A stretch of DNA of 64,000 nucleotides from contig QCFC01000004.1 of NCBI GenBank assembly GCA_003278465.1, positions 1-64,000 on the forward strand, in the 5' to 3' direction. This document shows positions 1 to 64,000 of the stretch, in pieces. The first letter of the stretch is position 1. Every line of letters begins with the position of its first letter. Made by a program: the position numbers and the translations under genes. The DNA is from Prochlorococcus sp. AG-363-B04. GTDB lineage: Bacteria; Cyanobacteriota; Cyanobacteriia; PCC-6307; Cyanobiaceae. The notes below the pieces were generated by a model, which was not told where the DNA came from, did no database searches, and saw only the letters and a program-made list of their open reading frames with translations.

Positions 1-243
1 ATAGCCAATGGCACCAGGTGTGTTGCGGATATAACCCGCCACACCAGCATTCCCTTTGTCGCCAAATCCAGCAGGCTATTTAACCGATTTTCCACTACCT
101 AGAGACCATTGACTGGAGTCATTTGAGAAAGCTTGCATTGAATTGGTGAAGGCTTTGGTAGTACCTGAACCATCAGAACGATGGACTCAAGTGAGTTTTT
201 TATCAGGACAACCCAGTTCACTCCAGTTTTTGATGTTGCCCAT
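1..243 (-). pseudogene. pstS: Decayed pstS fragment (phosphate ABC transporter binding protein)
   Basis: The minus strand reads as the middle of PstS, with recognisable segments such as NIKNWSELGCPDK, HRSDGSGTTKAF and GNAGVAGYIRNTPGAIGY. PstS is the periplasmic phosphate-binding component of the Pst transporter. Two stops lie in this same frame, TGA at 187-189 and TAG at 76-78. The TAG stands where the family normally has Trp, before PAGFGDKGNAG. No signal peptide or N-terminal region precedes it: the frame upstream runs into an unrelated small membrane ORF. The fragment continues past the left edge. The match to PstS is clear. That it is nonfunctional is inferred from the two stops and the missing N-terminus. 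Confidence 0.85.
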
Positions 244-390
244 TGCGCTGCCTTTCTTGGTGTCGAAAAAGAGTTTTATAGCCAATGGAAGAACTAGCCA
301 AAAGAGTGGAAGAGTTTGAGAATAAAGTCCAGCATTTAGAAGCAATGCTGCGATTCCAAGTAAGAAAAAGCAAATAAGTTCTGTACTCAT
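187..390 (-). CDS. Small membrane protein ORF running into the pstS relic
   Basis: A 67-residue ORF. The first 45 or so residues are hydrophobic with two probable membrane segments (ICFFLLGIAALLL and LFWLVLPLAIKLFF). The last 20 residues are PstS-like (NIKNWSELGCPDK). It is therefore a chimera: a small membrane protein whose original C-terminus has been replaced by the edge of a decayed pstS, ending at the first pstS stop. It starts 3 bp after the end of the next minus-strand gene and may be cotranscribed with it. No function is assigned. Confidence 0.45.
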   Translation of the reverse strand: MSTELICFFLLGIAALLLNAGLYSQTLPLFWLVLPLAIKLFFDTKKGSAMGNIKNWSELGCPDKKLT

Positions 391-392
391 TG

Positions 393-587
393 TTATCCAA
401 TCCCTGGGATATCAAAAGGAAGCTTGTCTCCTACAGCTACTAAGACTTTCTGAATGGCTGGAATACGTAATAGGGCTAAAGGAAGAACAATGTTCAACAC
501 GATCCAAGCTCCTCCAATGATTGGAGCCCATTTGCCAAACTTTTTGAGAAAGCCTTTTTGTTCTTTCACCTCTGCCATTGATTTCAA
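393..587 (-). CDS. Small single-span membrane protein, unknown function
   Basis: 64 residues. A basic N-terminus (EVKEQKGFLKKFGKW) is followed by one long hydrophobic stretch (APIIGGAWIVLNIVLPLALL) and an amphipathic tail ending LPFDIPGIG. The real start may be the second Met (MAEV). The composition is clearly protein-like and the type is common in Prochlorococcus. It lies directly upstream of the chimeric ORF on the same strand. I do not recognise the family. Confidence 0.7.
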   Translation of the reverse strand: MKSMAEVKEQKGFLKKFGKWAPIIGGAWIVLNIVLPLALLRIPAIQKVLVAVGDKLPFDIPGIG

Positions 588-733
588 AAGAGTCAGATCA
601 TTGATTCTTTCTAGCTGTGTTTAATGCTTTTAGCTCTTAGGGATAGGCTATATACATATAAGGAGGGTGGCGAGGTGATATTCCTGTTCTGTATGAAGAG
701 GCCCTTAAAAATCTGAGACAAAAACAATCAAGC

Positions 734-762
734 CTTCGGACGACCGACAAAGAAGTCCGAAG
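734..762. repeat. Inverted repeat / hairpin, 8-bp perfect stem
   Basis: CTTCGGAC at 734-741 pairs exactly with GTCCGAAG at 755-762 across a 13-nt loop. No T-run follows on either side, so it is not a classic Rho-independent terminator. It sits between the relic frame and the small membrane gene. Its role is unknown. Confidence 0.5.
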
Positions 763-773
763 AGGGACCCATT

Positions 774-943
774 CAACACTTAGGAAGGTTTGACTCTTCT
801 TCGCTTCTTTTCACTGATGGATTTCGATAACAACATCGATCAATAATGGGAACTATACCTTCTTCTAATTCTTGGAGAAGTTCAGCTTTAAATACTTCTC
901 TATTCTCAAGCTTTGGCAGTTCGTACCCTGTTTCTTGAAGAAA
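774..943 (-). pseudogene. Open frame without start, possible gene relic
   Basis: The minus strand is open for about 56 codons with protein-like, charged composition (for example QETGYELPKLENREVFKAEL and LEEGIVPIIDRCC). It has no start codon, and a TAA stop immediately upstream cuts it off from similar sequence. It lies downstream of the DUF1330 gene on the same strand. The composition suggests a decayed gene; the family is not recognised. Confidence 0.3.
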
Positions 944-992
944 TTAGAAGAGCCAAGATGGTTCTATGGAAAAGGGGGTGACGTAAAGACAT

Positions 993-1412
993 TTACTTGC
1001 CCATTGCTCTTCTTAATTTTGTTGCTTCATCCATCCCTTCCATGATCGTGAAGGTTGCGTGCTCTGTAGCGGCTTTACGGATTTTGCTGAGCTCTTGATA
1101 CTCCGCTGATTCATACGCCTCAACAGCTATACGCATGGAAGGGAACTCACAAATAACAGCTAAGTTTGCACCTTCTGTTTGTTCTTTCCCTTGTGGCTCA
1201 GTATCTTTTGCGAAGACTTTGCCTCCAACTTCATTTAGCCAAGGCCCTACCTTTTCTACGTATTCAGCAAAGAGTTCTTGATTAATAACTGTTGAGGTTG
1301 AGATCCAATAACCTTTTGCACCTTTTTTGTCCATAAGAATAATTGAGTCGAAAGCGCAGGGCGTGTGCCCTCCATCAACATCAAAGCATTTTTTGAACCC
1401 AATGAACATCAC
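993..1412 (-). CDS. DUF1330 family protein (dimeric alpha-beta barrel)
   Basis: 139 residues. The core matches the DUF1330 pattern: KGYWISTSTVIN, then a Phe/Tyr helix (FAEYVEKVGPWL), VGGKVFAKDTEP, AVICEFPSMRIAVEAYESAEY and a final region ending in ME-G. DUF1330 proteins fold as a ferredoxin-like dimeric alpha-beta barrel and their substrates are mostly unknown. The N-terminal 25 residues (MMFIGFKKCFDVDGG) precede the domain and may be a variable extension. Cytosolic; no operon partner other than the relic frame downstream. Confidence 0.8.
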   Translation of the reverse strand: MMFIGFKKCFDVDGGHTPCAFDSIILMDKKGAKGYWISTSTVINQELFAEYVEKVGPWLNEVGGKVFAKDTEPQGKEQTEGANLAVICEFPSMRIAVEAYESAEYQELSKIRKAATEHATFTIMEGMDEATKLRRAMGK

Positions 1413-1463
1413 CTAAAGGTTCCTTAAGGACGAGGTGATTACTTCTGTTTGCGAGTTGGCCGA

Positions 1464-1610
1464 TCAGCAGGACGCAGTAATCAAAACCCTCAAACAATTA
1501 CAAGCTCTTTTCTGTTTACTAGGAAGTCTAACGAATATTTCTCTGATCTTTTGCAATCGCCTTTGCCAAGAGCGAATAACAGAATCAGGAATCGGCTTAT
1601 TTATAGGCAT
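1464..1610 (-). CDS. Possible 48-residue basic protein
   Basis: This ATG-started ORF is too short for the track. It is rich in Arg and Lys (for example SWQRRLQKIREIFVRLPSKQ) and ends with a Cys-containing tail. Its composition looks more protein-like than the GTG-started plus-strand ORF that covers the same DNA. No Shine-Dalgarno sequence is visible. The surrounding 1413-1787 stretch otherwise shows nothing. Confidence 0.3.
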   Translation of the reverse strand: MPINKPIPDSVIRSWQRRLQKIREIFVRLPSKQKRACNCLRVLITASC

Positions 1611-1787
1611 AATTAAAAAGGTAAGAATCTTTTAACTATTTTCATCAGTCCACTATCTTTCCATGTCATCTCTGATATTCAGAAAGAAGAGATCCAGAGT
1701 AAATAGCGTCAAGAAGAGATCAATAATGAAATTAGGGACTGTATCTGTGAACCTGACCTTTATATATATACTCTATGTTTTGCAGTT

Positions 1788-2648
1788 TTATGATTTTTTA
1801 ATAACATTTTCTATGGAAGACCTAATATAATTAGGGTAATTTAATCTCTCAACTATTGTATTCGCTAGTTTACTGACTTCATTTATTTTATAATTAAACA
1901 ATCCAAGTTTGTCGCCAGCTTTTAATTGGTGGACTACTTTTACAGAGTCAATGAGCCATAAATCGTATTGATCAAATTTTATAGTGTGCCTCTCACAGTC
2001 CTGAATTAATGTGTTTAAATAACGGTTGAACTTTCGTGTTGTTATTTCTCCTCGAGTTTGCTTGGCAGATTCCTGAAGAAATGTGGAAACCTTATTTCCA
2101 AAGAGTTTTATTATATCGTTTGAATTGTGACCTATATTCCAAACTCTAGGACAAGTACTTAAGTTCCAGAAAGCTCTAAGAAGGATTCCGTTATAATCAT
2201 CTAAATGATAAATTGTGTGATTTGTCCTAGTAAATCTCCATGTAGAATACGAGGTTATTGGAACTTGAAACAACTGATAAAAAAGGTTTCCTACTTGTTT
2301 TTCTACTGAATGCATCGTAGCCAATAAGATCTCAGCTTTTTTTTTGTCAGTGTGAATAAGTTGTGCAGCAGTTCTAGCTTGAGCTTTTTTTATTTTCCAA
2401 TGTGAAATATCCTTGTACTTATTTGTTAAGCTGGAAATATTATCAGGCATATAATTAGGTGTTTGCAAAGCAGGGAAGTTGAATTGATTAATGTCAACTT
2501 CTGGCAGGTATTTTTCTATTAATATTAAGTTTCCTGCTAAATAGTTTTCTAAAATGATATCACGAGAATCCTTAAAGGCTTCTTGTGAAACTTTAACAAT
2601 CTTAAAAGATGATCCTTCTATTTTCCTGTTAGGTATTAACTCTGCCAC
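1788..2648 (-). CDS. Fe(II)/2-oxoglutarate dioxygenase-like protein, resembles Kdo hydroxylase
   Basis: 286 residues. The central region resembles the Kdo-hydroxylase (KdoO) family: an H-x-D iron motif in TIYHLDDYNG (about residues 146-150), then FWNLSTCPRVWNIGHNSNDI, where KdoO has a conserved PRVWR-G segment. A distal His lies in WLIDSVKVVHQLKAG, followed by LGLFNYKI in the position of the family's C-terminal strand. KdoO hydroxylates the 3-deoxy-D-manno-octulosonic acid sugar of lipopolysaccharide. The similarity is partial, so the substrate is uncertain; a role in surface glycan modification is inferred. The gene stands alone in a relic-rich region and is AT-rich. Confidence 0.5.
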   Translation of the reverse strand: MAELIPNRKIEGSSFKIVKVSQEAFKDSRDIILENYLAGNLILIEKYLPEVDINQFNFPALQTPNYMPDNISSLTNKYKDISHWKIKKAQARTAAQLIHTDKKKAEILLATMHSVEKQVGNLFYQLFQVPITSYSTWRFTRTNHTIYHLDDYNGILLRAFWNLSTCPRVWNIGHNSNDIIKLFGNKVSTFLQESAKQTRGEITTRKFNRYLNTLIQDCERHTIKFDQYDLWLIDSVKVVHQLKAGDKLGLFNYKINEVSKLANTIVERLNYPNYIRSSIENVIKKS

Positions 2649-2849
2649 TTTCTCACTAGTTCCACATGCAATTAGTTTAAATCAGACCACCTCGTTTGAC
2701 CATTAACCTTGTATTTATTGCCCATCTAGGTTCTACTTAACTTGTAATTGTTAATAGCAACAATGTCTATGGTGCTATTACTAAAGTACTTACCCTCAAT
2801 AATCTATTCAAGGAAGCCACGAACTTGCAGGCAATGGCATAGAAGATAT

Positions 2850-3200
2850 TTATTCTCGATCTTCCAGAGAGGAGTCCTTTAAATCACAAGCCAAATCACA
2901 TTCGGTCAATTGTGGGTTAGCGAGTCGATGGAGAATTCTTGTCATGTCCACTGCGGAAAGTTCACCTTCGCTGCTCCACTTCAATGTGGTTTTCCTTTGA
3001 GGAGAAACCTTATCAGAAACTTCCGTAATGAAACTATTCTTTCCTTCCAACTCATCTAAGTATGCCTTAGCAGAATGCAAGTCACTTGAGTACACACAGC
3101 TGCTTCTTGAGCATGATCGAAAGATCCGACCAGTATCACCTCTAAAACAAGTAATTGAACCGCCTTTAGGTGAAATAAGTAAAGGATTTGTCTTTATCAT
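2850..3200 (-). CDS. Hypothetical protein, coupled to upstream Cys-rich mini-gene
   Basis: 116 residues, polar, with several Cys (ITCFRGDTG, FRSCSRSSCVYSS, CDLACDL) and a helix-forming middle. The family is not recognised. Its ATG overlaps the TGA stop of the 53-residue gene upstream in an ATGA arrangement, which implies translational coupling and is the best evidence that it is real. No signal peptide or membrane segment. It is slightly higher in G+C than its flanks. Confidence 0.55.
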   Translation of the reverse strand: MIKTNPLLISPKGGSITCFRGDTGRIFRSCSRSSCVYSSDLHSAKAYLDELEGKNSFITEVSDKVSPQRKTTLKWSSEGELSAVDMTRILHRLANPQLTECDLACDLKDSSLEDRE

Positions 3201-3358
3201 TCTTTTGGCTCCTCTTTAAGATGAACTTCTATACATTGAGTGATACATTGCATGCCATCATCACCTATGGAGCATGCAGTAATGCATTCAAAATACTCAT
3301 CAATAGCATCGTATTCGATGTGAACATCTTGCATCTCATAAGGTCTTCTTGTGAGCAT
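3197..3358 (-). CDS. 53-residue acidic Cys-containing protein
   Basis: Below the ORF-track cutoff but convincing. A strong Shine-Dalgarno (AAAGGAGGTG) lies about 6 nt before the ATG, and the product is acidic with regularly placed Cys pairs (YFECITACSIGDDG, MQCITQCIEVHL). It overlaps the next gene by 4 nt (ATGA). Small Cys proteins of this kind are common in marine picocyanobacteria. No function is known to me; the Cys spacing (CxxxC twice) could serve metal or disulfide binding, which is inference. Confidence 0.75.
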   Translation of the reverse strand: MLTRRPYEMQDVHIEYDAIDEYFECITACSIGDDGMQCITQCIEVHLKEEPKE

Positions 3359-3539
3359 CACTTGCACCTCCTTTAGAGTGAATCAGAACATATCATAAAA
3401 AATTGTATTTGTGAAATAAGTAACAAGATATGTGGTAACTAGGTAATCCCTACTAGCCAAATAAGACTTAATATAGTTTTAAGTTCCAACCATATTTTTC
3501 TAATAAATATCGTTTAAATTGTCGTATAAAATAACAAAA

Positions 3540-3576
3540 AACCGACCTCATTCCTTTTCAAGCAAGGAGGTCGGTT
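3540..3576. terminator. Bidirectional hairpin terminator
   Basis: AACCGACCTC at 3540-3549 pairs perfectly with GAGGTCGGTT at 3567-3576 across a 17-nt loop. An A-run precedes it (a T-run on the minus strand) and TTAAAT follows. It looks like a terminator that works mainly for minus-strand transcripts. The surrounding 3359-3673 stretch holds no other feature. Confidence 0.65.
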
Positions 3577-3673
3577 AAATATTCATATTTCTAGAAGTTT
3601 CTTGCTCGTGATCGCCTGGGGCCAAGTGTCTAGGTGTAAGGCTGATAAAACTCAATTAAGGGCACCTAAAACG

Positions 3674-3865
3674 ATGCATAAAAGTGTCATTAATGCTTAG
3701 GAAAGCATCTATGACCAGCCCACTTATAGAAAGAGAATGTTGGAGCAGGGACCAGAAGTCAATTCACTTCTATTTGATACTCAGGCGGAGTTTCGATCAT
3801 TTATCCCTCCGTGTGTCATTGACATTATTTTGTATCAACAGCTACAAAACTGCAATCCGCCTTAA
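3674..3865 (+). pseudogene. Short ORF with in-frame amber stop
   Basis: Reading from ATG 3674 gives eight codons, a TAG at 3698-3700, then a long protein-like stretch in the same frame (including LEQGPEVNSLLFDTQAEF and PPCVIDIILYQQLQ) to TAA at 3863. The intact part can also start at ATG 3737 and give 42 residues. The composition is far more natural than that of the overlapping 70-residue track ORF. Either a small real protein starting at 3737 or a gene broken by the amber codon. Confidence 0.4.
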
Positions 3866-3868
3866 TGC

Positions 3869-4039
3869 CTATTTCTTCTCCAGTTCCTCTTGGTAGTAGG
3901 CCTTCAGCTTTTTGATGTGATCAGAGCTAAGGCAACTAATTCTTGAAGTGGCCGGTATTTCTAGAAGCGTACAAACAGCAAGCAAGTCATCAGTAACAAC
4001 TTTGAGCTGCTCTGCAATTTCTAAAACTCTGATCGTCAT
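3869..4039 (-). CDS. Stand-alone IF-2 N-terminal-like domain protein
   Basis: About 56 residues from the internal Met (MTIRVLEIAEQLKVV), preferred over the track start five codons upstream. The sequence follows the IF2_N pattern: (V)R-V-EIAEQLKV-TDDLLAVC-LL-IPA-S--S-LSSDHIKKLKAY. That small helical domain is normally repeated at the N-terminus of translation initiation factor IF-2. Here it is the entire protein, followed only by a charged tail (QEELEKK). It might bind RNA or ribosomes, but that is inference. It converges with the amber-interrupted frame on the other strand. Confidence 0.65.
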   Translation of the reverse strand: MTIRVLEIAEQLKVVTDDLLAVCTLLEIPATSRISCLSSDHIKKLKAYYQEELEKK

Positions 4040-4110
4040 GCCTTTTGTGTACATCCCTGAAAGACGTATCCTCCAAAGCCTTCTGCTGCAAGAGTTTAAA
4101 ATGTCAATTT

Positions 4111-4156
4111 AGCGTGCTCGCAAAGCACCCGCGCTACCAAACTGCGCCAAGCTCCG
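4111..4156 (-). pseudogene. 5' half of a tRNA-Pro-like gene (truncated)
   Basis: The minus strand reads CGGAGCT-TG followed by a D-arm (GCGCAGTTTGGTAGCGC) and an anticodon arm (GGTGC-TTTGCGA-GCAC). This is the layout of a bacterial tRNA-Pro 5' half. The anticodon triplet reads TGC where tRNA-Pro would have TGG. After the anticodon stem the tRNA sequence stops: no variable loop, T-arm or 3' acceptor strand follows. Partial tRNAs mark integration sites of islands in Prochlorococcus, so this is probably an island scar. The track ORF 4109-4324 runs through it and is spurious. Confidence 0.6.
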
Positions 4157-5049
4157 TGCCTTTTTAATTGTAGTTAGTGGCTTACTTGTAGGCCAGAAGA
4201 GTGATACAGCAGTACTTCTCTTTCTTGTAAAGGACATTTTAAGCCTCATAAAAATCAACTTCATAGAACTCAAAAGCAGACTTTCATCAATTTCTCGCGT
4301 CTTGACATGACAAAATCTTGCCAATTTTCATACATTCGTTGAAGCCTTCGATTTCACTAGCTCAAGAATGATGAATCTTGGGTAAAGGGCTTTAGAGCAG
4401 CTCTGCTTAATTCAACTGCAAAAGGTTGGCAAGTAAGAGAGCACAGAGGGAAGGCATATCTATAGCTTGAATACATCATTAGGTGCATTAAAGGAATTTG
4501 ATCTGATCTGAATTAATAGACTTTGACTGCATAAGCAATATATTTGGCAATATTTTTACGATTGTCATAAATAAGTTTTGGTTCAATTAAGTTCCGAAAT
4601 TCTGCTGAAATTTCAAGCTTTTCATTGACTAGGAGGTGGGCTTTTGTATAATCGTATGAATATTCCTCAAATATTTCAATATTATTTGATATTTGGAGCT
4701 GATGGTAATGTTTGGTTCTTTTTGAGGCAAAAAACTTGATTAAGTTGATTGAATAATGAGTTTTTCAATCCAATTTATTTTTGCACAGTTATGTATAATC
4801 TAGTATTTTTTTTCTAACATATTTCTTGTTAGTCTAGTCATTACTACAAATCAAAATTTTTTTCACCGATACTCTAGGAGCATAGTGGCAGTCATAGGTT
4901 TAACTCTTGTTCAGGGTGAGCTTCCAATGCACTGCAGGGCAGTCAGTAGCAGGCATCCATATAGGAAGTAACTGATGAGGTTCCGATTTTTCAACACGCA
5001 ATAGTTTCTTGTTCAATGTTAATCGATTCAACTATCAGAGCCAACCTAG
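4157..5049. other. Intergenic stretch with one start-less frame
   Basis: No intact gene. The only protein-like content is the start-less minus-strand frame at 4513-4764. The rest is AT-rich with no convincing frame, hairpin or promoter that I can see. Confidence 0.5.
4513..4764 (-). pseudogene. Start-less open frame, gene relic
   Basis: 84 codons are open on the minus strand between a TGA and a TAA, with no ATG, GTG or TTG. The translation is strongly protein-like (NNIEIFEEYSYDYTKAHLL, EKLEISAEFRNLIEPKLIYD). This looks like the C-terminal piece of a lost gene. The family is not recognised. Confidence 0.35.
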
Positions 5050-5401
5050 ATGCCACAAAAGCATAGTTTTGGAATTAACCAACGTCATATAAAGACTTCG
5101 AATATTACTGATTTGATATACCTTTTCACACGATATTATAGAAGAGGTTGCTTTTATTACTAACGGAAAGGGGGCTAAATCGAAGGTAGATAAAGCGAAC
5201 TTCAATATACACGAAGGTATGATTGCCAGTCCATTTGGAGAGCCGGAATTATTTAAGACAACTGCTCTGCCAAGAGAATTCTGTTTAATACTTAATAAAT
5301 TCCTTTATTCGGAAGCTGAGGCGATTAATAGAAAAGTTAGAATAATCATTAGATTTAAAGAAAAAGAGCATCTTTATATGCTTTTAACAAATTTAACGTA
5401 A
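5050..5401 (+). pseudogene. Frame-disrupted ORF pair, possible broken gene
   Basis: A 37-codon ORF from ATG 5050 ends at 5163. A second frame is open from 5117 to TAA 5401 and overlaps it. The second part reads well (EEVAFITNGKGAKSKVDKAN, FGEPELFKTTALPREF), and its usable residues extend upstream of the first ATG at 5219, which suggests that the original start lay in the other frame. A single indel near 5120-5160 would join them into one protein of about 115 residues. The family is unknown. Confidence 0.35.
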
Positions 5402-5985
5402 ACCAAGGAAATAGAGTTAATTAATGCTCAACCTATTTTCTGAGAACTTCACCCTTATGAAACTGTAGTTAATGAATTGCGTATTTTTATTCGAATAAAT
5501 TTTAGTTCATATTTTCGGTTCCCGATAGCAATCATTAATACAAGGGTATGGATCATGCTTATAAAAATTCTGGTGTAGAATTGTTTTAATTATACAAATA
5601 TATGTAAGGAACAAAACAATCGAAATTATTCATTAATAGTTGCTGAATTAAATCTTTTGAATGAATGGAGTAAATTGCTATTATCTAAAAAATAATGGTA
5701 ACATTCTATGATGATACTTTGTACTGAAATGTATCCTTGTATTATTAGAACCTTATTTTAATAAAATGCATTAGACTTTACCGTGAGATGGCCTTTTGAA
5801 TATTAGATTGGGCTTCTTATTTATGTTGTATCATTAGGCAACAATCTCTCCGTGCTGATAGTTAGTCGATGGCTATTCCTAGCCTTAATTTAGTTAATTA
5901 GTGCTATTTAATCAAGACTCATCATCTTCGTTAACAAATTCACTTTCCCGATATTGAACAAGTATTCTATTGTATGAAGATGCAG
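5402..5985. other. Intergenic stretch, nothing seen
   Basis: AT-rich DNA with no reading frame, hairpin or repeat that I can support on either strand. Confidence 0.5.
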
Positions 5986-6165
5986 TTATCCATCATTATT
6001 ATCTTTACCGAATAATGGACCCGTAAACAAAAAATAGCCAATAGCCACAAGAAATAATAGAAAAGCAATTAAATTTGGAATAATTCCTCCAATCATTTGA
6101 GATTCTCCGAAGATTAAAAATACTGATGCAACAAACACTCTGGATATGTTGTCTGCGAAACTCAT
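5986..6165 (-). CDS. 59-residue membrane protein, unknown function
   Basis: Just under the track cutoff. It has an N-terminal hydrophobic segment (RVFVASVFLIFG), a second span (IIPNLIAFLLFLVAIGYFLF) and a short charged tail (GKDNNDG). It starts 4 bp downstream of the stop of the 95-residue gene on the same strand, so the two are probably one transcript. No recognised family. Confidence 0.6.
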   Translation of the reverse strand: MSFADNISRVFVASVFLIFGESQMIGGIIPNLIAFLLFLVAIGYFLFTGPLFGKDNNDG

Positions 6166-6169
6166 CTTG

Positions 6170-6457
6170 TTATACTCTCATAGAATTTAATGTCTCTAGA
6201 GCTTTTTCTAAAGATAGTCCAGCCATAGCTTTAGCAACCAACCAGGTTTGATCGTCAGAGATACCTTCCAGAATTTTAATTAGTTCCTCGGCGGTTTCCT
6301 TGTTCCCACCAACTTTCTCAGGATTATCTTTTAGCAACCTTATATTTTTATTTATTGTCCTTCGGCCATTACTTCTGAGGATTGAGTTGTGAAGTTTGCA
6401 ACGCCAACTGGTCTGGAATGAGCTACCATCTAAAGCCTTATACATAAAAAAATACAA
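6170..6457 (-). CDS. Hypothetical protein, helical
   Basis: 95 residues. The C-terminal half is clearly protein-like and helical (NKETAEELIKILEGISDD, AKAMAGLSLEKALETLNSM). The N-terminal half is basic, Ser/Arg-rich and less convincing, so the true start could be further in. It lies 4 bp upstream of the 59-residue membrane protein and probably shares its transcript. No function assigned. Confidence 0.5.
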   Translation of the reverse strand: MYFFMYKALDGSSFQTSWRCKLHNSILRSNGRRTINKNIRLLKDNPEKVGGNKETAEELIKILEGISDDQTWLVAKAMAGLSLEKALETLNSMRV

Positions 6458-6767
6458 GATTTTTATTTATAGCTTATATGGTTGCGAATGGCTAGCATTT
6501 AATTACCTTGAAATAAATCAGAGTTTTAGAAAAATCCTGCCCTAATTTTTGATTGTAGCTTTATTCTCTTACGCTTTCTTCTATTGTTGATTAGGAACGT
6601 ATGAATGGATAAGTAGTAATAGCTTGGTCAAGATATAAATTTTATGAACAGGTATGTATCTAGTTGTTATTTATAATAGTTATATGTCTCACCTACTTTT
6701 AATCTTGGTAGATATCACTTACTCTTTATTCTCCTTTTTCTATTTTATTAGTTACTATCAACTTAAT

Positions 6768-7217
6768 TTATTTAAATGGTTTTTGTCGAATTGGAGGCAT
6801 CCTTATGCTCTTAGTAGATTTGTTTGGGATTTTTCCTGCATATTGAGCCAGGTAACTATCAAGTTCTTCTTTGCTAGAACCAAGATTATTTCCACATTTA
6901 TCATATATATTATTGGATAGAGATGCAACTAGGTCTTCTTTTGGGGCTGACATGATTTCATTGATAATAGGTGAGAAAAGTAAACCTTTTGTTAGTTGAA
7001 TAGCAGCTTTTTCCCCAGCTTTTTCAGGAGGTATTCCATTTTCAATTGATCTACAAAAATTATTAGAAAATTTCATGCTTAGATCATCGAGATCAGGCGA
7101 TAAATCTATCGTTGATGAAAACATTATGACTGGTGTTAAAAGAGATATTATTGTAATAAGAATTGCAAGAATGAAATGGCTCATTGAATTAGGCATCAGA
7201 ATGTCACTATAGGTCAC
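6768..7217 (-). CDS. Secreted or membrane-anchored hypothetical protein
   Basis: Up to 149 residues. The likely start is the internal Met of MSHFILAILITIISLL (ATG at 7184), which gives a classical signal peptide or anchor. The mature part has two Cys (NNFCRSIENG, YDKCGNNLGSS), is otherwise hydrophilic, and ends in a basic Pro-rich tail (RMPPIRQKPFK). A role outside the inner membrane is likely. The family is not recognised. The plus-strand ORF 6654-6920 overlapping it is a shadow. Confidence 0.6.
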   Translation of the reverse strand: MTYSDILMPNSMSHFILAILITIISLLTPVIMFSSTIDLSPDLDDLSMKFSNNFCRSIENGIPPEKAGEKAAIQLTKGLLFSPIINEIMSAPKEDLVASLSNNIYDKCGNNLGSSKEELDSYLAQYAGKIPNKSTKSIRMPPIRQKPFK

Positions 7218-7400
7218 TCTATCAAGAAATATATTTATTAAAAAAATAATTTTTAATAAATATTTTCTTCAAGAAAGGACTGGCAAACAATATCTTCTTG
7301 TTTCTTAGTCGGAATTGCCATTCATTGATTTTAGCTATTGCCTTATTTGTGATCCTCATCGTCAATTATAAAGAAGAGTTCATTTTTGCTTATTCAATTT

Positions 7401-9170
7401 TTATTGCAGGCTGACTGCCTTCCCTTCTCTACGTGGGTCCGCAGCACCATGCCAGCTTCCATCCTCCCAGAGAAGGACAGCTAATCCACTGCTAAATGAA
7501 CTGTATTTAATTTTGTGGCCGAGGAGTTTTAGGCCTTTGAGGATGTTGCCATTGGAATTTTGCCAGTAACCCTTATTTTCTATATAGGTGTGGGTTGGTC
7601 CTACTGCCAGATGTTTTTGGCTTACTACTTCTTTTGGTGAAAGTTTTAGGTCTATGATTCCGATTAATGAGTTGGTAATGTAATGAGGGATAAGCCACCC
7701 ACCTGGTGATCCAACTGCTAAAACTGGCTTGCTATCTCGAAATGCTATTACAGGTGACATCGAACTCATAGGACGTTTATTTGGACCAATTCGATTAGCT
7801 ATCGGTTTTCCTGATACCTCAGATAAAAATGAGAAATCAGTAAGTTGATTATTTAAGACCATTCCCCCAGATATATTCCTACTGCCAAAGACAGTTTCAA
7901 CTGATCCTGTATAACTAGCGATGTTGCCTTCTAAATCAACTACTACCAGGTGAGTTGTTCCTTCCTCTGTTGTTTTTGGTTGACTAGCGAAATCCAATAA
8001 ATCGCTACCTTTTGGTTTACCAGGCTCAGGATTAATAGTTGTATTGGTGGTTTTGATTTCGTTTGCTCTTTCTTTTATATAAATGTCTTCTAATAATCCT
8101 TTTAGAGGAACTGGCCAGTCAATCGGGTCTCCTATCCAATGAGAACGATCTGCATCTGCAAACCTTAGGGATTCAGCTAGAAGATGCCAATGGCCTATCG
8201 TTTTTTGTGACCAGGTGTCCTTTGAGAGAAGCTCATAGGTCCCAAGAGCCTGTAATACGGCAACGCCTCCCCCACTTGGAGGCGGAAACGAACATATGCG
8301 CCAGTATCTATATTTCCGACAAAGTGGTATACGTTTCTGGATTCGATAATTTGCCATATCCTGAAGAGTGATTGTTTGAACAGGTTCGTTCCTGTTCTGA
8401 CGCAGTTGTAGATCCTCTATAAGTTGATTGGCTACTTCACCTCGGTAAAATTCATTTCTACCTCCCTTTGCAATACGTGTTAATGTTGACGCTAATTCCT
8501 GATTGCGAAATGGCTTATTTTGTGATGGGAGAGAATTATTTTGGAGATAAATTGATTTAAACTTTTGACTATGATTAACCCCAATTGTTTTTGCTAAAGA
8601 TATGGATTTGATAAAGCGGGTACTGGGTATGAAGCCCTCTTTAGCAAGTTGGATTCCTCTTTCAAAATTAGTCTCCCAGGGTAAACGTCCAAATTCTTGG
8701 TGTCCTTCCCAAAGTAAAGCAGTTGTACCTGGAACTCCTATTGAAGATATACTTTTAGTCGCTTCTAGCCAAGAAACTTTTTTTCCATCTGTTGTTAACC
8801 ACATATTTTCATCAACTTGAGCTGAGGCGGTCTCTCTTCCATCTAAAGCGTGTAACGATTTTGTTGTTTGGTTCCAGTACAACAGGAACGCTCCACCTCC
8901 TAAACCTGAACTTTGTGGTTCGACAACTGTTAGTACTGTCTGTGCAGCAATAACGGCATCCATTGCTGTGCCACCTTCTTCTATCGCTTTAATAGCAGCA
9001 TTACTTGCTAATGGATTAGCAGTCACCACGACGGCCCGCCCGGCAGCAGTAGAGACTTTGTTCTGTGTTATGTCAATACTTTCTGGTGCATTTTTGTTGA
9101 CCTGAGCTAATAGAGGAAGAGGCAGTATTGAAAGTAAAACAAGTAATTTTAATGGCTTATGTTTTTTCAA
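7401..9170 (-). CDS. ggt: Gamma-glutamyltranspeptidase
   Basis: 589 residues, the usual length for periplasmic GGT. A signal peptide (LKLLVLLSILPLPLLAQ) begins the protein. The large subunit carries GGTAMDAVIAAQ and SSGLGGGAFLLYW, typical of the Ntn-hydrolase fold. The autocatalytic cleavage site and nucleophile is the first Thr of GTTHLVVVD (about T405), which starts the small subunit; RPMSSMSP and VGSPGG follow as in the family. GGT cleaves the gamma-glutamyl bond of glutathione and related peptides and may recover amino-acid nitrogen. The gene is monocistronic with a long non-coding region upstream. Confidence 0.95.
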   Translation of the reverse strand: MKKHKPLKLLVLLSILPLPLLAQVNKNAPESIDITQNKVSTAAGRAVVVTANPLASNAAIKAIEEGGTAMDAVIAAQTVLTVVEPQSSGLGGGAFLLYWNQTTKSLHALDGRETASAQVDENMWLTTDGKKVSWLEATKSISSIGVPGTTALLWEGHQEFGRLPWETNFERGIQLAKEGFIPSTRFIKSISLAKTIGVNHSQKFKSIYLQNNSLPSQNKPFRNQELASTLTRIAKGGRNEFYRGEVANQLIEDLQLRQNRNEPVQTITLQDMANYRIQKRIPLCRKYRYWRICSFPPPSGGGVAVLQALGTYELLSKDTWSQKTIGHWHLLAESLRFADADRSHWIGDPIDWPVPLKGLLEDIYIKERANEIKTTNTTINPEPGKPKGSDLLDFASQPKTTEEGTTHLVVVDLEGNIASYTGSVETVFGSRNISGGMVLNNQLTDFSFLSEVSGKPIANRIGPNKRPMSSMSPVIAFRDSKPVLAVGSPGGWLIPHYITNSLIGIIDLKLSPKEVVSQKHLAVGPTHTYIENKGYWQNSNGNILKGLKLLGHKIKYSSFSSGLAVLLWEDGSWHGAADPRREGKAVSLQ

Positions 9171-10203
9171 TGCTGAATGTGGATTAACTGAATACTTTCT
9201 AGCTACCTTACTTGATTATGACAGTATTAAGTTTAGCCAATTTTCATTGGCCTGAAACATTGAGTAATTTATCAGGATAATCGAGATCCTTTTAATGAGG
9301 TTATTAAGGGTGTTTAAGTTTAATAGTCTATAAGAAAGGTTGTTTCATCTTGCTATTAACTATGTATTTTTAAATGACTTTTAAAAACAAGCTGTATGGA
9401 GACATAGTTTCTTTATACCCTCCTTTTACTTTTATTTAATCGACTTGGAAATCTAATAATGCTGAGTAGTTTATTTGAAAAGGGCATGATTTATTCTAAG
9501 AGGACTCTAAATAACAGTACAATTTTAACAAAAATAGTTAATTAATTATTTATTTCATATGTCTAAGAGCCTCCACTACATCTTCTCACTTTTTGCATGC
9601 AAGCTCTTTCCCAAAATTTGTGGGAATTGCGAAATTTTCTTTTCAAAATTCCAAGATTTCGACCAGATCTTTTTTGAGATAAATAATATTGGAACTAAAA
9701 TGACCAATCTCTTTAAAAAAAGGAGATAAAGGATATTGCAGAGAATCTACTTTATATTCTAAAAAATCTCTCTAAAATGAAAATTTTGGAAGGTAGCAAG
9801 ATAACTATTAAGCCAAGGTTGATGGAAAGTTGAGCAGATTTTTTAGTGGGAGCCCCATAGATTTATTCTTGTTTAGATAGGATACCTATTTAATAGGAGT
9901 ATGAATGCTAAAACGATAATTCATAATCAAAAGTTAAAATTTTAAATATCCCCAATGGTTTAGTATATAACGATAAGTTAATGAAGAATTTATAGGACCT
10001 TATTTATATAAAATCTAGTATTAATAATCTACCTTTATTTGAAATTGTGACCAACATATTACCATTTGATCTCATTTATTTGAGCAATAATCTTTGAGCA
10101 ATGTAATTATAGAATATATATCGTTGTAATATGCATTAGAACTTTATACAATCATATGTTTTCTATTTACATAGCCTTAAGACGATTATTCATTGAATTT
10201 GAT
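9171..10203. other. 1-kb intergenic region upstream of ggt
   Basis: Very AT-rich. The only candidate gene is the 56-codon plus-strand ORF at 9559-9729. No terminator, tRNA or repeat was found. It will include the ggt promoter but no box could be assigned. Confidence 0.5.
9559..9729 (+). CDS. Possible 56-residue Cys-containing protein
   Basis: ATG to TAA, 56 residues, rich in Phe and Lys with a CxxC pair (KICGNCEIFF) and another Cys upstream (LFACKLFPK). Too short for the track. The initiation region has no clear Shine-Dalgarno. The CxxC motif and lack of stops make it a weak candidate. Confidence 0.3.
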   Translation: MSKSLHYIFSLFACKLFPKICGNCEIFFSKFQDFDQIFFEINNIGTKMTNLFKKRR

Positions 10204-10509
10204 CTAGTCAAGCATTAAATATCCATTTCTTTCCAACTCGTCAAATACTGTTGCTCCTCTAGCTTTGACTCCAGTTGCTAATGGATTAATCTGATCAAGT
10301 ACTGCTGCCAAGCAGGTTATCCAAAGGCTCCCTTTGCAAACATGAGCAGCAACACATATGTGATTCGGAGCTTTTTCAATGCAACCTTGTGTTCGTGAAA
10401 CCTTGATGCTCGCAATTTGTGACTCCAACTCTAGATCTAATAGCTGTGCTTCTTGTTTGGTAATTGATATTCCAGAGGCATGACATTCAAGCATCATTTG
10501 ATAGTTCAT
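10204..10509 (-). CDS. Hypothetical 101-residue protein
   Basis: Soluble, with four Cys (LECHASG, TQGCIEKAPNH, HVCKGSLWITCLAA) and an acidic C-terminus (VFDELERNGYLMLD). No membrane segment. It shares strand and region with the 70-residue Cys protein upstream (75-bp gap) and both may be read from one promoter. The family is not recognised. Confidence 0.6.
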   Translation of the reverse strand: MNYQMMLECHASGISITKQEAQLLDLELESQIASIKVSRTQGCIEKAPNHICVAAHVCKGSLWITCLAAVLDQINPLATGVKARGATVFDELERNGYLMLD

Positions 10510-10584
10510 TATAAGTGATTTGTTGTTTAAATTCTTGCTTTAAAGTCCGTTTTGAGATGAATAAATAGCTATTTAGCTTAGTGC

Positions 10585-10797
10585 TTATTCATCAAACATT
10601 TTGCAGTGTGAGTGGTTTGGATTCTCTGCACACTCAATGGCCCAGTAATCTAGATTGGATATATTTTTATGAGACTCCATTTCAAAACCACATTCTTTAA
10701 GTGAGACTCGTATTCCATCTATATAACAAGAAATATTCTTACTTTCTTCAGTATTCATTGTGTCTTTAAAGAAAGCAAGTGGCATAGATAACCCCAT
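10585..10797 (-). CDS. Small protein with C-terminal His/Cys motif
   Basis: 70 residues. The end of the protein (WAIECAENPNHSHCKMFDE) has paired Cys with intervening Asn, Pro and His. This C-xxxP-xxxx-C style of tail is frequent in small picocyanobacterial proteins of unknown role. The start may be the first or second Met (MGLSMPL). No Shine-Dalgarno stands out. Function unknown. Confidence 0.6.
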   Translation of the reverse strand: MGLSMPLAFFKDTMNTEESKNISCYIDGIRVSLKECGFEMESHKNISNLDYWAIECAENPNHSHCKMFDE

Positions 10798-10901
10798 TTT
10801 TAATCTCCAGATGAACTTTTGGGAAATAGAAACTGTAGAGTTTCTTTTGAATTTAGAGATTTGGTAATTTGCCCCCCTTACTCTTCTCTCTATCTAGTTC
10901 A

Positions 10902-10964
10902 CTATCGATCAACTGTCTAGGGTAAAAATACCGAAGTATTTTCCCCTAGACAGTTGATCGATAG
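10902..10964. repeat. 63-nt near-perfect inverted repeat (long hairpin)
   Basis: CTATCGATCAACTGTCTAGGG at 10902-10922 pairs perfectly with its complement at 10944-10964. The inner part (TAAAAATAC-CGAA-GTATTTTC) pairs almost completely, so the whole unit folds into a stem of about 28 bp with a CGAA tetraloop. No T-run follows. It lies between the divergent minus-strand gene at 10797 and the plus-strand Nif11-like gene. Confidence 0.8.
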
Positions 10965-11177
10965 AATCAATGGGCTAGTACTACTCCTTTGGATTGTTTT
11001 AGGAACAAATTGCAAATCTTTTGGAAATAATTATGAAATTATTTTTTCTGTCATTTATGACCTAAATAAAAAGTCACAGATGAATTTAAAGTTTGAGTAT
11101 CACCGCATAGGATGTTTTCCTTTCTACCAGAATTTATTTACTTGATCAATTATCCTGGACTTGATCGGTTTTGTTCT

Positions 11178-11513
11178 ATGGACCCTAAAACTTTAAACGT
11201 CAAAGAAAGGCTTAAATTACTTGTTGAGTCCTTGGATGGAGCCGAGGACACTAATCAAGCCTTGTCTGAATGCAAGGATGCTGAGACAATGTTGGAGATT
11301 CTTTTTAATTATTCAGCACATTTAAAATTAGATCTTACTAGAGATGATCTAAGGAAGAACCCCCCAATACGAGATTGGATTTGGTGGAAGAATAAAGAAG
11401 CCTTGGTTAACCTTGGTGATAACAATCTTCGCTATCAAGCAGATAGTTCAGGTAAAACCAGATGGGATCCTTGGACTATCAAATTTTTTAAATTTCTACG
11501 TATATGGAGATAG
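11178..11513 (+). CDS. Nif11-like domain protein, paralog 1
   Basis: 111 residues if started at MDPKTLNV, chosen because it aligns with the start MNPKTLSV of the paralog at 17212-17562. The domain follows the Nif11 pattern: RLKLLVESLDGAEDTNQALS-CKDAETMLEI--NYSAHLKLDLTRDDL-KNPPIRDWIWWKN. Nif11 domains are best known as leader peptides of modified natural products. This tail (SGKTRWDPWTIKFFKFLRIWR) is basic and Trp/Phe-rich, without the Cys and Ser/Thr core of a lanthipeptide. No modifying enzyme is nearby, so a precursor role is not supported. Confidence 0.7.
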   Translation: MDPKTLNVKERLKLLVESLDGAEDTNQALSECKDAETMLEILFNYSAHLKLDLTRDDLRKNPPIRDWIWWKNKEALVNLGDNNLRYQADSSGKTRWDPWTIKFFKFLRIWR

Positions 11514-11572
11514 GCTAAATGTATGATTAGTTCTAAAGCCTTTGAATTGTCATATTTTTAAGATTTCTAATA

Positions 11573-11845
11573 TTAGAAACTGTTAAATTTACCAGTTCCA
11601 CTATCTCTATGGTTATCCGGCAGGAAAGGAAAGATATCATTGGCACCGAAAATTTCATCAAAGCTTTTTTCTGAAGTGTCTTTTTCGTTCTGTTTTGGAG
11701 TAGGAATAGTATTTGTGTCCTCTGAGATTATCTGTGGATGTAGTAAATCGTTTGTATTTATATTTGCTATTTTCGGCAAGGTGGAAAATGGTGTAAACAA
11801 AAAGATAAGATTGACGCAGGTTAAAAATAGAAGTTTCATATGCAT
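11573..11845 (-). CDS. Secreted hypothetical protein
   Basis: 90 residues from MHMKLLF, with a signal peptide (LFLTCVNLIFLFTPFSTLP), a low-complexity Thr/Lys/Glu linker and an aromatic C-terminus (FDEIFGANDIFPFLP, ending GTGKFNSF). The plus-strand ORF 11640-11912 is its shadow. No family recognised; export is inferred from the N-terminus. Confidence 0.65.
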   Translation of the reverse strand: MHMKLLFLTCVNLIFLFTPFSTLPKIANINTNDLLHPQIISEDTNTIPTPKQNEKDTSEKSFDEIFGANDIFPFLPDNHRDSGTGKFNSF

Positions 11846-11926
11846 TCATATAAGTTCTAATATTATATTCTGTAAATTAAATAAATCAAGAAGAATGGTT
11901 TGTATTAATTAATCTGTGTAAATTCT

Positions 11927-11955
11927 ATCTCTATCAAACAAACGTTTGATGAGAT
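11927..11955. terminator. Hairpin downstream of the DUF3764 gene
   Basis: ATCTC-ATCAAAC pairs with GTTTGAT-GAGAT across the loop AAAC, with one bulged T. It lies between two minus-strand genes and could stop transcription of the 12043-12399 gene. The T-tract on the minus strand is short. Confidence 0.45.
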
Positions 11956-12042
11956 ACTTTGGATTAAAATTATATAGTAAGAATAAAAGTCAATTCAACA
12001 TCTGAAAATGCTTTAGACAGGCATAGTTGAATAACTTTAACT

Positions 12043-12399
12043 CTACAGCTTAGATGACCAATCACTTGTCTGGGTTGATCTATAGATATGACCACTTGCC
12101 TCAATCATTTCTCGGTTATCAGTTAGAAACTGTTTTACTGATCCTGGCTTGGATTGATGTATAACTACAACTTGTCTAGGGTTATCAACGCTGACTCCTC
12201 TGAAGAGAGGTTTCAGTTCGTTAGATACATGGACCTTGCTTGCTTCTTTACTGTCAAAGCCTGTCGCCCATTTTTCAAAAGGCACATTAATATTAAATGT
12301 AGTAATAGAAACAGTGCCAGAAACAATGCCTCTAGGTATTTGATAACCTATAAAGACTCCAAGTAAAGTTGTTAATCCAATTAATGCTGTTGTCTTCAT
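12043..12399 (-). CDS. DUF3764 family protein
   Basis: 118 residues. A short hydrophobic N-terminus (TTALIGLTTLLGVFIGY) precedes a domain with the DUF3764 pattern: FEKWATGFDSKEASK, LKPLFRGVSVDNPRQVVVIHQ, KQFLTDNREMIEASGHIY. DUF3764 is a small marine cyanobacterial family, probably with a dimeric alpha-beta barrel fold; its role is unknown. The N-terminal anchor would place it at the inner membrane or outside it. Confidence 0.75.
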   Translation of the reverse strand: MKTTALIGLTTLLGVFIGYQIPRGIVSGTVSITTFNINVPFEKWATGFDSKEASKVHVSNELKPLFRGVSVDNPRQVVVIHQSKPGSVKQFLTDNREMIEASGHIYRSTQTSDWSSKL

Positions 12400-12653
12400 G
12401 ATGTAAATTAATATTTGATATTGCTACAATACTAACGCATTCGTTTTCTAATTAATCCATTGCATGAGATCTTAGCCTCATGAAATAACCTATTAAATTA
12501 ATTATATTTTCTTTTCTTCCTACAATGATTTTTTGAATATGCCTACTCTTCATTAATAAATTTATATTTGACCCTAATTAATTAGGACAATAGGATTCCT
12601 CAGTTCAATTTTGATCTGACATAAGAGGCACACCACTGCGTGGTTACTTACCC

Positions 12654-12683
12654 AGCTCTATAGGTATAACTACCTATAGAGCT
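12654..12683. repeat. Perfect 13-bp inverted repeat
   Basis: AGCTCTATAGGTA pairs exactly with TACCTATAGAGCT across TAAC. It is not followed by a T-run and lies at the start of the G+C-richer block. Confidence 0.7.
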
Positions 12684-12828
12684 CTAGGGCCCTTCACGGT
12701 TTCTCCGTTCAGGTTTCCTAATTTTCTGTCCTGAGGTGTTTTGTTTTCCTCCAGGATAAAACCAGATAACACGTGTCCACTACCTGTGGAGCATGGATGG
12801 TGGATGACTTCTGCACTCCCTATCTGTA

Positions 12829-12913
12829 GGGGGGGGGTTGCGTAAATCGAACAATTCTCCTAGAAATAAGGTTCCCCATCACCCAGGCCCGGCGTTTACG
12901 CAAGGGTCTTTTT
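12829..12913 (+). ncRNA. Candidate 3' end of a structured RNA
   Basis: TTGCGTAAA (12838-12846) pairs with TTTACGCAA (12895-12903) and is followed by GGGTCTTTTTT. That is a terminator-like closing stem. Inside is a G+C-rich segment (CATCACCCAGGCCCGGCG), and upstream come nine consecutive G. Together with the hairpins from 12654 onward this could be a plus-strand RNA of about 250 nt. I could not match it to tmRNA, RNase P, 6S, SRP RNA or a known riboswitch. Confidence 0.3.
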
Positions 12914-13393
12914 TATTGCTTATAAAGGCCAGCCCAGGCACGATTAGCAATTCATCATGCAGGGTATGGATGAAATGTCAAAGCCTTTTGGGTCTTTCTG
13001 TCAACATAATGGTGGATTTAATCCACTTTAAATTGCTTTTGACCTAATCATATTTGCTAACTAGTAGTTAGGATGTTTAACTTTATGTATTTATAATTTA
13101 TTGTTGGATCATTATCTATGCAGCATTATTTCCTTGTCAGCCTAAACACTATTTATAAACACTATCTAAATACCTTATTTTTTTTATAAAAATGAAATCT
13201 GGTGATAGTTTGTTTGTAGTGAATATTAGTAAAGCGATTTATTGATTATATGTTACCATATGCTTGACATATTATTTAAATGGTAATTCTTGGTAATGCA
13301 ATTGATTCTACTTACTTTATAAATAGTGATTAAGTTGTAATTTCACTGGAGAAGTTCTATTAATATAGTATGATATGAAAAATAAGAAGACCC

Positions 13394-15685
13394 TTGGTTG
13401 ATAATTTACGTATTGAAATTGAAACTATTTCCCCTTTGGATATGCATTCATTGAAGGGTGTACTTGCAGAGGCATGTAGATTGCATTCATCGGGAAATAT
13501 AAATGAAGCAAAAATTACTTATCTATCATTATTAGAAAAAGGTTTTAGAAATCCAGTTGTCATAAATAATTTAGCCCTTATCTATATATCAAGTAATAAT
13601 CATAGGAAGGCCATAGCTTTTTTCGAATTTCTTATCAAAAGATATCCTTTATATGCAGATTCATATATTAATCTTGCTCATCTACTATTCGAACGAAGTA
13701 TGTTTTTTGCTGCTATAAATATTTTATATATATCTAGACAAATTAATAAAAACAATCATTTATTTTACTGGGAGCTTGCGAATGTTAATAAGTCCATGCG
13801 AAAACTTGACTGTGCTCTAAATGCAATTCGGATTGCAATTTCATTATACAGAAAGGACCCTAACTATTATGTCTTAATGTCTGAGGTTCTCTTTGATCAA
13901 AAAAGGTATAAAGAGTCGGAAGATATAATTTTGAATAATATAAATCAATTTCCTGACGATAGTTTATTGCAGCATCGACTAACAAGACACTATATGCTTT
14001 GCTGTAATCTTTTTCAGGCGAAGTTATCTGCTATTAAGGTCATTTATATCAATCCTATAGTTCTAGAAAGCTATTTAACGCTAAGTAAGATTATTCTTTC
14101 CATGTCTAATTGTAATGAAGCAATAATTATAGCTAGAAAGTTTGAATCTGAATTTAGCCTTTTAGCTGGCCCTAAGATTAACTTGGCTATGCTTTTGCTT
14201 GAATGTGGCAAGTTAAAACAAGCAGAAAAATACATTAGGCATGCAATTAAAATAGATTCATCTATACAAGAGTCATATTCAGTCTTAGGTATAATTTTGA
14301 GAAAAAAAGGAGATGTCAATGGTTCTAAAGAAATAACCACATTTTCATTAGGTAAAAATCCATATTGTATAAAATCACTTCTCAATATGGGCATTTTATT
14401 ACAAAATGAAGGTAAATATGATCAAGCAATTAGTTTCATCAACAAAGTATTAGAGATTAATTCATCAAATTCAGATGCCTGGATTAATTTAGGTTCAATA
14501 TATCAGGATATGGAAAAGTATAGTGAAGCTTATAACTTTACTAAAAAGGCTCTAAATTTAGATCAAAATAATATTCAAGCACTATCTAATTTGGCATTAA
14601 TATTCAATCAGAAAGGTGATTTTGTTAATGAGAAACGTATATTATATCGAATACTCAAGCTAGACTCAAAGCAATATAAAGTTCTTTATGATTTTTCTCG
14701 ACACTACAGCTCAGAGGATCTGTTTTATAGAGAAATGTTGTTTTCAGTTTCGATGGATGAACTCAGTAATTCAGAGAAAATTGATATCTTATTTGCTAAG
14801 TCTAATATATTAGATAAAGAAAAAGATTATAATCAAGCATCTAAATACTTGAATCAAGCTAATAAACTAAAATTAACACACTTTAAATCTAATTATTCTC
14901 AAATTAAGAGTAAGGCTGACAAAATGATTGATATAATCAATGCAAACGAAAAAATTTCTAATTTACATTGTGAAAAACAATTTATTTTTATAGTTGGTAT
15001 GCCTAGAAGTGGTTCAACGTTAGTTGAATCTATTCTATGTCTTAATCCATCAGCCGTAAGCCTTGGAGAGGTTAATTATATAGATGAGTTTTTCAAAGAT
15101 ATTAATCCTGATAAGCATTCTGAAATATCCAATGACTTAAAATCTTTTTACCTAGAACGAGTATATGCTAGGTTTAGTAATCCAAGAATAATTATTAATA
15201 AGTATCTCTATGATTATATATATATCTCTCAAATTCTAAATAGTTTCCCTAATACTAAAATTATATATTGTAATAGAAACCCTCTTGATAATATACTCTC
15301 CCTTTATAAGGCGCATTTCCCAAGAGGAAATGAATATTCCTCCTCACTTACCGATTGTGCTAAGTTAGTGTTACATACTGAATATATTATGAGTAGATAT
15401 AAGAGCAGTTATTGTGACTTGATCTATACAATTAATTATGAAAAACTTGTTCAAAATACTGATCAGGAGATCCCCTCATTAATAAATTGGTTGGGATGGA
15501 AATGGGATATTAAATATATGTCACCTCATTTATCAAAAAGACTAGTTGGTACCATTAGTAGTATTCAGGTACGGAATCCTATAAATAGAGCTTCTGTTGG
15601 ACAATGGAGGCAATATTACGATCTTCTTAAACCTGCCATTAATATATTAATTCAGAATTCTAATTATAAAAACTTACTATCATAG
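13394..15685 (+). CDS. TPR-repeat protein with C-terminal sulfotransferase domain
   Basis: 763 residues from TTG, or 747 from ATG 13442, which begins directly before the first helix (HSLKGVLAEACRLHSSGN). Residues 20-430 are a run of about twelve tetratricopeptide repeats (such as NLALIYISSNNHRKAIAFF and WINLGSIYQDMEKYSEAY). Residues 530-760 are a sulfotransferase: the PAPS 5'-phosphate loop is GMPRSGST (535-542), followed by a GEVNYIDEF segment and a YCNRNPLDNILSLY segment that fits the 3'-phosphate site. Such proteins transfer sulfate from PAPS to proteins or glycans and are common in picocyanobacterial islands. The target is unknown; a surface molecule is plausible. Confidence 0.85.
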   Translation: MVDNLRIEIETISPLDMHSLKGVLAEACRLHSSGNINEAKITYLSLLEKGFRNPVVINNLALIYISSNNHRKAIAFFEFLIKRYPLYADSYINLAHLLFERSMFFAAINILYISRQINKNNHLFYWELANVNKSMRKLDCALNAIRIAISLYRKDPNYYVLMSEVLFDQKRYKESEDIILNNINQFPDDSLLQHRLTRHYMLCCNLFQAKLSAIKVIYINPIVLESYLTLSKIILSMSNCNEAIIIARKFESEFSLLAGPKINLAMLLLECGKLKQAEKYIRHAIKIDSSIQESYSVLGIILRKKGDVNGSKEITTFSLGKNPYCIKSLLNMGILLQNEGKYDQAISFINKVLEINSSNSDAWINLGSIYQDMEKYSEAYNFTKKALNLDQNNIQALSNLALIFNQKGDFVNEKRILYRILKLDSKQYKVLYDFSRHYSSEDLFYREMLFSVSMDELSNSEKIDILFAKSNILDKEKDYNQASKYLNQANKLKLTHFKSNYSQIKSKADKMIDIINANEKISNLHCEKQFIFIVGMPRSGSTLVESILCLNPSAVSLGEVNYIDEFFKDINPDKHSEISNDLKSFYLERVYARFSNPRIIINKYLYDYIYISQILNSFPNTKIIYCNRNPLDNILSLYKAHFPRGNEYSSSLTDCAKLVLHTEYIMSRYKSSYCDLIYTINYEKLVQNTDQEIPSLINWLGWKWDIKYMSPHLSKRLVGTISSIQVRNPINRASVGQWRQYYDLLKPAINILIQNSNYKNLLS

Positions 15686-15916
15686 ATGATTTTAAAATTG
15701 CACTTTTAAGGTATAAGTAATTCCTACACTAATATTTGATAAATATTTCTTATGAATCTATCATCTACTGGTACTTTCGAATCTTACTTTATTTATGAGG
15801 ATAGCAATATTTCTAGGAACTAGATTTCCTCATTTGCCAACCCGATGTAGCTAAGTAGTCATACGCATTGAATATAATTAGTATTACGCTTTTATAAAAA
15901 AAATAGGAACCCTCTA

Positions 15917-16024
15917 ATGACTTACAATGAAGCAGATCTTATGGCAGGGGCTATTGCTCATGTTTTAATCATTATTTCCATTCTGTTTATGGTAAATAGT
16001 ATCACTTACTATAGTGATATGTAA
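15917..16024 (+). CDS. 35-residue membrane mini-protein
   Basis: The ATG is preceded by AGGAACCCTCTA. The product has an acidic N-terminus (TYNEADLMAG) and one hydrophobic span (AIAHVLIIISILFMV). It resembles the tiny thylakoid or membrane proteins abundant in Prochlorococcus. A short hairpin (TATCACT/AGTGATA) overlaps its end. No known photosystem subunit was recognised. The surrounding 15686-16252 region shows nothing else. Confidence 0.5.
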   Translation: MTYNEADLMAGAIAHVLIIISILFMVNSITYYSDM

Positions 16025-16252
16025 TACATCCATACTTACACTATATACACTAAACAAATTTTTATAACTTACCCTAATTATTGTGCGGCTTTACCTCCCT
16101 AGCAAGGTTGAATTAACATATTATTCATTCGGTACTCAGAGCATGTATGTATTTAATTGCTACTACTGCTAATTATTATATAAAATAACATATATAATAG
16201 GAAATAATTGTTTCTAACTTTTTAACTAAATTTTCACATTAATTATATTCCA

Positions 16253-16621
16253 CTAAATTTTCCATGAAGCACCCTTGATTAATAATGCAAATCGCCTTGC
16301 TATGATAAGAAATGGAAAAATTATTTTAGTGCGACTTTTATTTGCAAATAAATTTGAAAGAATCTTCAATAGTGGGCCTGATGGATCATTGAGATAAGAG
16401 CAAATACACTGAACTGCTTCGGCTCCGTAGAGTAGTTCATCATTTCTTATAAGGATAGCTCCATTTCTGTCCATATCATATCCATACGGTATTTCTGGAG
16501 GGTTCTCTCTAGCATTTTTAATTTCTATATTAGGTAGATTGCTCTTGAGCTCTATTAACTCTGCAAATTGCTTACAAAAGGGACATTCTCCATCATAAAT
16601 AAAAGTAAAATTAGGACTCAT
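16253..16621 (-). CDS. DCC-family (DUF393) thiol-disulfide oxidoreductase-like protein
   Basis: 122 residues. The N-terminus FTFIYDGECPFCKQFAELI is the signature of the DCC/DUF393 family, with a thioredoxin-like CxxC (residues 14-17) after the DG motif. A later segment (NGAILIRNDELLYGAEAVQCI) matches the family's second conserved region. The tail is hydrophobic and basic (IIFPFLIIARRFALLIKG). The family is predicted to act in thiol-disulfide exchange; partners are unknown. It is a single gene on its strand. Confidence 0.85.
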   Translation of the reverse strand: MSPNFTFIYDGECPFCKQFAELIELKSNLPNIEIKNARENPPEIPYGYDMDRNGAILIRNDELLYGAEAVQCICSYLNDPSGPLLKILSNLFANKSRTKIIFPFLIIARRFALLIKGASWKI

Positions 16622-16785
16622 TTGAAACAGGATTTTGTCCTATTTTACCTCTACCTTGTTTAATCTTGTCCTGGTCACCAAATAAAATGAAATCATATGC
16701 TAATGGACAGTTTATTTAAGAATACTTTTATTTCTGTCTGTTTCTGTATAGGTATGATTAGTTCTAGGCAAGGTACTTACCTCTC

Positions 16786-17025
16786 ATGCACATAATAACA
16801 ATTTTACTTTCAGTTATCTTAAGTTTTAGCTCTGTAGTCTTGGCTTATGAGGAAGATCAACTCAAAGAATGCATTATAGGTGTTAAGCGAAACCCTATTA
16901 CATTAGGAACTCCACAGAAATCAATTGAAGGTTTTTGTGACTGCTCATTGAAATTTATAGTTGATACAAGTCAAAAGGATGATATGGCAGCGATAAGAAT
17001 CTGTGCATCAGAAAATTTTGGTTAG
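16786..17025 (+). CDS. Small exported Cys protein
   Basis: 79 residues. A signal peptide (ITILLSVILSFSSVVLA) leads to a mature domain of about 58 residues with four Cys (LKECIIGVK, GFCDCSLKF, RICASENFG). The pattern suggests a disulfide-stabilised periplasmic protein. Function unknown. Confidence 0.65.
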   Translation: MHIITILLSVILSFSSVVLAYEEDQLKECIIGVKRNPITLGTPQKSIEGFCDCSLKFIVDTSQKDDMAAIRICASENFG

Positions 17026-17211
17026 GTATCTATGACCATAAGTCAAATCAATGGATTGTATTCTTAGTTTCTAATCGATTGAATAGCAGCCAAGTATCTA
17101 TTGTTAATCCATAATATAGAAATCTTTTCTCTCTAGTCTACTATTTTCAACGTATAAATTATTATATACGTATTTATTTCAATTCATTTGTAAATAATTA
17201 ACCTCCTCGTA

Positions 17212-17562
17212 TTAGAAGCCAGTAAGGGCGCCAAATATAAATAATAGTGCAATTACTAGCCCGCCTCCAATGTATAGAAGATTACCTGAATTTTTGTCCT
17301 GTTGATATCTCGGTATACCATCACCTACAGTTACAAGTGCGCCCCCATTTTTGTACCAAATCCAATCTCTAATTGGAGGTGTCTTAAGCAAATCATCTCT
17401 TGTAAGGCCTAAATTTAGTCTTTCAGATGCTGATAATAATACCTTAATCATCGATTCGGCATCATCGCATTTAGCAAGTGCCTCATTGGTTTTTTCAGCA
17501 CCATCAAGAGCCTTTACTAGTAGTTTCACCCTTTGAAGAACAGATAATGTTTTAGGATTCAT
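17212..17562 (-). CDS. Nif11-like domain protein, paralog 2, with C-terminal membrane anchor
   Basis: 116 residues. The first 75 are a Nif11-like domain nearly parallel to the protein at 11178-11513: MNPKTLSVLQRVKLLVKAL, LAKCDDAESMIKVLL, LGLTRDDLLKTPPIRDWIWY. The C-terminus differs completely: a polar linker (RYQQDKNSGN) and one transmembrane helix (LLYIGGGLVIALLFIFGAL). It is likely anchored with the Nif11 part in the cytosol. No modification enzyme, peptidase or transporter is adjacent. Confidence 0.75.
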   Translation of the reverse strand: MNPKTLSVLQRVKLLVKALDGAEKTNEALAKCDDAESMIKVLLSASERLNLGLTRDDLLKTPPIRDWIWYKNGGALVTVGDGIPRYQQDKNSGNLLYIGGGLVIALLFIFGALTGF

Positions 17563-17914
17563 AATAATTTTAAATAATGGTTTAATTCTGCTTTAGAAAC
17601 AGCGTAAACACTTTACGATCATGCGAACCATATAATAACTTATTATACGGTATGGCTTGATACCTTAAAAGTAAAATTTTGTCATTTATTAGCTTTATGA
17701 AATAGTTTTAATACAAATACTTCATAAATAATTTTTCAATCATTATTCGCTAGAAACTTATTTAACAAAGGATATTTTATTCTAATTCAGTAGATTTAGG
17801 TATTTTTATTATATTTAACTTGAGCGCCTTCTTTCTTTTATTTTTTCTTGGTCCATAATAATAATTGTTATTCCTTACAATCTAGAAAACTATATTGGCA
17901 TGGTTTTTTGATTA
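17563..17914. other. Intergenic stretch, nothing seen
   Basis: AT-rich DNA between the Nif11-like gene and the amber-interrupted frame. No gene, hairpin or repeat can be supported. Confidence 0.5.
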
Positions 17915-18094
17915 ATGAGCTTAGATAAGTACTTTTTCCTATCATGGATTGATCGTAAAAACCACAGAATTACAACCATTGAGTCGGTTGCTTTTTGCAA
18001 ATAGCCCATTCTAGCTGTATTCCATAATGGCAACAGATCTTGTAGCTTGTACGTTATAAGACCAAGGCTTATTACTAAGCATCTATTTATTTAG
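17915..18094 (+). pseudogene. Small ORF with in-frame amber codon
   Basis: ATG 17915 opens a frame that reads 29 residues (DKYFFLSWIDRKNHRITTIE) to TAG 18002, then continues for another 29 codons with protein-like sequence (LAVFHNGNRSCSLYVIRP) to TAG 18092. A TAG in place of a sense codon would account for the break. Either a real 29-residue peptide or a decayed 59-residue gene. Confidence 0.3.
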
Positions 18095-18135
18095 ATTTTG
18101 TAGCCATTGTCGGAATTATGCGCGAATATGTATAA

Positions 18136-18345
18136 ATGGAAAACTATTTACTCTTTGTTGCTGTACAGGACCAACTATGGAGGCCCTCTCATGCATTACT
18201 TTATTTGATTCTATTTTTAGGAGCACTTTTATTTGCTGGAGTAGGACTATCAGTCTTCTCCTTTTATGAGGATTATTATTGGGGTGATAGTGACTACCGT
18301 AACCAATTACGTTATAATGCTTCTCAAAAGAAAAAAAGAATATAG
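18136..18345 (+). CDS. 69-residue membrane protein
   Basis: One long hydrophobic segment (ALLYLILFLGALLFAGVGLSVFSF) is followed by an acidic aromatic stretch (YEDYYWGDSDY) and a basic end (SQKKKRI). The composition is clearly coding. It lies in the run of small membrane genes leading to pcb. Topology with the acidic aromatic patch outside the bilayer is inferred. The family is not recognised. Confidence 0.65.
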   Translation: MENYLLFVAVQDQLWRPSHALLYLILFLGALLFAGVGLSVFSFYEDYYWGDSDYRNQLRYNASQKKKRI

Positions 18346-18962
18346 GTTCTTTGCTTTGTTTTCGCGAAACTCATCAGTTTTGAATTAAAAATAAAGTTAA
18401 TAATGGTCTCAAGTAATTACACAAACTCTTTTGTCTTAAGCAAAAGCTATGTAGTTAAATTTAGTTCAATTATTATATTCTTATTTTCACTTATATCCTA
18501 TTGTTAATAGTATTGCTTTCATGGATCTATATACATTTATTTTGCTGTTTTAAGGATTGAGAATTTTCTATGTATATCTTAGCTAGAGCGCTGTTCAGTT
18601 CTTATATTCATTGCATTTCTAAGTATGTATTGTATTAACTTATTTAAAAAGTATCATAAACTCCTATAATAATAGGGTTTGATTTCTCAATACTGCAACT
18701 GTTAAATTTGGCTTGATTTTGAGTATATTTACTATCTTAAAAATTGTTTTAACAATTACCATCTCCACTCATCTGCTTACTACTTTTCATACTAGGTTAT
18801 TTAACCTATTCCGCCTGTTGCATCCTTTTATTCATTTGCAATTATATTTGAGTAGAAAGCCTTATCTCTTTTGGTTGATCATATTAAGTAGAACCAAAGG
18901 TAAAGCCAGTCTTTTTTTTTGTTGAATCTTGGCTAATCTCCTAACGACTGGAGATGTTCGCA
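18346..18962. other. Intergenic stretch with doubtful mini-ORF
   Basis: Contains a possible 34-codon ORF at 18403-18507 with a hydrophobic end, and the doubtful 70-codon track ORF 18713-18925, which looks like random AT-rich translation. No other signal. Confidence 0.4.
18403..18507 (+). CDS. Possible 34-residue membrane peptide
   Basis: ATG to TAA, with a polar N-terminal half and a hydrophobic C-terminal half (SSIIIFLFSLISYC). No Shine-Dalgarno was found. Listed because similar mini-genes surround it, but support is weak. Confidence 0.22.
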   Translation: MVSSNYTNSFVLSKSYVVKFSSIIIFLFSLISYC

Positions 18963-19169
18963 ATGAGTAATGAACAATTGATTGTAATTCTTCTGACTGC
19001 CTCCATAGTCATGATTACTTTCGCGCCAACAGTAATTTTAGCCCCTATCAAGGGTTGTTCTACTGATCAGCAGATCCTTAAATGGGCAGGAATTATTTTT
19101 ATTGTAATGGCGGGGGCTTGTGCCTATCTTTATATTGAGGTATTAGACCTTACCAAACAACTCATCTAA
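18963..19169 (+). CDS. 68-residue membrane protein
   Basis: Started at MSNEQLIV rather than three codons upstream, because GGAG lies about 10 nt before this ATG and only 2 nt before the upstream one. Two hydrophobic spans (LIVILLTASIVMITFA and WAGIIFIVMAGACAYLYI) are separated by a polar loop (KGCSTDQQILK). Probably an inner or thylakoid membrane protein with both ends on the same side. Unknown function. Confidence 0.65.
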   Translation: MSNEQLIVILLTASIVMITFAPTVILAPIKGCSTDQQILKWAGIIFIVMAGACAYLYIEVLDLTKQLI

Positions 19170-19225
19170 GGCCCGTTTCTTTTTTGGTAATTAAAGTTCA
19201 ATTATTCATCCTTTTATTTAAATAG

Positions 19226-19423
19226 ATGAGCAATCCCTCTAACGATTTCAATGACCCGTCTAATCAAAACAAAATGAACACTGATAAAGAATCAAAGACA
19301 TTTTTTTCTATTTTTGGTTATGAGTTTGTAGCCCCAGCCGGAATGAAAAGACCAAGGCTTATTTTTGCATCTCTAATACTCTTAAACGCATTATTATTTT
19401 TCTTTCTAAAAAGTTTTTTATAA
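19226..19423 (+). CDS. 65-residue tail-anchored membrane protein
   Basis: A polar Asn/Asp-rich N-terminus (SNPSNDFNDPSNQNK), a conserved-looking motif FFSIFGYEFVAPAGMKRPRL and a single C-terminal span (IFASLILLNALLFFFL). It starts 56 bp after the previous small membrane gene, so the two may be cotranscribed. No known family. Confidence 0.65.
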   Translation: MSNPSNDFNDPSNQNKMNTDKESKTFFSIFGYEFVAPAGMKRPRLIFASLILLNALLFFFLKSFL

Positions 19424-19488
19424 ATTTGACCTCAAAGGGTTTACATTATATCTATATGCGTTACCTATAAGATAGGTAAATTATTATT

Positions 19489-19617
19489 ATGTTTCAGGAA
19501 CTTGAGATTATCCTCGTTGCAATACTTTTAATGATTTCTCTTAATTCTACAGAATTATGGATTAGAAGATTAGGAATAGTTCTTACAGGAATTGGACTTT
19601 TTATAGCTCTACTATGA
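19489..19617 (+). CDS. 42-residue membrane mini-protein
   Basis: Too short for the track. Two hydrophobic stretches (LEIILVAILLMISL and LGIVLTGIGLFIALL) flank a short polar turn with a Trp-Ile-Arg-Arg motif (TELWIRRLG). The positive-inside rule puts the loop in the cytosol. It follows the two preceding small membrane genes in the same orientation. Confidence 0.5.
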   Translation: MFQELEIILVAILLMISLNSTELWIRRLGIVLTGIGLFIALL

Positions 19618-19740
19618 AGCTTGTTTTCTTTCGCTTTACTACTAGTATGAAATGATAAGCTAATTAAATAATTTAAAGATTTAAGTACATTTAAAATAAA
19701 CTATATCTAGTATCAAACGTAGATTGATTCTGCTTCGGTC

Positions 19741-20109
19741 TTGAGAATTAATAAATCAGATTTTACTTGGCCTCCATGCAAAGCGTGGACTAGTAGAGAC
19801 CCTATCAATGGTTTTAGGCATTTTGTAGCTATAAATTATGGTGGTAAAGAAAAATTTCGTTGGGTTCATATGGTATCTGTATTAAATGGTGAAATTCGTT
19901 TTAATATCTTATGGCAAGAAATGTTAAATTCCAGGAAATGGACTATTGGATGGTTGAGAGTACCAAAAACTGATTCAATAGCCTTACCAAGTAAACGTTC
20001 TAACAATAAATTTCTTAAGAATTCATCGTCAAGAATTTGTTTACATCCATCTCTAGACTCTGGATTAATAATACCTTTAGAGAGTACAAATTACCGTGGT
20101 TGGTTTTAG
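19741..20109 (+). CDS. TIGR02450-family Trp-rich protein
   Basis: 122 residues from TTG. The first 80 match the small Trp-rich cyanobacterial family TIGR02450: FTWPPCKAWTSRDPINGFRHF, then FRWVHMVSVLNGEIRFNILW and a NSRKWTIGWLRVP end. The C-terminal 40 residues are a basic Ser-rich extension not needed by the domain. Cytosolic, function unknown. Confidence 0.75.
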   Translation: MRINKSDFTWPPCKAWTSRDPINGFRHFVAINYGGKEKFRWVHMVSVLNGEIRFNILWQEMLNSRKWTIGWLRVPKTDSIALPSKRSNNKFLKNSSSRICLHPSLDSGLIIPLESTNYRGWF

Positions 20110-20397
20110 CATGCAAAACAATCATTTAGTTTTGCTCTTTTGAGTAGTTTTACTTGATGCTTCAATTATTATATTACCTTGAATATTACTTATTAAGTAT
20201 TTTGTGTTGAGTTTATTTTTAATAGGAGATTTTCAATAGTGTTAGTAACGGTGTAGGTATTCCTTTAATTGGATGGTGATTTAGTTTATAAAATTATATT
20301 AGATCAGCATGATCTTTAAATGACAATTTTTAATTCATCCTATTTTTGTTTTAAAGAGAATAATACTAATTTTTTATAGGTGGTAACTTAATTACCA
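20110..20397. other. Intergenic stretch, nothing seen
   Basis: AT-rich spacer between the TIGR02450 gene and the convergent mini-gene at 20398. No hairpin or frame can be supported. Confidence 0.45.
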
Positions 20398-20547
20398 TCA
20401 CATAAGTTCTGATGGAAGATCTGGAATTAGATTTTTAAAATATGTAGTTAAAAACCATAAAGCCACAATATTTCCCAGCATCGCCAGGGCAAATCGGACT
20501 CTTAGGTCCTTGACTAAAGGTAATACTGCTTCCCAAAGCTTTAGCAT
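20398..20547 (-). CDS. 49-residue membrane protein
   Basis: ATG-started ORF: an amphipathic N-terminus (LKLWEAVLPLVKDLRVRF), one hydrophobic span (ALAMLGNIVALWFLTTYF) and a short polar end (IPDLPSELM). The composition and charge pattern (Arg just before the span) are natural for a small membrane protein. An overlapping minus-strand frame starting near 20588 is also open and Cys-containing; the membrane frame is preferred. Confidence 0.5.
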   Translation of the reverse strand: MLKLWEAVLPLVKDLRVRFALAMLGNIVALWFLTTYFKNLIPDLPSELM

Positions 20548-20784
20548 TTAATTTTGGTACCAACTTACCTAATTTAGTGCACGACATGGACTTTAGGGAA
20601 GTCTTAGGGGGATTTAGGTATAATCTGTATTTTATAAACTTCCTTGTTTAGGTTTGGCGTTTGTATCAGTTTAACGTCATGAGTACATAATAGTTAGGAA
20701 TAAATATCATTCAATTATAGAATTAAATAAATATATTAATTAACTAGAAGCTATCCTTTAAAGGCTTACTAAAGCGATATCCTC

Positions 20785-21006
20785 TTACATTGTTTTTCCT
20801 GTGAAGAAGGTGTGAACAGCTGGTATTGACCGATCTAATAAAACAGCAATCACCACAAGAAGATTTAAGCCAACAACCATGGCACCAGTAAAGAGAGTTT
20901 GCTTGCTACTAGTGTAATCCCATTTCTGTGGCGCTTCTTGGCCAGAATCAGATGTTTTTTGATTATTTGGGTTTTGATCTGCCATTGAAAAGCTTGATTC
21001 ATCCAT
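20785..21006 (-). CDS. Small single-span membrane protein
   Basis: 73 residues, or 66 if started at the second Met (MADQNPNN, ATG 20985). A polar Gln/Asn/Ser-rich N-terminus is followed by KWDYTSSKQTLFTGAM and one hydrophobic span (VVGLNLLVVIAVLLD), then a short tail (PAVHTFFTGKTM). It lies divergently upstream of pcb. No known family; the Trp-Asp-Tyr start of the second half is distinctive. Confidence 0.65.
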   Translation of the reverse strand: MDESSFSMADQNPNNQKTSDSGQEAPQKWDYTSSKQTLFTGAMVVGLNLLVVIAVLLDRSIPAVHTFFTGKTM

Positions 21007-21385
21007 CTCATAGCATTATGCAGCACTTTGAGCTTTATGTTTTTACATAAAGCTTGATCTAAGTTTTTATCCACTGACAAAAGATCAATGCTCAAGAACA
21101 TTGTGGCTTTCTATCGAAAAGCAATGAGAGAGAGTCATATCAACGATTAATTAAAATACTCATGAACTAAATAACCTGCTGTATTTTCTAGTAGACAACT
21201 ATAGACGTGTTTTCTAACGCAGATGTAATGCCGTGGATTATGACTGAAATTCAAACTAGGTATTTTCACATCTCATTTACAGAATGTAAAAGTCTTGTGA
21301 CAGCAATTACGAAAGATCACCACTCTTGTGAGCTGATCCGAGTAGTGTCATAGCGACTTGCTGGCTTGCACTTTTAAAGATGTCA
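21007..21385. other. Divergent promoter region upstream of pcb
   Basis: 380 bp without a gene, between the small membrane protein (minus) and pcb (plus). It must carry the pcb promoter and probably a long 5' leader. No box or hairpin is clear enough to assign. Confidence 0.5.
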
Positions 21386-22438
21386 ATGCAGACCTATGGA
21401 AATCCAGACGTCACCTATGGGTGGTGGGCTGGTAATTCTGTGGTTACCAACCAGTCAGGACGATTTATTTCCTCGCATGCTGCGCATACAGGATTGATCG
21501 CTTGGGCTGCTGGTGCTAACACCCTTTTTGAATTGTCTAAGTTTGATCCCTCAGTGCCTATGGGCAATCAGGGGTTAGTAACACTCCCTCACTTGGCTGG
21601 TATAGGAATTGGTTTCGATGAAGCTGGTGCTTGGACAGGAGCCGGGGTAGTAACAATAGGTTTACTTCACCTCATTGTTTCAATGGTCTATGGAGCTGGA
21701 GGACTCTTGCATGCGATTTATTTCCCTGAAGACATGCAAGACAGCGAAGTACTTCAAGCTAAGAAATTTAAACTTGAATGGGATAACCCAGATAACCAGA
21801 CCTTCATCCTTGGTCACCACTTGGTTTTATTTGGCATAGCAAACATATGGTTTGTTGAATGGGCAAGGATTCACGGCATTTACGACCCTGCATTAGATGC
21901 TGTAAGACAAGTTCAGTACAACCTAGATGTCTCAGCAATTTGGAATCATCAGTTTGATTTTTTAACCATTGATAGCCTTGAGGATGTTATGGGAGGACAT
22001 GCCTTCCTAGCTTTCTGGCAAATTATTGGTGGTGCTTTCCATATAGCAACCAAGCAAATTGGTGAGTACACGGAGTTCAAGGGATCAGGACTTCTTTCTG
22101 CTGAAGCAATTCTCTCTTGGTCATTAGCCGGAATTGGCTGGATGGCAATAGTTGCAGCCTTCTGGTGTGCCCAAAACACAACTGTTTATCCAGTTGAGTT
22201 TTATGGAGAACCATTGGCCTTTAAATTTGTGGTGTCTCCTTATTGGATTGATACAGCTGATTTGCCAGGTGGTTTGCATACCTCAAGAGCGTGGCTAACA
22301 AATGTCCATTACTACCTTGGCTTCTTCTATATTCAAGGACATTTGTTCCATGCCTTAAGAGCTATGGGATTTGACTTCAAGAGAATCAGAAGTGCTCTAA
22401 ATAACATGGATAGCGCTTCTGTGACTTTGAATGGTTGA
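21386..22438 (+). CDS. pcb: Divinyl-chlorophyll a/b-binding light-harvesting protein Pcb
   Basis: 350 residues from MQTYGNPDVTYGWW, chosen over the track start two codons upstream because Pcb proteins begin MQTYGNP. The protein has six membrane helices with paired His (SSHAAHTGLIAW, GLLHLIVSMVYG, ILGHHLVLFGIAN, GGAFHIATKQIG, NVHYYLGFFYIQGHLFHAL), the antenna-type chlorophyll ligands of the PsbC/IsiA/Pcb superfamily. It lacks the large lumenal loop of PsbC. It binds chlorophyll around a photosystem in the thylakoid. A perfect hairpin follows at 22490. The paralog type (PcbA to PcbH) cannot be decided here. Confidence 0.95.
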   Translation: MQTYGNPDVTYGWWAGNSVVTNQSGRFISSHAAHTGLIAWAAGANTLFELSKFDPSVPMGNQGLVTLPHLAGIGIGFDEAGAWTGAGVVTIGLLHLIVSMVYGAGGLLHAIYFPEDMQDSEVLQAKKFKLEWDNPDNQTFILGHHLVLFGIANIWFVEWARIHGIYDPALDAVRQVQYNLDVSAIWNHQFDFLTIDSLEDVMGGHAFLAFWQIIGGAFHIATKQIGEYTEFKGSGLLSAEAILSWSLAGIGWMAIVAAFWCAQNTTVYPVEFYGEPLAFKFVVSPYWIDTADLPGGLHTSRAWLTNVHYYLGFFYIQGHLFHALRAMGFDFKRIRSALNNMDSASVTLNG

Positions 22439-22489
22439 ATCTAATTATTAGATAGATAAAGATTAATTTAACAGAGATTATTACCCAAT

Positions 22490-22538
22490 ACTCAAACTAT
22501 AAAACCTTGCTATCACAGCAAGGTTTTATAGTTTGAGT
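22490..22538 (+). terminator. Perfect 22-bp-stem hairpin downstream of pcb
   Basis: ACTCAAACTATAAAACCTTGCT at 22490-22511 pairs perfectly with its complement at 22517-22538, loop ATCAC. ATTCTCTTATTT follows. The stem is unusually long for a terminator and begins about 50 bp after the pcb stop. It may protect the 3' end of a highly expressed mRNA as well as stop transcription; that is inference. Confidence 0.8.
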
Positions 22539-22750
22539 ATTCTCTTATTTATAAATAAAAAATTGAATAATTAAAAGTATTATAGATTTTTTACTTTTTT
22601 AATTTTCGATTTATTTAAAACTATCAGTTCCTGATTATATAAATATATGATCAATGCTTTATATAGCGTCTCCATAGTAGAGTGCACTATATATAGTAGT
22701 TGCATCCATATGGTCTTTACCGCTTTTATGGGATGCGTGGAAGGATGTAA
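22539..22750. other. Spacer between pcb hairpin and mini-gene
   Basis: AT-rich spacer. It contains short direct and inverted repeats (TAGTAGAGTGCACTATATATAGTAGTTGC). No gene. Confidence 0.35.
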
Positions 22751-22894
22751 ATGAACTACAAGCTTTGGCAGTCTTCAGAGTCATTATTAGTACAGACTGC
22801 AGAACCTGAGGAATTAATTGGAAATGACATTCACATGAAATTAGGGCTAGCAGAATATTTTCTTCATGCTATTGCTTTACTTCTTCTGGTATAA
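22751..22894 (+). CDS. 47-residue membrane protein
   Basis: Below the track cutoff. A soluble N-terminus (NYKLWQSSESLLVQTAEPEE) leads to a hydrophobic end (LAEYFLHAIALLLLV). The Glu-rich linker and single C-terminal span fit a tail-anchored protein. Unknown function; it lies between pcb and gltS in the same orientation. Confidence 0.5.
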   Translation: MNYKLWQSSESLLVQTAEPEELIGNDIHMKLGLAEYFLHAIALLLLV

Positions 22895-23070
22895 GTCCTC
22901 ATTTATTTGATTTAATCCTTATGCTTGTTTGTTTTGTCGAGAGCTAGATAATTTCAAGTAGGTTAACCTTGAAAAAGTTTCATCTGTAATTACTGCACAA
23001 AGCATTTTTTTTAATAAAATGATTATGCATCATTACTTTTTTATTTAGTTAAGCTCTTTGATTTGTAATA

Positions 23071-24471
23071 ATGAGTTTCCTATTTAATTCACTAATTGAA
23101 GATTTGAGCCATCCGTCTACTTTAATTACTCTGTTTTTATCATTTGGCGGGTTAGGTTTTTTGATTCTCCTTTTAATATTAAGTAGACGTTTTGATTTTG
23201 CACTAAGACTAGAGAAATTTGGTATTCCAAGCGCCCTTTTAGTTGGATTAATTGTACTTTTGCTTGGACCATACGGATTGATTCCATTATTGCCAGCAGA
23301 AGTTACAGATTTATGGGTTCAATTACCAGCACCATTAGTAACATTGGTATTTGCAACATTAATGCTTGGGAGACCGCTTCCAAATGCCAAGGGACTTTGG
23401 CAACCAGTTGCGGCACAGACTTTGTTAGGACTACTTTTAGGCTTTGGTCAGTATTTGGTCGGTGGGCTTGTTGTTATTTTTTTTCTGATTCCTCGTTTTG
23501 AGGTTACTCCTTTAATGGGTTGCTTAATAGAAGTTGGGTTTGAAGGTGGTCATGGTGCTGCATCTGTTATGGGAGAAAGTTTTCGATCCTTAGGATTTGA
23601 TGGTGGTAAAGATCTGGGATATGCAATGGCTACCGTTGGCCTCCTTGCATCAACTCTTTTAGGTAGTTGCTTGCTGATAATTGGACGTCTCTTTGGATGG
23701 GTTACTACTTCAAAGAGTAATGCAACTAATTCAATGAGTTCGCGAGACAAAACACTAACCTTAATTGACCAAGTTAGATCACTATTAGTTAACTTTTTAG
23801 TAGTCGGATGTGCTATTTGCATAGCTATATTAGGGCTTTATATTTTACATCTGTTTTCACCATATGTTGGGGATGTCAGTCGTCAGGTTATAAATGCATT
23901 CCCAGTTTTTCCTCTGGCTTTAGCAGGATCATTTGTAATGAGATTTCTCTTAGAGAAATTTGACAAAACGGCATTGATAGATAATTTGTTGCAGAGAGAG
24001 GTAGGCATTTTGGCTACTGATCTTCTAATAACTACATCTATAGCTAGTCTTAACCTACCGTTATTGTTAAATGAATGGTTTTCATTGTTTGTTTTATCTT
24101 CAGTAGGGTTACTTTGGAATTTAATTGGAATGTTAATTATTGGTAGATATACCTTGCCCAACGAATGGTTTGAACGTTCTTTAACAGAATTTGGAAATGC
24201 TACTGGTGTTGCAGCAAGTGGTCTTCTTCTCTTGAGATTAGCTGATCCATTGAATTTAACTAGAACATTGCCAATCTTCTCTATTAAGCAACTATTTCTT
24301 CAGCCTTTGCTGTCTGGAGGATTAATTACTGTAATAGCTCCAATTCTTGTAACAAGGTTTGGCATCGTAACTTGGACTGAGATCAGTGGTTTCCTAACTT
24401 TTGTCTTTATCGTATTAGCCTTGAGTTTGCAAATTTTTTCAAATAAGGAGTTGAACCTAACTACTGATTAA
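23071..24471 (+). CDS. gltS: Sodium/glutamate symporter, GltS family
   Basis: 466 residues, about ten membrane helices, close to the usual GltS length. Family features include an N-terminal helical hairpin with LGPYGLIPL, the re-entrant-loop region GCLIEVGFEGGHGAASVMGE and its repeat near NATGVAASGLLLLRL. GltS imports glutamate with Na+. With Ggt and the amino-acid ABC transporter it adds to amino-acid nitrogen uptake. The specificity is inferred from the family. The antisense track ORFs at 23550-24161 are shadows. Confidence 0.85.
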   Translation: MSFLFNSLIEDLSHPSTLITLFLSFGGLGFLILLLILSRRFDFALRLEKFGIPSALLVGLIVLLLGPYGLIPLLPAEVTDLWVQLPAPLVTLVFATLMLGRPLPNAKGLWQPVAAQTLLGLLLGFGQYLVGGLVVIFFLIPRFEVTPLMGCLIEVGFEGGHGAASVMGESFRSLGFDGGKDLGYAMATVGLLASTLLGSCLLIIGRLFGWVTTSKSNATNSMSSRDKTLTLIDQVRSLLVNFLVVGCAICIAILGLYILHLFSPYVGDVSRQVINAFPVFPLALAGSFVMRFLLEKFDKTALIDNLLQREVGILATDLLITTSIASLNLPLLLNEWFSLFVLSSVGLLWNLIGMLIIGRYTLPNEWFERSLTEFGNATGVAASGLLLLRLADPLNLTRTLPIFSIKQLFLQPLLSGGLITVIAPILVTRFGIVTWTEISGFLTFVFIVLALSLQIFSNKELNLTTD

Positions 24472-24528
24472 TGCTTACTTTACTTTTTTGATTTAGGTGC
24501 TTTTAATGGAGTAATTTCATATCATCTA

Positions 24529-24789
24529 ATGACTCCTAAGCAAGAAAGAGAAGTACCATATCAGGAGGTTAAGGAAAAATGGTTTAAGAGTCATTTACTT
24601 GATAGAGAAATAGAGCTACGAGAACTTTACCTTTTACCTCAGGAAGATCTTGATCTGATCATGGCAGAAACTGCAGAGCTAAGAAGCGATCCTTCTAATA
24701 GAGAGAGAAATATGGGTAAGTTTTGTACAGCCGGCTATTTTCTACAATTAGCTAAAATTATTGATGGAAGAAGAGACAATAATGAATAG
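24529..24789 (+). CDS. Conserved-looking acidic hypothetical protein
   Basis: 86 residues, strongly charged and helical (YQEVKEKWFKSHLLDREIEL, PQEDLDLIMAETAELRSD), soluble. It starts 58 bp after gltS on the same strand and may be cotranscribed. The codon pattern is clearly coding. I do not recognise the family. A 26-codon ORF (24782-24862) overlaps its end and is not supported. Confidence 0.65.
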   Translation: MTPKQEREVPYQEVKEKWFKSHLLDREIELRELYLLPQEDLDLIMAETAELRSDPSNRERNMGKFCTAGYFLQLAKIIDGRRDNNE

Positions 24790-24854
24790 TTCACAAGCTA
24801 TTAACACTTATTTACCTAAATATCATCCTAGATGGGACTTCACAAATGAAGATA

Positions 24855-25739
24855 TTATTTAAACCAACGCTTTAAAACAGAGATGTCACTATCACTCTGC
24901 CCTTGTTGTATTAATTCCTCTTCTATATCTTTTACCATTTCTGAAACTGGAAGCCGAATTCCTTTAGTGCCAGCTAGCTCTATGGCGATCTCAAGATCTT
25001 TCTTGTGTAAGGAAAGTTTGAACCCTAAGGGATAAGAATCATTTATCATGTTTGCTGATCTATTACTTAAAGCCCACGATGATGCAGCTCCATTACTAAG
25101 TGATTTGACAACTCTATCCATAGGTAGTTTTAACTTTTGTCCTAGTGTTATTGCTTCAGCTAAAGCTGTATAACATCCTGCTATCATTATCTGATTTAGT
25201 GCTTTAACTTCCTGACCACATCCTGTAGAACCAAAATGATGAATTTCATTTGTGAATACCCTCAAAACAGGCAATACCTTATTTATTGACTCTGAGTCTC
25301 CACCTACTAATGCCGTTAATGATCCATTTTTTGCTCCTTCTGTACCACCAGTTATAGGAGAATCAATGTAATCTATTCTCTTTTTTCTAAGAGATTTAGC
25401 TATTTGCCTTGCCGCTATTGGTGATATTGTTGATAGATCAAGGACGATGCTATTTTCCTTTAAATTTTGAAGAGCACCTACATTATCAAATAGAACTGAA
25501 TTAACTGCTGCCTCATCAGGGACACAAATAATTAAAATATCAACACTCTCTGCAACTTCAAAAGGAGAACTACAAAATTTTGAATTGCCTAGGAGAATCC
25601 TTTTCTCTTCAATATTGTTTCGACATGTATATCTAATTTGATATCCGGATTGAATTAAATTTAGAGCTATTGGCAGACCAATAGCTCCTAAACCAATAAA
25701 ACCTAGTTTTAAATTGCTTGAAGTGTTTAGATTATTCAT
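24855..25739 (-). CDS. Beta-hydroxyacid dehydrogenase (3-hydroxyisobutyrate dehydrogenase family)
   Basis: 294 residues. The N-terminal Rossmann motif GFIGLGAIGLPIALNLIQSG binds NAD(P). The substrate-binding signature is DSPITGGTEGAKNGSLTALV (about 125-145), and the catalytic Lys lies in GCGQEVKALNQIMIAG. The family reduces or oxidises small beta-hydroxyacids such as tartronate semialdehyde, succinic semialdehyde or 3-hydroxyisobutyrate. The substrate cannot be read from sequence. It lies 12 bp downstream of a glutathione S-transferase gene on the same strand, so the two probably share an operon. Confidence 0.9.
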   Translation of the reverse strand: MNNLNTSSNLKLGFIGLGAIGLPIALNLIQSGYQIRYTCRNNIEEKRILLGNSKFCSSPFEVAESVDILIICVPDEAAVNSVLFDNVGALQNLKENSIVLDLSTISPIAARQIAKSLRKKRIDYIDSPITGGTEGAKNGSLTALVGGDSESINKVLPVLRVFTNEIHHFGSTGCGQEVKALNQIMIAGCYTALAEAITLGQKLKLPMDRVVKSLSNGAASSWALSNRSANMINDSYPLGFKLSLHKKDLEIAIELAGTKGIRLPVSEMVKDIEEELIQQGQSDSDISVLKRWFK

Positions 25740-25751
25740 AATATCAAATTA

Positions 25752-26432
25752 TTATTGCTTAATATTACATGGGAAATATATAGGCTTTTGGTTTGGATCC
25801 CAATTAATTACTTTGTGCATTAACTCTTTGTAATGGTTATGAGACAAGTAATAGTTCAACCAAATCTTTAAATCCTTAAGTAGATAGTCATTATTAAAAT
25901 CCTCTTTATCAATAAGACTATATTGGCGTACAAAAGGCCATATAGCGCAATCCGCGAGGCTCTGTGATCTTCCAGCCAACCATCCGATGTCATCCTTATT
26001 ATTGGTCATTATTAGATTATTCCATCTGATTAATATTGCTCTAGCATTAGACTTATATTGCATACGTATATTTTTATTAGAGGGGCTACAATATTTATAT
26101 TTATCGAGAAAATATTTAAACTTATTATCATTTTCATCAATTAGTGAACTGATGTTACTATCTAAAAATTGAATTTTATTTCCTTCTAGATTATTACAAT
26201 TTGAATATTTATAAGCCCATTTCATTATATCAATGCTTTCATCGATTATTTTACCATCTGCTGTTATCAGAACAGGAACAGTACCCTTTTTTGAGACTGA
26301 ATAAAGTTCTTTTGGTTTGCTTTTTAGGTCAATTTCTCTTAGGATAACATTGATATTAGCTGCCAATAACATCCATCTCGCCCTCATTGCATATGGACAT
26401 CGTCTAAAGCTATAAAGAATATGATGGTCCAT
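25752..26432 (-). CDS. Glutathione S-transferase-like protein
   Basis: 226 residues. The N-terminal thioredoxin-like domain contains SFRRCPYAMRARWML, a GST start with a CPYA active-site motif, the cis-Pro loop KKGTVPVLITADGK and an Asp-Glu-Ser binding turn. A helical C-terminal domain follows. Cys-type GSTs act as thiol transferases or dehalogenase-like enzymes more often than as classic conjugases. It is probably cotranscribed with the downstream dehydrogenase. Confidence 0.85.
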   Translation of the reverse strand: MDHHILYSFRRCPYAMRARWMLLAANINVILREIDLKSKPKELYSVSKKGTVPVLITADGKIIDESIDIMKWAYKYSNCNNLEGNKIQFLDSNISSLIDENDNKFKYFLDKYKYCSPSNKNIRMQYKSNARAILIRWNNLIMTNNKDDIGWLAGRSQSLADCAIWPFVRQYSLIDKEDFNNDYLLKDLKIWLNYYLSHNHYKELMHKVINWDPNQKPIYFPCNIKQ

Positions 26433-26561
26433 TAACTTAGAAATATTAACCTGTTCAAATATAACTTTATAAATGATATCTTCACTTAAATTGAAGGAAT
26501 ATTTTAATGTTTATTTTCTTGTGATTTCTTACTTTGGCTTAACCTCTATGGTCATGCTATC

Positions 26562-27065
26562 TTATTGTAAAAAATAGTAAAATGGAATGATTCTATTAAT
26601 TATTATCTGTAATATATTAATTAACCATAAAATTAATTGAAATTTAAGAAAAGATTTTATACTAGTTTTGTATATTCCAATCTCCAATAATTTATTTAAT
26701 TGGTAAACTCTAGAAATACTATAAATAAATCCAATAAGTACTGCTGTACCTTTACCTATTAGAATAACCACAAATATTTCCATTATTATTTGACTAGCCA
26801 AAAGGATCAAATACTGATCAAGGATTCTTTTGATTGAAATATTATTTGAATTATTAAACAAGCGAATTATTACTGGTAATAAGACTGTAAGAATGGCAAA
26901 AATTATGAAATAGTATCCAGGTAGTGGTTTCTCATCGATAATAGTTTGAAATGCTTGGTCTATTATTTGTAGATAATCTAAACAATTAAGTAGAAAGAGT
27001 AGACCTATATTTATTATGTTGAAGTATAGAATATTTAGAGTGTTTGTTTCTTTTATTATGTTCAT
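26562..27065 (-). CDS. Hypothetical membrane protein, four spans
   Basis: 167 residues with about four hydrophobic segments (ILYFNIINIGLLFLL, YYFIIFAILTVLLPVIIRL, IILMEIF-type, FQLILWLINILQIII). A charged loop (NNSNNISIKRILDQ) separates the second and third. Very AT-rich and Ile/Asn-rich. It follows the MBL-fold gene 21 bp downstream on the same strand, so the two are likely one transcript. No family recognised. Confidence 0.6.
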   Translation of the reverse strand: MNIIKETNTLNILYFNIINIGLLFLLNCLDYLQIIDQAFQTIIDEKPLPGYYFIIFAILTVLLPVIIRLFNNSNNISIKRILDQYLILLASQIIMEIFVVILIGKGTAVLIGFIYSISRVYQLNKLLEIGIYKTSIKSFLKFQLILWLINILQIIINRIIPFYYFLQ

Positions 27066-27086
27066 TGTGTATAAGTAAATGATTTT

Positions 27087-27863
27087 TTAGGTAAGAATAT
27101 ATTTTTTGCCAAGTATTGGGTTTATATAATTTGTTGACTTAGAAATATTTGATGGTCTTTTATTCATATCTCCTACGACTTTCATTAGTTTACTAAACAA
27201 ACCTGAATAAATAATATCTCCTCCAGTTGTAGATGCAAGAATATTTTTAGGAGAATGACGTTTTTCGAGTTCAGAAATAATACTACTTCCGCGTATGATA
27301 TTACCAATTAATGGTATTTTAATGTCAATCACCGGTGATATAATTGTATCTATATCAATGCTACCTAAATTTTCATCTGTATATCCATGTGGTTCAATAT
27401 ATATGGAATAACCATTGTATTTAATTAGATATCCGTTTTCAGGGAGGGGTACAGGAGCACCTTTAAATGAACGAATACAAACTTCTTTATATTTTCTCAA
27501 TTCGCCATGTGGAATAATATTAATGTTTTTAAATTTCAATTCTTCAAGAACTCTAGAAGCTGACTTTGATGCAAAAATCTCAATTTCTTTAGAGAACTCC
27601 TGAAGAGTTTCCTTATGAGAATGGTCTGGTAGTCCTTGTGTAAGAAGTATTAAATCAAGATTGTCTGGGATTAGAGGTTGATTTTTATGTGTACCTTTAA
27701 GGATAAAAGTAAATGGTCTAAATTCTAAATTTCCTTTAAACCATGGATCTATAAGCATTCTTATTGAATCAAATTCAAGCAACCAACTATTCGCTCCAAA
27801 ATATGTAGCAGCTATAGTCATTGTCAATGAAATTTTATAACTAATATAGCGCTTCTGAGACAA
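27087..27863 (-). CDS. MBL-fold metallo-hydrolase with variant metal motif
   Basis: 258 residues. The fold is recognisable from the start strand ATYFGANSWLLEFDSIRMLIDPW and from LDLILLTQGLPDHSHKETLQEF. In canonical MBL proteins the latter position is T-H-x-H-x-D-H; here it is T-Q-G-L-P-D-H, so the first two His are missing while Asp and the last His remain. The same TQG-xDH form occurs in a cyanobacterial and chloroplast branch. Metal binding with altered ligands, or loss of hydrolase activity, is possible. It is followed by a membrane protein gene 21 bp away. Confidence 0.8.
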   Translation of the reverse strand: MSQKRYISYKISLTMTIAATYFGANSWLLEFDSIRMLIDPWFKGNLEFRPFTFILKGTHKNQPLIPDNLDLILLTQGLPDHSHKETLQEFSKEIEIFASKSASRVLEELKFKNINIIPHGELRKYKEVCIRSFKGAPVPLPENGYLIKYNGYSIYIEPHGYTDENLGSIDIDTIISPVIDIKIPLIGNIIRGSSIISELEKRHSPKNILASTTGGDIIYSGLFSKLMKVVGDMNKRPSNISKSTNYINPILGKKYILT

Positions 27864-28036
27864 AATCGCTGGTTTATCGCTGAATTAATAGAAACGCCTA
27901 CCTGATGTCATCTTTAGCATGGACTTTCATACCTTATATCTATTTATCACAATGTTACCTTACTCTTGCATGTTCTTAAATAAGTGCATAAATAGGTTAT
28001 CAATAATGAATTTCTCATTTACGAAGTCTGAAAACT

Positions 28037-28312
28037 ATGAACCTCGTTAACTATCTCCAGTTTCTTGAGCCTGTTCAGGAACATGTTATTAAGGTATATT
28101 CAGTGACATCCGAAATAATCACAGTTATTTTGGCCCTGTGGTTTATTAATTTTATTTTTAGCTTAATACAAAAAACCTTTTCTACTGGCAAGGCTTTTGG
28201 CAACTTTTATCGTAATTTCTTACATAGATATTTTGTTTCTCTTGGCAGGTTTTTATTCAAGGTAGGTAGAAAGCAACCTAACTCCGTGGATCCTTTATCA
28301 ATAATTAGATAG
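28037..28312 (+). CDS. Small membrane protein, unknown function
   Basis: 91 residues. A soluble N-terminus with an Asn/Leu-rich start (LVNYLQFLEPVQEHVIK), one hydrophobic span (IITVILALWFINFIFSLI), and a basic aromatic C-terminus (FYRNFLHRYFVSLGRFLFK) ending in a Pro/Ser tail. The basic stretch following the span suggests it lies on the cytosolic face. Clearly coding; no family recognised. It is divergent from the MBL gene. Confidence 0.65.
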   Translation: MNLVNYLQFLEPVQEHVIKVYSVTSEIITVILALWFINFIFSLIQKTFSTGKAFGNFYRNFLHRYFVSLGRFLFKVGRKQPNSVDPLSIIR

Positions 28313-28545
28313 TGCAGTAATACTCTAATTTTAATATTCATCAGATGTTTCTGTAGCCATTTATACAATTCAAATCACCTGCCCATAGGAGTTATTACTT
28401 ATTGTATAAGCCCTTGCTTTTCCCTCAAGTACCATTATTAGTTTGCTTGGTCCTCATTTGAGCAAATGCTAACCATGTTCTCATTTGACTATGGCATTAA
28501 AATCTATTTACTGATAGAAATAATTGAACGTTTATTTATTTGTAA
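28313..28545. other. Spacer between small genes
   Basis: No gene or structure seen. Confidence 0.35.
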
Positions 28546-28713
28546 ATGCCTAGAAGAGCATATACGGTCCATTATCATGATCATCAACACATAGAACATG
28601 AAGTTTGTGCATTTGCTGATGACTCATATGATGCACGGCTTGTTGCAATTGAAATGGATAAATACTTAAAGGATCATCCTCATGCCATCGATAAAATAAG
28701 TCTTAAACAATAA
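28546..28713 (+). CDS. 55-residue His-rich protein
   Basis: Below the track cutoff. The N-terminal half is His-rich (TVHYHDHQHIEHEV), followed by a helical part (DDSYDARLVAIEMDKYLKDH). The cluster of five His within a dozen residues suggests metal binding, which is inference. No Shine-Dalgarno was seen, but codon use and composition are convincing. Confidence 0.6.
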   Translation: MPRRAYTVHYHDHQHIEHEVCAFADDSYDARLVAIEMDKYLKDHPHAIDKISLKQ

Positions 28714-28777
28714 TAATAACTTGTTGAAAATTTATATCCAGATTATGAGACTAGTTATTTTACCTGTCGAATAGTTG

Positions 28778-28945
28778 ATGTTGCTTAATCCACATTTTTT
28801 CGCTCTCATCCTGTTGTACCCGTATCGCATAGCAATGTTGACAATTGCAGTTATTTTTCGAACTAACTGTCCTATTAGTATTGAGAATGGTATGTCTAAT
28901 CATGCTCTGATTTTTTCGATACCTCTTTTTATTAAAACAAATTAA
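28778..28945 (+). CDS. Possible 55-residue membrane protein
   Basis: ATG 28778 to TAA 28943. The product is hydrophobic and aromatic at the start (LLNPHFFALILLYPYRIAM) with a second nonpolar segment near the end (LIFSIPLFIK). A Cys-Pro (RTNCPISIENG) lies between them. The frame is open and protein-like but has no Shine-Dalgarno. Confidence 0.4.
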   Translation: MLLNPHFFALILLYPYRIAMLTIAVIFRTNCPISIENGMSNHALIFSIPLFIKTN

Positions 28946-29028
28946 TCAATAAATGGCAAACATACTTGTATTTTCAGTTGTATTTATTGCAGCCAAAATG
29001 AGACTAAAAATAAATTAAATCTTTATTT

Positions 29029-29736
29029 CTATTCCTTTAAACAGCTCATGGATAGTTCAAATGGAATGCAGCTATTAGGTAATTGAAGTAATTCTGAACA
29101 AAGACGAGCTATGTCACTGGGTTGTGTCATCTCTGATTTTTTAACAGCGCTCACATTTTTTGCCATATCAGTGTTAACCCATCCAGGGCAGATTGCTGTA
29201 ATACGTAGCCCATATTGCCAACTCTCATTTTTAATGGTTTGACAAAGGCCCATTAGTGCAAACTTACTCGTGCAATAGCCAGCAAGTTTTCCCTTAGACC
29301 TTTTTCCACTCATAGAAACTAATACAATTATTCTTGAGGCTTCATTACTTATTAACTCGTCCCAGCATGCCCTTACGGCATACCATGGCCCCATAACATT
29401 TACTCTCCATAATTCATCTATTTCCTGTTTCTGCTCATCTTCAAATATAAGTGGTGTATTATAAAAAATTCCACTTGAGTAAATAATAGAATCAAAATTT
29501 CCATAATAATTTAGTGTCGAATCCACCCATTCCTTCGCTGAAAATGAGTCTTTAGCATCATACTTATGCAACATTATTTTATCTTTACCTGTTACCTCTG
29601 GGTCAAGTAACGTACCTTTTAAGGACTCTATATTCCGGACTCCTAGGCTTAGTTTATGTCCATCTGCCAGAGCTTGTTCTGCAATAGCCCTCCCTATACC
29701 TCGACTAGCCCCACTAATTAAGATTGTTCTTTGCAT
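29029..29736 (-). CDS. Short-chain dehydrogenase/reductase
   Basis: 235 residues, a classical SDR. Nucleotide binding is at SGASRGIGRAIAEQAL (residues 7-22), the NNAG-equivalent is YSSGIFY, the catalytic Ser is in VLVSMSGKR, and Tyr-x-x-x-Lys is in GYCTSKFALMG. ICPGWVNTDMAK follows as in the family. Cofactor and substrate are unknown. The next gene on this strand is lycopene cyclase, 105 bp upstream, and the two may be cotranscribed. Confidence 0.9.
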   Translation of the reverse strand: MQRTILISGASRGIGRAIAEQALADGHKLSLGVRNIESLKGTLLDPEVTGKDKIMLHKYDAKDSFSAKEWVDSTLNYYGNFDSIIYSSGIFYNTPLIFEDEQKQEIDELWRVNVMGPWYAVRACWDELISNEASRIIVLVSMSGKRSKGKLAGYCTSKFALMGLCQTIKNESWQYGLRITAICPGWVNTDMAKNVSAVKKSEMTQPSDIARLCSELLQLPNSCIPFELSMSCLKE

Positions 29737-29841
29737 ATATATAGTGGCAGTTATTAGTATTATATGATATTTTTTATATAAGTCTAATTTAATATTTTAT
29801 GTTATCTATTGACAAGTTGTTATTGAACAATAAAATCATAC

Positions 29842-31122
29842 TCACCTTAACGGTTTGAGAAAATCCCATAATAGTTTTAATTCTCTCCCTTGCATACCCA
29901 TCAGACCTATCCTTACACTCCATGGTGCCTTCTTAAACATGTCCCACATTGCTTTTACAAGTTCTTCTAAACTTAATGTATTTGTAAGGAATCCATACCA
30001 CTGATCAGTAGGTAGGTCAAAAAAGCCCTGAAAGAAGGCCCTTAATTGAGGATCTTTGAATCTCATCAGTTTTTCAAGGCCAAATTGATATAAAGCCTGT
30101 TTTCTTCGAAGTTCCTTTGGCCACAGAACTTTCCATCCTGACTTCGCTATTATCGCTGGTGATGCATTCTTATCTTTAATTTTTTCTGCAACTGCTTTTG
30201 CAAGTATAGGTGCTCTGCGTAACAAGCTCCCAACCATATATCCTGATGCAGGATGCACCATAGCAGCTGAACCACCAAATCCTAAAATAGGTTGGTTCAA
30301 ATCCGGAAGTGATAAATTCATAGGGAGATATAAGCCATTTTCCTCATGTATGAGTTCAGTAATCTCAATCTTTTTATTTCTTAATCTAAGATCTAGTCTT
30401 TTTTGTAATGTTTCTAATTTAAGAGGCGGTGCTAGACCAAGTGAAGTTTCCTCTAAGAAATATTTTCCTCCTCCCATATCCATGGCATATAGAAATGTTG
30501 GAGGTTCATCTTTTTCTTCTTCGCTCAGATGATCACATCTATAATCCATTAAAATAAATTCTCCTGTTTTTACAGGTGGGCTGTTAAACCGTCCGACAAT
30601 TCCATAGCATGTTTGCACTGCTATAGGTCCCATGTCTCTATTTTTTAGAAATACCGGTTTATATCCAGTTGCATCAATGACAATCCTAGCTTGGAACTTA
30701 TCACCTTCTATGGTGGTAACAGTACTAATCCTTTGGCTTGTTGAGAGTTTGTCGGCTGTTCCAAGATGCCATATAACAGATGCATTAGAACATTGATTTA
30801 ACCAATAGCTCTGAAGCCTGATTTTATCAAATAATCCATAGTCACAATGATGCTCGGTTGGGGCATTTGCTTTGTCATTTGCATCAGCAGAACCTTGACC
30901 AAAATAACTAACAGTATTTTTCCACCGATGCTCAAGTAAGTGATCTAGTCCAAGTTGATCTACCTCATCTCCCCATATCCCATATGTATATGGCCAGGGA
31001 ATATGGGGATCATGATTCGCTAATGCCTCAACCTTGAGTCCTTCTTGTGCAAGGGCCGCTGCTATTGCTAGGGCACCTGGACCTGCGCCTAGAACTAAGG
31101 CATCTGTTGATACCTTGCTCAT
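29842..31122 (-). CDS. crtL: Lycopene cyclase, CrtL type
   Basis: 426 residues, the usual CrtL length. The N-terminal dinucleotide-binding motif is ALVLGAGPGALAIAAALA. Cyclase signatures follow: WPYTYGIWGDEVDQLGL, VIDATGYKPVFL, VQTCYGIVGRF, FLYAMDMGGGKYFLEETSL and GFGGSAAMVHPASGYMVG. It cyclises the ends of lycopene to make beta- or epsilon-ring carotenoids in membranes. Prochlorococcus makes both ring types with two paralogs; which one this is cannot be settled from one sequence, though beta is the default guess. Confidence 0.9.
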   Translation of the reverse strand: MSKVSTDALVLGAGPGALAIAAALAQEGLKVEALANHDPHIPWPYTYGIWGDEVDQLGLDHLLEHRWKNTVSYFGQGSADANDKANAPTEHHCDYGLFDKIRLQSYWLNQCSNASVIWHLGTADKLSTSQRISTVTTIEGDKFQARIVIDATGYKPVFLKNRDMGPIAVQTCYGIVGRFNSPPVKTGEFILMDYRCDHLSEEEKDEPPTFLYAMDMGGGKYFLEETSLGLAPPLKLETLQKRLDLRLRNKKIEITELIHEENGLYLPMNLSLPDLNQPILGFGGSAAMVHPASGYMVGSLLRRAPILAKAVAEKIKDKNASPAIIAKSGWKVLWPKELRRKQALYQFGLEKLMRFKDPQLRAFFQGFFDLPTDQWYGFLTNTLSLEELVKAMWDMFKKAPWSVRIGLMGMQGRELKLLWDFLKPLR

Positions 31123-31633
31123 TGACCAATCTTTCTATAAAGGTTGCTTTCGTCCAAACCGTTGCTCGGTTTGAGCCTCAAAGCGAGAAGGCTTTGATAG
31201 GGGTCTCGGTAGTCAATCACTATTTCACTGGCTAGTCACAGAATGTGAGGTTACAACGTCTTGAGGCATTAATTAAGTAGCGTTTTCATGTTTAACAAAT
31301 CCATTTAGCCTTTTTGTCATTCGTAATCTGAATGTTCTATACACATTATCTCAAGTACCTTCAACTAATTAATGTGCAAATCATTAAATTCATAAACGTT
31401 TCAAGTATTTGTGCCTAGATAATAAGAAAATTTCACTATTTTGTATTGGAGCAGTAGTACTGAAGTATTTTTTGTTATTCTATTATAGTTCTTGCTTTTT
31501 AAACTATTTAATACAAGTCAATTCATTATGTAGTTCTATTATTTTATTAAACAATAAATAGAATGAAGTTATCAAGTCATGTAGTTATGATAATGTATGA
31601 CATTATATTCTATCTACCTAGAACTGAATTTTA
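31123..31633. other. Divergent intergenic region between crtL and SDR gene
   Basis: 510 bp without an ORF. It must contain two divergent promoters. No operator or hairpin stands out. Confidence 0.45.
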
Positions 31634-32635
31634 ATGGGAGTTTCCACAAAAACAATTGTAATTACAGGTGCTAGTTCTGGGATAGGTATGCAGTCAGCCA
31701 TTAATCTCTATAGTAAAGGTTATAAACTTATACTACCCTGTAGGAATAAAGAATCATCGATTAAAATACAGAATGTTTTTAAAGATATTACTAATTCAAG
31801 CAAGGAATTGCCTAGTACTCCTATTCTTAATTTATCAGACCTATCAAGTGTAGAAGAATTTTCGAAAACTATAACTAAGCAGATTAAATGTATTGATGTT
31901 TTGATTTTAAATGCTGGTCTTCAATATACTGGATGCAAACATCCACATAAATCTGATCAAGGATTTGAATTAACCTTTGCTGTTAACCATTTATCGCATT
32001 TCTTACTAACCAATAGACTGCTTCCTCTCCTTTGTAAAAGTAGCTCAGCTCGTATAGTTATTACATCTTCAGAAGTGCATAACCCACTAAGTCCAGGAGG
32101 AAGAATAGGAAAGCCTGCTCATCTTGGAAAGTTAGAGGGTATTAATAATAAAAAATTCTTTTGCCATCTAGATGGGACTCAAGAGTTTAATGCAGATAAG
32201 GCTTACAAGGATAGTAAGCTATGTAATATTTTATTTGGTAGAGAGTTGTCACAGCGATTGTTGAATTTAAATTTACAAATTCCAGTTATATGTTGGGCTC
32301 CTGGTCTAGTAATTCCTAAAGGCAAAGGTGGTTTTTTTAGATATAGCCGTAAATATAATCAGTTAGGACAATTATTATTTGCATGGATAGCAAGGGATAT
32401 CCTACATATAACAGAATCTTTAGAAAATTCAGGTAGAATCTTGGCCAATATTGCAACTGACATAAAATATGATGGTTGTGGTTTTCATTATTTATCTAAT
32501 CGTTTGATTTATCCAGGGAAGTATCAACTTGAGAAGGGTGTACTCAGCATGGAAGCTATTGATAATAACTTAGCCAGTAAGTTATGGTTAAAGAGTTGTG
32601 ATCTAATTGGCATATCAACTTGTATACGCATTTAA
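31634..32635 (+). CDS. SDR-family protein resembling light-dependent protochlorophyllide reductase
   Basis: 333 residues. It has an N-terminal TGASSGIGMQSAINLYSKG nucleotide-binding loop, LILNAGLQYTG where LPOR has an NAG-type motif, the catalytic Tyr-Lys in AYKDSKLCNILFGREL (this sequence block is the LPOR hallmark), and ICWAPGLVIPKGKGG as in LPOR. It differs from the true cyanobacterial Por at the start and in several Cys. It may be a paralog acting on a pigment precursor or another substrate. The gene is alone on its strand, facing away from crtL. Confidence 0.75.
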   Translation: MGVSTKTIVITGASSGIGMQSAINLYSKGYKLILPCRNKESSIKIQNVFKDITNSSKELPSTPILNLSDLSSVEEFSKTITKQIKCIDVLILNAGLQYTGCKHPHKSDQGFELTFAVNHLSHFLLTNRLLPLLCKSSSARIVITSSEVHNPLSPGGRIGKPAHLGKLEGINNKKFFCHLDGTQEFNADKAYKDSKLCNILFGRELSQRLLNLNLQIPVICWAPGLVIPKGKGGFFRYSRKYNQLGQLLFAWIARDILHITESLENSGRILANIATDIKYDGCGFHYLSNRLIYPGKYQLEKGVLSMEAIDNNLASKLWLKSCDLIGISTCIRI

Positions 32636-32788
32636 TTAATTCAATTATTTGTTACTCCTTGCTTTATTATCTATTCTATATATTAGTTTTGTTTGATTTT
32701 ATATATAATTGAATAGACTATAAATACAGAAATGACAACAGCTTCTTGACTATTATGCTATAATGTTTATGTTATATCATAATTGATT

Positions 32789-32923
32789 TTGAAAAAGGAA
32801 AAACAACACGAGAAACTTGTTAAACTTGCAGTAAAAGCTGAGCTGTGTACTTCAAGAAAAGAAGCTCTTAAGCTTATACGCAAAGCTGACAAAGCCCACA
32901 ATAAGATAAGTAAATCTGCCTAA
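32789..32923 (+). CDS. 44-residue Lys-rich basic protein
   Basis: Starts with TTG at 32789 (or 32783); below the track cutoff. It is Lys/Ala/Glu-rich and helical (KEKQHEKLVKLAVKAEL, SRKEALKLIRKADKAHNK). The charge suggests nucleic-acid or ribosome binding, which is inference. It looks like a conserved picocyanobacterial mini-protein. Confidence 0.5.
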   Translation: MKKEKQHEKLVKLAVKAELCTSRKEALKLIRKADKAHNKISKSA

Positions 32924-32986
32924 AAACAAATAACTTTTATTTAGTATATAATATATCTATAAAAATTCTAAACTAATTAAATTAAA

Positions 32987-34006
32987 TTATATTTTATCTA
33001 CATGAATAGTTTGAGTTGGGAATGCAAATTCAATTCCATTAAGCTTAAATTTTCTCATTATCTCTAAATTTATTGATTGCTGAGCTTCCATGGCTTTTAG
33101 GTAATTGTTATTGGGAATTTTATATACAAGTTCGAAATCTAGACTAGATGATCCAAACTCAGTGAAGTGACATCGGTCAAATGTTGCATCTTGGGTGTTA
33201 TCAATTATATCTCTGAGAATATTTGGGATTTCCCGAATTGTTTCGATTGGAGTTTCATAGACTACACCTAGCCTGTGAACAAGTCTTCTGCTTCTCATTT
33301 CTGCGTAATTAGATATCACTCCATTTGTTAAATAGCTATTACTCAGTATTATAATTTCTCCATTGATACTTCTTAATCTGGTTGATCTAACACCAACTCT
33401 TTCTACAGTTGCCCATACATTATCTATGTTTATAAATTGACCATTTTGAAACGGTTTATCTAGTAGAATAGTTATATATTCAAAGAATTCCTGTACAGGT
33501 TCCTTTAAAGCTAAACCTGCACCTATTCCGCCTGCACTTAGCAGTGCCCATAGTGCAGCCATCTGAACTCCCATATTTTGTAAATAAAAAATACTCCCAA
33601 TGCTCCATATCAATGCTCTTGCCATAGGTGCCAGTGAACTTATCATAGTACTTAGAGAGCTATCATTAATATGTATTGTCCATCTTTGAATTAACTTAAG
33701 AACTATTTTGTTAATCATTCGAATGATAATAATTAGACAAATAAGTTTAGATATACCTAGTATTATCTGATTAAGATCTTGATGAATAGGTAGTATACGA
33801 AATGCTAATGTGGTTGTGATTATAATTCCTAATGGTTTAATAATACTAACTATAGACTTAACGATAAAATCATCTGTATATGATTTAGTGCGCTTAGCTA
33901 TATTTGAGAATATTGAATTTGCTACCTTCGATGTAATAATTGATATTATAAATCCTAGGATTAAAATAATTATAGAATTTAGGATAACCCCATAAAGTGC
34001 TTCCAT
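32987..34006 (-). CDS. Small-conductance mechanosensitive channel (MscS family)
   Basis: 339 residues. Several N-terminal spans lead to the pore-lining helix (WALLSAGGIGAGLALKEPVQ) with the Gly/Ala pattern of TM3 in MscS. The beta domain (FQNGQFINIDNVWATVERVG, STRLRSINGEIIILSNSYL) and the C-terminal alpha-beta domain are present. It releases solutes on hypo-osmotic shock. That fits an organism with the compatible-solute gene stpA at 36.6 kb. Confidence 0.9.
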   Translation of the reverse strand: MEALYGVILNSIIILILGFIISIITSKVANSIFSNIAKRTKSYTDDFIVKSIVSIIKPLGIIITTTLAFRILPIHQDLNQIILGISKLICLIIIIRMINKIVLKLIQRWTIHINDSSLSTMISSLAPMARALIWSIGSIFYLQNMGVQMAALWALLSAGGIGAGLALKEPVQEFFEYITILLDKPFQNGQFINIDNVWATVERVGVRSTRLRSINGEIIILSNSYLTNGVISNYAEMRSRRLVHRLGVVYETPIETIREIPNILRDIIDNTQDATFDRCHFTEFGSSSLDFELVYKIPNNNYLKAMEAQQSINLEIMRKFKLNGIEFAFPTQTIHVDKI

Positions 34007-34101
34007 AACGGACCAGTGGTACTGATATTACTTTGACGTTAAACAGATCCGAATGCCAGCTTTACATCCTTTAGTTTGGATTAAGATATATATGTATACA
34101 A

Positions 34102-34671
34102 TTAACAGTTTTGTTCGGGATGAGGCATAGATTCCTTGATGATTTTACTAATGAATTTAAATTCAGGTCTATCAGCTGTTTTACACCATTGAAATATTGC
34201 AGCTTCTGTAGTTGTTAAAGTTGCTCCTGAACTGACCAAATATTTCTGTGAAATGTTCTGATCAAATTTATTCCTACTACTAATAGCATCAACTATCAAA
34301 AAACAATTTTTACCTTGACGACGAAAATCAAGGGCACTTTGCTGGACACAAACGTGACATTCAATCCCACAAAGATAAATATTTGTTATATTATTTATTT
34401 CAATAGTATTCTGTATTTCGGCCAAATTAGCACAGCTGAAACTCATTTTTGGAATCGATTTATGAATTAGATTCTCGCTAATTAACTTGTTGGTCCTTCC
34501 AAGTTTTTGTGGATTCTGTTCAGTACTATGTACCCTAACATTAAGTATATTTGATGAATCAACAAGTCTTTTGATATTCCAAAGTATTTCATTCCTATCA
34601 GGTATGGCCGCTAATAATTTATCTTGTATATCTATTATTATCAATAAAGCTGACTCTGATTTTTCTTTCAT
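34102..34671 (-). CDS. Isochorismatase-family cysteine hydrolase
   Basis: 189 residues. The catalytic triad of the family can be placed: Asp14 in LLIIIDIQDKLL, Lys75 in SIPKMSFSC and Cys108 in CGIECHVCVQQSALD. The cis-peptide region GIECHVC is intact. The family includes nicotinamidase-like and ureidoacrylate-type hydrolases, and the substrate cannot be read. It is a single gene with its own promoter region. Confidence 0.9.
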   Translation of the reverse strand: MKEKSESALLIIIDIQDKLLAAIPDRNEILWNIKRLVDSSNILNVRVHSTEQNPQKLGRTNKLISENLIHKSIPKMSFSCANLAEIQNTIEINNITNIYLCGIECHVCVQQSALDFRRQGKNCFLIVDAISSRNKFDQNISQKYLVSSGATLTTTEAAIFQWCKTADRPEFKFISKIIKESMPHPEQNC

Positions 34672-34964
34672 GTAACTCCTATTTTTATTATACTATCATT
34701 TTATTTCTCCATTCCTCGAATCTGTTTAATAATATACTTAATTTCTAATCCTAACTATCGTGTTCATTTATTATTGTGGGTGATAGTTTTTATTAGTAGC
34801 TAACAGGATCCATAAAAAAAATCCTTTGCTGACATGACAAAGGATAATGGTGCGTTCCATAGTTATTATCACAAAAAAAGATTTTACTTAAGTGCCTGAA
34901 GCAACATCACCTTGTTACCTTTTTACCAATTTATCTTCACTTGTGATGCCATAGCCTCTCATTA
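34672..34964. other. Intergenic region upstream of fur with minus-strand terminator
   Basis: Contains the minus-strand terminator at 34821-34845, which does not belong to any annotated gene. The plus-strand leader of fur has no obvious Fur box. Confidence 0.5.
34821..34845 (-). terminator. Orphan minus-strand terminator hairpin
   Basis: ATCCTTTG pairs with CAAAGGAT across a 9-nt loop. On the minus strand the hairpin is followed by TTTTTTTT (plus-strand A-run 34814-34821), the form of a strong Rho-independent terminator. The nearest minus-strand gene to the right is arsS (ending 35515), on the far side of fur, so a small RNA may end here. Confidence 0.6.
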
Positions 34965-35465
34965 GTGGTTACTATTGAGAAAAGGACAATAAAGTCTGCC
35001 TTGAATGCATCCTCACCAATTGTTCGCTCGGATAACCCTCTTGTTCTCGGTTTGCACCAGGATGGGAAACGGTTAACACCCCAAAGACGCAAGGTTCTTG
35101 ATCTCTTTGAGCGGATAGGACCTGGTCGACACCTAAGTGCTGAGGATGTTCATCAAAAATTAGTACAGTCAAAATCAAAGGTGTCTTTAGCAACTATCTA
35201 TCGCACCCTTCGACTTCTAGTTGAAATGGGTTTTATTCATGAATTAGAACTGAGCGAAGGTGGTCATCGTTTTGAATTAGCAAGCCATGATCATCCAGAT
35301 CATCACCATTTGGTATGCGTACGTTGCGGAAGGACCGAAGAATTTGAAAGCGAATCTGTTCTTAAGGCAGGTCTCGTAGCAGCTGAAAGCATTGGTTTCA
35401 AATTATTAGAATCTACCCTCAACGTCAGAGCCATATGTCCAAATTGTCAGATTGCCCAAAATTAA
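34965..35465 (+). CDS. fur: Fur-family transcriptional regulator
   Basis: 166 residues from GTG. The N-terminal winged helix contains RLTPQRRKVLDLF and the recognition helix SLATIYRTLRLLVEMGFIHEL. The dimerisation domain has the metal-site cluster HDHPDHHHLVC, and the two CxxC pairs of the structural Zn site are present (CVRC, CPNC). It would repress iron-related or peroxide-related genes. Fur versus PerR or Zur cannot be decided here. It converges with arsS. Confidence 0.85.
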   Translation: MVTIEKRTIKSALNASSPIVRSDNPLVLGLHQDGKRLTPQRRKVLDLFERIGPGRHLSAEDVHQKLVQSKSKVSLATIYRTLRLLVEMGFIHELELSEGGHRFELASHDHPDHHHLVCVRCGRTEEFESESVLKAGLVAAESIGFKLLESTLNVRAICPNCQIAQN

Positions 35466-35514
35466 GTTTAAAACAGTTATTTTTATTATGTAGCAAAGTA
35501 GAATTAATAACTTA

Positions 35515-36444
35515 TTATGTAAGAGAACCAGAACAACTTGAACCTGTTCCTGCTGTGCAACCAAAGCAATGTGTTTTGACATTAATACTAGAACCAGTTA
35601 ATGATATATTTTGGGTTAATAAGTCATTAATAGTTTTTATTGTCCCCTTAATTGGTAAGTTTAATTGTTGATTAAAATCACAATCGTAAATATTACCCTG
35701 CCAATCGACACTGATTAAACTTCTACACATAACTGTTGATAGATTATGGCTATTATATGAAGCTTGTAGTAAGTAATTATATTCATCTAATTTACCATCT
35801 TTTTTTAGATGAATAGCAAACCTTTGAATTGGCATATTTGTAATCGTATACAAGTTAGAGAATCTGATCTTAAACTTTTTGTATAGTTCGGCTCTATATT
35901 TACTCTCTAATCTAACTTGGTTAGGAGGCAGGAATGGACCTATTGGATTATAGACCAAATTCAACTTTAGACCTGTACCATTCATACCATATCCAAGTCT
36001 ATTTAGAAGTTTTAATGCTCTTATACATTTTTGAAAAACACCATTGCCTCTTTGTTTATCAACATTTTCTTGTTCATAACATGGAAGTGATGCTGTAATT
36101 GTAACTTTATTTTCTGCTAGAAATTGAGGAAGATTCTCATGTCCCTTTTCAAAAAAGATTGTAAGATTACATCTGTCAATAATCTCACAATCTATATTGC
36201 TAACCTGAGTAATTAAAGATTTAAATTCTGGATGTAACTCTGGAGCGCCTCCTGTTATATCTAAGCATTCTAATTTATATTTCTCTATAATTTTCGGTAT
36301 CAATTCAACATGTTTTTTATTCATCATTTCATTTCGGTTAGGACCAGCATTGACATGACAATGCTCACAAGTCTGATTGCACTTATAACCCAGATTAACC
36401 TGAAGTATTTTTAATTGTTCACGTTTAACAGATGGAAAATCCAC
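35515..36444 (-). CDS. arsS: Arsenosugar biosynthesis radical SAM protein ArsS
   Basis: 309 residues. The radical SAM cluster motif is CNQTCEHC (C22, C26, C29), followed by HVNAGPNR. The C-terminal DUF3641 region ends in a second Cys-rich cluster (HCFGCTAGTGSSCSGS). ArsS acts after the methyltransferase ArsM, attaching the 5'-deoxyadenosyl group to methylated arsenic. No arsM, arsC or arsenite pump is in this window. The gene ends 50 bp from the convergent fur. Confidence 0.9.
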   Translation of the reverse strand: MDFPSVKREQLKILQVNLGYKCNQTCEHCHVNAGPNRNEMMNKKHVELIPKIIEKYKLECLDITGGAPELHPEFKSLITQVSNIDCEIIDRCNLTIFFEKGHENLPQFLAENKVTITASLPCYEQENVDKQRGNGVFQKCIRALKLLNRLGYGMNGTGLKLNLVYNPIGPFLPPNQVRLESKYRAELYKKFKIRFSNLYTITNMPIQRFAIHLKKDGKLDEYNYLLQASYNSHNLSTVMCRSLISVDWQGNIYDCDFNQQLNLPIKGTIKTINDLLTQNISLTGSSINVKTHCFGCTAGTGSSCSGSLT

Positions 36445-36599
36445 TCTCTAAGCATTTCAAATGGAGTCACTTTATTATACTAAAATAAGTATAGATGTAA
36501 ATAAGGTATCTCTATTGATCGATTTTTGTCCATCATTTATCTACATGGATTGAAGTAATTAGAATACCTAGTAACAAATTTGAAATACAACTTATTAGT

Positions 36600-37817
36600 T
36601 TATACATCCTTATATTCAGGTGAATTGATGTTTCTATTATTAGCAATTTGACAGAAGAAGCTTCTATATTCCTTAGTGCCATTGATCATTATTTGATTAA
36701 ATTTTAATGGGTCCTCAGGGTCACTAATCCCGTTGAAAATACCATCTTGGCAGCTTGGTCTTTCTACCTCACCATCACTACTATCAACAAAGATAATTCT
36801 ATTATTCTTGTTAAATCTCTTTCCTAGATCTTGGATTAGATGAAGAAATGGCCTATCACTGCCTCCTCTTAGAATTCTATTAGAACTTGAAGATGATGTC
36901 ACTGTATCTCCAATTCCAATAATAGTTGGCATTAAGTTACTATCTATTTTTTCTATGCACAAATCTACTAGTCCTCTATGACTTTGTGGCGCCTGTCTAG
37001 CATTAAATTGTTCTCCAAGTGGTGCTCTATGATGAATTTCTTTTATGTAATTATTAATAAGTACCAACAAGCCTGCTTCTTTAACAGCTCCTTTGACCAT
37101 AAATTGAATATCCGTTGTACCTATGTCATTTTCGGTAGAGTATTTAATAATTTCATTATCACCTTCTTTGCCTAAATTAGGGGCTTTATGGAGAAAGAAT
37201 GAATTGTCTAAGGAATGACTGCAAGCCTCTTCTAACAATTCGATCATAATACTCTCTGCCATCATTTGTAGATGTTTCTTATATAAAAAATCATTTGGGC
37301 GTAATCTGAACAGATAGTTTAGGTTTATGGTAGGTGATAGTTGATTGTCAAGGATGGAATTTTTAGCATAAAGTAAAATTTCATTAGCGGACTTGTTAGG
37401 GAATAATTTAGGTAACTTGTTAACCATCCTTGACTCAATCTTTTTAGGTAATTGATTCAGATAATTTAATTCTTCTTCTATAACACCTGGTGTTGTTACA
37501 TTCCCATATTTATCTTGTAATTGAATTCCTCCTGCAGCTAGTCCTGGAAGGTACATATTTTTATTATTTTGAATAAACTCTTCTTTATGGGAGTTATCTA
37601 TTAATAGATTTACTCCTCTTTGCCCTACATGCTCTCCATTCGTTAGAACAGCAAAATTATGTCCAAGTTTCGATACATCCCTAACATATTTAATGTCAAT
37701 TTTTCTAGTTAGTGGATCCAATACTAATGGTATGCATACGCCATCAATATCTTGGATAATCAATAAGTTAGGTTCAGATATAATTTCCTTTATAAGTTGG
37801 GACCTTGATATTATCAT
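36600..37817 (-). CDS. stpA: Glucosylglycerol-phosphate phosphatase
   Basis: 405 residues. It starts with an HAD-type nucleophile motif in NLLIIQDIDGVCIPLVLDP (DxDG). Further family signatures are VLTNGEHVGQRGVN and GIGDTVTSSSSSNRILRGG. StpA removes phosphate from glucosylglycerol-3-phosphate, the last step of glucosylglycerol synthesis, a compatible solute in marine cyanobacteria. No ggpS is in the window. The adjacent divergent gene at 37982 looks like a GpsA-type dehydrogenase that could supply glycerol-3-phosphate. Confidence 0.85.
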   Translation of the reverse strand: MIISRSQLIKEIISEPNLLIIQDIDGVCIPLVLDPLTRKIDIKYVRDVSKLGHNFAVLTNGEHVGQRGVNLLIDNSHKEEFIQNNKNMYLPGLAAGGIQLQDKYGNVTTPGVIEEELNYLNQLPKKIESRMVNKLPKLFPNKSANEILLYAKNSILDNQLSPTINLNYLFRLRPNDFLYKKHLQMMAESIMIELLEEACSHSLDNSFFLHKAPNLGKEGDNEIIKYSTENDIGTTDIQFMVKGAVKEAGLLVLINNYIKEIHHRAPLGEQFNARQAPQSHRGLVDLCIEKIDSNLMPTIIGIGDTVTSSSSSNRILRGGSDRPFLHLIQDLGKRFNKNNRIIFVDSSDGEVERPSCQDGIFNGISDPEDPLKFNQIMINGTKEYRSFFCQIANNRNINSPEYKDV

Positions 37818-37981
37818 GGAAAAATAGCTTATGAATATATGCTAGCATTTTTTTATAGTTAATAGTAACAACTTAACTTTTGAGTTTAAGGATAACAGTA
37901 ATCTCTAAATTAGGTTATAATAAAAGGGCTTAACTCTAAATTACATCTAATTAATTCAATTTCAATACCTCATTTTATTTC

Positions 37982-39496
37982 ATGAATCATAATAGTTTCT
38001 TTTCAAATACTAAAAATACTTCAATGATCCAACAGAGGATTGCGGAAGTCGAGAATGGTAAGGTTGGATTATATAGTATTGGATTGTATCCAGCGTCGTT
38101 GGCATATAACTGTGTAATGCAGAAGGCTCAGCATAGACTTTTATTAGCCCCACGACCAGGTAGGGAAATCCTAGGAGCCTTTTCGCAAGATGTTATAAAT
38201 GGAATGGACAAATCTCATATTAGCAAACTCCTGGATATTAGTCATCATCGAGAAGGAAGTAAAAATGTACCAAACAACCTATCTGATTTGATATTAAGAT
38301 GTGAATTAGTCATTCTAAGCTCTAATAGTAATCACATTGAATCAGATTTAGCAGAAGCGCAATTGTTGCGAAAGAAATTAAATCGAGAACATGTAGTCCT
38401 AGCTTGTTTATCAGGTTCGTTTTGTCATAGCAGTGAGGAAAGAAAATCATATGTATTATGTGAGAAGGAACCTTTGTTGGGATTTTTCTCTGGTTTTCAT
38501 AGGCATGACGCATTAAGAAATCCACTAGACAGCTTTACTGCAAATTTTTGTCATCCGAATGCATTAGAATCGATTTTTGGAGCCAGATTATTAGATAAGT
38601 TATCTCCAAATATACAGGTATCATCAGGTGTGCATAATCTTGAGAGTCAATATATAAAAGCTGCTAAAAATATTTCATCAATACTTGCTGGTTTCGCCTA
38701 TACATTTCACGAAAATAATCCTGGTTTTTTACCTACGGTCCTAACACTATTACTTAACCAATGTCTTGATCAGGCAGCAACAGTTTCAATGCTAAGAAAT
38801 GATAGAGATGAATTTTACAATACTCAACCATTTCCAATCACAGAATTAGGTTATGGAGTAGAAAAAATTGAGGCTACACTTATTAAAGATGGCAACCAGC
38901 TAAATGTTCGTGATCATACCTTTTCTCAATTGACAGCAATGGTAGCAGATGTGAGGGGTAGCATGATGCCTCCTAACAATGGTTCTCCAACAAGAAACTT
39001 TAAAGCTGGTCAAATTCTTGCTACTAAAATGAATGCAGAACAAAGGTGCCCTTATGATTTAGAGGAATTTTATAATTGGTGTGAATCATTCAGTTTAAAT
39101 AAGGGGGGTTTAGAGGGAATTAAATCCTTGAAATATTGGCCTCAGATAGTCAACAGTTATGGGATCAAGGTCCATGACTCTTCTATGGTAAATCTTCTTT
39201 ATTTGTCTATCTTAGGTGACAATAATGAGAAGAAGTATGTTTTCAATGTTATGAGTAAAAGTAGAGAATTTAGTAATTATTGTCAGGAGTCAGTACGTCC
39301 GAATCATAGTATTATGGTTACAGAGGCTTTAGATAGTCTTGAAAACAATTTATCGCTAGATTTTATTTCAAACTTAATAACTAACAGGACAAAATTAAAC
39401 AACATAAATTACACATCAAATAATGCCTATAGAAATAATGCGTCTTCAAAAGACTACATGAGAGTTATTGAACTTATTGCTAAGCGATTTGGCTAG
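37982..39496 (+). CDS. GpsA-like (glycerol-3-phosphate dehydrogenase-like) protein
   Basis: 504 residues. The N-terminal Rossmann-type beginning (GKVGLYSIGLYPASLAYNCV) and a C-terminal segment GSPTRNFKAGQIL resemble the SRN-x-x-x-G element of GpsA. A helix-rich middle (VLTLLLNQCLDQAATVSML) lies between. The sequence is otherwise far from canonical GpsA, and the first Gly motif lacks the usual GxGxxG. It is divergent from stpA with 164 bp between. If it is a GpsA relative, it could make or use glycerol-3-phosphate for glucosylglycerol synthesis. Remote similarity only. Confidence 0.4.
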   Translation: MNHNSFFSNTKNTSMIQQRIAEVENGKVGLYSIGLYPASLAYNCVMQKAQHRLLLAPRPGREILGAFSQDVINGMDKSHISKLLDISHHREGSKNVPNNLSDLILRCELVILSSNSNHIESDLAEAQLLRKKLNREHVVLACLSGSFCHSSEERKSYVLCEKEPLLGFFSGFHRHDALRNPLDSFTANFCHPNALESIFGARLLDKLSPNIQVSSGVHNLESQYIKAAKNISSILAGFAYTFHENNPGFLPTVLTLLLNQCLDQAATVSMLRNDRDEFYNTQPFPITELGYGVEKIEATLIKDGNQLNVRDHTFSQLTAMVADVRGSMMPPNNGSPTRNFKAGQILATKMNAEQRCPYDLEEFYNWCESFSLNKGGLEGIKSLKYWPQIVNSYGIKVHDSSMVNLLYLSILGDNNEKKYVFNVMSKSREFSNYCQESVRPNHSIMVTEALDSLENNLSLDFISNLITNRTKLNNINYTSNNAYRNNASSKDYMRVIELIAKRFG

Positions 39497-39522
39497 TTTG
39501 AGTAAATATTATTACTAAGTAT

Positions 39523-42261
39523 TTATGGTAACAATATAGTTTTGTCAGCTATATCTAAATAGTCTTCCGGCTTACAACTTAATATTACTATTTGAAGGCC
39601 ATTCTTTGTAGCTTTAATAAGCATATTCTTAACTTTGTTAATTCTGACAGGATCTGTATTAGTAAATGAGTCATCAAATATAATGGGAAGACTTCCATCA
39701 AATTTCTCTTTTAATATGTTACCAATGGCAAGTCTCAGTGCGCAACTTATTTGTTCTTTTAAACCTCCACTAAACTCATTAAATTGCATACTATTTCCTT
39801 GTTGCGTTAATCTTAAATTATTAATTCCGGTATCGGGGTGATAATCCAAAAGGCATCTATCTGATTTCTCATCTAAAATTGGCTTAAGGAAGTCATCTAC
39901 TGATTGGGTTATTGTATTAGTGTATCTAAGTGATGAATTTGATTGTTCTTCCTGAAACATTTTTAGAAGTAGCTGATTTGCTTTGGTTAAATTGGAATGG
40001 GATGATTCTAAAACTTTTAGGTTTGAATATTTCTCATTAGCATCCTCTAGCAATGCGCTAATGTCCTTTTGAGTCAGAGAATTACATCTTTCTGAAAGTT
40101 TTCCTATATTTAAGGTGATTTCTTCTATTTCATTTTGAATTTGTAATTTTCTTGTACCTATTATTTTAATCTCTGCATCTATTTTCTTTATATTCAATAA
40201 GGGATCTTGTTGCCTTAGAGATCTTATGCCTTCAAATATCTGCTTATGAGAATTATTTAAAATGGTAATATCATGCTCAATTTTCTCTATATTGCCGTTA
40301 GCAGTAATCAGATCATTCATTTGTTCCTTCTTATTCTTTATTTCGGTTGAGATCAATTTTTTATTTACAAGATGATCTGTTAATATCTTATGATTTTGTT
40401 CTAGCGATTTTTGCTTATCTTCTAAATATTTCTGCATTGACATTGCTTCTGTTGCGATGTTTTTATATTCAATTCTGCTATTATCTAATTGTGTATTGAT
40501 TTCTGAGCTAGCAATTGTTGTGATGTTAAGCTCTTGAGTGTCTTTGGATATGTATAGCGATTCATATTCACTAGCTAAATTTTTTAGTTGTATGATGAGT
40601 TGTTCATGATTTGAATTTAATTCTACATTCATATGCATATAACTTTCACAATCATTTTGTAAATAGTCTTGTTCATTTACTAGTACCTTGAGTTGTGAAT
40701 TTAATAACTCCTTTTGAGTTAGAATGTCATCTAATTGACCTATTGAAGAAATTTTATTTAGTAGTAAAAACCTTTCGATATCATTATTATCTTTAATGAG
40801 TTGGTTTTTTATCGAATTAATGTCATTTTTTCTCGATGGTTCAATTTTAAACTTTGAGATATTACCCACTTCAATAATAGTTTCTTCTAATATCATGTGA
40901 TCCTCCCCCTGCTGAATAGATTTATTGTTTAGCTTTACTTCTTCCTTTGAATAATCAATGGTAAATTTAGCAGAGATAGACTCTAGGCGGATTTGGTTTT
41001 CGCTAATCCTATTATTTATAACTTTTATTTTATTAATTTCCTTAATTGTAATATCAGGAATATTCTTAATTTTATCTTGAACAGACTTAATTGTAGTCTT
41101 ATTTTTATTTAATAAGGTCATTTTTTTGTCATACTCTTTTTTGCGGGTTTCCAACTGGGTTAATTCTGACGATGTCCTTAGATACATACCTTTTAATTCT
41201 ATTTTGTTTTTTTTAGATTCAAGCTCTTTTAGGTGTATTTTTTTCTGTTTTAACTCCTCTGTGCTTTGGTTAATAATTTCTTGTTGCCTATGAATTGTCT
41301 CATTAATTTCTGCTAATTTTAAATTATTAATATCTATGTATTTTCTGAAGGCTGTGAATTTATTGTAGATTTCTATCAAGTTATTTTTTTTCTTCTTAAT
41401 AGGTTCAATTTCTGCCTCTAATTTTTCATATTTTTCTTTGTTCTTTACATGAGTTGATCTAGAAGACTCTAATTTTTTGGATTTGATGTCAAGTTCTGTA
41501 ATATCTAACTTTTTTAGTTGTTCTAATTTTCTTTCTAATATATCTAGCTCTATACTTGCATCTTCGAGGTTATTTGAAATTTGTCTTATCTGTGACAGAT
41601 TTTCTTCCGATTTTTTTAGATCTTGTTGAATAGTCCATAAAGGTGAATTAGTTTTGGCTCCTCGTTTAGTTAAATTCTCTTTTATATAATCTGATATTAT
41701 CTTAATAACCTTCTGGTCAGAATTTGACAGAAGTGACTTTTCTGCTTTGATTTCAAGTTGGTTAATTAATGATTCTAAATCATAACTATCAGCCCCATCA
41801 TCTAGAATATTGTCCAAATTAGTACCTTGTCTAACCCAAAGGTGTCTCCATCTTTTAGGTAATACTTTTGCAGCCTTTCTAGCACCAACTATTTCGTTTA
41901 CCCCAAGAATTTCTGCAAGTTTCGTATCTGCTTCCTCACCAGAATAAGTCTTTAAATTTGAACCTGTCAGTCTAACTATTCCGTTACCCTTATTAAATCT
42001 CTTTACCAATTTCCATATTAATCCTTGGGCTTCAAATCTAATTTCTATTAATGGTGGACCGGGATGAATTTTAGAATTTAATTGTTCAATATAAATACCA
42101 GAACTTGTTGCCTTTAAAAATAAGCATCTATGCATAGCTTCAACTATTGAGCTTTTACCTACCTCATTTGGACCTCCTATTAATGTAATAGTCTTTGAAT
42201 ATTCTATGTCTATGCATTTGTGTCTTCGTACATTCTCGATATGTGTGTCTAATATTCTCAT
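39523..42261 (-). CDS. SbcC/Rad50/YhaN-like ATPase
   Basis: 912 residues. Walker A is GGPNEVGKSSIVEAMHR (about 29-45). A long coiled coil of some 650 residues follows. The ABC signature is FSGGLKEQISCALRLAIG and Walker B is PIIFDDSFTNTD. No CxxC zinc hook is visible in the middle of the coiled coil, which makes it more like YhaN than canonical SbcC. Paired 3 bp downstream of an SbcD-like nuclease, it should form the ATPase half of a DNA end-processing complex. Confidence 0.85.
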   Translation of the reverse strand: MRILDTHIENVRRHKCIDIEYSKTITLIGGPNEVGKSSIVEAMHRCLFLKATSSGIYIEQLNSKIHPGPPLIEIRFEAQGLIWKLVKRFNKGNGIVRLTGSNLKTYSGEEADTKLAEILGVNEIVGARKAAKVLPKRWRHLWVRQGTNLDNILDDGADSYDLESLINQLEIKAEKSLLSNSDQKVIKIISDYIKENLTKRGAKTNSPLWTIQQDLKKSEENLSQIRQISNNLEDASIELDILERKLEQLKKLDITELDIKSKKLESSRSTHVKNKEKYEKLEAEIEPIKKKKNNLIEIYNKFTAFRKYIDINNLKLAEINETIHRQQEIINQSTEELKQKKIHLKELESKKNKIELKGMYLRTSSELTQLETRKKEYDKKMTLLNKNKTTIKSVQDKIKNIPDITIKEINKIKVINNRISENQIRLESISAKFTIDYSKEEVKLNNKSIQQGEDHMILEETIIEVGNISKFKIEPSRKNDINSIKNQLIKDNNDIERFLLLNKISSIGQLDDILTQKELLNSQLKVLVNEQDYLQNDCESYMHMNVELNSNHEQLIIQLKNLASEYESLYISKDTQELNITTIASSEINTQLDNSRIEYKNIATEAMSMQKYLEDKQKSLEQNHKILTDHLVNKKLISTEIKNKKEQMNDLITANGNIEKIEHDITILNNSHKQIFEGIRSLRQQDPLLNIKKIDAEIKIIGTRKLQIQNEIEEITLNIGKLSERCNSLTQKDISALLEDANEKYSNLKVLESSHSNLTKANQLLLKMFQEEQSNSSLRYTNTITQSVDDFLKPILDEKSDRCLLDYHPDTGINNLRLTQQGNSMQFNEFSGGLKEQISCALRLAIGNILKEKFDGSLPIIFDDSFTNTDPVRINKVKNMLIKATKNGLQIVILSCKPEDYLDIADKTILLP

Positions 42262-42264
42262 TAG

Positions 42265-43503
42265 CTAGTGGTTATACTCTTGTTGATCAATTTCATGAGT
42301 GATTCTATATAGTTCACATAATGCTGTCTCAAGTACTTTTAATGTTTCTTCATTTCTATTAGCAGTGTCATCTACCTTGGATATAATTTCATGTTCTTCT
42401 TTAAGTCTTTTAGCTATACTACTAATAAGAGGATCTTCTCGTCTATTTGTTAGTGAAATTAGTTCTTTTGAATTTGGTTTTTGTCTACAACTACCCTTAA
42501 TCTTAAAGTAAATTAGTTGTTGATGAAGAGACTTAATTAAAGTATCAAATCTTTTGAATTCCTCTAGACTTAAATTCCCGTCTATTTCTAGCTTTAGTAG
42601 GTCATTGCTTACTCTCGAACCTATCTGATTCTTAATAAATAACTCTAGACAATCAATATCGTCACCACAAGTCATATGTATTTTATATTCATGCCATTTC
42701 AATTCGCCTGTATCAATGATATCTATATTTGGTTTTTTACCGTTAATGCATTCAACCATTAGAATTTGACTTCTTTTATCGTCTAGTGTGATGTTAAATT
42801 TATCTTGTTCTGGTGTACCGCAATACCAAATATGTTCATTAATTTTCTTGAGATTGTGCCAATCACCTAAAGCAACATAGTCGACATGATCCATATTAAT
42901 ATTATCTAGGGTAATTGTATTGACAAATTCTCTTTCGATTAGGTTGTCTATATCTGTTAATTCATTACTAGCATTTACAAATTTTGTGATGGATCCATGG
43001 GCCATCACAATTTTAGGTAATTTTTTCGGTAACTCATTCCAATCGAGTCTAGATATCCACTTGCATGGATCTTCTAACTCCTGTCTTCTAAGAAGAGGAC
43101 AGGGAAGTATTACTGCCTTACCAATATTTACAGGTTGTTTGATGTTTAATAATTTTAGTAATGGTGCCCTGGATTTTAATTCCCTTTGGACATCAGCTCT
43201 TCTCCAAATACCTGCAGCTCCACCATGATCATGATTTCCAGGGATTACATAGAAACAAATTTCTAGAGAACCTATTATTTCTAATACCTCCATTACAATA
43301 TCAATTGGTACTGTAGAGGAATCAAATAAGTCGCCACACACTGCAACAAAATCGACTTTGTACTCTTTTGCAATTTCTGTTATTCGTTTTACGGAATTTA
43401 AACGTGCTGTTTGTAATCGATATCGTTTATTAGGTTCAGATACATTTCTATATGGTTTTCCTACTTGCCAATCTGCTGTATGAATGAAACGTACAGAAGA
43501 CAT
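42265..43503 (-). CDS. SbcD/Mre11/YhaO-like metallophosphoesterase
   Basis: 412 residues. The calcineurin-like motifs are in order: HTADWQVGKP (D-x-H replaced by D-W-Q), VCGDLFDSS, IPGNHDHGG, VMAHGSI and ALGDWHNL. A C-terminal cap domain follows. It is the nuclease partner of the ATPase downstream (3-bp gap), and the pair likely processes DNA ends in recombination and repair. The first metal motif departs from the canonical D-x-H. Confidence 0.85.
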   Translation of the reverse strand: MSSVRFIHTADWQVGKPYRNVSEPNKRYRLQTARLNSVKRITEIAKEYKVDFVAVCGDLFDSSTVPIDIVMEVLEIIGSLEICFYVIPGNHDHGGAAGIWRRADVQRELKSRAPLLKLLNIKQPVNIGKAVILPCPLLRRQELEDPCKWISRLDWNELPKKLPKIVMAHGSITKFVNASNELTDIDNLIEREFVNTITLDNINMDHVDYVALGDWHNLKKINEHIWYCGTPEQDKFNITLDDKRSQILMVECINGKKPNIDIIDTGELKWHEYKIHMTCGDDIDCLELFIKNQIGSRVSNDLLKLEIDGNLSLEEFKRFDTLIKSLHQQLIYFKIKGSCRQKPNSKELISLTNRREDPLISSIAKRLKEEHEIISKVDDTANRNEETLKVLETALCELYRITHEIDQQEYNH

Positions 43504-43641
43504 AAATAATTAGCGCCTAAAAGGGTTTTTCATATATTTAACGTCTACTCTAACCTCAGATTTCCTTTTTTAGTTGACAATTTCTTAAATGATAGTAAAA
43601 TTAATTTATTAAAATGGAAGATAGTAATAAATTATTATAAC

Positions 43642-44778
43642 ATGAATCATTTGAATTCAATTCTGTCAAATTACATTAATCCCACTTCTATAATTAAGAT
43701 TACTCCCCTTACAGATGGAAATATCAATAACACATATTTAGTTGAGTATTCAGTTCAGAGGTTAATCAGAAAAGCTGTTTTACAGCAACTAAATAAAAAT
43801 ATTTTTCATTCAGCAGAAGATGTAATTAATAACTTTCTTACTCTTACTGATCACATCTCATCTAAAACTTCTGACAAATTATACAAAGATAAGAGTAATT
43901 CTATTATAAAAATACCAGAATTATATACTACAAATGATCATAAACCCTTTGTTGTGGATGAATCAGGATTTTATTGGAGATTATATTCATATATCGAAAG
44001 CTCAGAAATGATTGATGTTGTTCTGGACCCTCAACATGCTTTTTCTCTGGGAAGGTCATTATCAGAATTTCACATTCTTACTCGTGACCTCCCATTTTCA
44101 AGCTTTTCAGTTATGGATAATCTTAGAAACTTTCATATACTTCCATTTTTTATTCGACAATATAGGAAGGCATATGCTGAAAATATATCAAAACACATTT
44201 GTAATAACGAATTGTATAATAGGTTATTAAAACTAAATTCTACTGTTGATTTATATGCAGTTAATTCTTCAATTATTGAGCAAGCCAAATTAAGCAATAA
44301 GTTATCAATCGCAGTAATTCATGGAGATCCTAAAGTTAGCAATTTTCTTTATAATTCTACTAACAACAAGGTATTGGCAATTGTCGACTTTGATACTTTA
44401 ATGCATGCCCCCCTAATCTATGATCTAGGCGACTTGTTACGATCATGTACGAATCCAGAAGGCGAAGAACCTGAAAATGCATTATCCTCACATTTTGATT
44501 TATCACTTTTTAGTTCGGCCCTGCGAGGTTATCTTTCAACTAGCAATCCTACTCTAACAAAATCTGATATATGTTTAATACCCTATTCAGTAAAGCTTAT
44601 TGCATTTGAACTTGGAATTAGATTTTTGAGTGATTTTCTTTGTGGAAATAAATACTTTAAATGCTCTAGCAAATATCAAAATCTCCACAGGGCAGAGGTT
44701 CAATTCAATTTTGTTAATAGTCTTGAATTACAATGGTCTAAGATCATTACTGAGATTTCTACTCTTACTGCAAAATAA
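43642..44778 (+). CDS. Aminoglycoside-phosphotransferase-fold kinase, NahK-like
   Basis: 378 residues. N-terminal lobe: LTDGNINNTYLVEY, then a VLQQLN-x-x-I-F segment typical of NahK-type sugar-1-kinases. The catalytic loop IHGDPKVSNFLY and metal site IVDFDTLMHAPLIYDLGDLLRS are intact. NahK phosphorylates N-acetylhexosamines at the 1-position. A related sugar or amino-sugar substrate is likely. Divergent from the sbcD-like gene; the next gene starts 3 bp after it. Confidence 0.75.
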   Translation: MNHLNSILSNYINPTSIIKITPLTDGNINNTYLVEYSVQRLIRKAVLQQLNKNIFHSAEDVINNFLTLTDHISSKTSDKLYKDKSNSIIKIPELYTTNDHKPFVVDESGFYWRLYSYIESSEMIDVVLDPQHAFSLGRSLSEFHILTRDLPFSSFSVMDNLRNFHILPFFIRQYRKAYAENISKHICNNELYNRLLKLNSTVDLYAVNSSIIEQAKLSNKLSIAVIHGDPKVSNFLYNSTNNKVLAIVDFDTLMHAPLIYDLGDLLRSCTNPEGEEPENALSSHFDLSLFSSALRGYLSTSNPTLTKSDICLIPYSVKLIAFELGIRFLSDFLCGNKYFKCSSKYQNLHRAEVQFNFVNSLELQWSKIITEISTLTAK

Positions 44779-44781
44779 CAG

Positions 44782-45333
44782 ATGTCTAGATACACTGAAA
44801 GAATAAGTAGAGTTTCTAAACTATTTTTAGTAAACTATTCTCCTAATACCAATATAAAAGCAAATTTTGCTTATAAATGGGACCTTACTCAATTATTAGA
44901 GTTAAATTATTCTTTTAGATATTTTGCCCAAAGTCCTTCAATCAAGGAATCCATGACACTAGGAACAGCGAGTAATTATTTTATTCAAGCACGTTTTTAT
45001 GTTTATATATCATTTCCTAGTCAACCAAGGTACTGGGAATTTATTATTGATTCTATTGACAAATATAGTGTCTATTCCTATAGTAATTATTTGAAAGATA
45101 AAAAAATAATTACTGACATTAAGCCTCCAAAAATATTAATCAAATCATTTCAAAATACCTTAAATTCAGATATTAAAATCAGCCTCAAACCCTTCTACGA
45201 ATTTGATCAGCCTCCTTTGTTAGGAATAGCAGCTCGTCTGAGAAATTTTAATGATACCAGCTCTCTCTGGGCACCGAAGCTTACAATTAAAAAATTTGAC
45301 TTTCATAATAGAATAAATTTTTTTCAGGATTAA
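44782..45333 (+). CDS. Hypothetical protein downstream of NahK-like kinase
   Basis: 183 residues, rich in Phe, Tyr and Ser, mostly beta (FAYKWDLTQLLELNYSFRYF, YFIQARFYVYISFPSQPRYW). It starts 3 bp after the kinase stop, so they form one transcript. No known domain. The beta-rich pattern and lack of a signal peptide suggest a soluble cytosolic protein. Confidence 0.6.
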   Translation: MSRYTERISRVSKLFLVNYSPNTNIKANFAYKWDLTQLLELNYSFRYFAQSPSIKESMTLGTASNYFIQARFYVYISFPSQPRYWEFIIDSIDKYSVYSYSNYLKDKKIITDIKPPKILIKSFQNTLNSDIKISLKPFYEFDQPPLLGIAARLRNFNDTSSLWAPKLTIKKFDFHNRINFFQD

Positions 45334-45452
45334 ATCTACTCCATATGTTTAATCCCTGACATGCTATTGTCCCTAAACTGATATGTGTTACTTGAAATTC
45401 ACTAAAATCACAGTAAATCTAGCGATTAGTTTTAAAACAGGTAATTTCACTT

Positions 45453-45692
45453 ATGGCGTTTAGTCCACATGTGATGCATTTTGCAAATAAGTTATCAACA
45501 CTCATGAAAACCAAACCCATACTTGTTCATTCAACTCCTCACGGAGGGACTATTCATAAGTATCCAATAAGTGGAGGTAAAAGGTACTTTCAGAGATTTT
45601 TAGGTTGTTACTTAGGCACTTGTAAGTTCTGTAATGACTTTGAGGAGGCATCAGATTACCTTATGAACGTAGAGCCCAGCGCGAATACTTGA
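45453..45692 (+). CDS. Small Cys-containing hypothetical protein
   Basis: 79 residues. A C-x5-CxxC cluster with a Thr and aromatic residues (FLGCYLGTCKFCNDF) lies in the C-terminal third. A His-rich start (SPHVMHFANKL) precedes it. The Cys spacing could bind metal or a cofactor; that is inference. Clearly coding. Confidence 0.65.
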   Translation: MAFSPHVMHFANKLSTLMKTKPILVHSTPHGGTIHKYPISGGKRYFQRFLGCYLGTCKFCNDFEEASDYLMNVEPSANT

Positions 45693-45861
45693 TTGGCACA
45701 TTATTGAACTGAAAAGCATTATAAAACCACTTGATTTCAAAAATATAAAAATAAATTTTTCAATCCTCTAGCACCTATAAAATCAAAGCAATAGTCTTGA
45801 AATAAAGACCTATGACTTACTTTTTTAAAATATGCGCTATACCTAATAAAAATTACTTGTT

Positions 45862-46194
45862 TTGGCGTCCGAAAACCACTCTTTAAATACACTTGATAGA
45901 GCAATACTACTATTTTTTCAACTAGGTAACATACTGTTGCTTTTTATAGATTTATTAGGTATAGCATTTTGGGGAAAAGTAGAGACATCAAACCCTTCTT
46001 ATGTGTATTATTTTGGACCTTATTTTAGTAGATCAGGTTTAAGAAAAGATCTAGTTACATTTCGATCAGAACTTACTAATGAAGGCGCCTCAATTTCTAG
46101 TGTAGTTATTCTGCGACAGAATTGTCCTGAGCCTTTGACTCACTCTATTTTTTCTAATACAATAAACACTGTAAATATTAATTCCTCAAATTAG
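45862..46194 (+). CDS. DUF1816 family protein
   Basis: 110 residues from TTG. The C-terminal part has the DUF1816 pattern: GKVETSNPSYVYYFGPYFSR, then ELTNEGASISSVVI and NCPEPLTHS. A hydrophobic segment (ILLFFQLGNILLLFIDLLGI) precedes it. DUF1816 is cyanobacterial and of unknown role. It starts the series that leads to the lytic transglycosylase 26 bp downstream. Confidence 0.75.
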   Translation: MASENHSLNTLDRAILLFFQLGNILLLFIDLLGIAFWGKVETSNPSYVYYFGPYFSRSGLRKDLVTFRSELTNEGASISSVVILRQNCPEPLTHSIFSNTINTVNINSSN

Positions 46195-46219
46195 CCTTTA
46201 TATTTTAAAATATTAAGCA

Positions 46220-47215
46220 ATGTTTTCAAATCGATTCTATAGTGCACTCAATATATTCTTGTTTATTCTTCTTTTATCTTCTATTCCAAGTCGTTCTATT
46301 TCCCAATCTCATAAATTACATATAAATGAATCGCAAGCTAATAAACAATTATTAAAACTTCCTTCTGATCCTCTTCTACCTATTATGAGAGATGGAAGGC
46401 ATTACCCAATAATACCTAGCAAAATAGATGAATTGGTGACATTAATTGTTTATTTAGAAGGCAAACTAAGAGATATTAATACTCCTAAGTCAGATTTACC
46501 TTTATTGGCACACCAGCAGCAGGTTATTTATAGGATTTTGTCAGAGGATTCAGAGAGATCATCTGCAGTTTTATCTAAGCTACCCTCTAAATGGAGAAAA
46601 ATAGCTTCTAGGCACCTCTTAGCACGTATGGAATTTCTTTCTATGGCTTCCCATAGTCAGAAAATTTCTGAATTACCAGCTTGGGAAATTGTCAATCCTG
46701 AACCTCTGGATACCCTTTTGTCGTATTACCAACAAGCAGAATCTGATTCTGGTATTGAATGGGAGGTTCTAGCCGCAATTAATCTTGTAGAAACTGGAAT
46801 GGGAAGAATCGTCGGACCCTCTACTGCTAATGCTCAAGGCCCTATGCAATTCTTACCAACAACATGGGATGAGCCAGGTATTGGAAATGGAAATGACATT
46901 TATGATGCCTATCATTCAATTCAAGCAGCTGCAAGGTACTTAGTTCGACGAGGTGGCTTGGATGATATTCATAAGGGTTTATGGGGTTATAACAATAGTG
47001 ATGCTTATGGAAGAGCAGTAATGCATTATGCAGAACTTATGAAGGCTGACCCACTTGCCTATATAGGGCTTTATCACTGGGAAATCCATTTCAGGACAGG
47101 TATTGGAGACCTTTGGCTCCCAGTTGGATACCGTCAATCCAAAAAAATTCCCGTTTCTATCTATCTAAAACAGATGCCAGCAAGCGCTCCGCCCGCTTAC
47201 TCTTACAGTAATTAA
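46220..47215 (+). CDS. Lytic murein transglycosylase (SLT type)
   Basis: 331 residues. A signal peptide (NIFLFILLLSSIPSRSIS) sends it to the periplasm. The catalytic Glu is in LAAINLVETGMGR, followed by the family's NAQGPMQFLPTTW, AYHSIQAAARYLVRRG and YNNSDAYGRAVMHYAEL. It cleaves peptidoglycan strands by forming 1,6-anhydro ends. The next gene starts 14 bp after it, possibly in the same transcript. Confidence 0.9.
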   Translation: MFSNRFYSALNIFLFILLLSSIPSRSISQSHKLHINESQANKQLLKLPSDPLLPIMRDGRHYPIIPSKIDELVTLIVYLEGKLRDINTPKSDLPLLAHQQQVIYRILSEDSERSSAVLSKLPSKWRKIASRHLLARMEFLSMASHSQKISELPAWEIVNPEPLDTLLSYYQQAESDSGIEWEVLAAINLVETGMGRIVGPSTANAQGPMQFLPTTWDEPGIGNGNDIYDAYHSIQAAARYLVRRGGLDDIHKGLWGYNNSDAYGRAVMHYAELMKADPLAYIGLYHWEIHFRTGIGDLWLPVGYRQSKKIPVSIYLKQMPASAPPAYSYSN

Positions 47216-47228
47216 GAGCATTTAAAGG

Positions 47229-47927
47229 GTGTCAAAAGAATCAACGCACAGGCCTGAAGAACTTAAGGACCTTGGTTGGTCTTTAGAGGAGGTCTCTCGC
47301 TATTCGGAATTATGGGATTATCGCCAGCGATGGGGTGCAATTAACCTTGAACGAGAAGACAGACTTTTTTTAAGAAAGGCGGAAGCTGCTCTCCCAAAAA
47401 TAACTACTGCAAAACCTTCTACTAAGAAGCCAATCAAGGAAAAAAATTACTATCGATGGCTTCTCTTTTATTTGGAGACCATGGATTCCTCAGAGAAGGA
47501 ATTAGAGCTTAAAGAAGGTGAGAGAGGTTTATGGCCAATTATCCTGGAGGAGGAAATACGTGCACTTGACTATTACGAACCAGTATTAGGTTTGCCAGAT
47601 ACATTGAAGGCGAAAGCTCTTGATTCATTTCGTGAAGAACTTATTCAGCTAGGACGAAGCTCTTTTAATAATCAAATTAATCTTTTCGATTTTGATTTTA
47701 TAGGGCCTCTAAAAGCCCTCCAAGCTACTGATCAGACTAATAAGTGGAGAACATTAAGAGATCCTGATAATGAGCCTAAGGAAAACTATCCAGTACTTCC
47801 TGCGGAAGCTGCAAATAGCTTTAGGAAAGAGGTTCGGACACAGATAATCCCCTTGATTGTTAAAACGCTACCATCACTAGCTGATACTGAAATGCCACAA
47901 CCACCTGATTATTGGAGTCGTAATTGA
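47229..47927 (+). CDS. Conserved-looking cyanobacterial hypothetical protein
   Basis: 232 residues from GTG. Soluble, strongly charged (SKESTHRPEELKDLGWSLEE, ELELKEGERGLWPIILEEE) with a regular helical pattern. No signal or membrane segment. It sits between the transglycosylase and metY. I do not recognise the family, but its length and codon pattern make it a real gene. Confidence 0.7.
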   Translation: MSKESTHRPEELKDLGWSLEEVSRYSELWDYRQRWGAINLEREDRLFLRKAEAALPKITTAKPSTKKPIKEKNYYRWLLFYLETMDSSEKELELKEGERGLWPIILEEEIRALDYYEPVLGLPDTLKAKALDSFREELIQLGRSSFNNQINLFDFDFIGPLKALQATDQTNKWRTLRDPDNEPKENYPVLPAEAANSFRKEVRTQIIPLIVKTLPSLADTEMPQPPDYWSRN

Positions 47928-47935
47928 ATTATTAG

Positions 47936-49291
<1,356 letters not shown>

Positions 49292-49314
49292 TTAAATTAC
49301 TATTATATATTTAT

Positions 49315-50205
49315 ATGGCTTTAATTCTACCGAGAAGTTATCACAAGATTTCCTCTATTGAAAGAAATAGAATTTCATGGATAGAACCCTCATTAGCAGA
49401 AAGACAAGATATTAGACCTTTAAGAATAGGTATTTTAAATATCATGCCATTAGGTAAGCAATACGAGTTCAATTTATTACACCCTCTTGGATTATCTCCT
49501 CTTCAGATAGAACCTATATGGATAAGGTTAACTACTCATTCTTATAAGACATGGGATCATGCTCATCTTAATAATCTCTATATCTCATGGTCAGAAGCTA
49601 TGAATCCACCATTAGATGGATTAATAATTACTGGTGCACCTGTTGAGCACATGCCATTCGAAGATGTAAATTACTGGCCCGAGTTTGTTCAACTAGTTAA
49701 CGATGCCCGTTCCAGATGTGCTAGTACATTAGGCCTTTGCTGGGCTGGATTTGCGTTGGCTTATATGGCTGGTGTTGATAAGCAATCATTCAAGGAAAAG
49801 TTATTTGGTATTTATCCGATGAGGAGTCTTGTTCCAGGGCACCCATTGATGGGTACACAAGATGATAAATTTCTTTGTCCTCAGAGCAGATATGCTTCAA
49901 TAGATGATGTGGCTATGGAGGATTCTCAAAGACAAGGAAGATTAAGATTATTGGCTTATGGAGATAAAGTTGGATATACAATCTTTGAGACAACTGATCA
50001 ACGACAGCTTATGCATCTAGGGCACCCTGAATATAGTGCTGGACGAATTCTTTCTGAAATGGAACGAGATAAAGCCAAGGGGAATGTCCCTCCACCAGAA
50101 AATTTTAACCCAAATAATCCTCAGACTTTATGGCGATCTCATAGAAATTTATTATTTCAACAGTGGTTATGGTTCTGTTATCAGAGGGTAAGCTTAAATC
50201 ACTAA
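49315..50205 (+). CDS. metA: Homoserine O-acyltransferase MetA
   Basis: 296 residues. The start RPLRIGILNIMPLGKQYE and the nucleophile loop TLGLCWAGFALAYMAG (Cys142) are characteristic, as is the catalytic His-Glu pair in LMHLGHPEYSAGRILSEME. MetA activates homoserine with acetyl- or succinyl-CoA; pairing with MetY argues for O-acetylhomoserine as product. The two genes are in one operon. Confidence 0.92.
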   Translation: MALILPRSYHKISSIERNRISWIEPSLAERQDIRPLRIGILNIMPLGKQYEFNLLHPLGLSPLQIEPIWIRLTTHSYKTWDHAHLNNLYISWSEAMNPPLDGLIITGAPVEHMPFEDVNYWPEFVQLVNDARSRCASTLGLCWAGFALAYMAGVDKQSFKEKLFGIYPMRSLVPGHPLMGTQDDKFLCPQSRYASIDDVAMEDSQRQGRLRLLAYGDKVGYTIFETTDQRQLMHLGHPEYSAGRILSEMERDKAKGNVPPPENFNPNNPQTLWRSHRNLLFQQWLWFCYQRVSLNH

Positions 50206-50228
50206 ATTATATAATAAGTTAAAATATA

Positions 50229-51836
50229 CTAATCAGGGATAATTGTGGATGCTTTTTTTCTTATCTCTGTTATACAATCCATGATATTAGATTTCTCATT
50301 AAAATGAACAGTTATTTTTATTTCTTCAAATGTTATTTTTTCAATCCATTTCTTTTGTGATTTTCTTATTTGGAAATCTGCCTCGGATTCATCATTTGCT
50401 TGCTCTAAGCGTGATTTAATTCTACTTGCGGCTGTTTTTTCTGAACAACTACAAAATACAATTGCGATTTTGGCCCCAGATTCGAATCCTGTATTAATTA
50501 ATTTTTTTCTTTCTCTAGCCTTTAAGAATGTAGCATCAATAATAGTATTAAATCCTGCTTCTAATGAGTATTTAGCATATTGAGAAAGCTTTTCCTCATA
50601 TATTATATTAGTAACAAACTCACTATATTTATCAACTTGTGTAATATTATTATCCTGACAAAACCTATTTCTTTCAATATCTGAGCTTATTCTTATTCCA
50701 TTAAAGGCTATGCAAAGTTTTTTACTGAGATATGTTTTGCCACTTCCACTAAATCCATGCATGAGTATTAGAATCTTTTCTGTTGCTTGTTGATATACAT
50801 TATAGGCTGTCTGTAGGTATTTATTAATTATTATTTCCTTGTCAAATGAACTACTTTCTGTCTTTATTTGATCTATAGTGTTAGTCTGTATTTGTTTGAG
50901 TCTTTGATAGTTAGCTTTGGCTCTGACTAATGCTCTATATGAGTAGTACCACTGGTAAAGAATTAAACCTAAATAGTCACCAGTTGTATATAGCCAATTA
51001 TTTAATAAAATAAGAGATTGTCGATTATTACCTCTTGCCTGCAGGTCCATCACGATAAATATAATATCACTTATTTGATCAATCATTCTGAGGCTCTCCT
51101 TGAATTCAATGCCATCGAATATTTCTAATTGATATTCATTATTTACATATATATTGTCACAATGAAGATCACCATGACATTCTTTAAAAAAGCCCAAATG
51201 ATAGCGTTCAAGAAAAATACCTTGTTTTAATCTGAAATCAGTTGACATATATGAGTTAATTATAGATAACAGATTTAAATCGTTATTTGTTGGTTTTAAT
51301 TCTGATAGATGTTCTAAATTTACTTTATTGTGATGCTCTATAGACACAAGTATATTATTATCTGTTTTCTTTTCATATGATTTTAATCTTAAGTGAAATG
51401 TACCAATAGATTTACCTAGTCTTCTAAATAGGATATCGTCTAATCGTTGTGCTGAAATATTGCTAAGTATAAAGAGTTGATTAATCTGCTTCATTTTTAT
51501 TGCATAGTCTAAAACCTTCGAATCTGATAGGTTTAGATCATTTTCAGTGGAATCATCTACATAGTATTTACTTGATGTTGAGTAAATTACAGAAATACCT
51601 AAATATAATGTATGATTATATCTTGTATTTAACCTTATTTCCTCTTTACAATAATTTAGTCGTTGAATTATAGTACTTGATTGTATGTATTCGTTATTTA
51701 ATGGCTTTTTAATTTTATATGCATATATACCAGTAAGTACAATCCAAGAAATATGAGTTTCAATTAATTTTATATCAATAACCTTATGGCTATAAACCGA
51801 AGGTTCTAATAGGTAGTTAATATTGTTTTTATTCAT
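50229..51836 (-). CDS. Kinase-like domain fused to P-loop ATPase (COG2187-COG0645 type)
   Basis: 535 residues. The N-terminal part has the aminoglycoside-phosphotransferase fold with the catalytic loop ECHGDLHCDNIYV. The C-terminal part is a P-loop kinase domain with Walker A GFSGSGKTYLSKKL (about 360-373) and a lid/kinase tail (RISSDIERNRFC, TAASRIKSRLEQ). The same two-domain architecture occurs widely in bacteria, but the substrate is unknown. It is divergent from the AlkB-like gene. Confidence 0.85.
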   Translation of the reverse strand: MNKNNINYLLEPSVYSHKVIDIKLIETHISWIVLTGIYAYKIKKPLNNEYIQSSTIIQRLNYCKEEIRLNTRYNHTLYLGISVIYSTSSKYYVDDSTENDLNLSDSKVLDYAIKMKQINQLFILSNISAQRLDDILFRRLGKSIGTFHLRLKSYEKKTDNNILVSIEHHNKVNLEHLSELKPTNNDLNLLSIINSYMSTDFRLKQGIFLERYHLGFFKECHGDLHCDNIYVNNEYQLEIFDGIEFKESLRMIDQISDIIFIVMDLQARGNNRQSLILLNNWLYTTGDYLGLILYQWYYSYRALVRAKANYQRLKQIQTNTIDQIKTESSSFDKEIIINKYLQTAYNVYQQATEKILILMHGFSGSGKTYLSKKLCIAFNGIRISSDIERNRFCQDNNITQVDKYSEFVTNIIYEEKLSQYAKYSLEAGFNTIIDATFLKARERKKLINTGFESGAKIAIVFCSCSEKTAASRIKSRLEQANDESEADFQIRKSQKKWIEKITFEEIKITVHFNEKSNIMDCITEIRKKASTIIPD

Positions 51837-52037
51837 TGGTAAAACTATATACTTAATATTATATTTTAAATTTGAAGTTTTGATTGTTTTGACAGGAATG
51901 TATTTTAATGTAGTTGTACTTTCGTTATCGATGCCATCAATACTATTCCCTGGGTCTATTATGAAAAGTGGTTAAATCAATCTGATTCCTTATTATGGTT
52001 TAACAAAATTAGGTCAGAATTAAAATGGGAGCAGCCA

Positions 52038-52496
52038 ATGGTGAAGGTTTTTGGGCGAGATTATAATGTTCCCAGATTGACAACATTTGTTGGTGAGGAA
52101 GGTTTATCCTATTCATATAGTGGATTTACACATAATGCTATTTCATGGCCAGCATGGTTTGAGCCGTTACTCGAGAGAATCTCAATTAGCTTTAATACTA
52201 AATTTAATGGTTGCTTAATAAATTTATACCGCAATGGTAATGATAAGATGGGATGGCATTCAGATGACGAAGATGAAATAGATTCATCAATGCCTATTTT
52301 GTCATTATCACTTGGTTCTACCAGGGAAATTATCTTCAAACATAAAACATCATTGGAAAAACATGTTTTAAGCCTTGGTGACGGAGACATACTCTTAATG
52401 AAGCCTTATTCTCAGCAGTCATGGATTCATTCACTACCGGTTAGAAAGAAAATAATTACGGAACGAATAAACCTGACTTTCCGTTGCTACATTTGA
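52038..52496 (+). CDS. AlkB-like Fe(II)/2-oxoglutarate dioxygenase
   Basis: 152 residues as given. Iron ligands are in NDKMGWHSDDEDEI (H-x-D), with the product of the distal His in SQQSWIHSLP and the 2OG-binding Arg in RINLTFRC. Nucleotide-lesion recognition elements (RLTTFVGEEGLSYSYSG) are present. AlkB-family enzymes demethylate alkylated bases. The frame stays open 43 codons upstream with family-like sequence (YYEKWLNQSDSLLWFNKI), but there is no ATG, GTG or TTG there. The N-terminus is therefore either frameshifted or started at a rare codon. Confidence 0.8.
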   Translation: MVKVFGRDYNVPRLTTFVGEEGLSYSYSGFTHNAISWPAWFEPLLERISISFNTKFNGCLINLYRNGNDKMGWHSDDEDEIDSSMPILSLSLGSTREIIFKHKTSLEKHVLSLGDGDILLMKPYSQQSWIHSLPVRKKIITERINLTFRCYI

Positions 52497-52574
52497 TCTA
52501 ATTATTCGACTATTTGTTATGTAATTTTTAACTAAATATATATTCAATTGCCAAGTAAATCCTTTCTATGTGTT

Positions 52575-52874
52575 TTAACTATCTTTTTTCTTTTTTGATT
52601 CGGCATCACTTTTTGCTTTGGCAGCAGCCTCAGCAGCTTTTCTAGCCTTTTCTTCTGCTGCTGCCTTTGCTGCTGCTGCAGCTTTAGCCTCAGCAGCAGC
52701 TTTAGCCTCAGCAGCAGCTTGAGCTGCCTTTGCTCTGGCTTCAGCTTCTGCCTGAGCAGCTAATTGGGCTTCATATCCCTTAGCTGTAACACTGTCAAAG
52801 GCTTTGAATACCCCTATGACAATTGGCACATGGATCAAAGCGCCTGCCACAACAGTGAAATCGCTGTAAGCCAT
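52575..52874 (-). CDS. Ala/Lys/Glu-rich coiled protein with N-terminal membrane segment
   Basis: 99 residues. An N-terminal hydrophobic segment (FTVVAGALIHVPIVIGVF) is followed by about 70 residues of low-complexity A/K/E repeats (AAEAKAAAEAKAAAAAKAAA). The repetitive part is predicted to form a long single helix. The DNA shows matching imperfect repeats of GCAGC-type codons. Role unknown; a periplasmic or thylakoid-lumen spacer is only a guess. Confidence 0.65.
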   Translation of the reverse strand: MAYSDFTVVAGALIHVPIVIGVFKAFDSVTAKGYEAQLAAQAEAEARAKAAQAAAEAKAAAEAKAAAAAKAAAEEKARKAAEAAAKAKSDAESKKKKDS

Positions 52875-53061
52875 TTTTTTATGAGCATTTCCTCAATTCT
52901 ACAGCGGTCTTCCAAATATCATTTATTTGACTTGCCTAGGGTTTACTATTTTTACAAAAGGAGATTACTAGGGTCTTTCCACTCTTCAACGCCAAATCTA
53001 AGTTATTCCCAATTTTGCTTATATAAAATTCAATAAATGCTTGTATATAAATAAAGCTTTT

Positions 53062-53802
53062 CTACATAACTTGATTCAGAAACTTTCTGCTTCTTTCTTC
53101 CTTTGCGTTAGTGAAGAACAAACTAGGTGTAGATGTTTCTACAATCCTTCCTTCATCCATAAAAATAACCCTATCTGCAACATCTTTGGCAAATGCAACT
53201 TCATGAGTAACAACAACCATAGTCATACCATTTTTGGCTAGATTTTTCATAGAGTCAAGAACTTCTTTAACTCGTTCAGGATCAAGAGCACTTGTAGGTT
53301 CATCAAATAACATGATTTCTGGATTTAATGCCAGTGCTCTAGCTATTGCAGCTCGTTGTTGTTGTCCTCCACTTAGTTGATTAGGATACTTATAGGCTTG
53401 TTCTTTTATACCCATTTGATCGAGCAAATTAATTGCATTATTTACTGCAAATTTCCTTGATATTTTTTGTACTTTCATAGGGGCTAAAATAATATTGTCA
53501 ATTATCGTCAAATGAGGAAATAGGTTGAATTGCTGAAATACCATGCCAACACTTTTTCTTATTCTTTTAATCACGTGCTGGTCAGGGTCCTTTGTAATTA
53601 CATTGCCTAAAATTGTAATTAATCCACCATCTATGGATTCGAGCCCATTAAAGGTTCTAATTAAAGTACTTTTACCGGACCCTGATGGTCCCATGATTAC
53701 AAGGACTTCGCTTTTTCTTACTTGTAGGTCAATATGCTTTAATGCATAAACTTGGTTGCCGAAGATTTTTGTTAGGTTACATATGTCGATGACGTTGCTC
53801 AT
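53062..53802 (-). CDS. Polar amino-acid ABC transporter, ATP-binding protein
   Basis: 246 residues. Walker A is [12 protein letters not shown], the signature is [17 protein letters not shown] and Walker B is [16 protein letters not shown], with the His switch in [10 protein letters not shown]. It closely resembles GlnQ/AapP/BgtA-type subunits. It overlaps the upstream permease by 4 bp (53799-53802), so the two are translationally coupled. Fourth gene of the minus-strand operon binding protein - permease - permease - ATPase. Confidence 0.92.
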
Positions 53803-54827
53803 ATTGATTTGGTTGGCAGTTTATGAGAGAGACTTACCTCTAATTTTCTAGAAAGAAGCGCTATTGAAATACATATTATCCAATAAACTAGAGCCAACCA
53901 TACATAAACCTCTAGGTATCTTCCAATATACGCTGGATTGGCTAGCAGGCTGCGACTAATCCCTAAAACTTCAACCAAGCCAAGAATAGCCATAAGACTT
54001 GTGTTTTGGAGCAATCCAATAGCCTGATTTGTTAATGCTGGTAAAGAGGTCTTTATAGCTTGCGGAATGAGGATATACAGAAAGGTTTGCCTTGAATTTA
54101 ATCCTAATACTTCAGAAGCTTCCTTTTGAGTTTTGGGAATAGATTGAAATCCTCCTCTGACATCTTCTGCCACATAAGCAGCAGTAAATATTGAAAAAGC
54201 AAATACAGCCCTGGCCACTCGGTTTATTTCTATACCAATAGGTAGAAAAAGTGGAATCATTAATTGTCCAAAAAAAAGAATTGAAATAAGTGGAAATGAT
54301 CTCATTAGATCGATGTATGCTCTGCAAAGATTACGAATTATTTTTAATTCACTAACTCTCCCTATAGCTAAAAGAACACCTATCGGCAACGCAATTATTA
54401 AACTTGATGTGGTTAATACAAGTGTTAATATTAATCCACCCCATTCTCTCGCTGCTACAGGTTGTAATCCTAAACTTCCTGATAGTAAATAAATACCTAA
54501 TGGTGTAACAGCTAACCAGCATACTTTTAAACATGATCCCTGTGAATATTTTTTATGAATATCAGAGAGGCTAACAATTAATAGCAGGATTAATATCGAC
54601 AACCATAATAACGGCCTCCAACTGGAATCTTGAGGATAGCTACCTATTATAAATAATCGTATGTTATTAAAAACAACGTCCCATTTAGCTAGATTAATGG
54701 CCCAATCTAGCAAATAGTTAATAAAATAAGTAAATATCGAGACAATGGTGATAGTAAATACTAAGTCAAGAGGACTTGAAATAATATATTTTTTCAGTCT
54801 ATAAAAATATCTACTTATAATAGTCAT
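53799..54827 (-). CDS. Polar amino-acid ABC transporter permease (AapM/NatH-like)
   Basis: 342 residues, about eight spans. The family EAA loop is in [29 protein letters not shown], which docks on the ATPase. The longer N-terminus with extra spans is typical of the M-type permease in Aap/Bzt/Nat systems. It follows the other permease by 93 bp and overlaps the ATPase gene by 4 bp. Confidence 0.9.
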
Positions 54828-54920
54828 GTTCTTGCGTAACGCTCTATATTAAATATAACACACTAGTCTATAGACAATGGATATATCAATGCAATTGATG
54901 ATATTTATGATGCACTAAAG

Positions 54921-55817
54921 TTAATGGAAATTTGATCGAACAATTTTCTTATTAATTAATTCCATAATGGAATTAATTATCATATTCAAGAGTATAAAAC
55001 TAGATAACAGAATGACAAATCCTTCAATTGCTCTTCCTGTTTGGGTGATTGAGGTATCACTTACTGCATAAAGATCTGCATAACCCACAGCTATCGCAAG
55101 TGTACTATTCTTTGCAAGATTTAAATATTGGCTTGTTAGTGCAGGTATTATTGCAGGTAGTGCCTGTGGCAAAATTATCCTGTACATTCCAAGGTTATCT
55201 GAAATACCAAGGGTTTTATATGCTTCCCATTGACCTTTTGCTACAGAATTAATCCCACCTCTTATTACTTCTGATATTGATGCTCCTGTGAAAACACTCA
55301 AGCCTACTAATAGTGCTGTAAATTCAATACTAAGATGTAAACCGAGTAAATTAATAAATTTATTAGATATCTGAACTAAACCACCTATTATTGATATAGG
55401 TGTTTCAGACAAATTTAAAAATGCAACAAAATACCAAAACATTAATTGTAAAAGCAAAGGAATCTGTCGTATAAATGCAACATACAGACTTGATAATAAA
55501 CGCAACAAATAATTTTTACTTACTCTCGCAATTCCTATTACTACACCCATAAATGTAGAGAGTAATAGTCCTGAAAAAATTACTTTTAGGCTATTAAACC
55601 ATCCAATTATTAATGCCCAGGCATAACTGTCCGAAGGCTTGTATGGAAGAATATGCTCTGCCAAGGCAAAACCGGCTGGTTGAAGTAACCATTGAAAACC
55701 TATACCTACATTAGTTCTGGAGAGGTTAATGACTAAATTATTTATTAAAATAAAAATAACAATTACTATTGATAGTAAGAAGATCAACTGTATTAAATAC
55801 CCTTTTTGTATTTTCAT
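54921..55817 (-). CDS. Polar amino-acid ABC transporter permease (AapQ/NatG-like)
   Basis: 298 residues. The N-terminal span and periplasmic loop are followed by the inner-membrane helices and the EAA loop AKGQWEAYKTLGISDNLG. It matches the Q-type permease of general L-amino-acid systems. It begins 9 bp after the binding-protein gene. Confidence 0.9.
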   Translation of the reverse strand: MKIQKGYLIQLIFLLSIVIVIFILINNLVINLSRTNVGIGFQWLLQPAGFALAEHILPYKPSDSYAWALIIGWFNSLKVIFSGLLLSTFMGVVIGIARVSKNYLLRLLSSLYVAFIRQIPLLLQLMFWYFVAFLNLSETPISIIGGLVQISNKFINLLGLHLSIEFTALLVGLSVFTGASISEVIRGGINSVAKGQWEAYKTLGISDNLGMYRIILPQALPAIIPALTSQYLNLAKNSTLAIAVGYADLYAVSDTSITQTGRAIEGFVILLSSFILLNMIINSIMELINKKIVRSNFH

Positions 55818-55826
55818 GACTTTACT

Positions 55827-56894
55827 TCATTTTAATGGTGGAGAAATTAATAAGCCTCCTTTTGTATAAGAATTATTTAGGCCTCTTGGAATTGGAACGT
55901 TGCTATCTGGTCCTAGATGTCGATTGTAGATTTCAGAGTAGTTTCCAGTACTACTTATTATTTTCACAACAAAATCATTGCTAAGTCCTAATTTGCTACC
56001 TAATCCTCCATCAATACCTAGAAAACGTCTAAGTGAGGTTAGATTTACGTCTGCTTTTGCCGATGTAAGTTTATTTTGAACATTGTCTTTGTTTATACCT
56101 AACTCCTCGGCATTGAAAAGTGCATATATAACCCATCTCATTGCATCACTTAGTTCTTGATCTCCACCTAATGATGCAGGAGCAAGTGGCTCTTTGCTAA
56201 GTACATCACTAAGAATGTAGTGTTTATTAGGTTTGGTAAATCCAGATCGTGCAGCAGCAAGTTGAGATCTGTCGGATGTCATGGCTGCACATCGTCCTTG
56301 GAGATAACCGGCTACAACTTGATTAAGATCCTGGTATTTAATTGGTGTGTAGTTAATTCTCCTTTCTTGAAAGTAATCATTCAGATTTTGCTCGGTAGTG
56401 GTTCCTGAACCTACACAAATGTTTTTGTTATTAAGATCTTTAATATCCTTAATATTAGATTCTTCTTTGACTAGTAGTCCTTGTCCATCATGAAAAATAA
56501 CAGGTCCAAAAGTAACCCCATTTCCACCTACAGAATCTCTACTTAAGTTAAATGTTGTGTTTCTAGATATAAGATCTACTTCCCCGGTTTTTAAAGCTGT
56601 AAATCTCTCAGGTGCGGTAAGAGGTCTGTATTTTACTTTATTTGAATCACCTAAAAATGCAGCAGCCATTGCCTTGCATATATCTACATCTAATCCCTCA
56701 TATTTGCCACTACTCTGCAAGAAACTAAAACCTGGAATCTTACCGCTGACACCACAAATAAGCTCATCTCTTTGCTTAATCAGATCAAGACGTGATACAG
56801 AATTCGATTCTATACTTGCACAGCTAGTAATAAGTGTTGACAAACCACAAAGGAAAGTAAAGGAAAGTTTCCTCATGTTTAATTTAAATATCAT
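55827..56894 (-). CDS. Polar amino-acid ABC transporter, substrate-binding lipoprotein
   Basis: 355 residues. The signal peptide ends in a lipobox (STLITSCAS). The class-3 binding-protein core follows: LICGVSGKIPGFSFLQSSG, GLDVDICKAMAAAFLGD, RFTALKTGEVDLISRNTTF and the second lobe NICVGSGTTTEQNL. The length fits AapJ/NatF proteins, which bind a range of L-amino acids. First gene of the operon; its promoter must lie in the 80 bp upstream. Confidence 0.92.
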   Translation of the reverse strand: MIFKLNMRKLSFTFLCGLSTLITSCASIESNSVSRLDLIKQRDELICGVSGKIPGFSFLQSSGKYEGLDVDICKAMAAAFLGDSNKVKYRPLTAPERFTALKTGEVDLISRNTTFNLSRDSVGGNGVTFGPVIFHDGQGLLVKEESNIKDIKDLNNKNICVGSGTTTEQNLNDYFQERRINYTPIKYQDLNQVVAGYLQGRCAAMTSDRSQLAAARSGFTKPNKHYILSDVLSKEPLAPASLGGDQELSDAMRWVIYALFNAEELGINKDNVQNKLTSAKADVNLTSLRRFLGIDGGLGSKLGLSNDFVVKIISSTGNYSEIYNRHLGPDSNVPIPRGLNNSYTKGGLLISPPLK

Positions 56895-56975
56895 TAATAT
56901 TTTATATTCTAAAACCTACTTTTATGTATGAAATATTGTGATTCTTTATAAAATTATTAGTAAATATGATAATTT

Positions 56976-58550
56976 TTAGTGAGATAGTGATCCTGCTGTG
57001 CCTATCCTCTGGAACAGATCCTGACTTTCTTCGTTAAGACCAACAACTGTAACTTCAGATCCTCGTGTTCTCAACTTTCTGACTACTTGTTGTAATGCAG
57101 TAACACCACTCTGATCCCATATATGTGCATCCTTCATGTCTATTATGATTCTAGATGGATTATCGTGAAATTCAAAACCCTGTAGAAAATATATCTTGCT
57201 GACAAAAAATAACTGACCTTCTATTACATATCTTACTTCACTTGGACCTAGCTGAGTAGATGTAACTTTGATCACTTTAGCTACTTTTCTACTAAAAAGA
57301 ATACCAGCCAATGCTACTCCTGCTAAAACACCAAGTGCTAAATTATGTGGGGTTGTAAGCATCGTTACAAGAAATGTTGTAAGCATTACTGCTGTATCAC
57401 TCCGGGGTATTTTCTTTATATTTTTCAATCCTGAAATATCTGCTGTACTTACTGAAATTGTAATCATTACAGCTACAAGAGCTGCCATAGGAATTCTTTC
57501 AAGCAAAGGTCTACAGACAAGAATCATGACAAGAAGACTTAATCCTGAAAAAAGTGTAGAAAGCCTTGATTTCCCTCCATTTTCGATATTCATAACAGAC
57601 TGGCCAACTAAGGCACATCCGGCCATTCCTCCAAACAGTGAAGAGACAACGTTTGCAATCCCTTGTCCTCTAGCCTCAATATTTTTATTTGAGTCTGTAT
57701 CTGTTTTGTCATCAAGAATATCTTGTGTTAGAAATGTCTCCATCAGACCTACTAACGATATAGCTAACGATGTCGGTAGGATTAGACCAAATGTTTCCAA
57801 ATTGAACGGTATTCTACCGTCCTCAATAGACCCAAATGGATTGAAAAAAGTTGGAAATCCATTCGGTAGAGATCCAAGATCCCTAACAGTTGGGATATCA
57901 AGATTGAGTAATACTGATATAAGTGTAAGTATAATGATGGCTACTAATTGTGAAGGAATTATTTTAGTTATTTTCGGTAGTCCATAAATAATTAATAAGC
58001 CAATTCCTACAAGTATCCATATTATGGGAATCTGCATGGCTGTAGGGAAAGCGTGATTAACAAGCTTTTCAGAGTAATCTTCTCCGTAATGGAGATTAAT
58101 ACCAAGTTGTGGAAATTGTGCCTGTAGTATTAATAATGCCAAGGCATTAACAAAGCCGCTTAATACTGCTTGCGGGACAAAACGCATTTGGTGTGCAAGT
58201 CTTAAATAACCCCATAAGATTTGCAATATCCCTGTTAATAATCCGGCTGCTATTAGATAGGAAAGGCCTAATCCACCCCTAGCATTTCCCATTGCAACAA
58301 GCCCAGTCATTAACAGAGCTGTTGAGCCTGTTGCTGATGTAATCATCCCCATCCGACCACCAACAAAGGCGATTGTTAGAGATAGGCAAAATGCACCATA
58401 TAACCCTACTTTTGGATCAACCCCAGCAATGCCAGAAAAGGCTATAGCTTCTGGAATCATTGCAAATGCAACTACTAATCCAGAGAGGAGATTTTTTTGT
58501 GGGTTACCTATCCACTGATATGTCAGTGATTCTGTTGAATTTTTAGGCAT
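56976..58550 (-). CDS. SulP-family anion transporter, BicA-like
   Basis: 524 residues, about twelve membrane helices followed by a C-terminal STAS domain ([20 protein letters not shown]). SulP markers include [17 protein letters not shown] and the [11 protein letters not shown] region. In picocyanobacteria such proteins are annotated as the Na+-dependent bicarbonate transporter BicA or as sulfate transporters; the sequence does not separate the two. The gene lies 80 bp downstream of the amino-acid transporter operon start on the same strand, with its own reading direction. Confidence 0.85.
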
Positions 58551-58577
58551 AAAATTGAGTTCAACCCAGTTGATACC

Positions 58578-59591
58578 TTAGAGGTTAGGAAGTAATCCTT
58601 TTGGGTCATAGATTTGTTTTAATTCTTGCAGGCTAGGTAGCCATTCATCAAATGCTCCATTAATTTCCTTTTTATGGAATGGTAGGTGTTGATGAAGTTG
58701 TGCCATATGGACATCTGGACAGAATGGTTGTAATTTCTTCCATACCTTTTCTTGCCATTTAAGACTTAGTTCTTTTTGCCTTGAATTACTGGCAGGCCAT
58801 CCTGCAGTTATCCATGGTTTCCAAAGTGAATTACGATGTAAAAATGATGTTGAATCTCTTTTCACCTTAGAAGTATGACCACCAAGTTGCTGAGATGAAA
58901 TATAACAAAATTGATTTGGCCTCTCATTCATTAATCCAGATATCAAATGTACTACATGATTCACATTATTCTCCCATGAGGGACCAAGAATTCCTAGTAC
59001 TTCATTATATATTAATTGTTTATGAGGTGAAGATGATTTCAAAATATTTAAATTATTAAGTTGATCTAATCCATTTACATTAAACGTGGTGATATTATTT
59101 TTATCCTTGACCATATTATTTAATTCCTTGAGTATAGATAAATCATTATTACTATCAATAACACATAATGCTTTGATTGTATTATCCCAGGACCATTGCA
59201 AACTTATATGGTTTGGAAATAATTCAGATTCTCTGATTAAATCCATCAGCTCATTTGGTTTAACTATTGAAGACCAGATTCTTAAATTTCTGATTGGAAA
59301 AGTCCTTAGTTTTACAGAAGTGATTATCGCTAAAAATGGCGAAGCTCCAAGTAATGCCCTCCATTCATTTGTAGGAATACCATTTGTATGTTGATCATTT
59401 CTTTTCAAAACAAATTGAGTACCATTTCCCCATATACCATTGATTTGCTCGATTTGATCTATTGCTAGACCTTGTGATCTACTTAGAGGGCTTATCCCCC
59501 CAGTTAACATATATCCAAAACCAGTGTGATTTGATAAGCCAATGGGAAAGCTTCTACCGTGACCCTTCAAAATCTCTATGAGTTCTCCCAT
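58578..59591 (-). CDS. FAD-linked oxidase domain protein, N-terminus not started
   Basis: 337 residues as given from ATG 59591. The frame is open for another 91 codons upstream (to 59864) and contains the expected FAD-binding (PP-loop) motif LLICSGGTSSRCAADGHFTLD, then GAGNSMGELIEILKGHG. No ATG, GTG or TTG lies in that stretch. The C-terminal part has the oxidase's substrate domain ending FDEWLPSLQELKQIYDPKGLL. The whole protein is likely about 420 residues, either started at ATT or separated from its start by a frameshift. Family: FAD-dependent oxidases of the GlcD/alditol-oxidase type. Confidence 0.75.
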   Translation of the reverse strand: MGELIEILKGHGRSFPIGLSNHTGFGYMLTGGISPLSRSQGLAIDQIEQINGIWGNGTQFVLKRNDQHTNGIPTNEWRALLGASPFLAIITSVKLRTFPIRNLRIWSSIVKPNELMDLIRESELFPNHISLQWSWDNTIKALCVIDSNNDLSILKELNNMVKDKNNITTFNVNGLDQLNNLNILKSSSPHKQLIYNEVLGILGPSWENNVNHVVHLISGLMNERPNQFCYISSQQLGGHTSKVKRDSTSFLHRNSLWKPWITAGWPASNSRQKELSLKWQEKVWKKLQPFCPDVHMAQLHQHLPFHKKEINGAFDEWLPSLQELKQIYDPKGLLPNL

Positions 59592-59941
59592 TGAATTTCC
59601 TGCTCCAATCTCAATTTCATTTGTGGTAATATTAAAATTGGATTCTTTATAATTAATTCTTAGGTCTAATGTAAAGTGTCCATCAGCAGCACATCTACTG
59701 GATGTACCACCACTACAGATAAGAAGTGGCTTTTGACATAATTCAACTTTTTGAAAACGACTAATTAAATTTGGATCAATAGATTTTATGACTCCTGCAA
59801 TACGGGAGTTTTTAGCGAGAGCATTGGGTACTTCAATGCAGTAAGAAATTGCTTTAGTAGATAGCTATTAAAAGACTACCGAAATATAAATATGAAAGAA
59901 AGAGCAATTAGATATAAGGTAACTATAACTAGCAGTCTATC

Positions 59942-61006
59942 TTGAAGAAACTACCAACCATAGCAACTGATTCACGTATTGGAGTACTGATATGTGGGCA
60001 TGGCAGCAGAAATCGCATGGCTGCTGAAGAATTTTTCCAATTGGTTCAATCAATAAAACAGAGACTTTCTGCAACTCCTGTTGAGTATGGATATCTTGAA
60101 TTTGCCAAGCCTATACTTAAGGATGGCCTAGATCACCTTTTAAGGGCTTCAGTACAACGTGTTCTCGCAATTCCTGCGATGTTATTCGCTGCTGGACATG
60201 TTAAGAATGATATTCCGTCTGTTTTAAACAATTACGCATCTCAGAAGAAGTTGGATATTAAGTATGGAAGAGAGCTAGGCATTGATAGTCAGATGTTAGC
60301 TGCAGCGGGAGCTCGTATTCAAGAAGTTTTAGATAGTTCATCATTTGTTCCATTATCACAAACACTTCTAGTTGTTGTTGGTAGAGGATCATCAGATCCA
60401 GATGCTAATTCGAATGTCAACAAAATTACAAGGATGTTGGTCGAAGCATTTGGTTTCGGATGGGGAGAAACAGTATTTTCTGGAGTAACTTTTCCTATGG
60501 TTGAACCGGGTTTGCGTCATGTCGTAAAACTTGGCTTCCAAAGAATTATAGTTTTTCCGTATTTTCTCTTCAGTGGGGTACTTGTTTCTCGTATTAGAAA
60601 TTATACTAATATAGTTGCGAATGATTATCCAGACATTGAATTTCTATCAACAAAATATTTAGGAAATCATCCATTTGTTGTAGATACATTTGTAGATCGT
60701 ATAAATGAACTACTAGTTGGAGAAGTGTCAATGAATTGTTCATTATGTAAATATCGTTCAAATATAATTGGATTTGAAAAAGAGGTTGGTCTTTTTCAGG
60801 AAAGTCATCATCATCATGTAGAGGGACTGACTGAATTATGTAGTCTTTGCGAATCCGAATGTACGGGTGAATGTCAAGAAAATGTCACTAACACTATTGG
60901 AATTGATAATGATCACGTGCACGACCATACCCATTTCCCATATCCCCATTCAGAACATCCACTAGGGCCAAGCACTCTAAAAAATCAATCTAAGCATGAA
61001 ATCTAA
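59942..61006 (+). CDS. cbiX: Sirohydrochlorin cobalto/ferrochelatase CbiX
   Basis: 354 residues from TTG. Two CbiX domains in tandem: the first carries the catalytic GVLICGHGSRNRMAAEEFF with LAIPAMLFAAGHVKNDIP, the second VVVGRGSSDPDANSNVN with VFPYFLFSGVLVSRI. The tail is Cys- and His-rich (CSLCESECTGEC, HHHHVEG, DHVHDHTH), characteristic of CbiX-long proteins that may hold an Fe-S cluster and metal. It inserts Co or Fe into sirohydrochlorin for cobalamin or siroheme. Divergent from the FAD oxidase. Confidence 0.9.
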   Translation: MKKLPTIATDSRIGVLICGHGSRNRMAAEEFFQLVQSIKQRLSATPVEYGYLEFAKPILKDGLDHLLRASVQRVLAIPAMLFAAGHVKNDIPSVLNNYASQKKLDIKYGRELGIDSQMLAAAGARIQEVLDSSSFVPLSQTLLVVVGRGSSDPDANSNVNKITRMLVEAFGFGWGETVFSGVTFPMVEPGLRHVVKLGFQRIIVFPYFLFSGVLVSRIRNYTNIVANDYPDIEFLSTKYLGNHPFVVDTFVDRINELLVGEVSMNCSLCKYRSNIIGFEKEVGLFQESHHHHVEGLTELCSLCESECTGECQENVTNTIGIDNDHVHDHTHFPYPHSEHPLGPSTLKNQSKHEI

Positions 61007-61391
61007 AATCATCTAGTGCATAAGGAGGGCTCATGCGTCTCTATCTTGTGTGAGACTCTATGGACTATCTACTATAAGCAAGGCTTATGCATTTGACTCT
61101 ATTTATTTTACCCAGCCAATTTCCACTGATTTAAGGGGGTTTTCCACAGCTAATCAGTTTAATTCGTTTATTAGCCATAAACCTGTGGGTTTTGAAGTGA
61201 GTAGAAAATGATGCTTGACATTCTTGGTTTTTCTTTTCTCAGAAGTTGATCTGATTTCCGAGTCTTCAAAATTCCTTTCTATAACTTGAGTCTATGAGAG
61301 TCTCACGTGGTGTTATGAAATGCCGCCAACCTTTGACTTATTTGATTATCAAGTAGATCCTTGACGAGTTATTCGAGACGAGATGCTCTAA
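61007..61391. other. Intergenic region with one DnaA-box-like sequence
   Basis: No gene. TTTTCCACA (near 61140) fits a DnaA-box consensus and ACCTGTGGG (61191-61199) is a loose inverted relative. There is no cluster, no AT-rich unwinding stretch and no dnaA or dnaN gene nearby, so no origin is proposed. Confidence 0.45.
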
Positions 61392-61658
61392 ATGTCTTCT
61401 GATCAACTTCAAGGATGCGCGGAACTCAACTCGATATCACATGAGACAAAATCATTAAAACCTTTGGTAAGCCTTGAAGCGGAAATTCCAGAAGCGCTTT
61501 ATATAGGAATGAAGGATTTCATTGGATCTAACCCAAATTGGGATCAATACCAAGTAATGAGTTCTGCACTAGCAAACTTCCTTTTTCAAAACGGTTGCAA
61601 TGATCGTGCAGTTACTGAACGATATTTAAATGACCTTTTCACTCGTTGTGAGGCTTAA
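61392..61658 (+). CDS. DUF2811 family protein
   Basis: 88 residues. The C-terminal 60 match DUF2811: VSLEAEIPEALYIGMKDFIG, then NWDQYQVMSSALANFLFQNG. A polar N-terminus of 25 residues (SSDQLQGCAELNS) precedes the domain. The family is short and cyanobacterial, with a ribbon-helix-helix-like appearance, function unknown. Its end overlaps the convergent GMC gene by 20 bp. Confidence 0.8.
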   Translation: MSSDQLQGCAELNSISHETKSLKPLVSLEAEIPEALYIGMKDFIGSNPNWDQYQVMSSALANFLFQNGCNDRAVTERYLNDLFTRCEA

Positions 61659-63282
61659 GGGATTCAAGACAGGCTCTTCTAGTAATTGCCATCATAGTTA
61701 GCGTTGGGCTTTGCCAACCTGATGAAGGCCAGCATGCTCCATCAACAACTAAAACATTTTTACAACGCCATAGACGATTTAATGGATCAACTACGCTATT
61801 AGATTCTTTAGTTCCCATTGCTGCACCTCCAACTTCATGAATGTAATACCCAGGTGGAGGAGGACCTTCACTAAGGGCGTATGAATTGTGGACTAGTGGT
61901 TCAACAAATGGCATTTTGATTATGTCTTTAAGTGGTAAAACTTTGCCACCTGCAATTTGAACTAATTGGTTTATTGTATTTTGCATATGAGAAACCATTT
62001 TATATTCATTGTCTCCCCATCTGACATCTATATGGGGACAGGGTATTTCCCAATGATTTAATTTTGAAGAAAGTGATACTCTATTTGTTTTCTTGGCTAA
62101 AACCTCACCATGACCAATTAAAAATCCAATAGCACTATCTCCTATTCTTTTTAAGAAATTAGGAATATTTAATCTATCAATACCTCCCCAAAGACCATAA
62201 CCTCTTATGAAATCTGAGGTTAGTGTGCCTTCGAAATGTGATCCAAAAGGAATAAAAAAACTGCCAGCTCCAGATAGTGAATATTTTTTTGTGTTATTAC
62301 TCTTTGAATTATATGGAAGAGTAAAGAACCTGGATGTTGAAACATGATCCATTACATAACAGCCTAATTCTCCGGAGCTATCAATAAAACCATTTGGTGT
62401 ATTTTTTGATTCTGAACTTAGTAATATCCGTAGACTTTGTATAGTAGAAGCACATAAAACTATTATTTTTCCATTAATAAGTTCCTTGGCACCATTTTTT
62501 TTATTTACAGTTATTATACCTTTTGCTTTTTCGATATTCTTGTTCATAACGATCTTCTCTACTATGTGATTACTAAGTATTTCTACATTTCCAGTTTGAA
62601 CAGCCTCTTTCAATGTGCTGCCCAGACTACTATATTTAGGCCATGATTTATTATTTCTTGCATCATGAATATCAAAACCTCTTGAATGGATAAATGGAAA
62701 ATCAAATTCGTTTTTTATTGATTTAGAAAATGAGATCTCACTTGAACTAAATGGTAACGGATCAATAAAATTACCATCAGGCAGATGTTTTAATCTATCT
62801 TTATTACCATGAACCTTAAGCATAGCTTCAATATGGCTATAATGAGGTGATATCTCTTCATAGTTAATAGGCCAATCTGATCCAAATCCATCTATTTTTG
62901 ATGATTTTAATTCATATTCTGAGAGTCTAAGAGTGATACCACCCCAAGTTAAGCTTCTTCCTCCTACTTGGTTACCTTGTGTCCATAAAAATGGTTGATT
63001 AGGGGGATATGTATAAGGATTCTCCCTTTCACTTGAGTATAGTAGTGGATTAGCCTTCCAGTAGCCAGGATGCTGGGCTTGAATTAAATGGTCTTGAGTT
63101 ATAAGGTTTCGAAATCGGTTAACTGTATTAAGAGGTTCTGAACCAATAGCTTGTTTAGGCGTTAATTGTTCTCCCGCTTCAACTATTAATACACGTACCC
63201 CAGCTTTTGCATATGAATACGCAGCAATTCCTCCTGTAGCACCAGAACCAACAACTATCACCTCGTACTCTTTACTAGTCAA
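61639..63282 (-). CDS. GMC-family oxidoreductase
   Basis: 547 residues. The N-terminal FAD motif is VIVVGSGATGGIAAYSYAKAG. GMC signatures are QVGGRSLTWGGITLRLSE, near residue 100, and the C-terminal HEVGGAAMGTKESNSVVDPL plus DGACWPSSGWQSPTLTMMAI. The catalytic His is in YYIHEVGGAAMG. Family members oxidise sugars, alcohols or choline. The substrate is not readable. It overlaps the convergent DUF2811 gene by 20 bp. Confidence 0.9.
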   Translation of the reverse strand: MTSKEYEVIVVGSGATGGIAAYSYAKAGVRVLIVEAGEQLTPKQAIGSEPLNTVNRFRNLITQDHLIQAQHPGYWKANPLLYSSERENPYTYPPNQPFLWTQGNQVGGRSLTWGGITLRLSEYELKSSKIDGFGSDWPINYEEISPHYSHIEAMLKVHGNKDRLKHLPDGNFIDPLPFSSSEISFSKSIKNEFDFPFIHSRGFDIHDARNNKSWPKYSSLGSTLKEAVQTGNVEILSNHIVEKIVMNKNIEKAKGIITVNKKNGAKELINGKIIVLCASTIQSLRILLSSESKNTPNGFIDSSGELGCYVMDHVSTSRFFTLPYNSKSNNTKKYSLSGAGSFFIPFGSHFEGTLTSDFIRGYGLWGGIDRLNIPNFLKRIGDSAIGFLIGHGEVLAKKTNRVSLSSKLNHWEIPCPHIDVRWGDNEYKMVSHMQNTINQLVQIAGGKVLPLKDIIKMPFVEPLVHNSYALSEGPPPPGYYIHEVGGAAMGTKESNSVVDPLNRLWRCKNVLVVDGACWPSSGWQSPTLTMMAITRRACLESLKPHNE

Positions 63283-63599
63283 GGTTGCAAGAATTACTCA
63301 AACAATATTCTAGTATAAAATCTGTATTTATTGATTGTAAAATCATTAACTACTATAGTTGCATGTTTATGAATAATTTTGTTTACCTTTATTTTAATTC
63401 CTTATTGGAGAAATTAATTATAGGTTTTGATGTATACATCACTTAAGATTTTCCATAAGCAAGTGAAAAATTAAAAAAGCTTGAAAAATAATATAAAATT
63501 CTATATTAATAAAATCATGCTTATATATAAATTATAATTATAATCAATTACTATGATATTCGTATTAAAGGCCTACAGGCTAATCACATAATTATTAAA
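63283..63599. other. Intergenic stretch, nothing seen
   Basis: AT-rich, with no frame, repeat or hairpin that I can support. It contains the promoter of the GMC gene. Confidence 0.45.
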
Positions 63600-63830
63600 T
63601 TAATCCTTGCAGAGTGTCTCCATAGTTTCTATCACTTCTTGTTGAAATTCCTCAAGGTCTTCAGAATCACTAAAATCTATACCTTCTCCAGCTGCATTTT
63701 GCGTCAGCTCTTGAAAATGAAAGGCTCCTTCCCCATTGGCAAGGAACTCTATTGCTGAGGTTTCGCCGCTTTCGCGGAAAGCATCACACAGGGCGAGAAA
63801 TGCGGCGTCTTCTGTGAACTCCCAATCCAT
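63600..63830 (-). CDS. Acidic hypothetical protein
   Basis: 76 residues, very acidic (MDWEFTEDAAFLALCDAF, FSDSEDLEEFQQEVIETMET) with two Cys. Soluble and helical. Codon usage is slightly more G+C-rich than its neighbours. It looks like a conserved picocyanobacterial protein, but I cannot name the family. The region from 63831 to the right edge contains its promoter and no further gene. Confidence 0.65.
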   Translation of the reverse strand: MDWEFTEDAAFLALCDAFRESGETSAIEFLANGEGAFHFQELTQNAAGEGIDFSDSEDLEEFQQEVIETMETLCKD

Positions 63831-64000
63831 TGAGGAGGCATGACTAAATGACCTATAACGCCTTGCCCCCTGTATTCGTCAACCATTTAATTCCAAATTG
63901 TGTCAGTAGTTTTTTAGTCCCCTCATTAGAAATTGATTCCTAACCGGTCTAGATCAGCTGCAAGGTAAAGGTTCTGGCTGATTTGACTCAGGCAAGGTTC

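Follow-up and report, generated by a model that had tools for sequence, protein, structure and literature searches.

The partial tRNA-Pro gene and its flanks

The window analysed here is a 64,000-nucleotide stretch of DNA from Prochlorococcus sp. AG-363-B04 (C4:1-64000, where C4 is a contig of the genome). The genome is a 1.5-Mb draft of 41 contigs and is 78% complete. Close to its left end, the window contains a partial tRNA-Pro gene with the following neighbours, listed in the reading direction of the partial gene:

4358-4465, plus strand: N-terminal remnant of a tyrosine recombinase (integrase) gene, from DNA alignment and 78% identity to residues 3-38 of the integrase of genome G035 (E = 2.3e-12)
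4157-4340, minus strand: putative decayed P-arm region, an upstream flank shared with the intact tRNA-Pro genes of contig C5 of the same genome, G035 and G021, from alignments
4114-4156, minus strand: orphan 5' half of tRNA-Pro(TGG), nucleotides 1-43, from alignment to C5:85775-85848; other genomes break alike
4054-4113, minus strand: putative P' arm, the left end of an inserted element, which immediately follows the junction and aligns with the same junction in G019
4043-4053, minus strand: lone remaining arm-type repeat TGTACACAAAA at offset 59, from a motif scan
3869-4054, minus strand: small IF2_N-like open reading frame of 61 amino acids with a likely ATG start at 4039 (Pfam IF2_N, E = 0.002, below the cut-off)

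The minus strand from position 4156 (tRNA nucleotide 1) to 4114 (nucleotide 43) reads CGGAGCTTGGCGCAGTTTGGTAGCGCGGGTGCTTTGCGAGCAC, and 40 of these 43 positions are identical to nucleotides 1-43 of C5:85775-85848, which is the only intact tRNA-Pro(TGG) gene of the genome. Two of the three differences are in the acceptor strand, and the third, G36 to C, changes the anticodon from TGG to TGC. Beyond GAGCAC the sequences diverge, the window continuing with GCTAAATTGAC and the intact gene with TAGGTCGCAGG, and the match to the tRNA ends at the 3' strand of the anticodon stem. The first-pass annotation of the window, which had described a 5' half of tRNA-Pro at 4111-4156 that stops at the anticodon stem and has a TGC anticodon, was therefore correct, to within 3 bp in its coordinates. 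The alignment to the tRNA-Pro genes of the same genome that it had proposed gave a strong match to the TGG gene (E = 9e-19, 92% identity over 62 bp for the orphan region), whereas just 19 bp of the other proline tRNA gene (CGG) can be aligned. ARAGORN and Rfam searches of the window (E up to 10) called no tRNA at this place, as expected for half a tRNA gene.

The same annotation would have given up its reading if the similarity had been due to chance or if the 46 bp were part of a conserved protein gene. An E-value of 9e-19 speaks against the former, and the open reading frame 4109-4324, which overlaps the orphan half, has no Pfam match. Lytic Synechococcus phages S-RIM8 have a tRNA-Pro that is 91% identical over 46 bp to the half present in the viral attP described below, which might point to a copy of a phage-borne tRNA gene. 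The match of the orphan half includes the genome's own tRNA-Pro and its chromosomal flank, and we consider it extremely improbable that the half resembles a tRNA by chance, belongs to a protein gene or was copied from a phage. That the half is functional, for example as a small RNA under selection, is hardly more credible: parts of its D-arm and anticodon arm are still intact, but it has three changes in 43 nucleotides, including the anticodon and two in the acceptor strand, whereas distant relatives have intact tRNA genes with an identical sequence over most of its length, and Rfam gave no family. The view of the first-pass annotation that the TGC anticodon reflects lost selection fits the orphan half of G019, which has the same junction and still reads TGG. 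Because G019 retains the G, later decay is the simplest reading of the anticodon change.

Homology to the intact C5 locus is not confined to the tRNA but includes a further 185 bp or so of upstream flank, ending near position 4340. The same flank in G035 separates the intact tRNA-Pro from a divergently oriented gene for a tyrosine recombinase of 428 residues. The window retains approximately the first 38 codons of such an integrase on the outer side of the orphan half; the start codon is lost, and two TAG stops interrupt the frame. The arm repeat TGTACGCAAAA is decayed in the window (4157-4340). On the other side, TGTACACAAAA is present at the offset expected from other orphan halves, which have a pair of repeats there; the second copy of the window is decayed. 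The IF2_N-like frame is the first gene after the junction. It is also found after the junction of G026 and, in a shortened copy, in G019. At other loci (L081-L091), it directly follows integrase genes with overlapping stop and start codons, as read by eye, which suggests that it encodes a helper of the integrase, possibly an excision factor.

Two other observations concern the window itself. The region around 140-230 on the minus strand resembles, by eye, a remnant of a PstS-like phosphate-binding protein when compared with pstS of G019 in L072. An Rfam match to isrG at 52598-52735 scores far below the gathering score, is rich in GCTGCTGC and is probably low-complexity coding sequence.

Recurrence of the break in Cyanobiaceae

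A 5' half of tRNA-Pro without a subsequent 3' half was found in 11 of 300 Cyanobiaceae genomes, including that of the window, at one place in each, and the reversed control pattern was found in none of the 300. Two further orphan cases, in G019 and G026, escape the pattern. G019 has the same junction and the same following sequence as the window, and the junction of G026 is related. In the 11 genomes, the halves break after GGGAGCA or a few bases later, and in all orphans the break follows the anticodon stem. Downstream of the break, several unrelated groups of sequences can be distinguished.

G112 is a single-contig genome, and both ends of an island can be seen in it. The two ends, an orphan half at 134,415 and an intact tRNA-Pro at position 177,689, share one strand and are approximately 43 kb apart; an integrase gene just upstream of the intact tRNA points away from it. 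The island flanks were joined by a script and searched within the genus of G112. The left flank runs into an intact tRNA-Pro in G314 (81% identity over 525 bp), which represents an empty left site; the right flank had no match in G314. Smaller pairs of orphan and intact genes on one contig are present in G298, G304 and G322. A scan of 20 proteins of the G112 island identified an integrase, an AAA protein, transposase-like and endonuclease-like proteins, a trypsin-like peptidase and a DUF932 protein. The island was also considered as a prophage, and this was not supported, as no structural genes were among these proteins.

Integrases beside tRNA-Pro occur in G035, G019, G112 and 18 loci of named genomes, and the window has the remnant only. 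The 18 loci were found among 80 integrase loci of the named genomes, and in each of them an intact tRNA-Pro is divergent from the integrase start. Among the other loci, L287 has a tRNA-Pro in the other orientation, and L284 and L286 have a tRNA-Val(TAC). A related integrase in G065 (L131, C1) is divergent from tRNA-Ala(GGC). Insertion on the 5' side of tRNA-Pro thus appears to be a recurrent route of island formation in Prochlorococcus and its relatives. As a separate case, L102 contains two tRNA-Pro(TGG) genes, both complete and equally oriented, at a distance of 1.1 kb (G116:C17:6734-6777, 7852-7894), unlike the half-gene duplications.

Repeats in the arms

The arms of an attP hold short repeated sequences to which tyrosine integrases bind. 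All 13 tested spacers between integrase genes and tRNA-Pro contain a pair of 9-mers with an 11-bp period. In ten of the 12 orphan junctions, such a pair, with a period of 10-11 bp, lies 55-59 nucleotides beyond the half; the two that do not score are those of G023 and the window. The repeats were first noticed by eye, and the shuffles of the pair test are therefore not blind. An earlier comparison of the arms by shared words was weak for some pairs, that of the window included, and the pair test at fixed offset is more telling. The repeat motif varies between families and is common to the two sides: it is TGTACRCAAAA in G035, G019 and G026, TGAGAGCTG in G112, and AGCGACAAA in G304 and G322. 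Degenerate tRNA-Pro-like stretches (TAGCGCGGGTGC...) were also seen shortly after the P' arm repeats in L159 (G200) and L156 (G322).

An ordinary segmental duplication of the tRNA-Pro region, with an accidental break at the anticodon, could account for a copied stretch that includes the upstream flank and not the tRNA half alone. However, that flank is the integrase side of the element, and independent orphans end within a few bases of one another, are followed by unrelated DNA and have paired repeats at a fixed offset. Duplication is accordingly a very improbable origin of the fragment.

Viral contigs with tRNA-Pro halves

Three contigs of IMG/VR contain the 5' half of tRNA-Pro, in two of them within an intact tRNA. 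In L206 (also L288), the half is an orphan located between an integrase gene and a gene for a phage sigma factor, in the neighbourhood of Erf, HNH and minor-tail genes. The integrase is 45% identical to that of G035 and had no match in cultured phages, among 50,697 phage records. When the viral contigs were searched with the G035 integrase, no relative was returned; they were found by the DNA pattern of the tRNA half.

Five relatives of L288 were found, which makes a set of six contigs (L288-L293). L288 and L289 contain a 5' half with pairs of the GCGGCCTAR type on both sides, and L290-L293 a 3' half with pairs of TGTATCCTAG or TGTAATCTAG on both sides. Their integrases are 81% identical within the first group, 89-95% within the second and 64-70% between the groups, and all six have the same integrase position, core orientation and arm layout. 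A core between two arms with repeated sites, as required of an attP, is thus present, and L288 and L289 provide a free attP of the predicted form. The letters common to the cores of all six sites are GCTTTGGGAGC and include the anticodon loop. Therefore, strand exchange most likely occurs in the loop. The changed anticodon base of the window (G36C) falls inside this common core. L288-L293 are candidate temperate cyanophages of marine picocyanobacteria.

Proposed mechanism of insertion

Based on the orphan junctions, the integrase loci and the viral attP, a mechanism can be proposed. The fragment in the window is very probably the displaced 5' half of the host tRNA-Pro(TGG) gene and the core of attL, the distal boundary of a tyrosine-recombinase element that inserted on the 5' side of the gene. 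Such an element would have an attP composed of an integrase gene pointing outwards, the P arm, a tRNA 5' half with the anticodon core, and the P' arm leading to the IF2_N-like gene. Strand exchange in the anticodon loop would join the 5' half of the element to the 3' half of the host gene, and tRNA-Pro would thus be rebuilt on the proximal side. The original 5' half of the host gene would remain distally, attached to the P' arm, and decay there (TGG to TGC). The order of the viral attP, the junctions of orphan halves with P' arms and those of P arms with intact tRNA genes are the products expected if such an attP entered tRNA-Pro. Since the host half would be displaced by an element that carries its own 5' half at the anticodon, the break would mark the site of strand exchange. 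The reaction itself and the exact position of the exchange are what we infer from these sequences.

The first-pass annotation had called the fragment a probable integration scar, and the same break in ten other genomes of the 300 and in G019 and G026, together with the integrases, attP and arms, bears this out. Its idea that a recombination split the tRNA at the anticodon is right as to the place; however, the gene was probably not simply broken, its half having been displaced by that of the element. If so, the 43-bp scar is a mapped attachment site for which core, arms, integrase and orientation are predicted.

Both arms and both neighbours, the integrase start and the IF2_N-like frame, flank the half in the window, as in the viral attP. 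The sequence P arm, 5' half and P' arm may therefore be a junction between two tandem elements or an attP retained through homologous recombination. Either would belong to the same site-specific system, and only the history would differ. However, the P' side is well preserved, in contrast to the heavily decayed P arm and integrase, so that two events of different age fit better than a retained attP, and a separate P arm accompanies the intact tRNA-Pro on C5. We regard a tandem junction or a retained attP as possible but distinctly less probable than the displacement of the host half. For the displaced host half, the decayed P arm on its 5' side and the dead integrase start indicate that the site probably already held an older element of this family, so that two such elements would have entered in succession.

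The newer element would extend from 4113 to the left end of C4 and continue, beyond an assembly gap, inwards from the right end of C5 as far as the intact tRNA-Pro, at least 7.6 kb in all. We infer that a single element has its ends in these two places, on C4 to the left of 4113 and on C5 upstream of the intact tRNA; this join is based solely on the matching arm types (TGTACRCAAAA at both ends) and the orientation of the contigs. The phosphate-transport genes gave no chromosomal anchor, the pstA homologue of the genome being on C11. No integrase is left on the P side in C5. An open reading frame at C5:87511-87930 (L068:17512-17931), 1.7 kb upstream of the intact tRNA-Pro, is weakly similar to VapE-like DNA helicases and is perhaps a remnant of an element's replication gene.

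3' halves and apparent use of both sides of the gene

The same genome contains a 3' half of tRNA-Pro at C5:61693-61713, 24 kb from the intact gene and on its 3' side. Upstream of this half, the arm has a pair of GGGGTAGCTG, the arm beside the intact gene a pair of GCCAACAAAT, and the repeats are also unlike those of the window. This 3' half therefore came from another element. The first-pass annotation had suggested a search for the matching 3' half elsewhere, for example near a tyrosine recombinase. A 3' half does exist, but it is not the partner of the fragment, and no lost partner is needed because the 3' half of the host gene is expected to have been incorporated into the intact tRNA-Pro on C5.

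G035 has three 3' halves downstream of its intact gene, at C10:22617, 26808 and 31383 (L168:4617, 8808, 13383). By eye, the arm repeats of each match the previous end, which corresponds to a tandem array of the classical 3' type. Several 3' halves per genome, all beginning on the 5' side of the anticodon stem, were also noted in the genus of G112 (e.g. G284, G374 and G366).

Because the related viral integrases (64-70% identical) differ in the half that they carry, elements appear to dock on either side of the gene. On balance, we slightly favour the view that one group of integrases, found in picocyanobacterial phages and islands, uses the anticodon loop of tRNA-Pro as its recombination site, with attP sites that contain either half, so that a working host tRNA-Pro could be assembled from two elements. 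If this is true, the scar in the window is one product of the group, and the phages would be temperate and belong to marine picocyanobacteria. Related integrases with opposite halves of the same tRNA were not described in the open-licence literature covered by a limited search, which is weak evidence of novelty.

Comparison with known systems

Among the 3919 islands of Islander, 3760 have 3' fragments and 159 have 5' fragments, and 2083 are anticodon-centred (Hudson, Lau and Williams, PMC4383910). By these counts, the scar belongs to a known minority class, that of islands with 5' fragments, as the first-pass annotation had implied when it called 3' ends the usual type (159 of 3919; PMC4383910). 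The 5'-fragment islands of Islander have an intact tDNA, a fragment on the same strand upstream of it, the integrase inside and a crossover at the anticodon (PMC4383910). Correspondingly, the fragment of the window includes the 5' end of the tDNA and stops inside it (nucleotides 1-43, then divergence), all orphan halves break at the anticodon stem, and the six viral cores share GCTTTGGGAGC. A distance of 2-200 kb and the same orientation on one replicon, as in the Islander definition, are seen in G112 (43 kb) and G322 (4.9 kb). Unlike in Islander, the fragment and the intact gene of the window's genome are on different contigs, C4 and C5, and the integrase beside the half is dead.

Tycheposons share the hosts and are described as inserting at tRNA genes with a tyrosine recombinase (PMC10872708, PMC11389934, PMC10187409); a tyrosine recombinase is located at the tRNA gene in relatives of the window, which itself keeps a remnant of it. 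By these descriptions, the remnant on C5 with similarity to DNA helicases is a further resemblance. Other integrases in islands of Prochlorococcus and Synechococcus are located upstream of tRNA-Phe or tRNA-Cys and thus resemble the present ones in their position on the upstream side of a tRNA. However, the tRNAs differ, and half genes or arms are undescribed in the parts of that account considered here (PMC10187409), which calls these integrases distinct from those of tycheposons.

The T7-like cyanophages P-SSP7 and S-TIP37 are similar in that they have an integrase and an attP with a partial copy of a host tRNA gene, tRNA-Leu (PMC8776855). The phages described here differ from them in the tRNA, in their Erf, HNH and minor-tail genes, and in the integrase without a match in the phage records. 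Intact prophages have been sought in vain in isolates of marine picocyanobacteria (PMC8776855). tRNA-Pro provides a concrete candidate attB for uncultivated cyanophages that look temperate.
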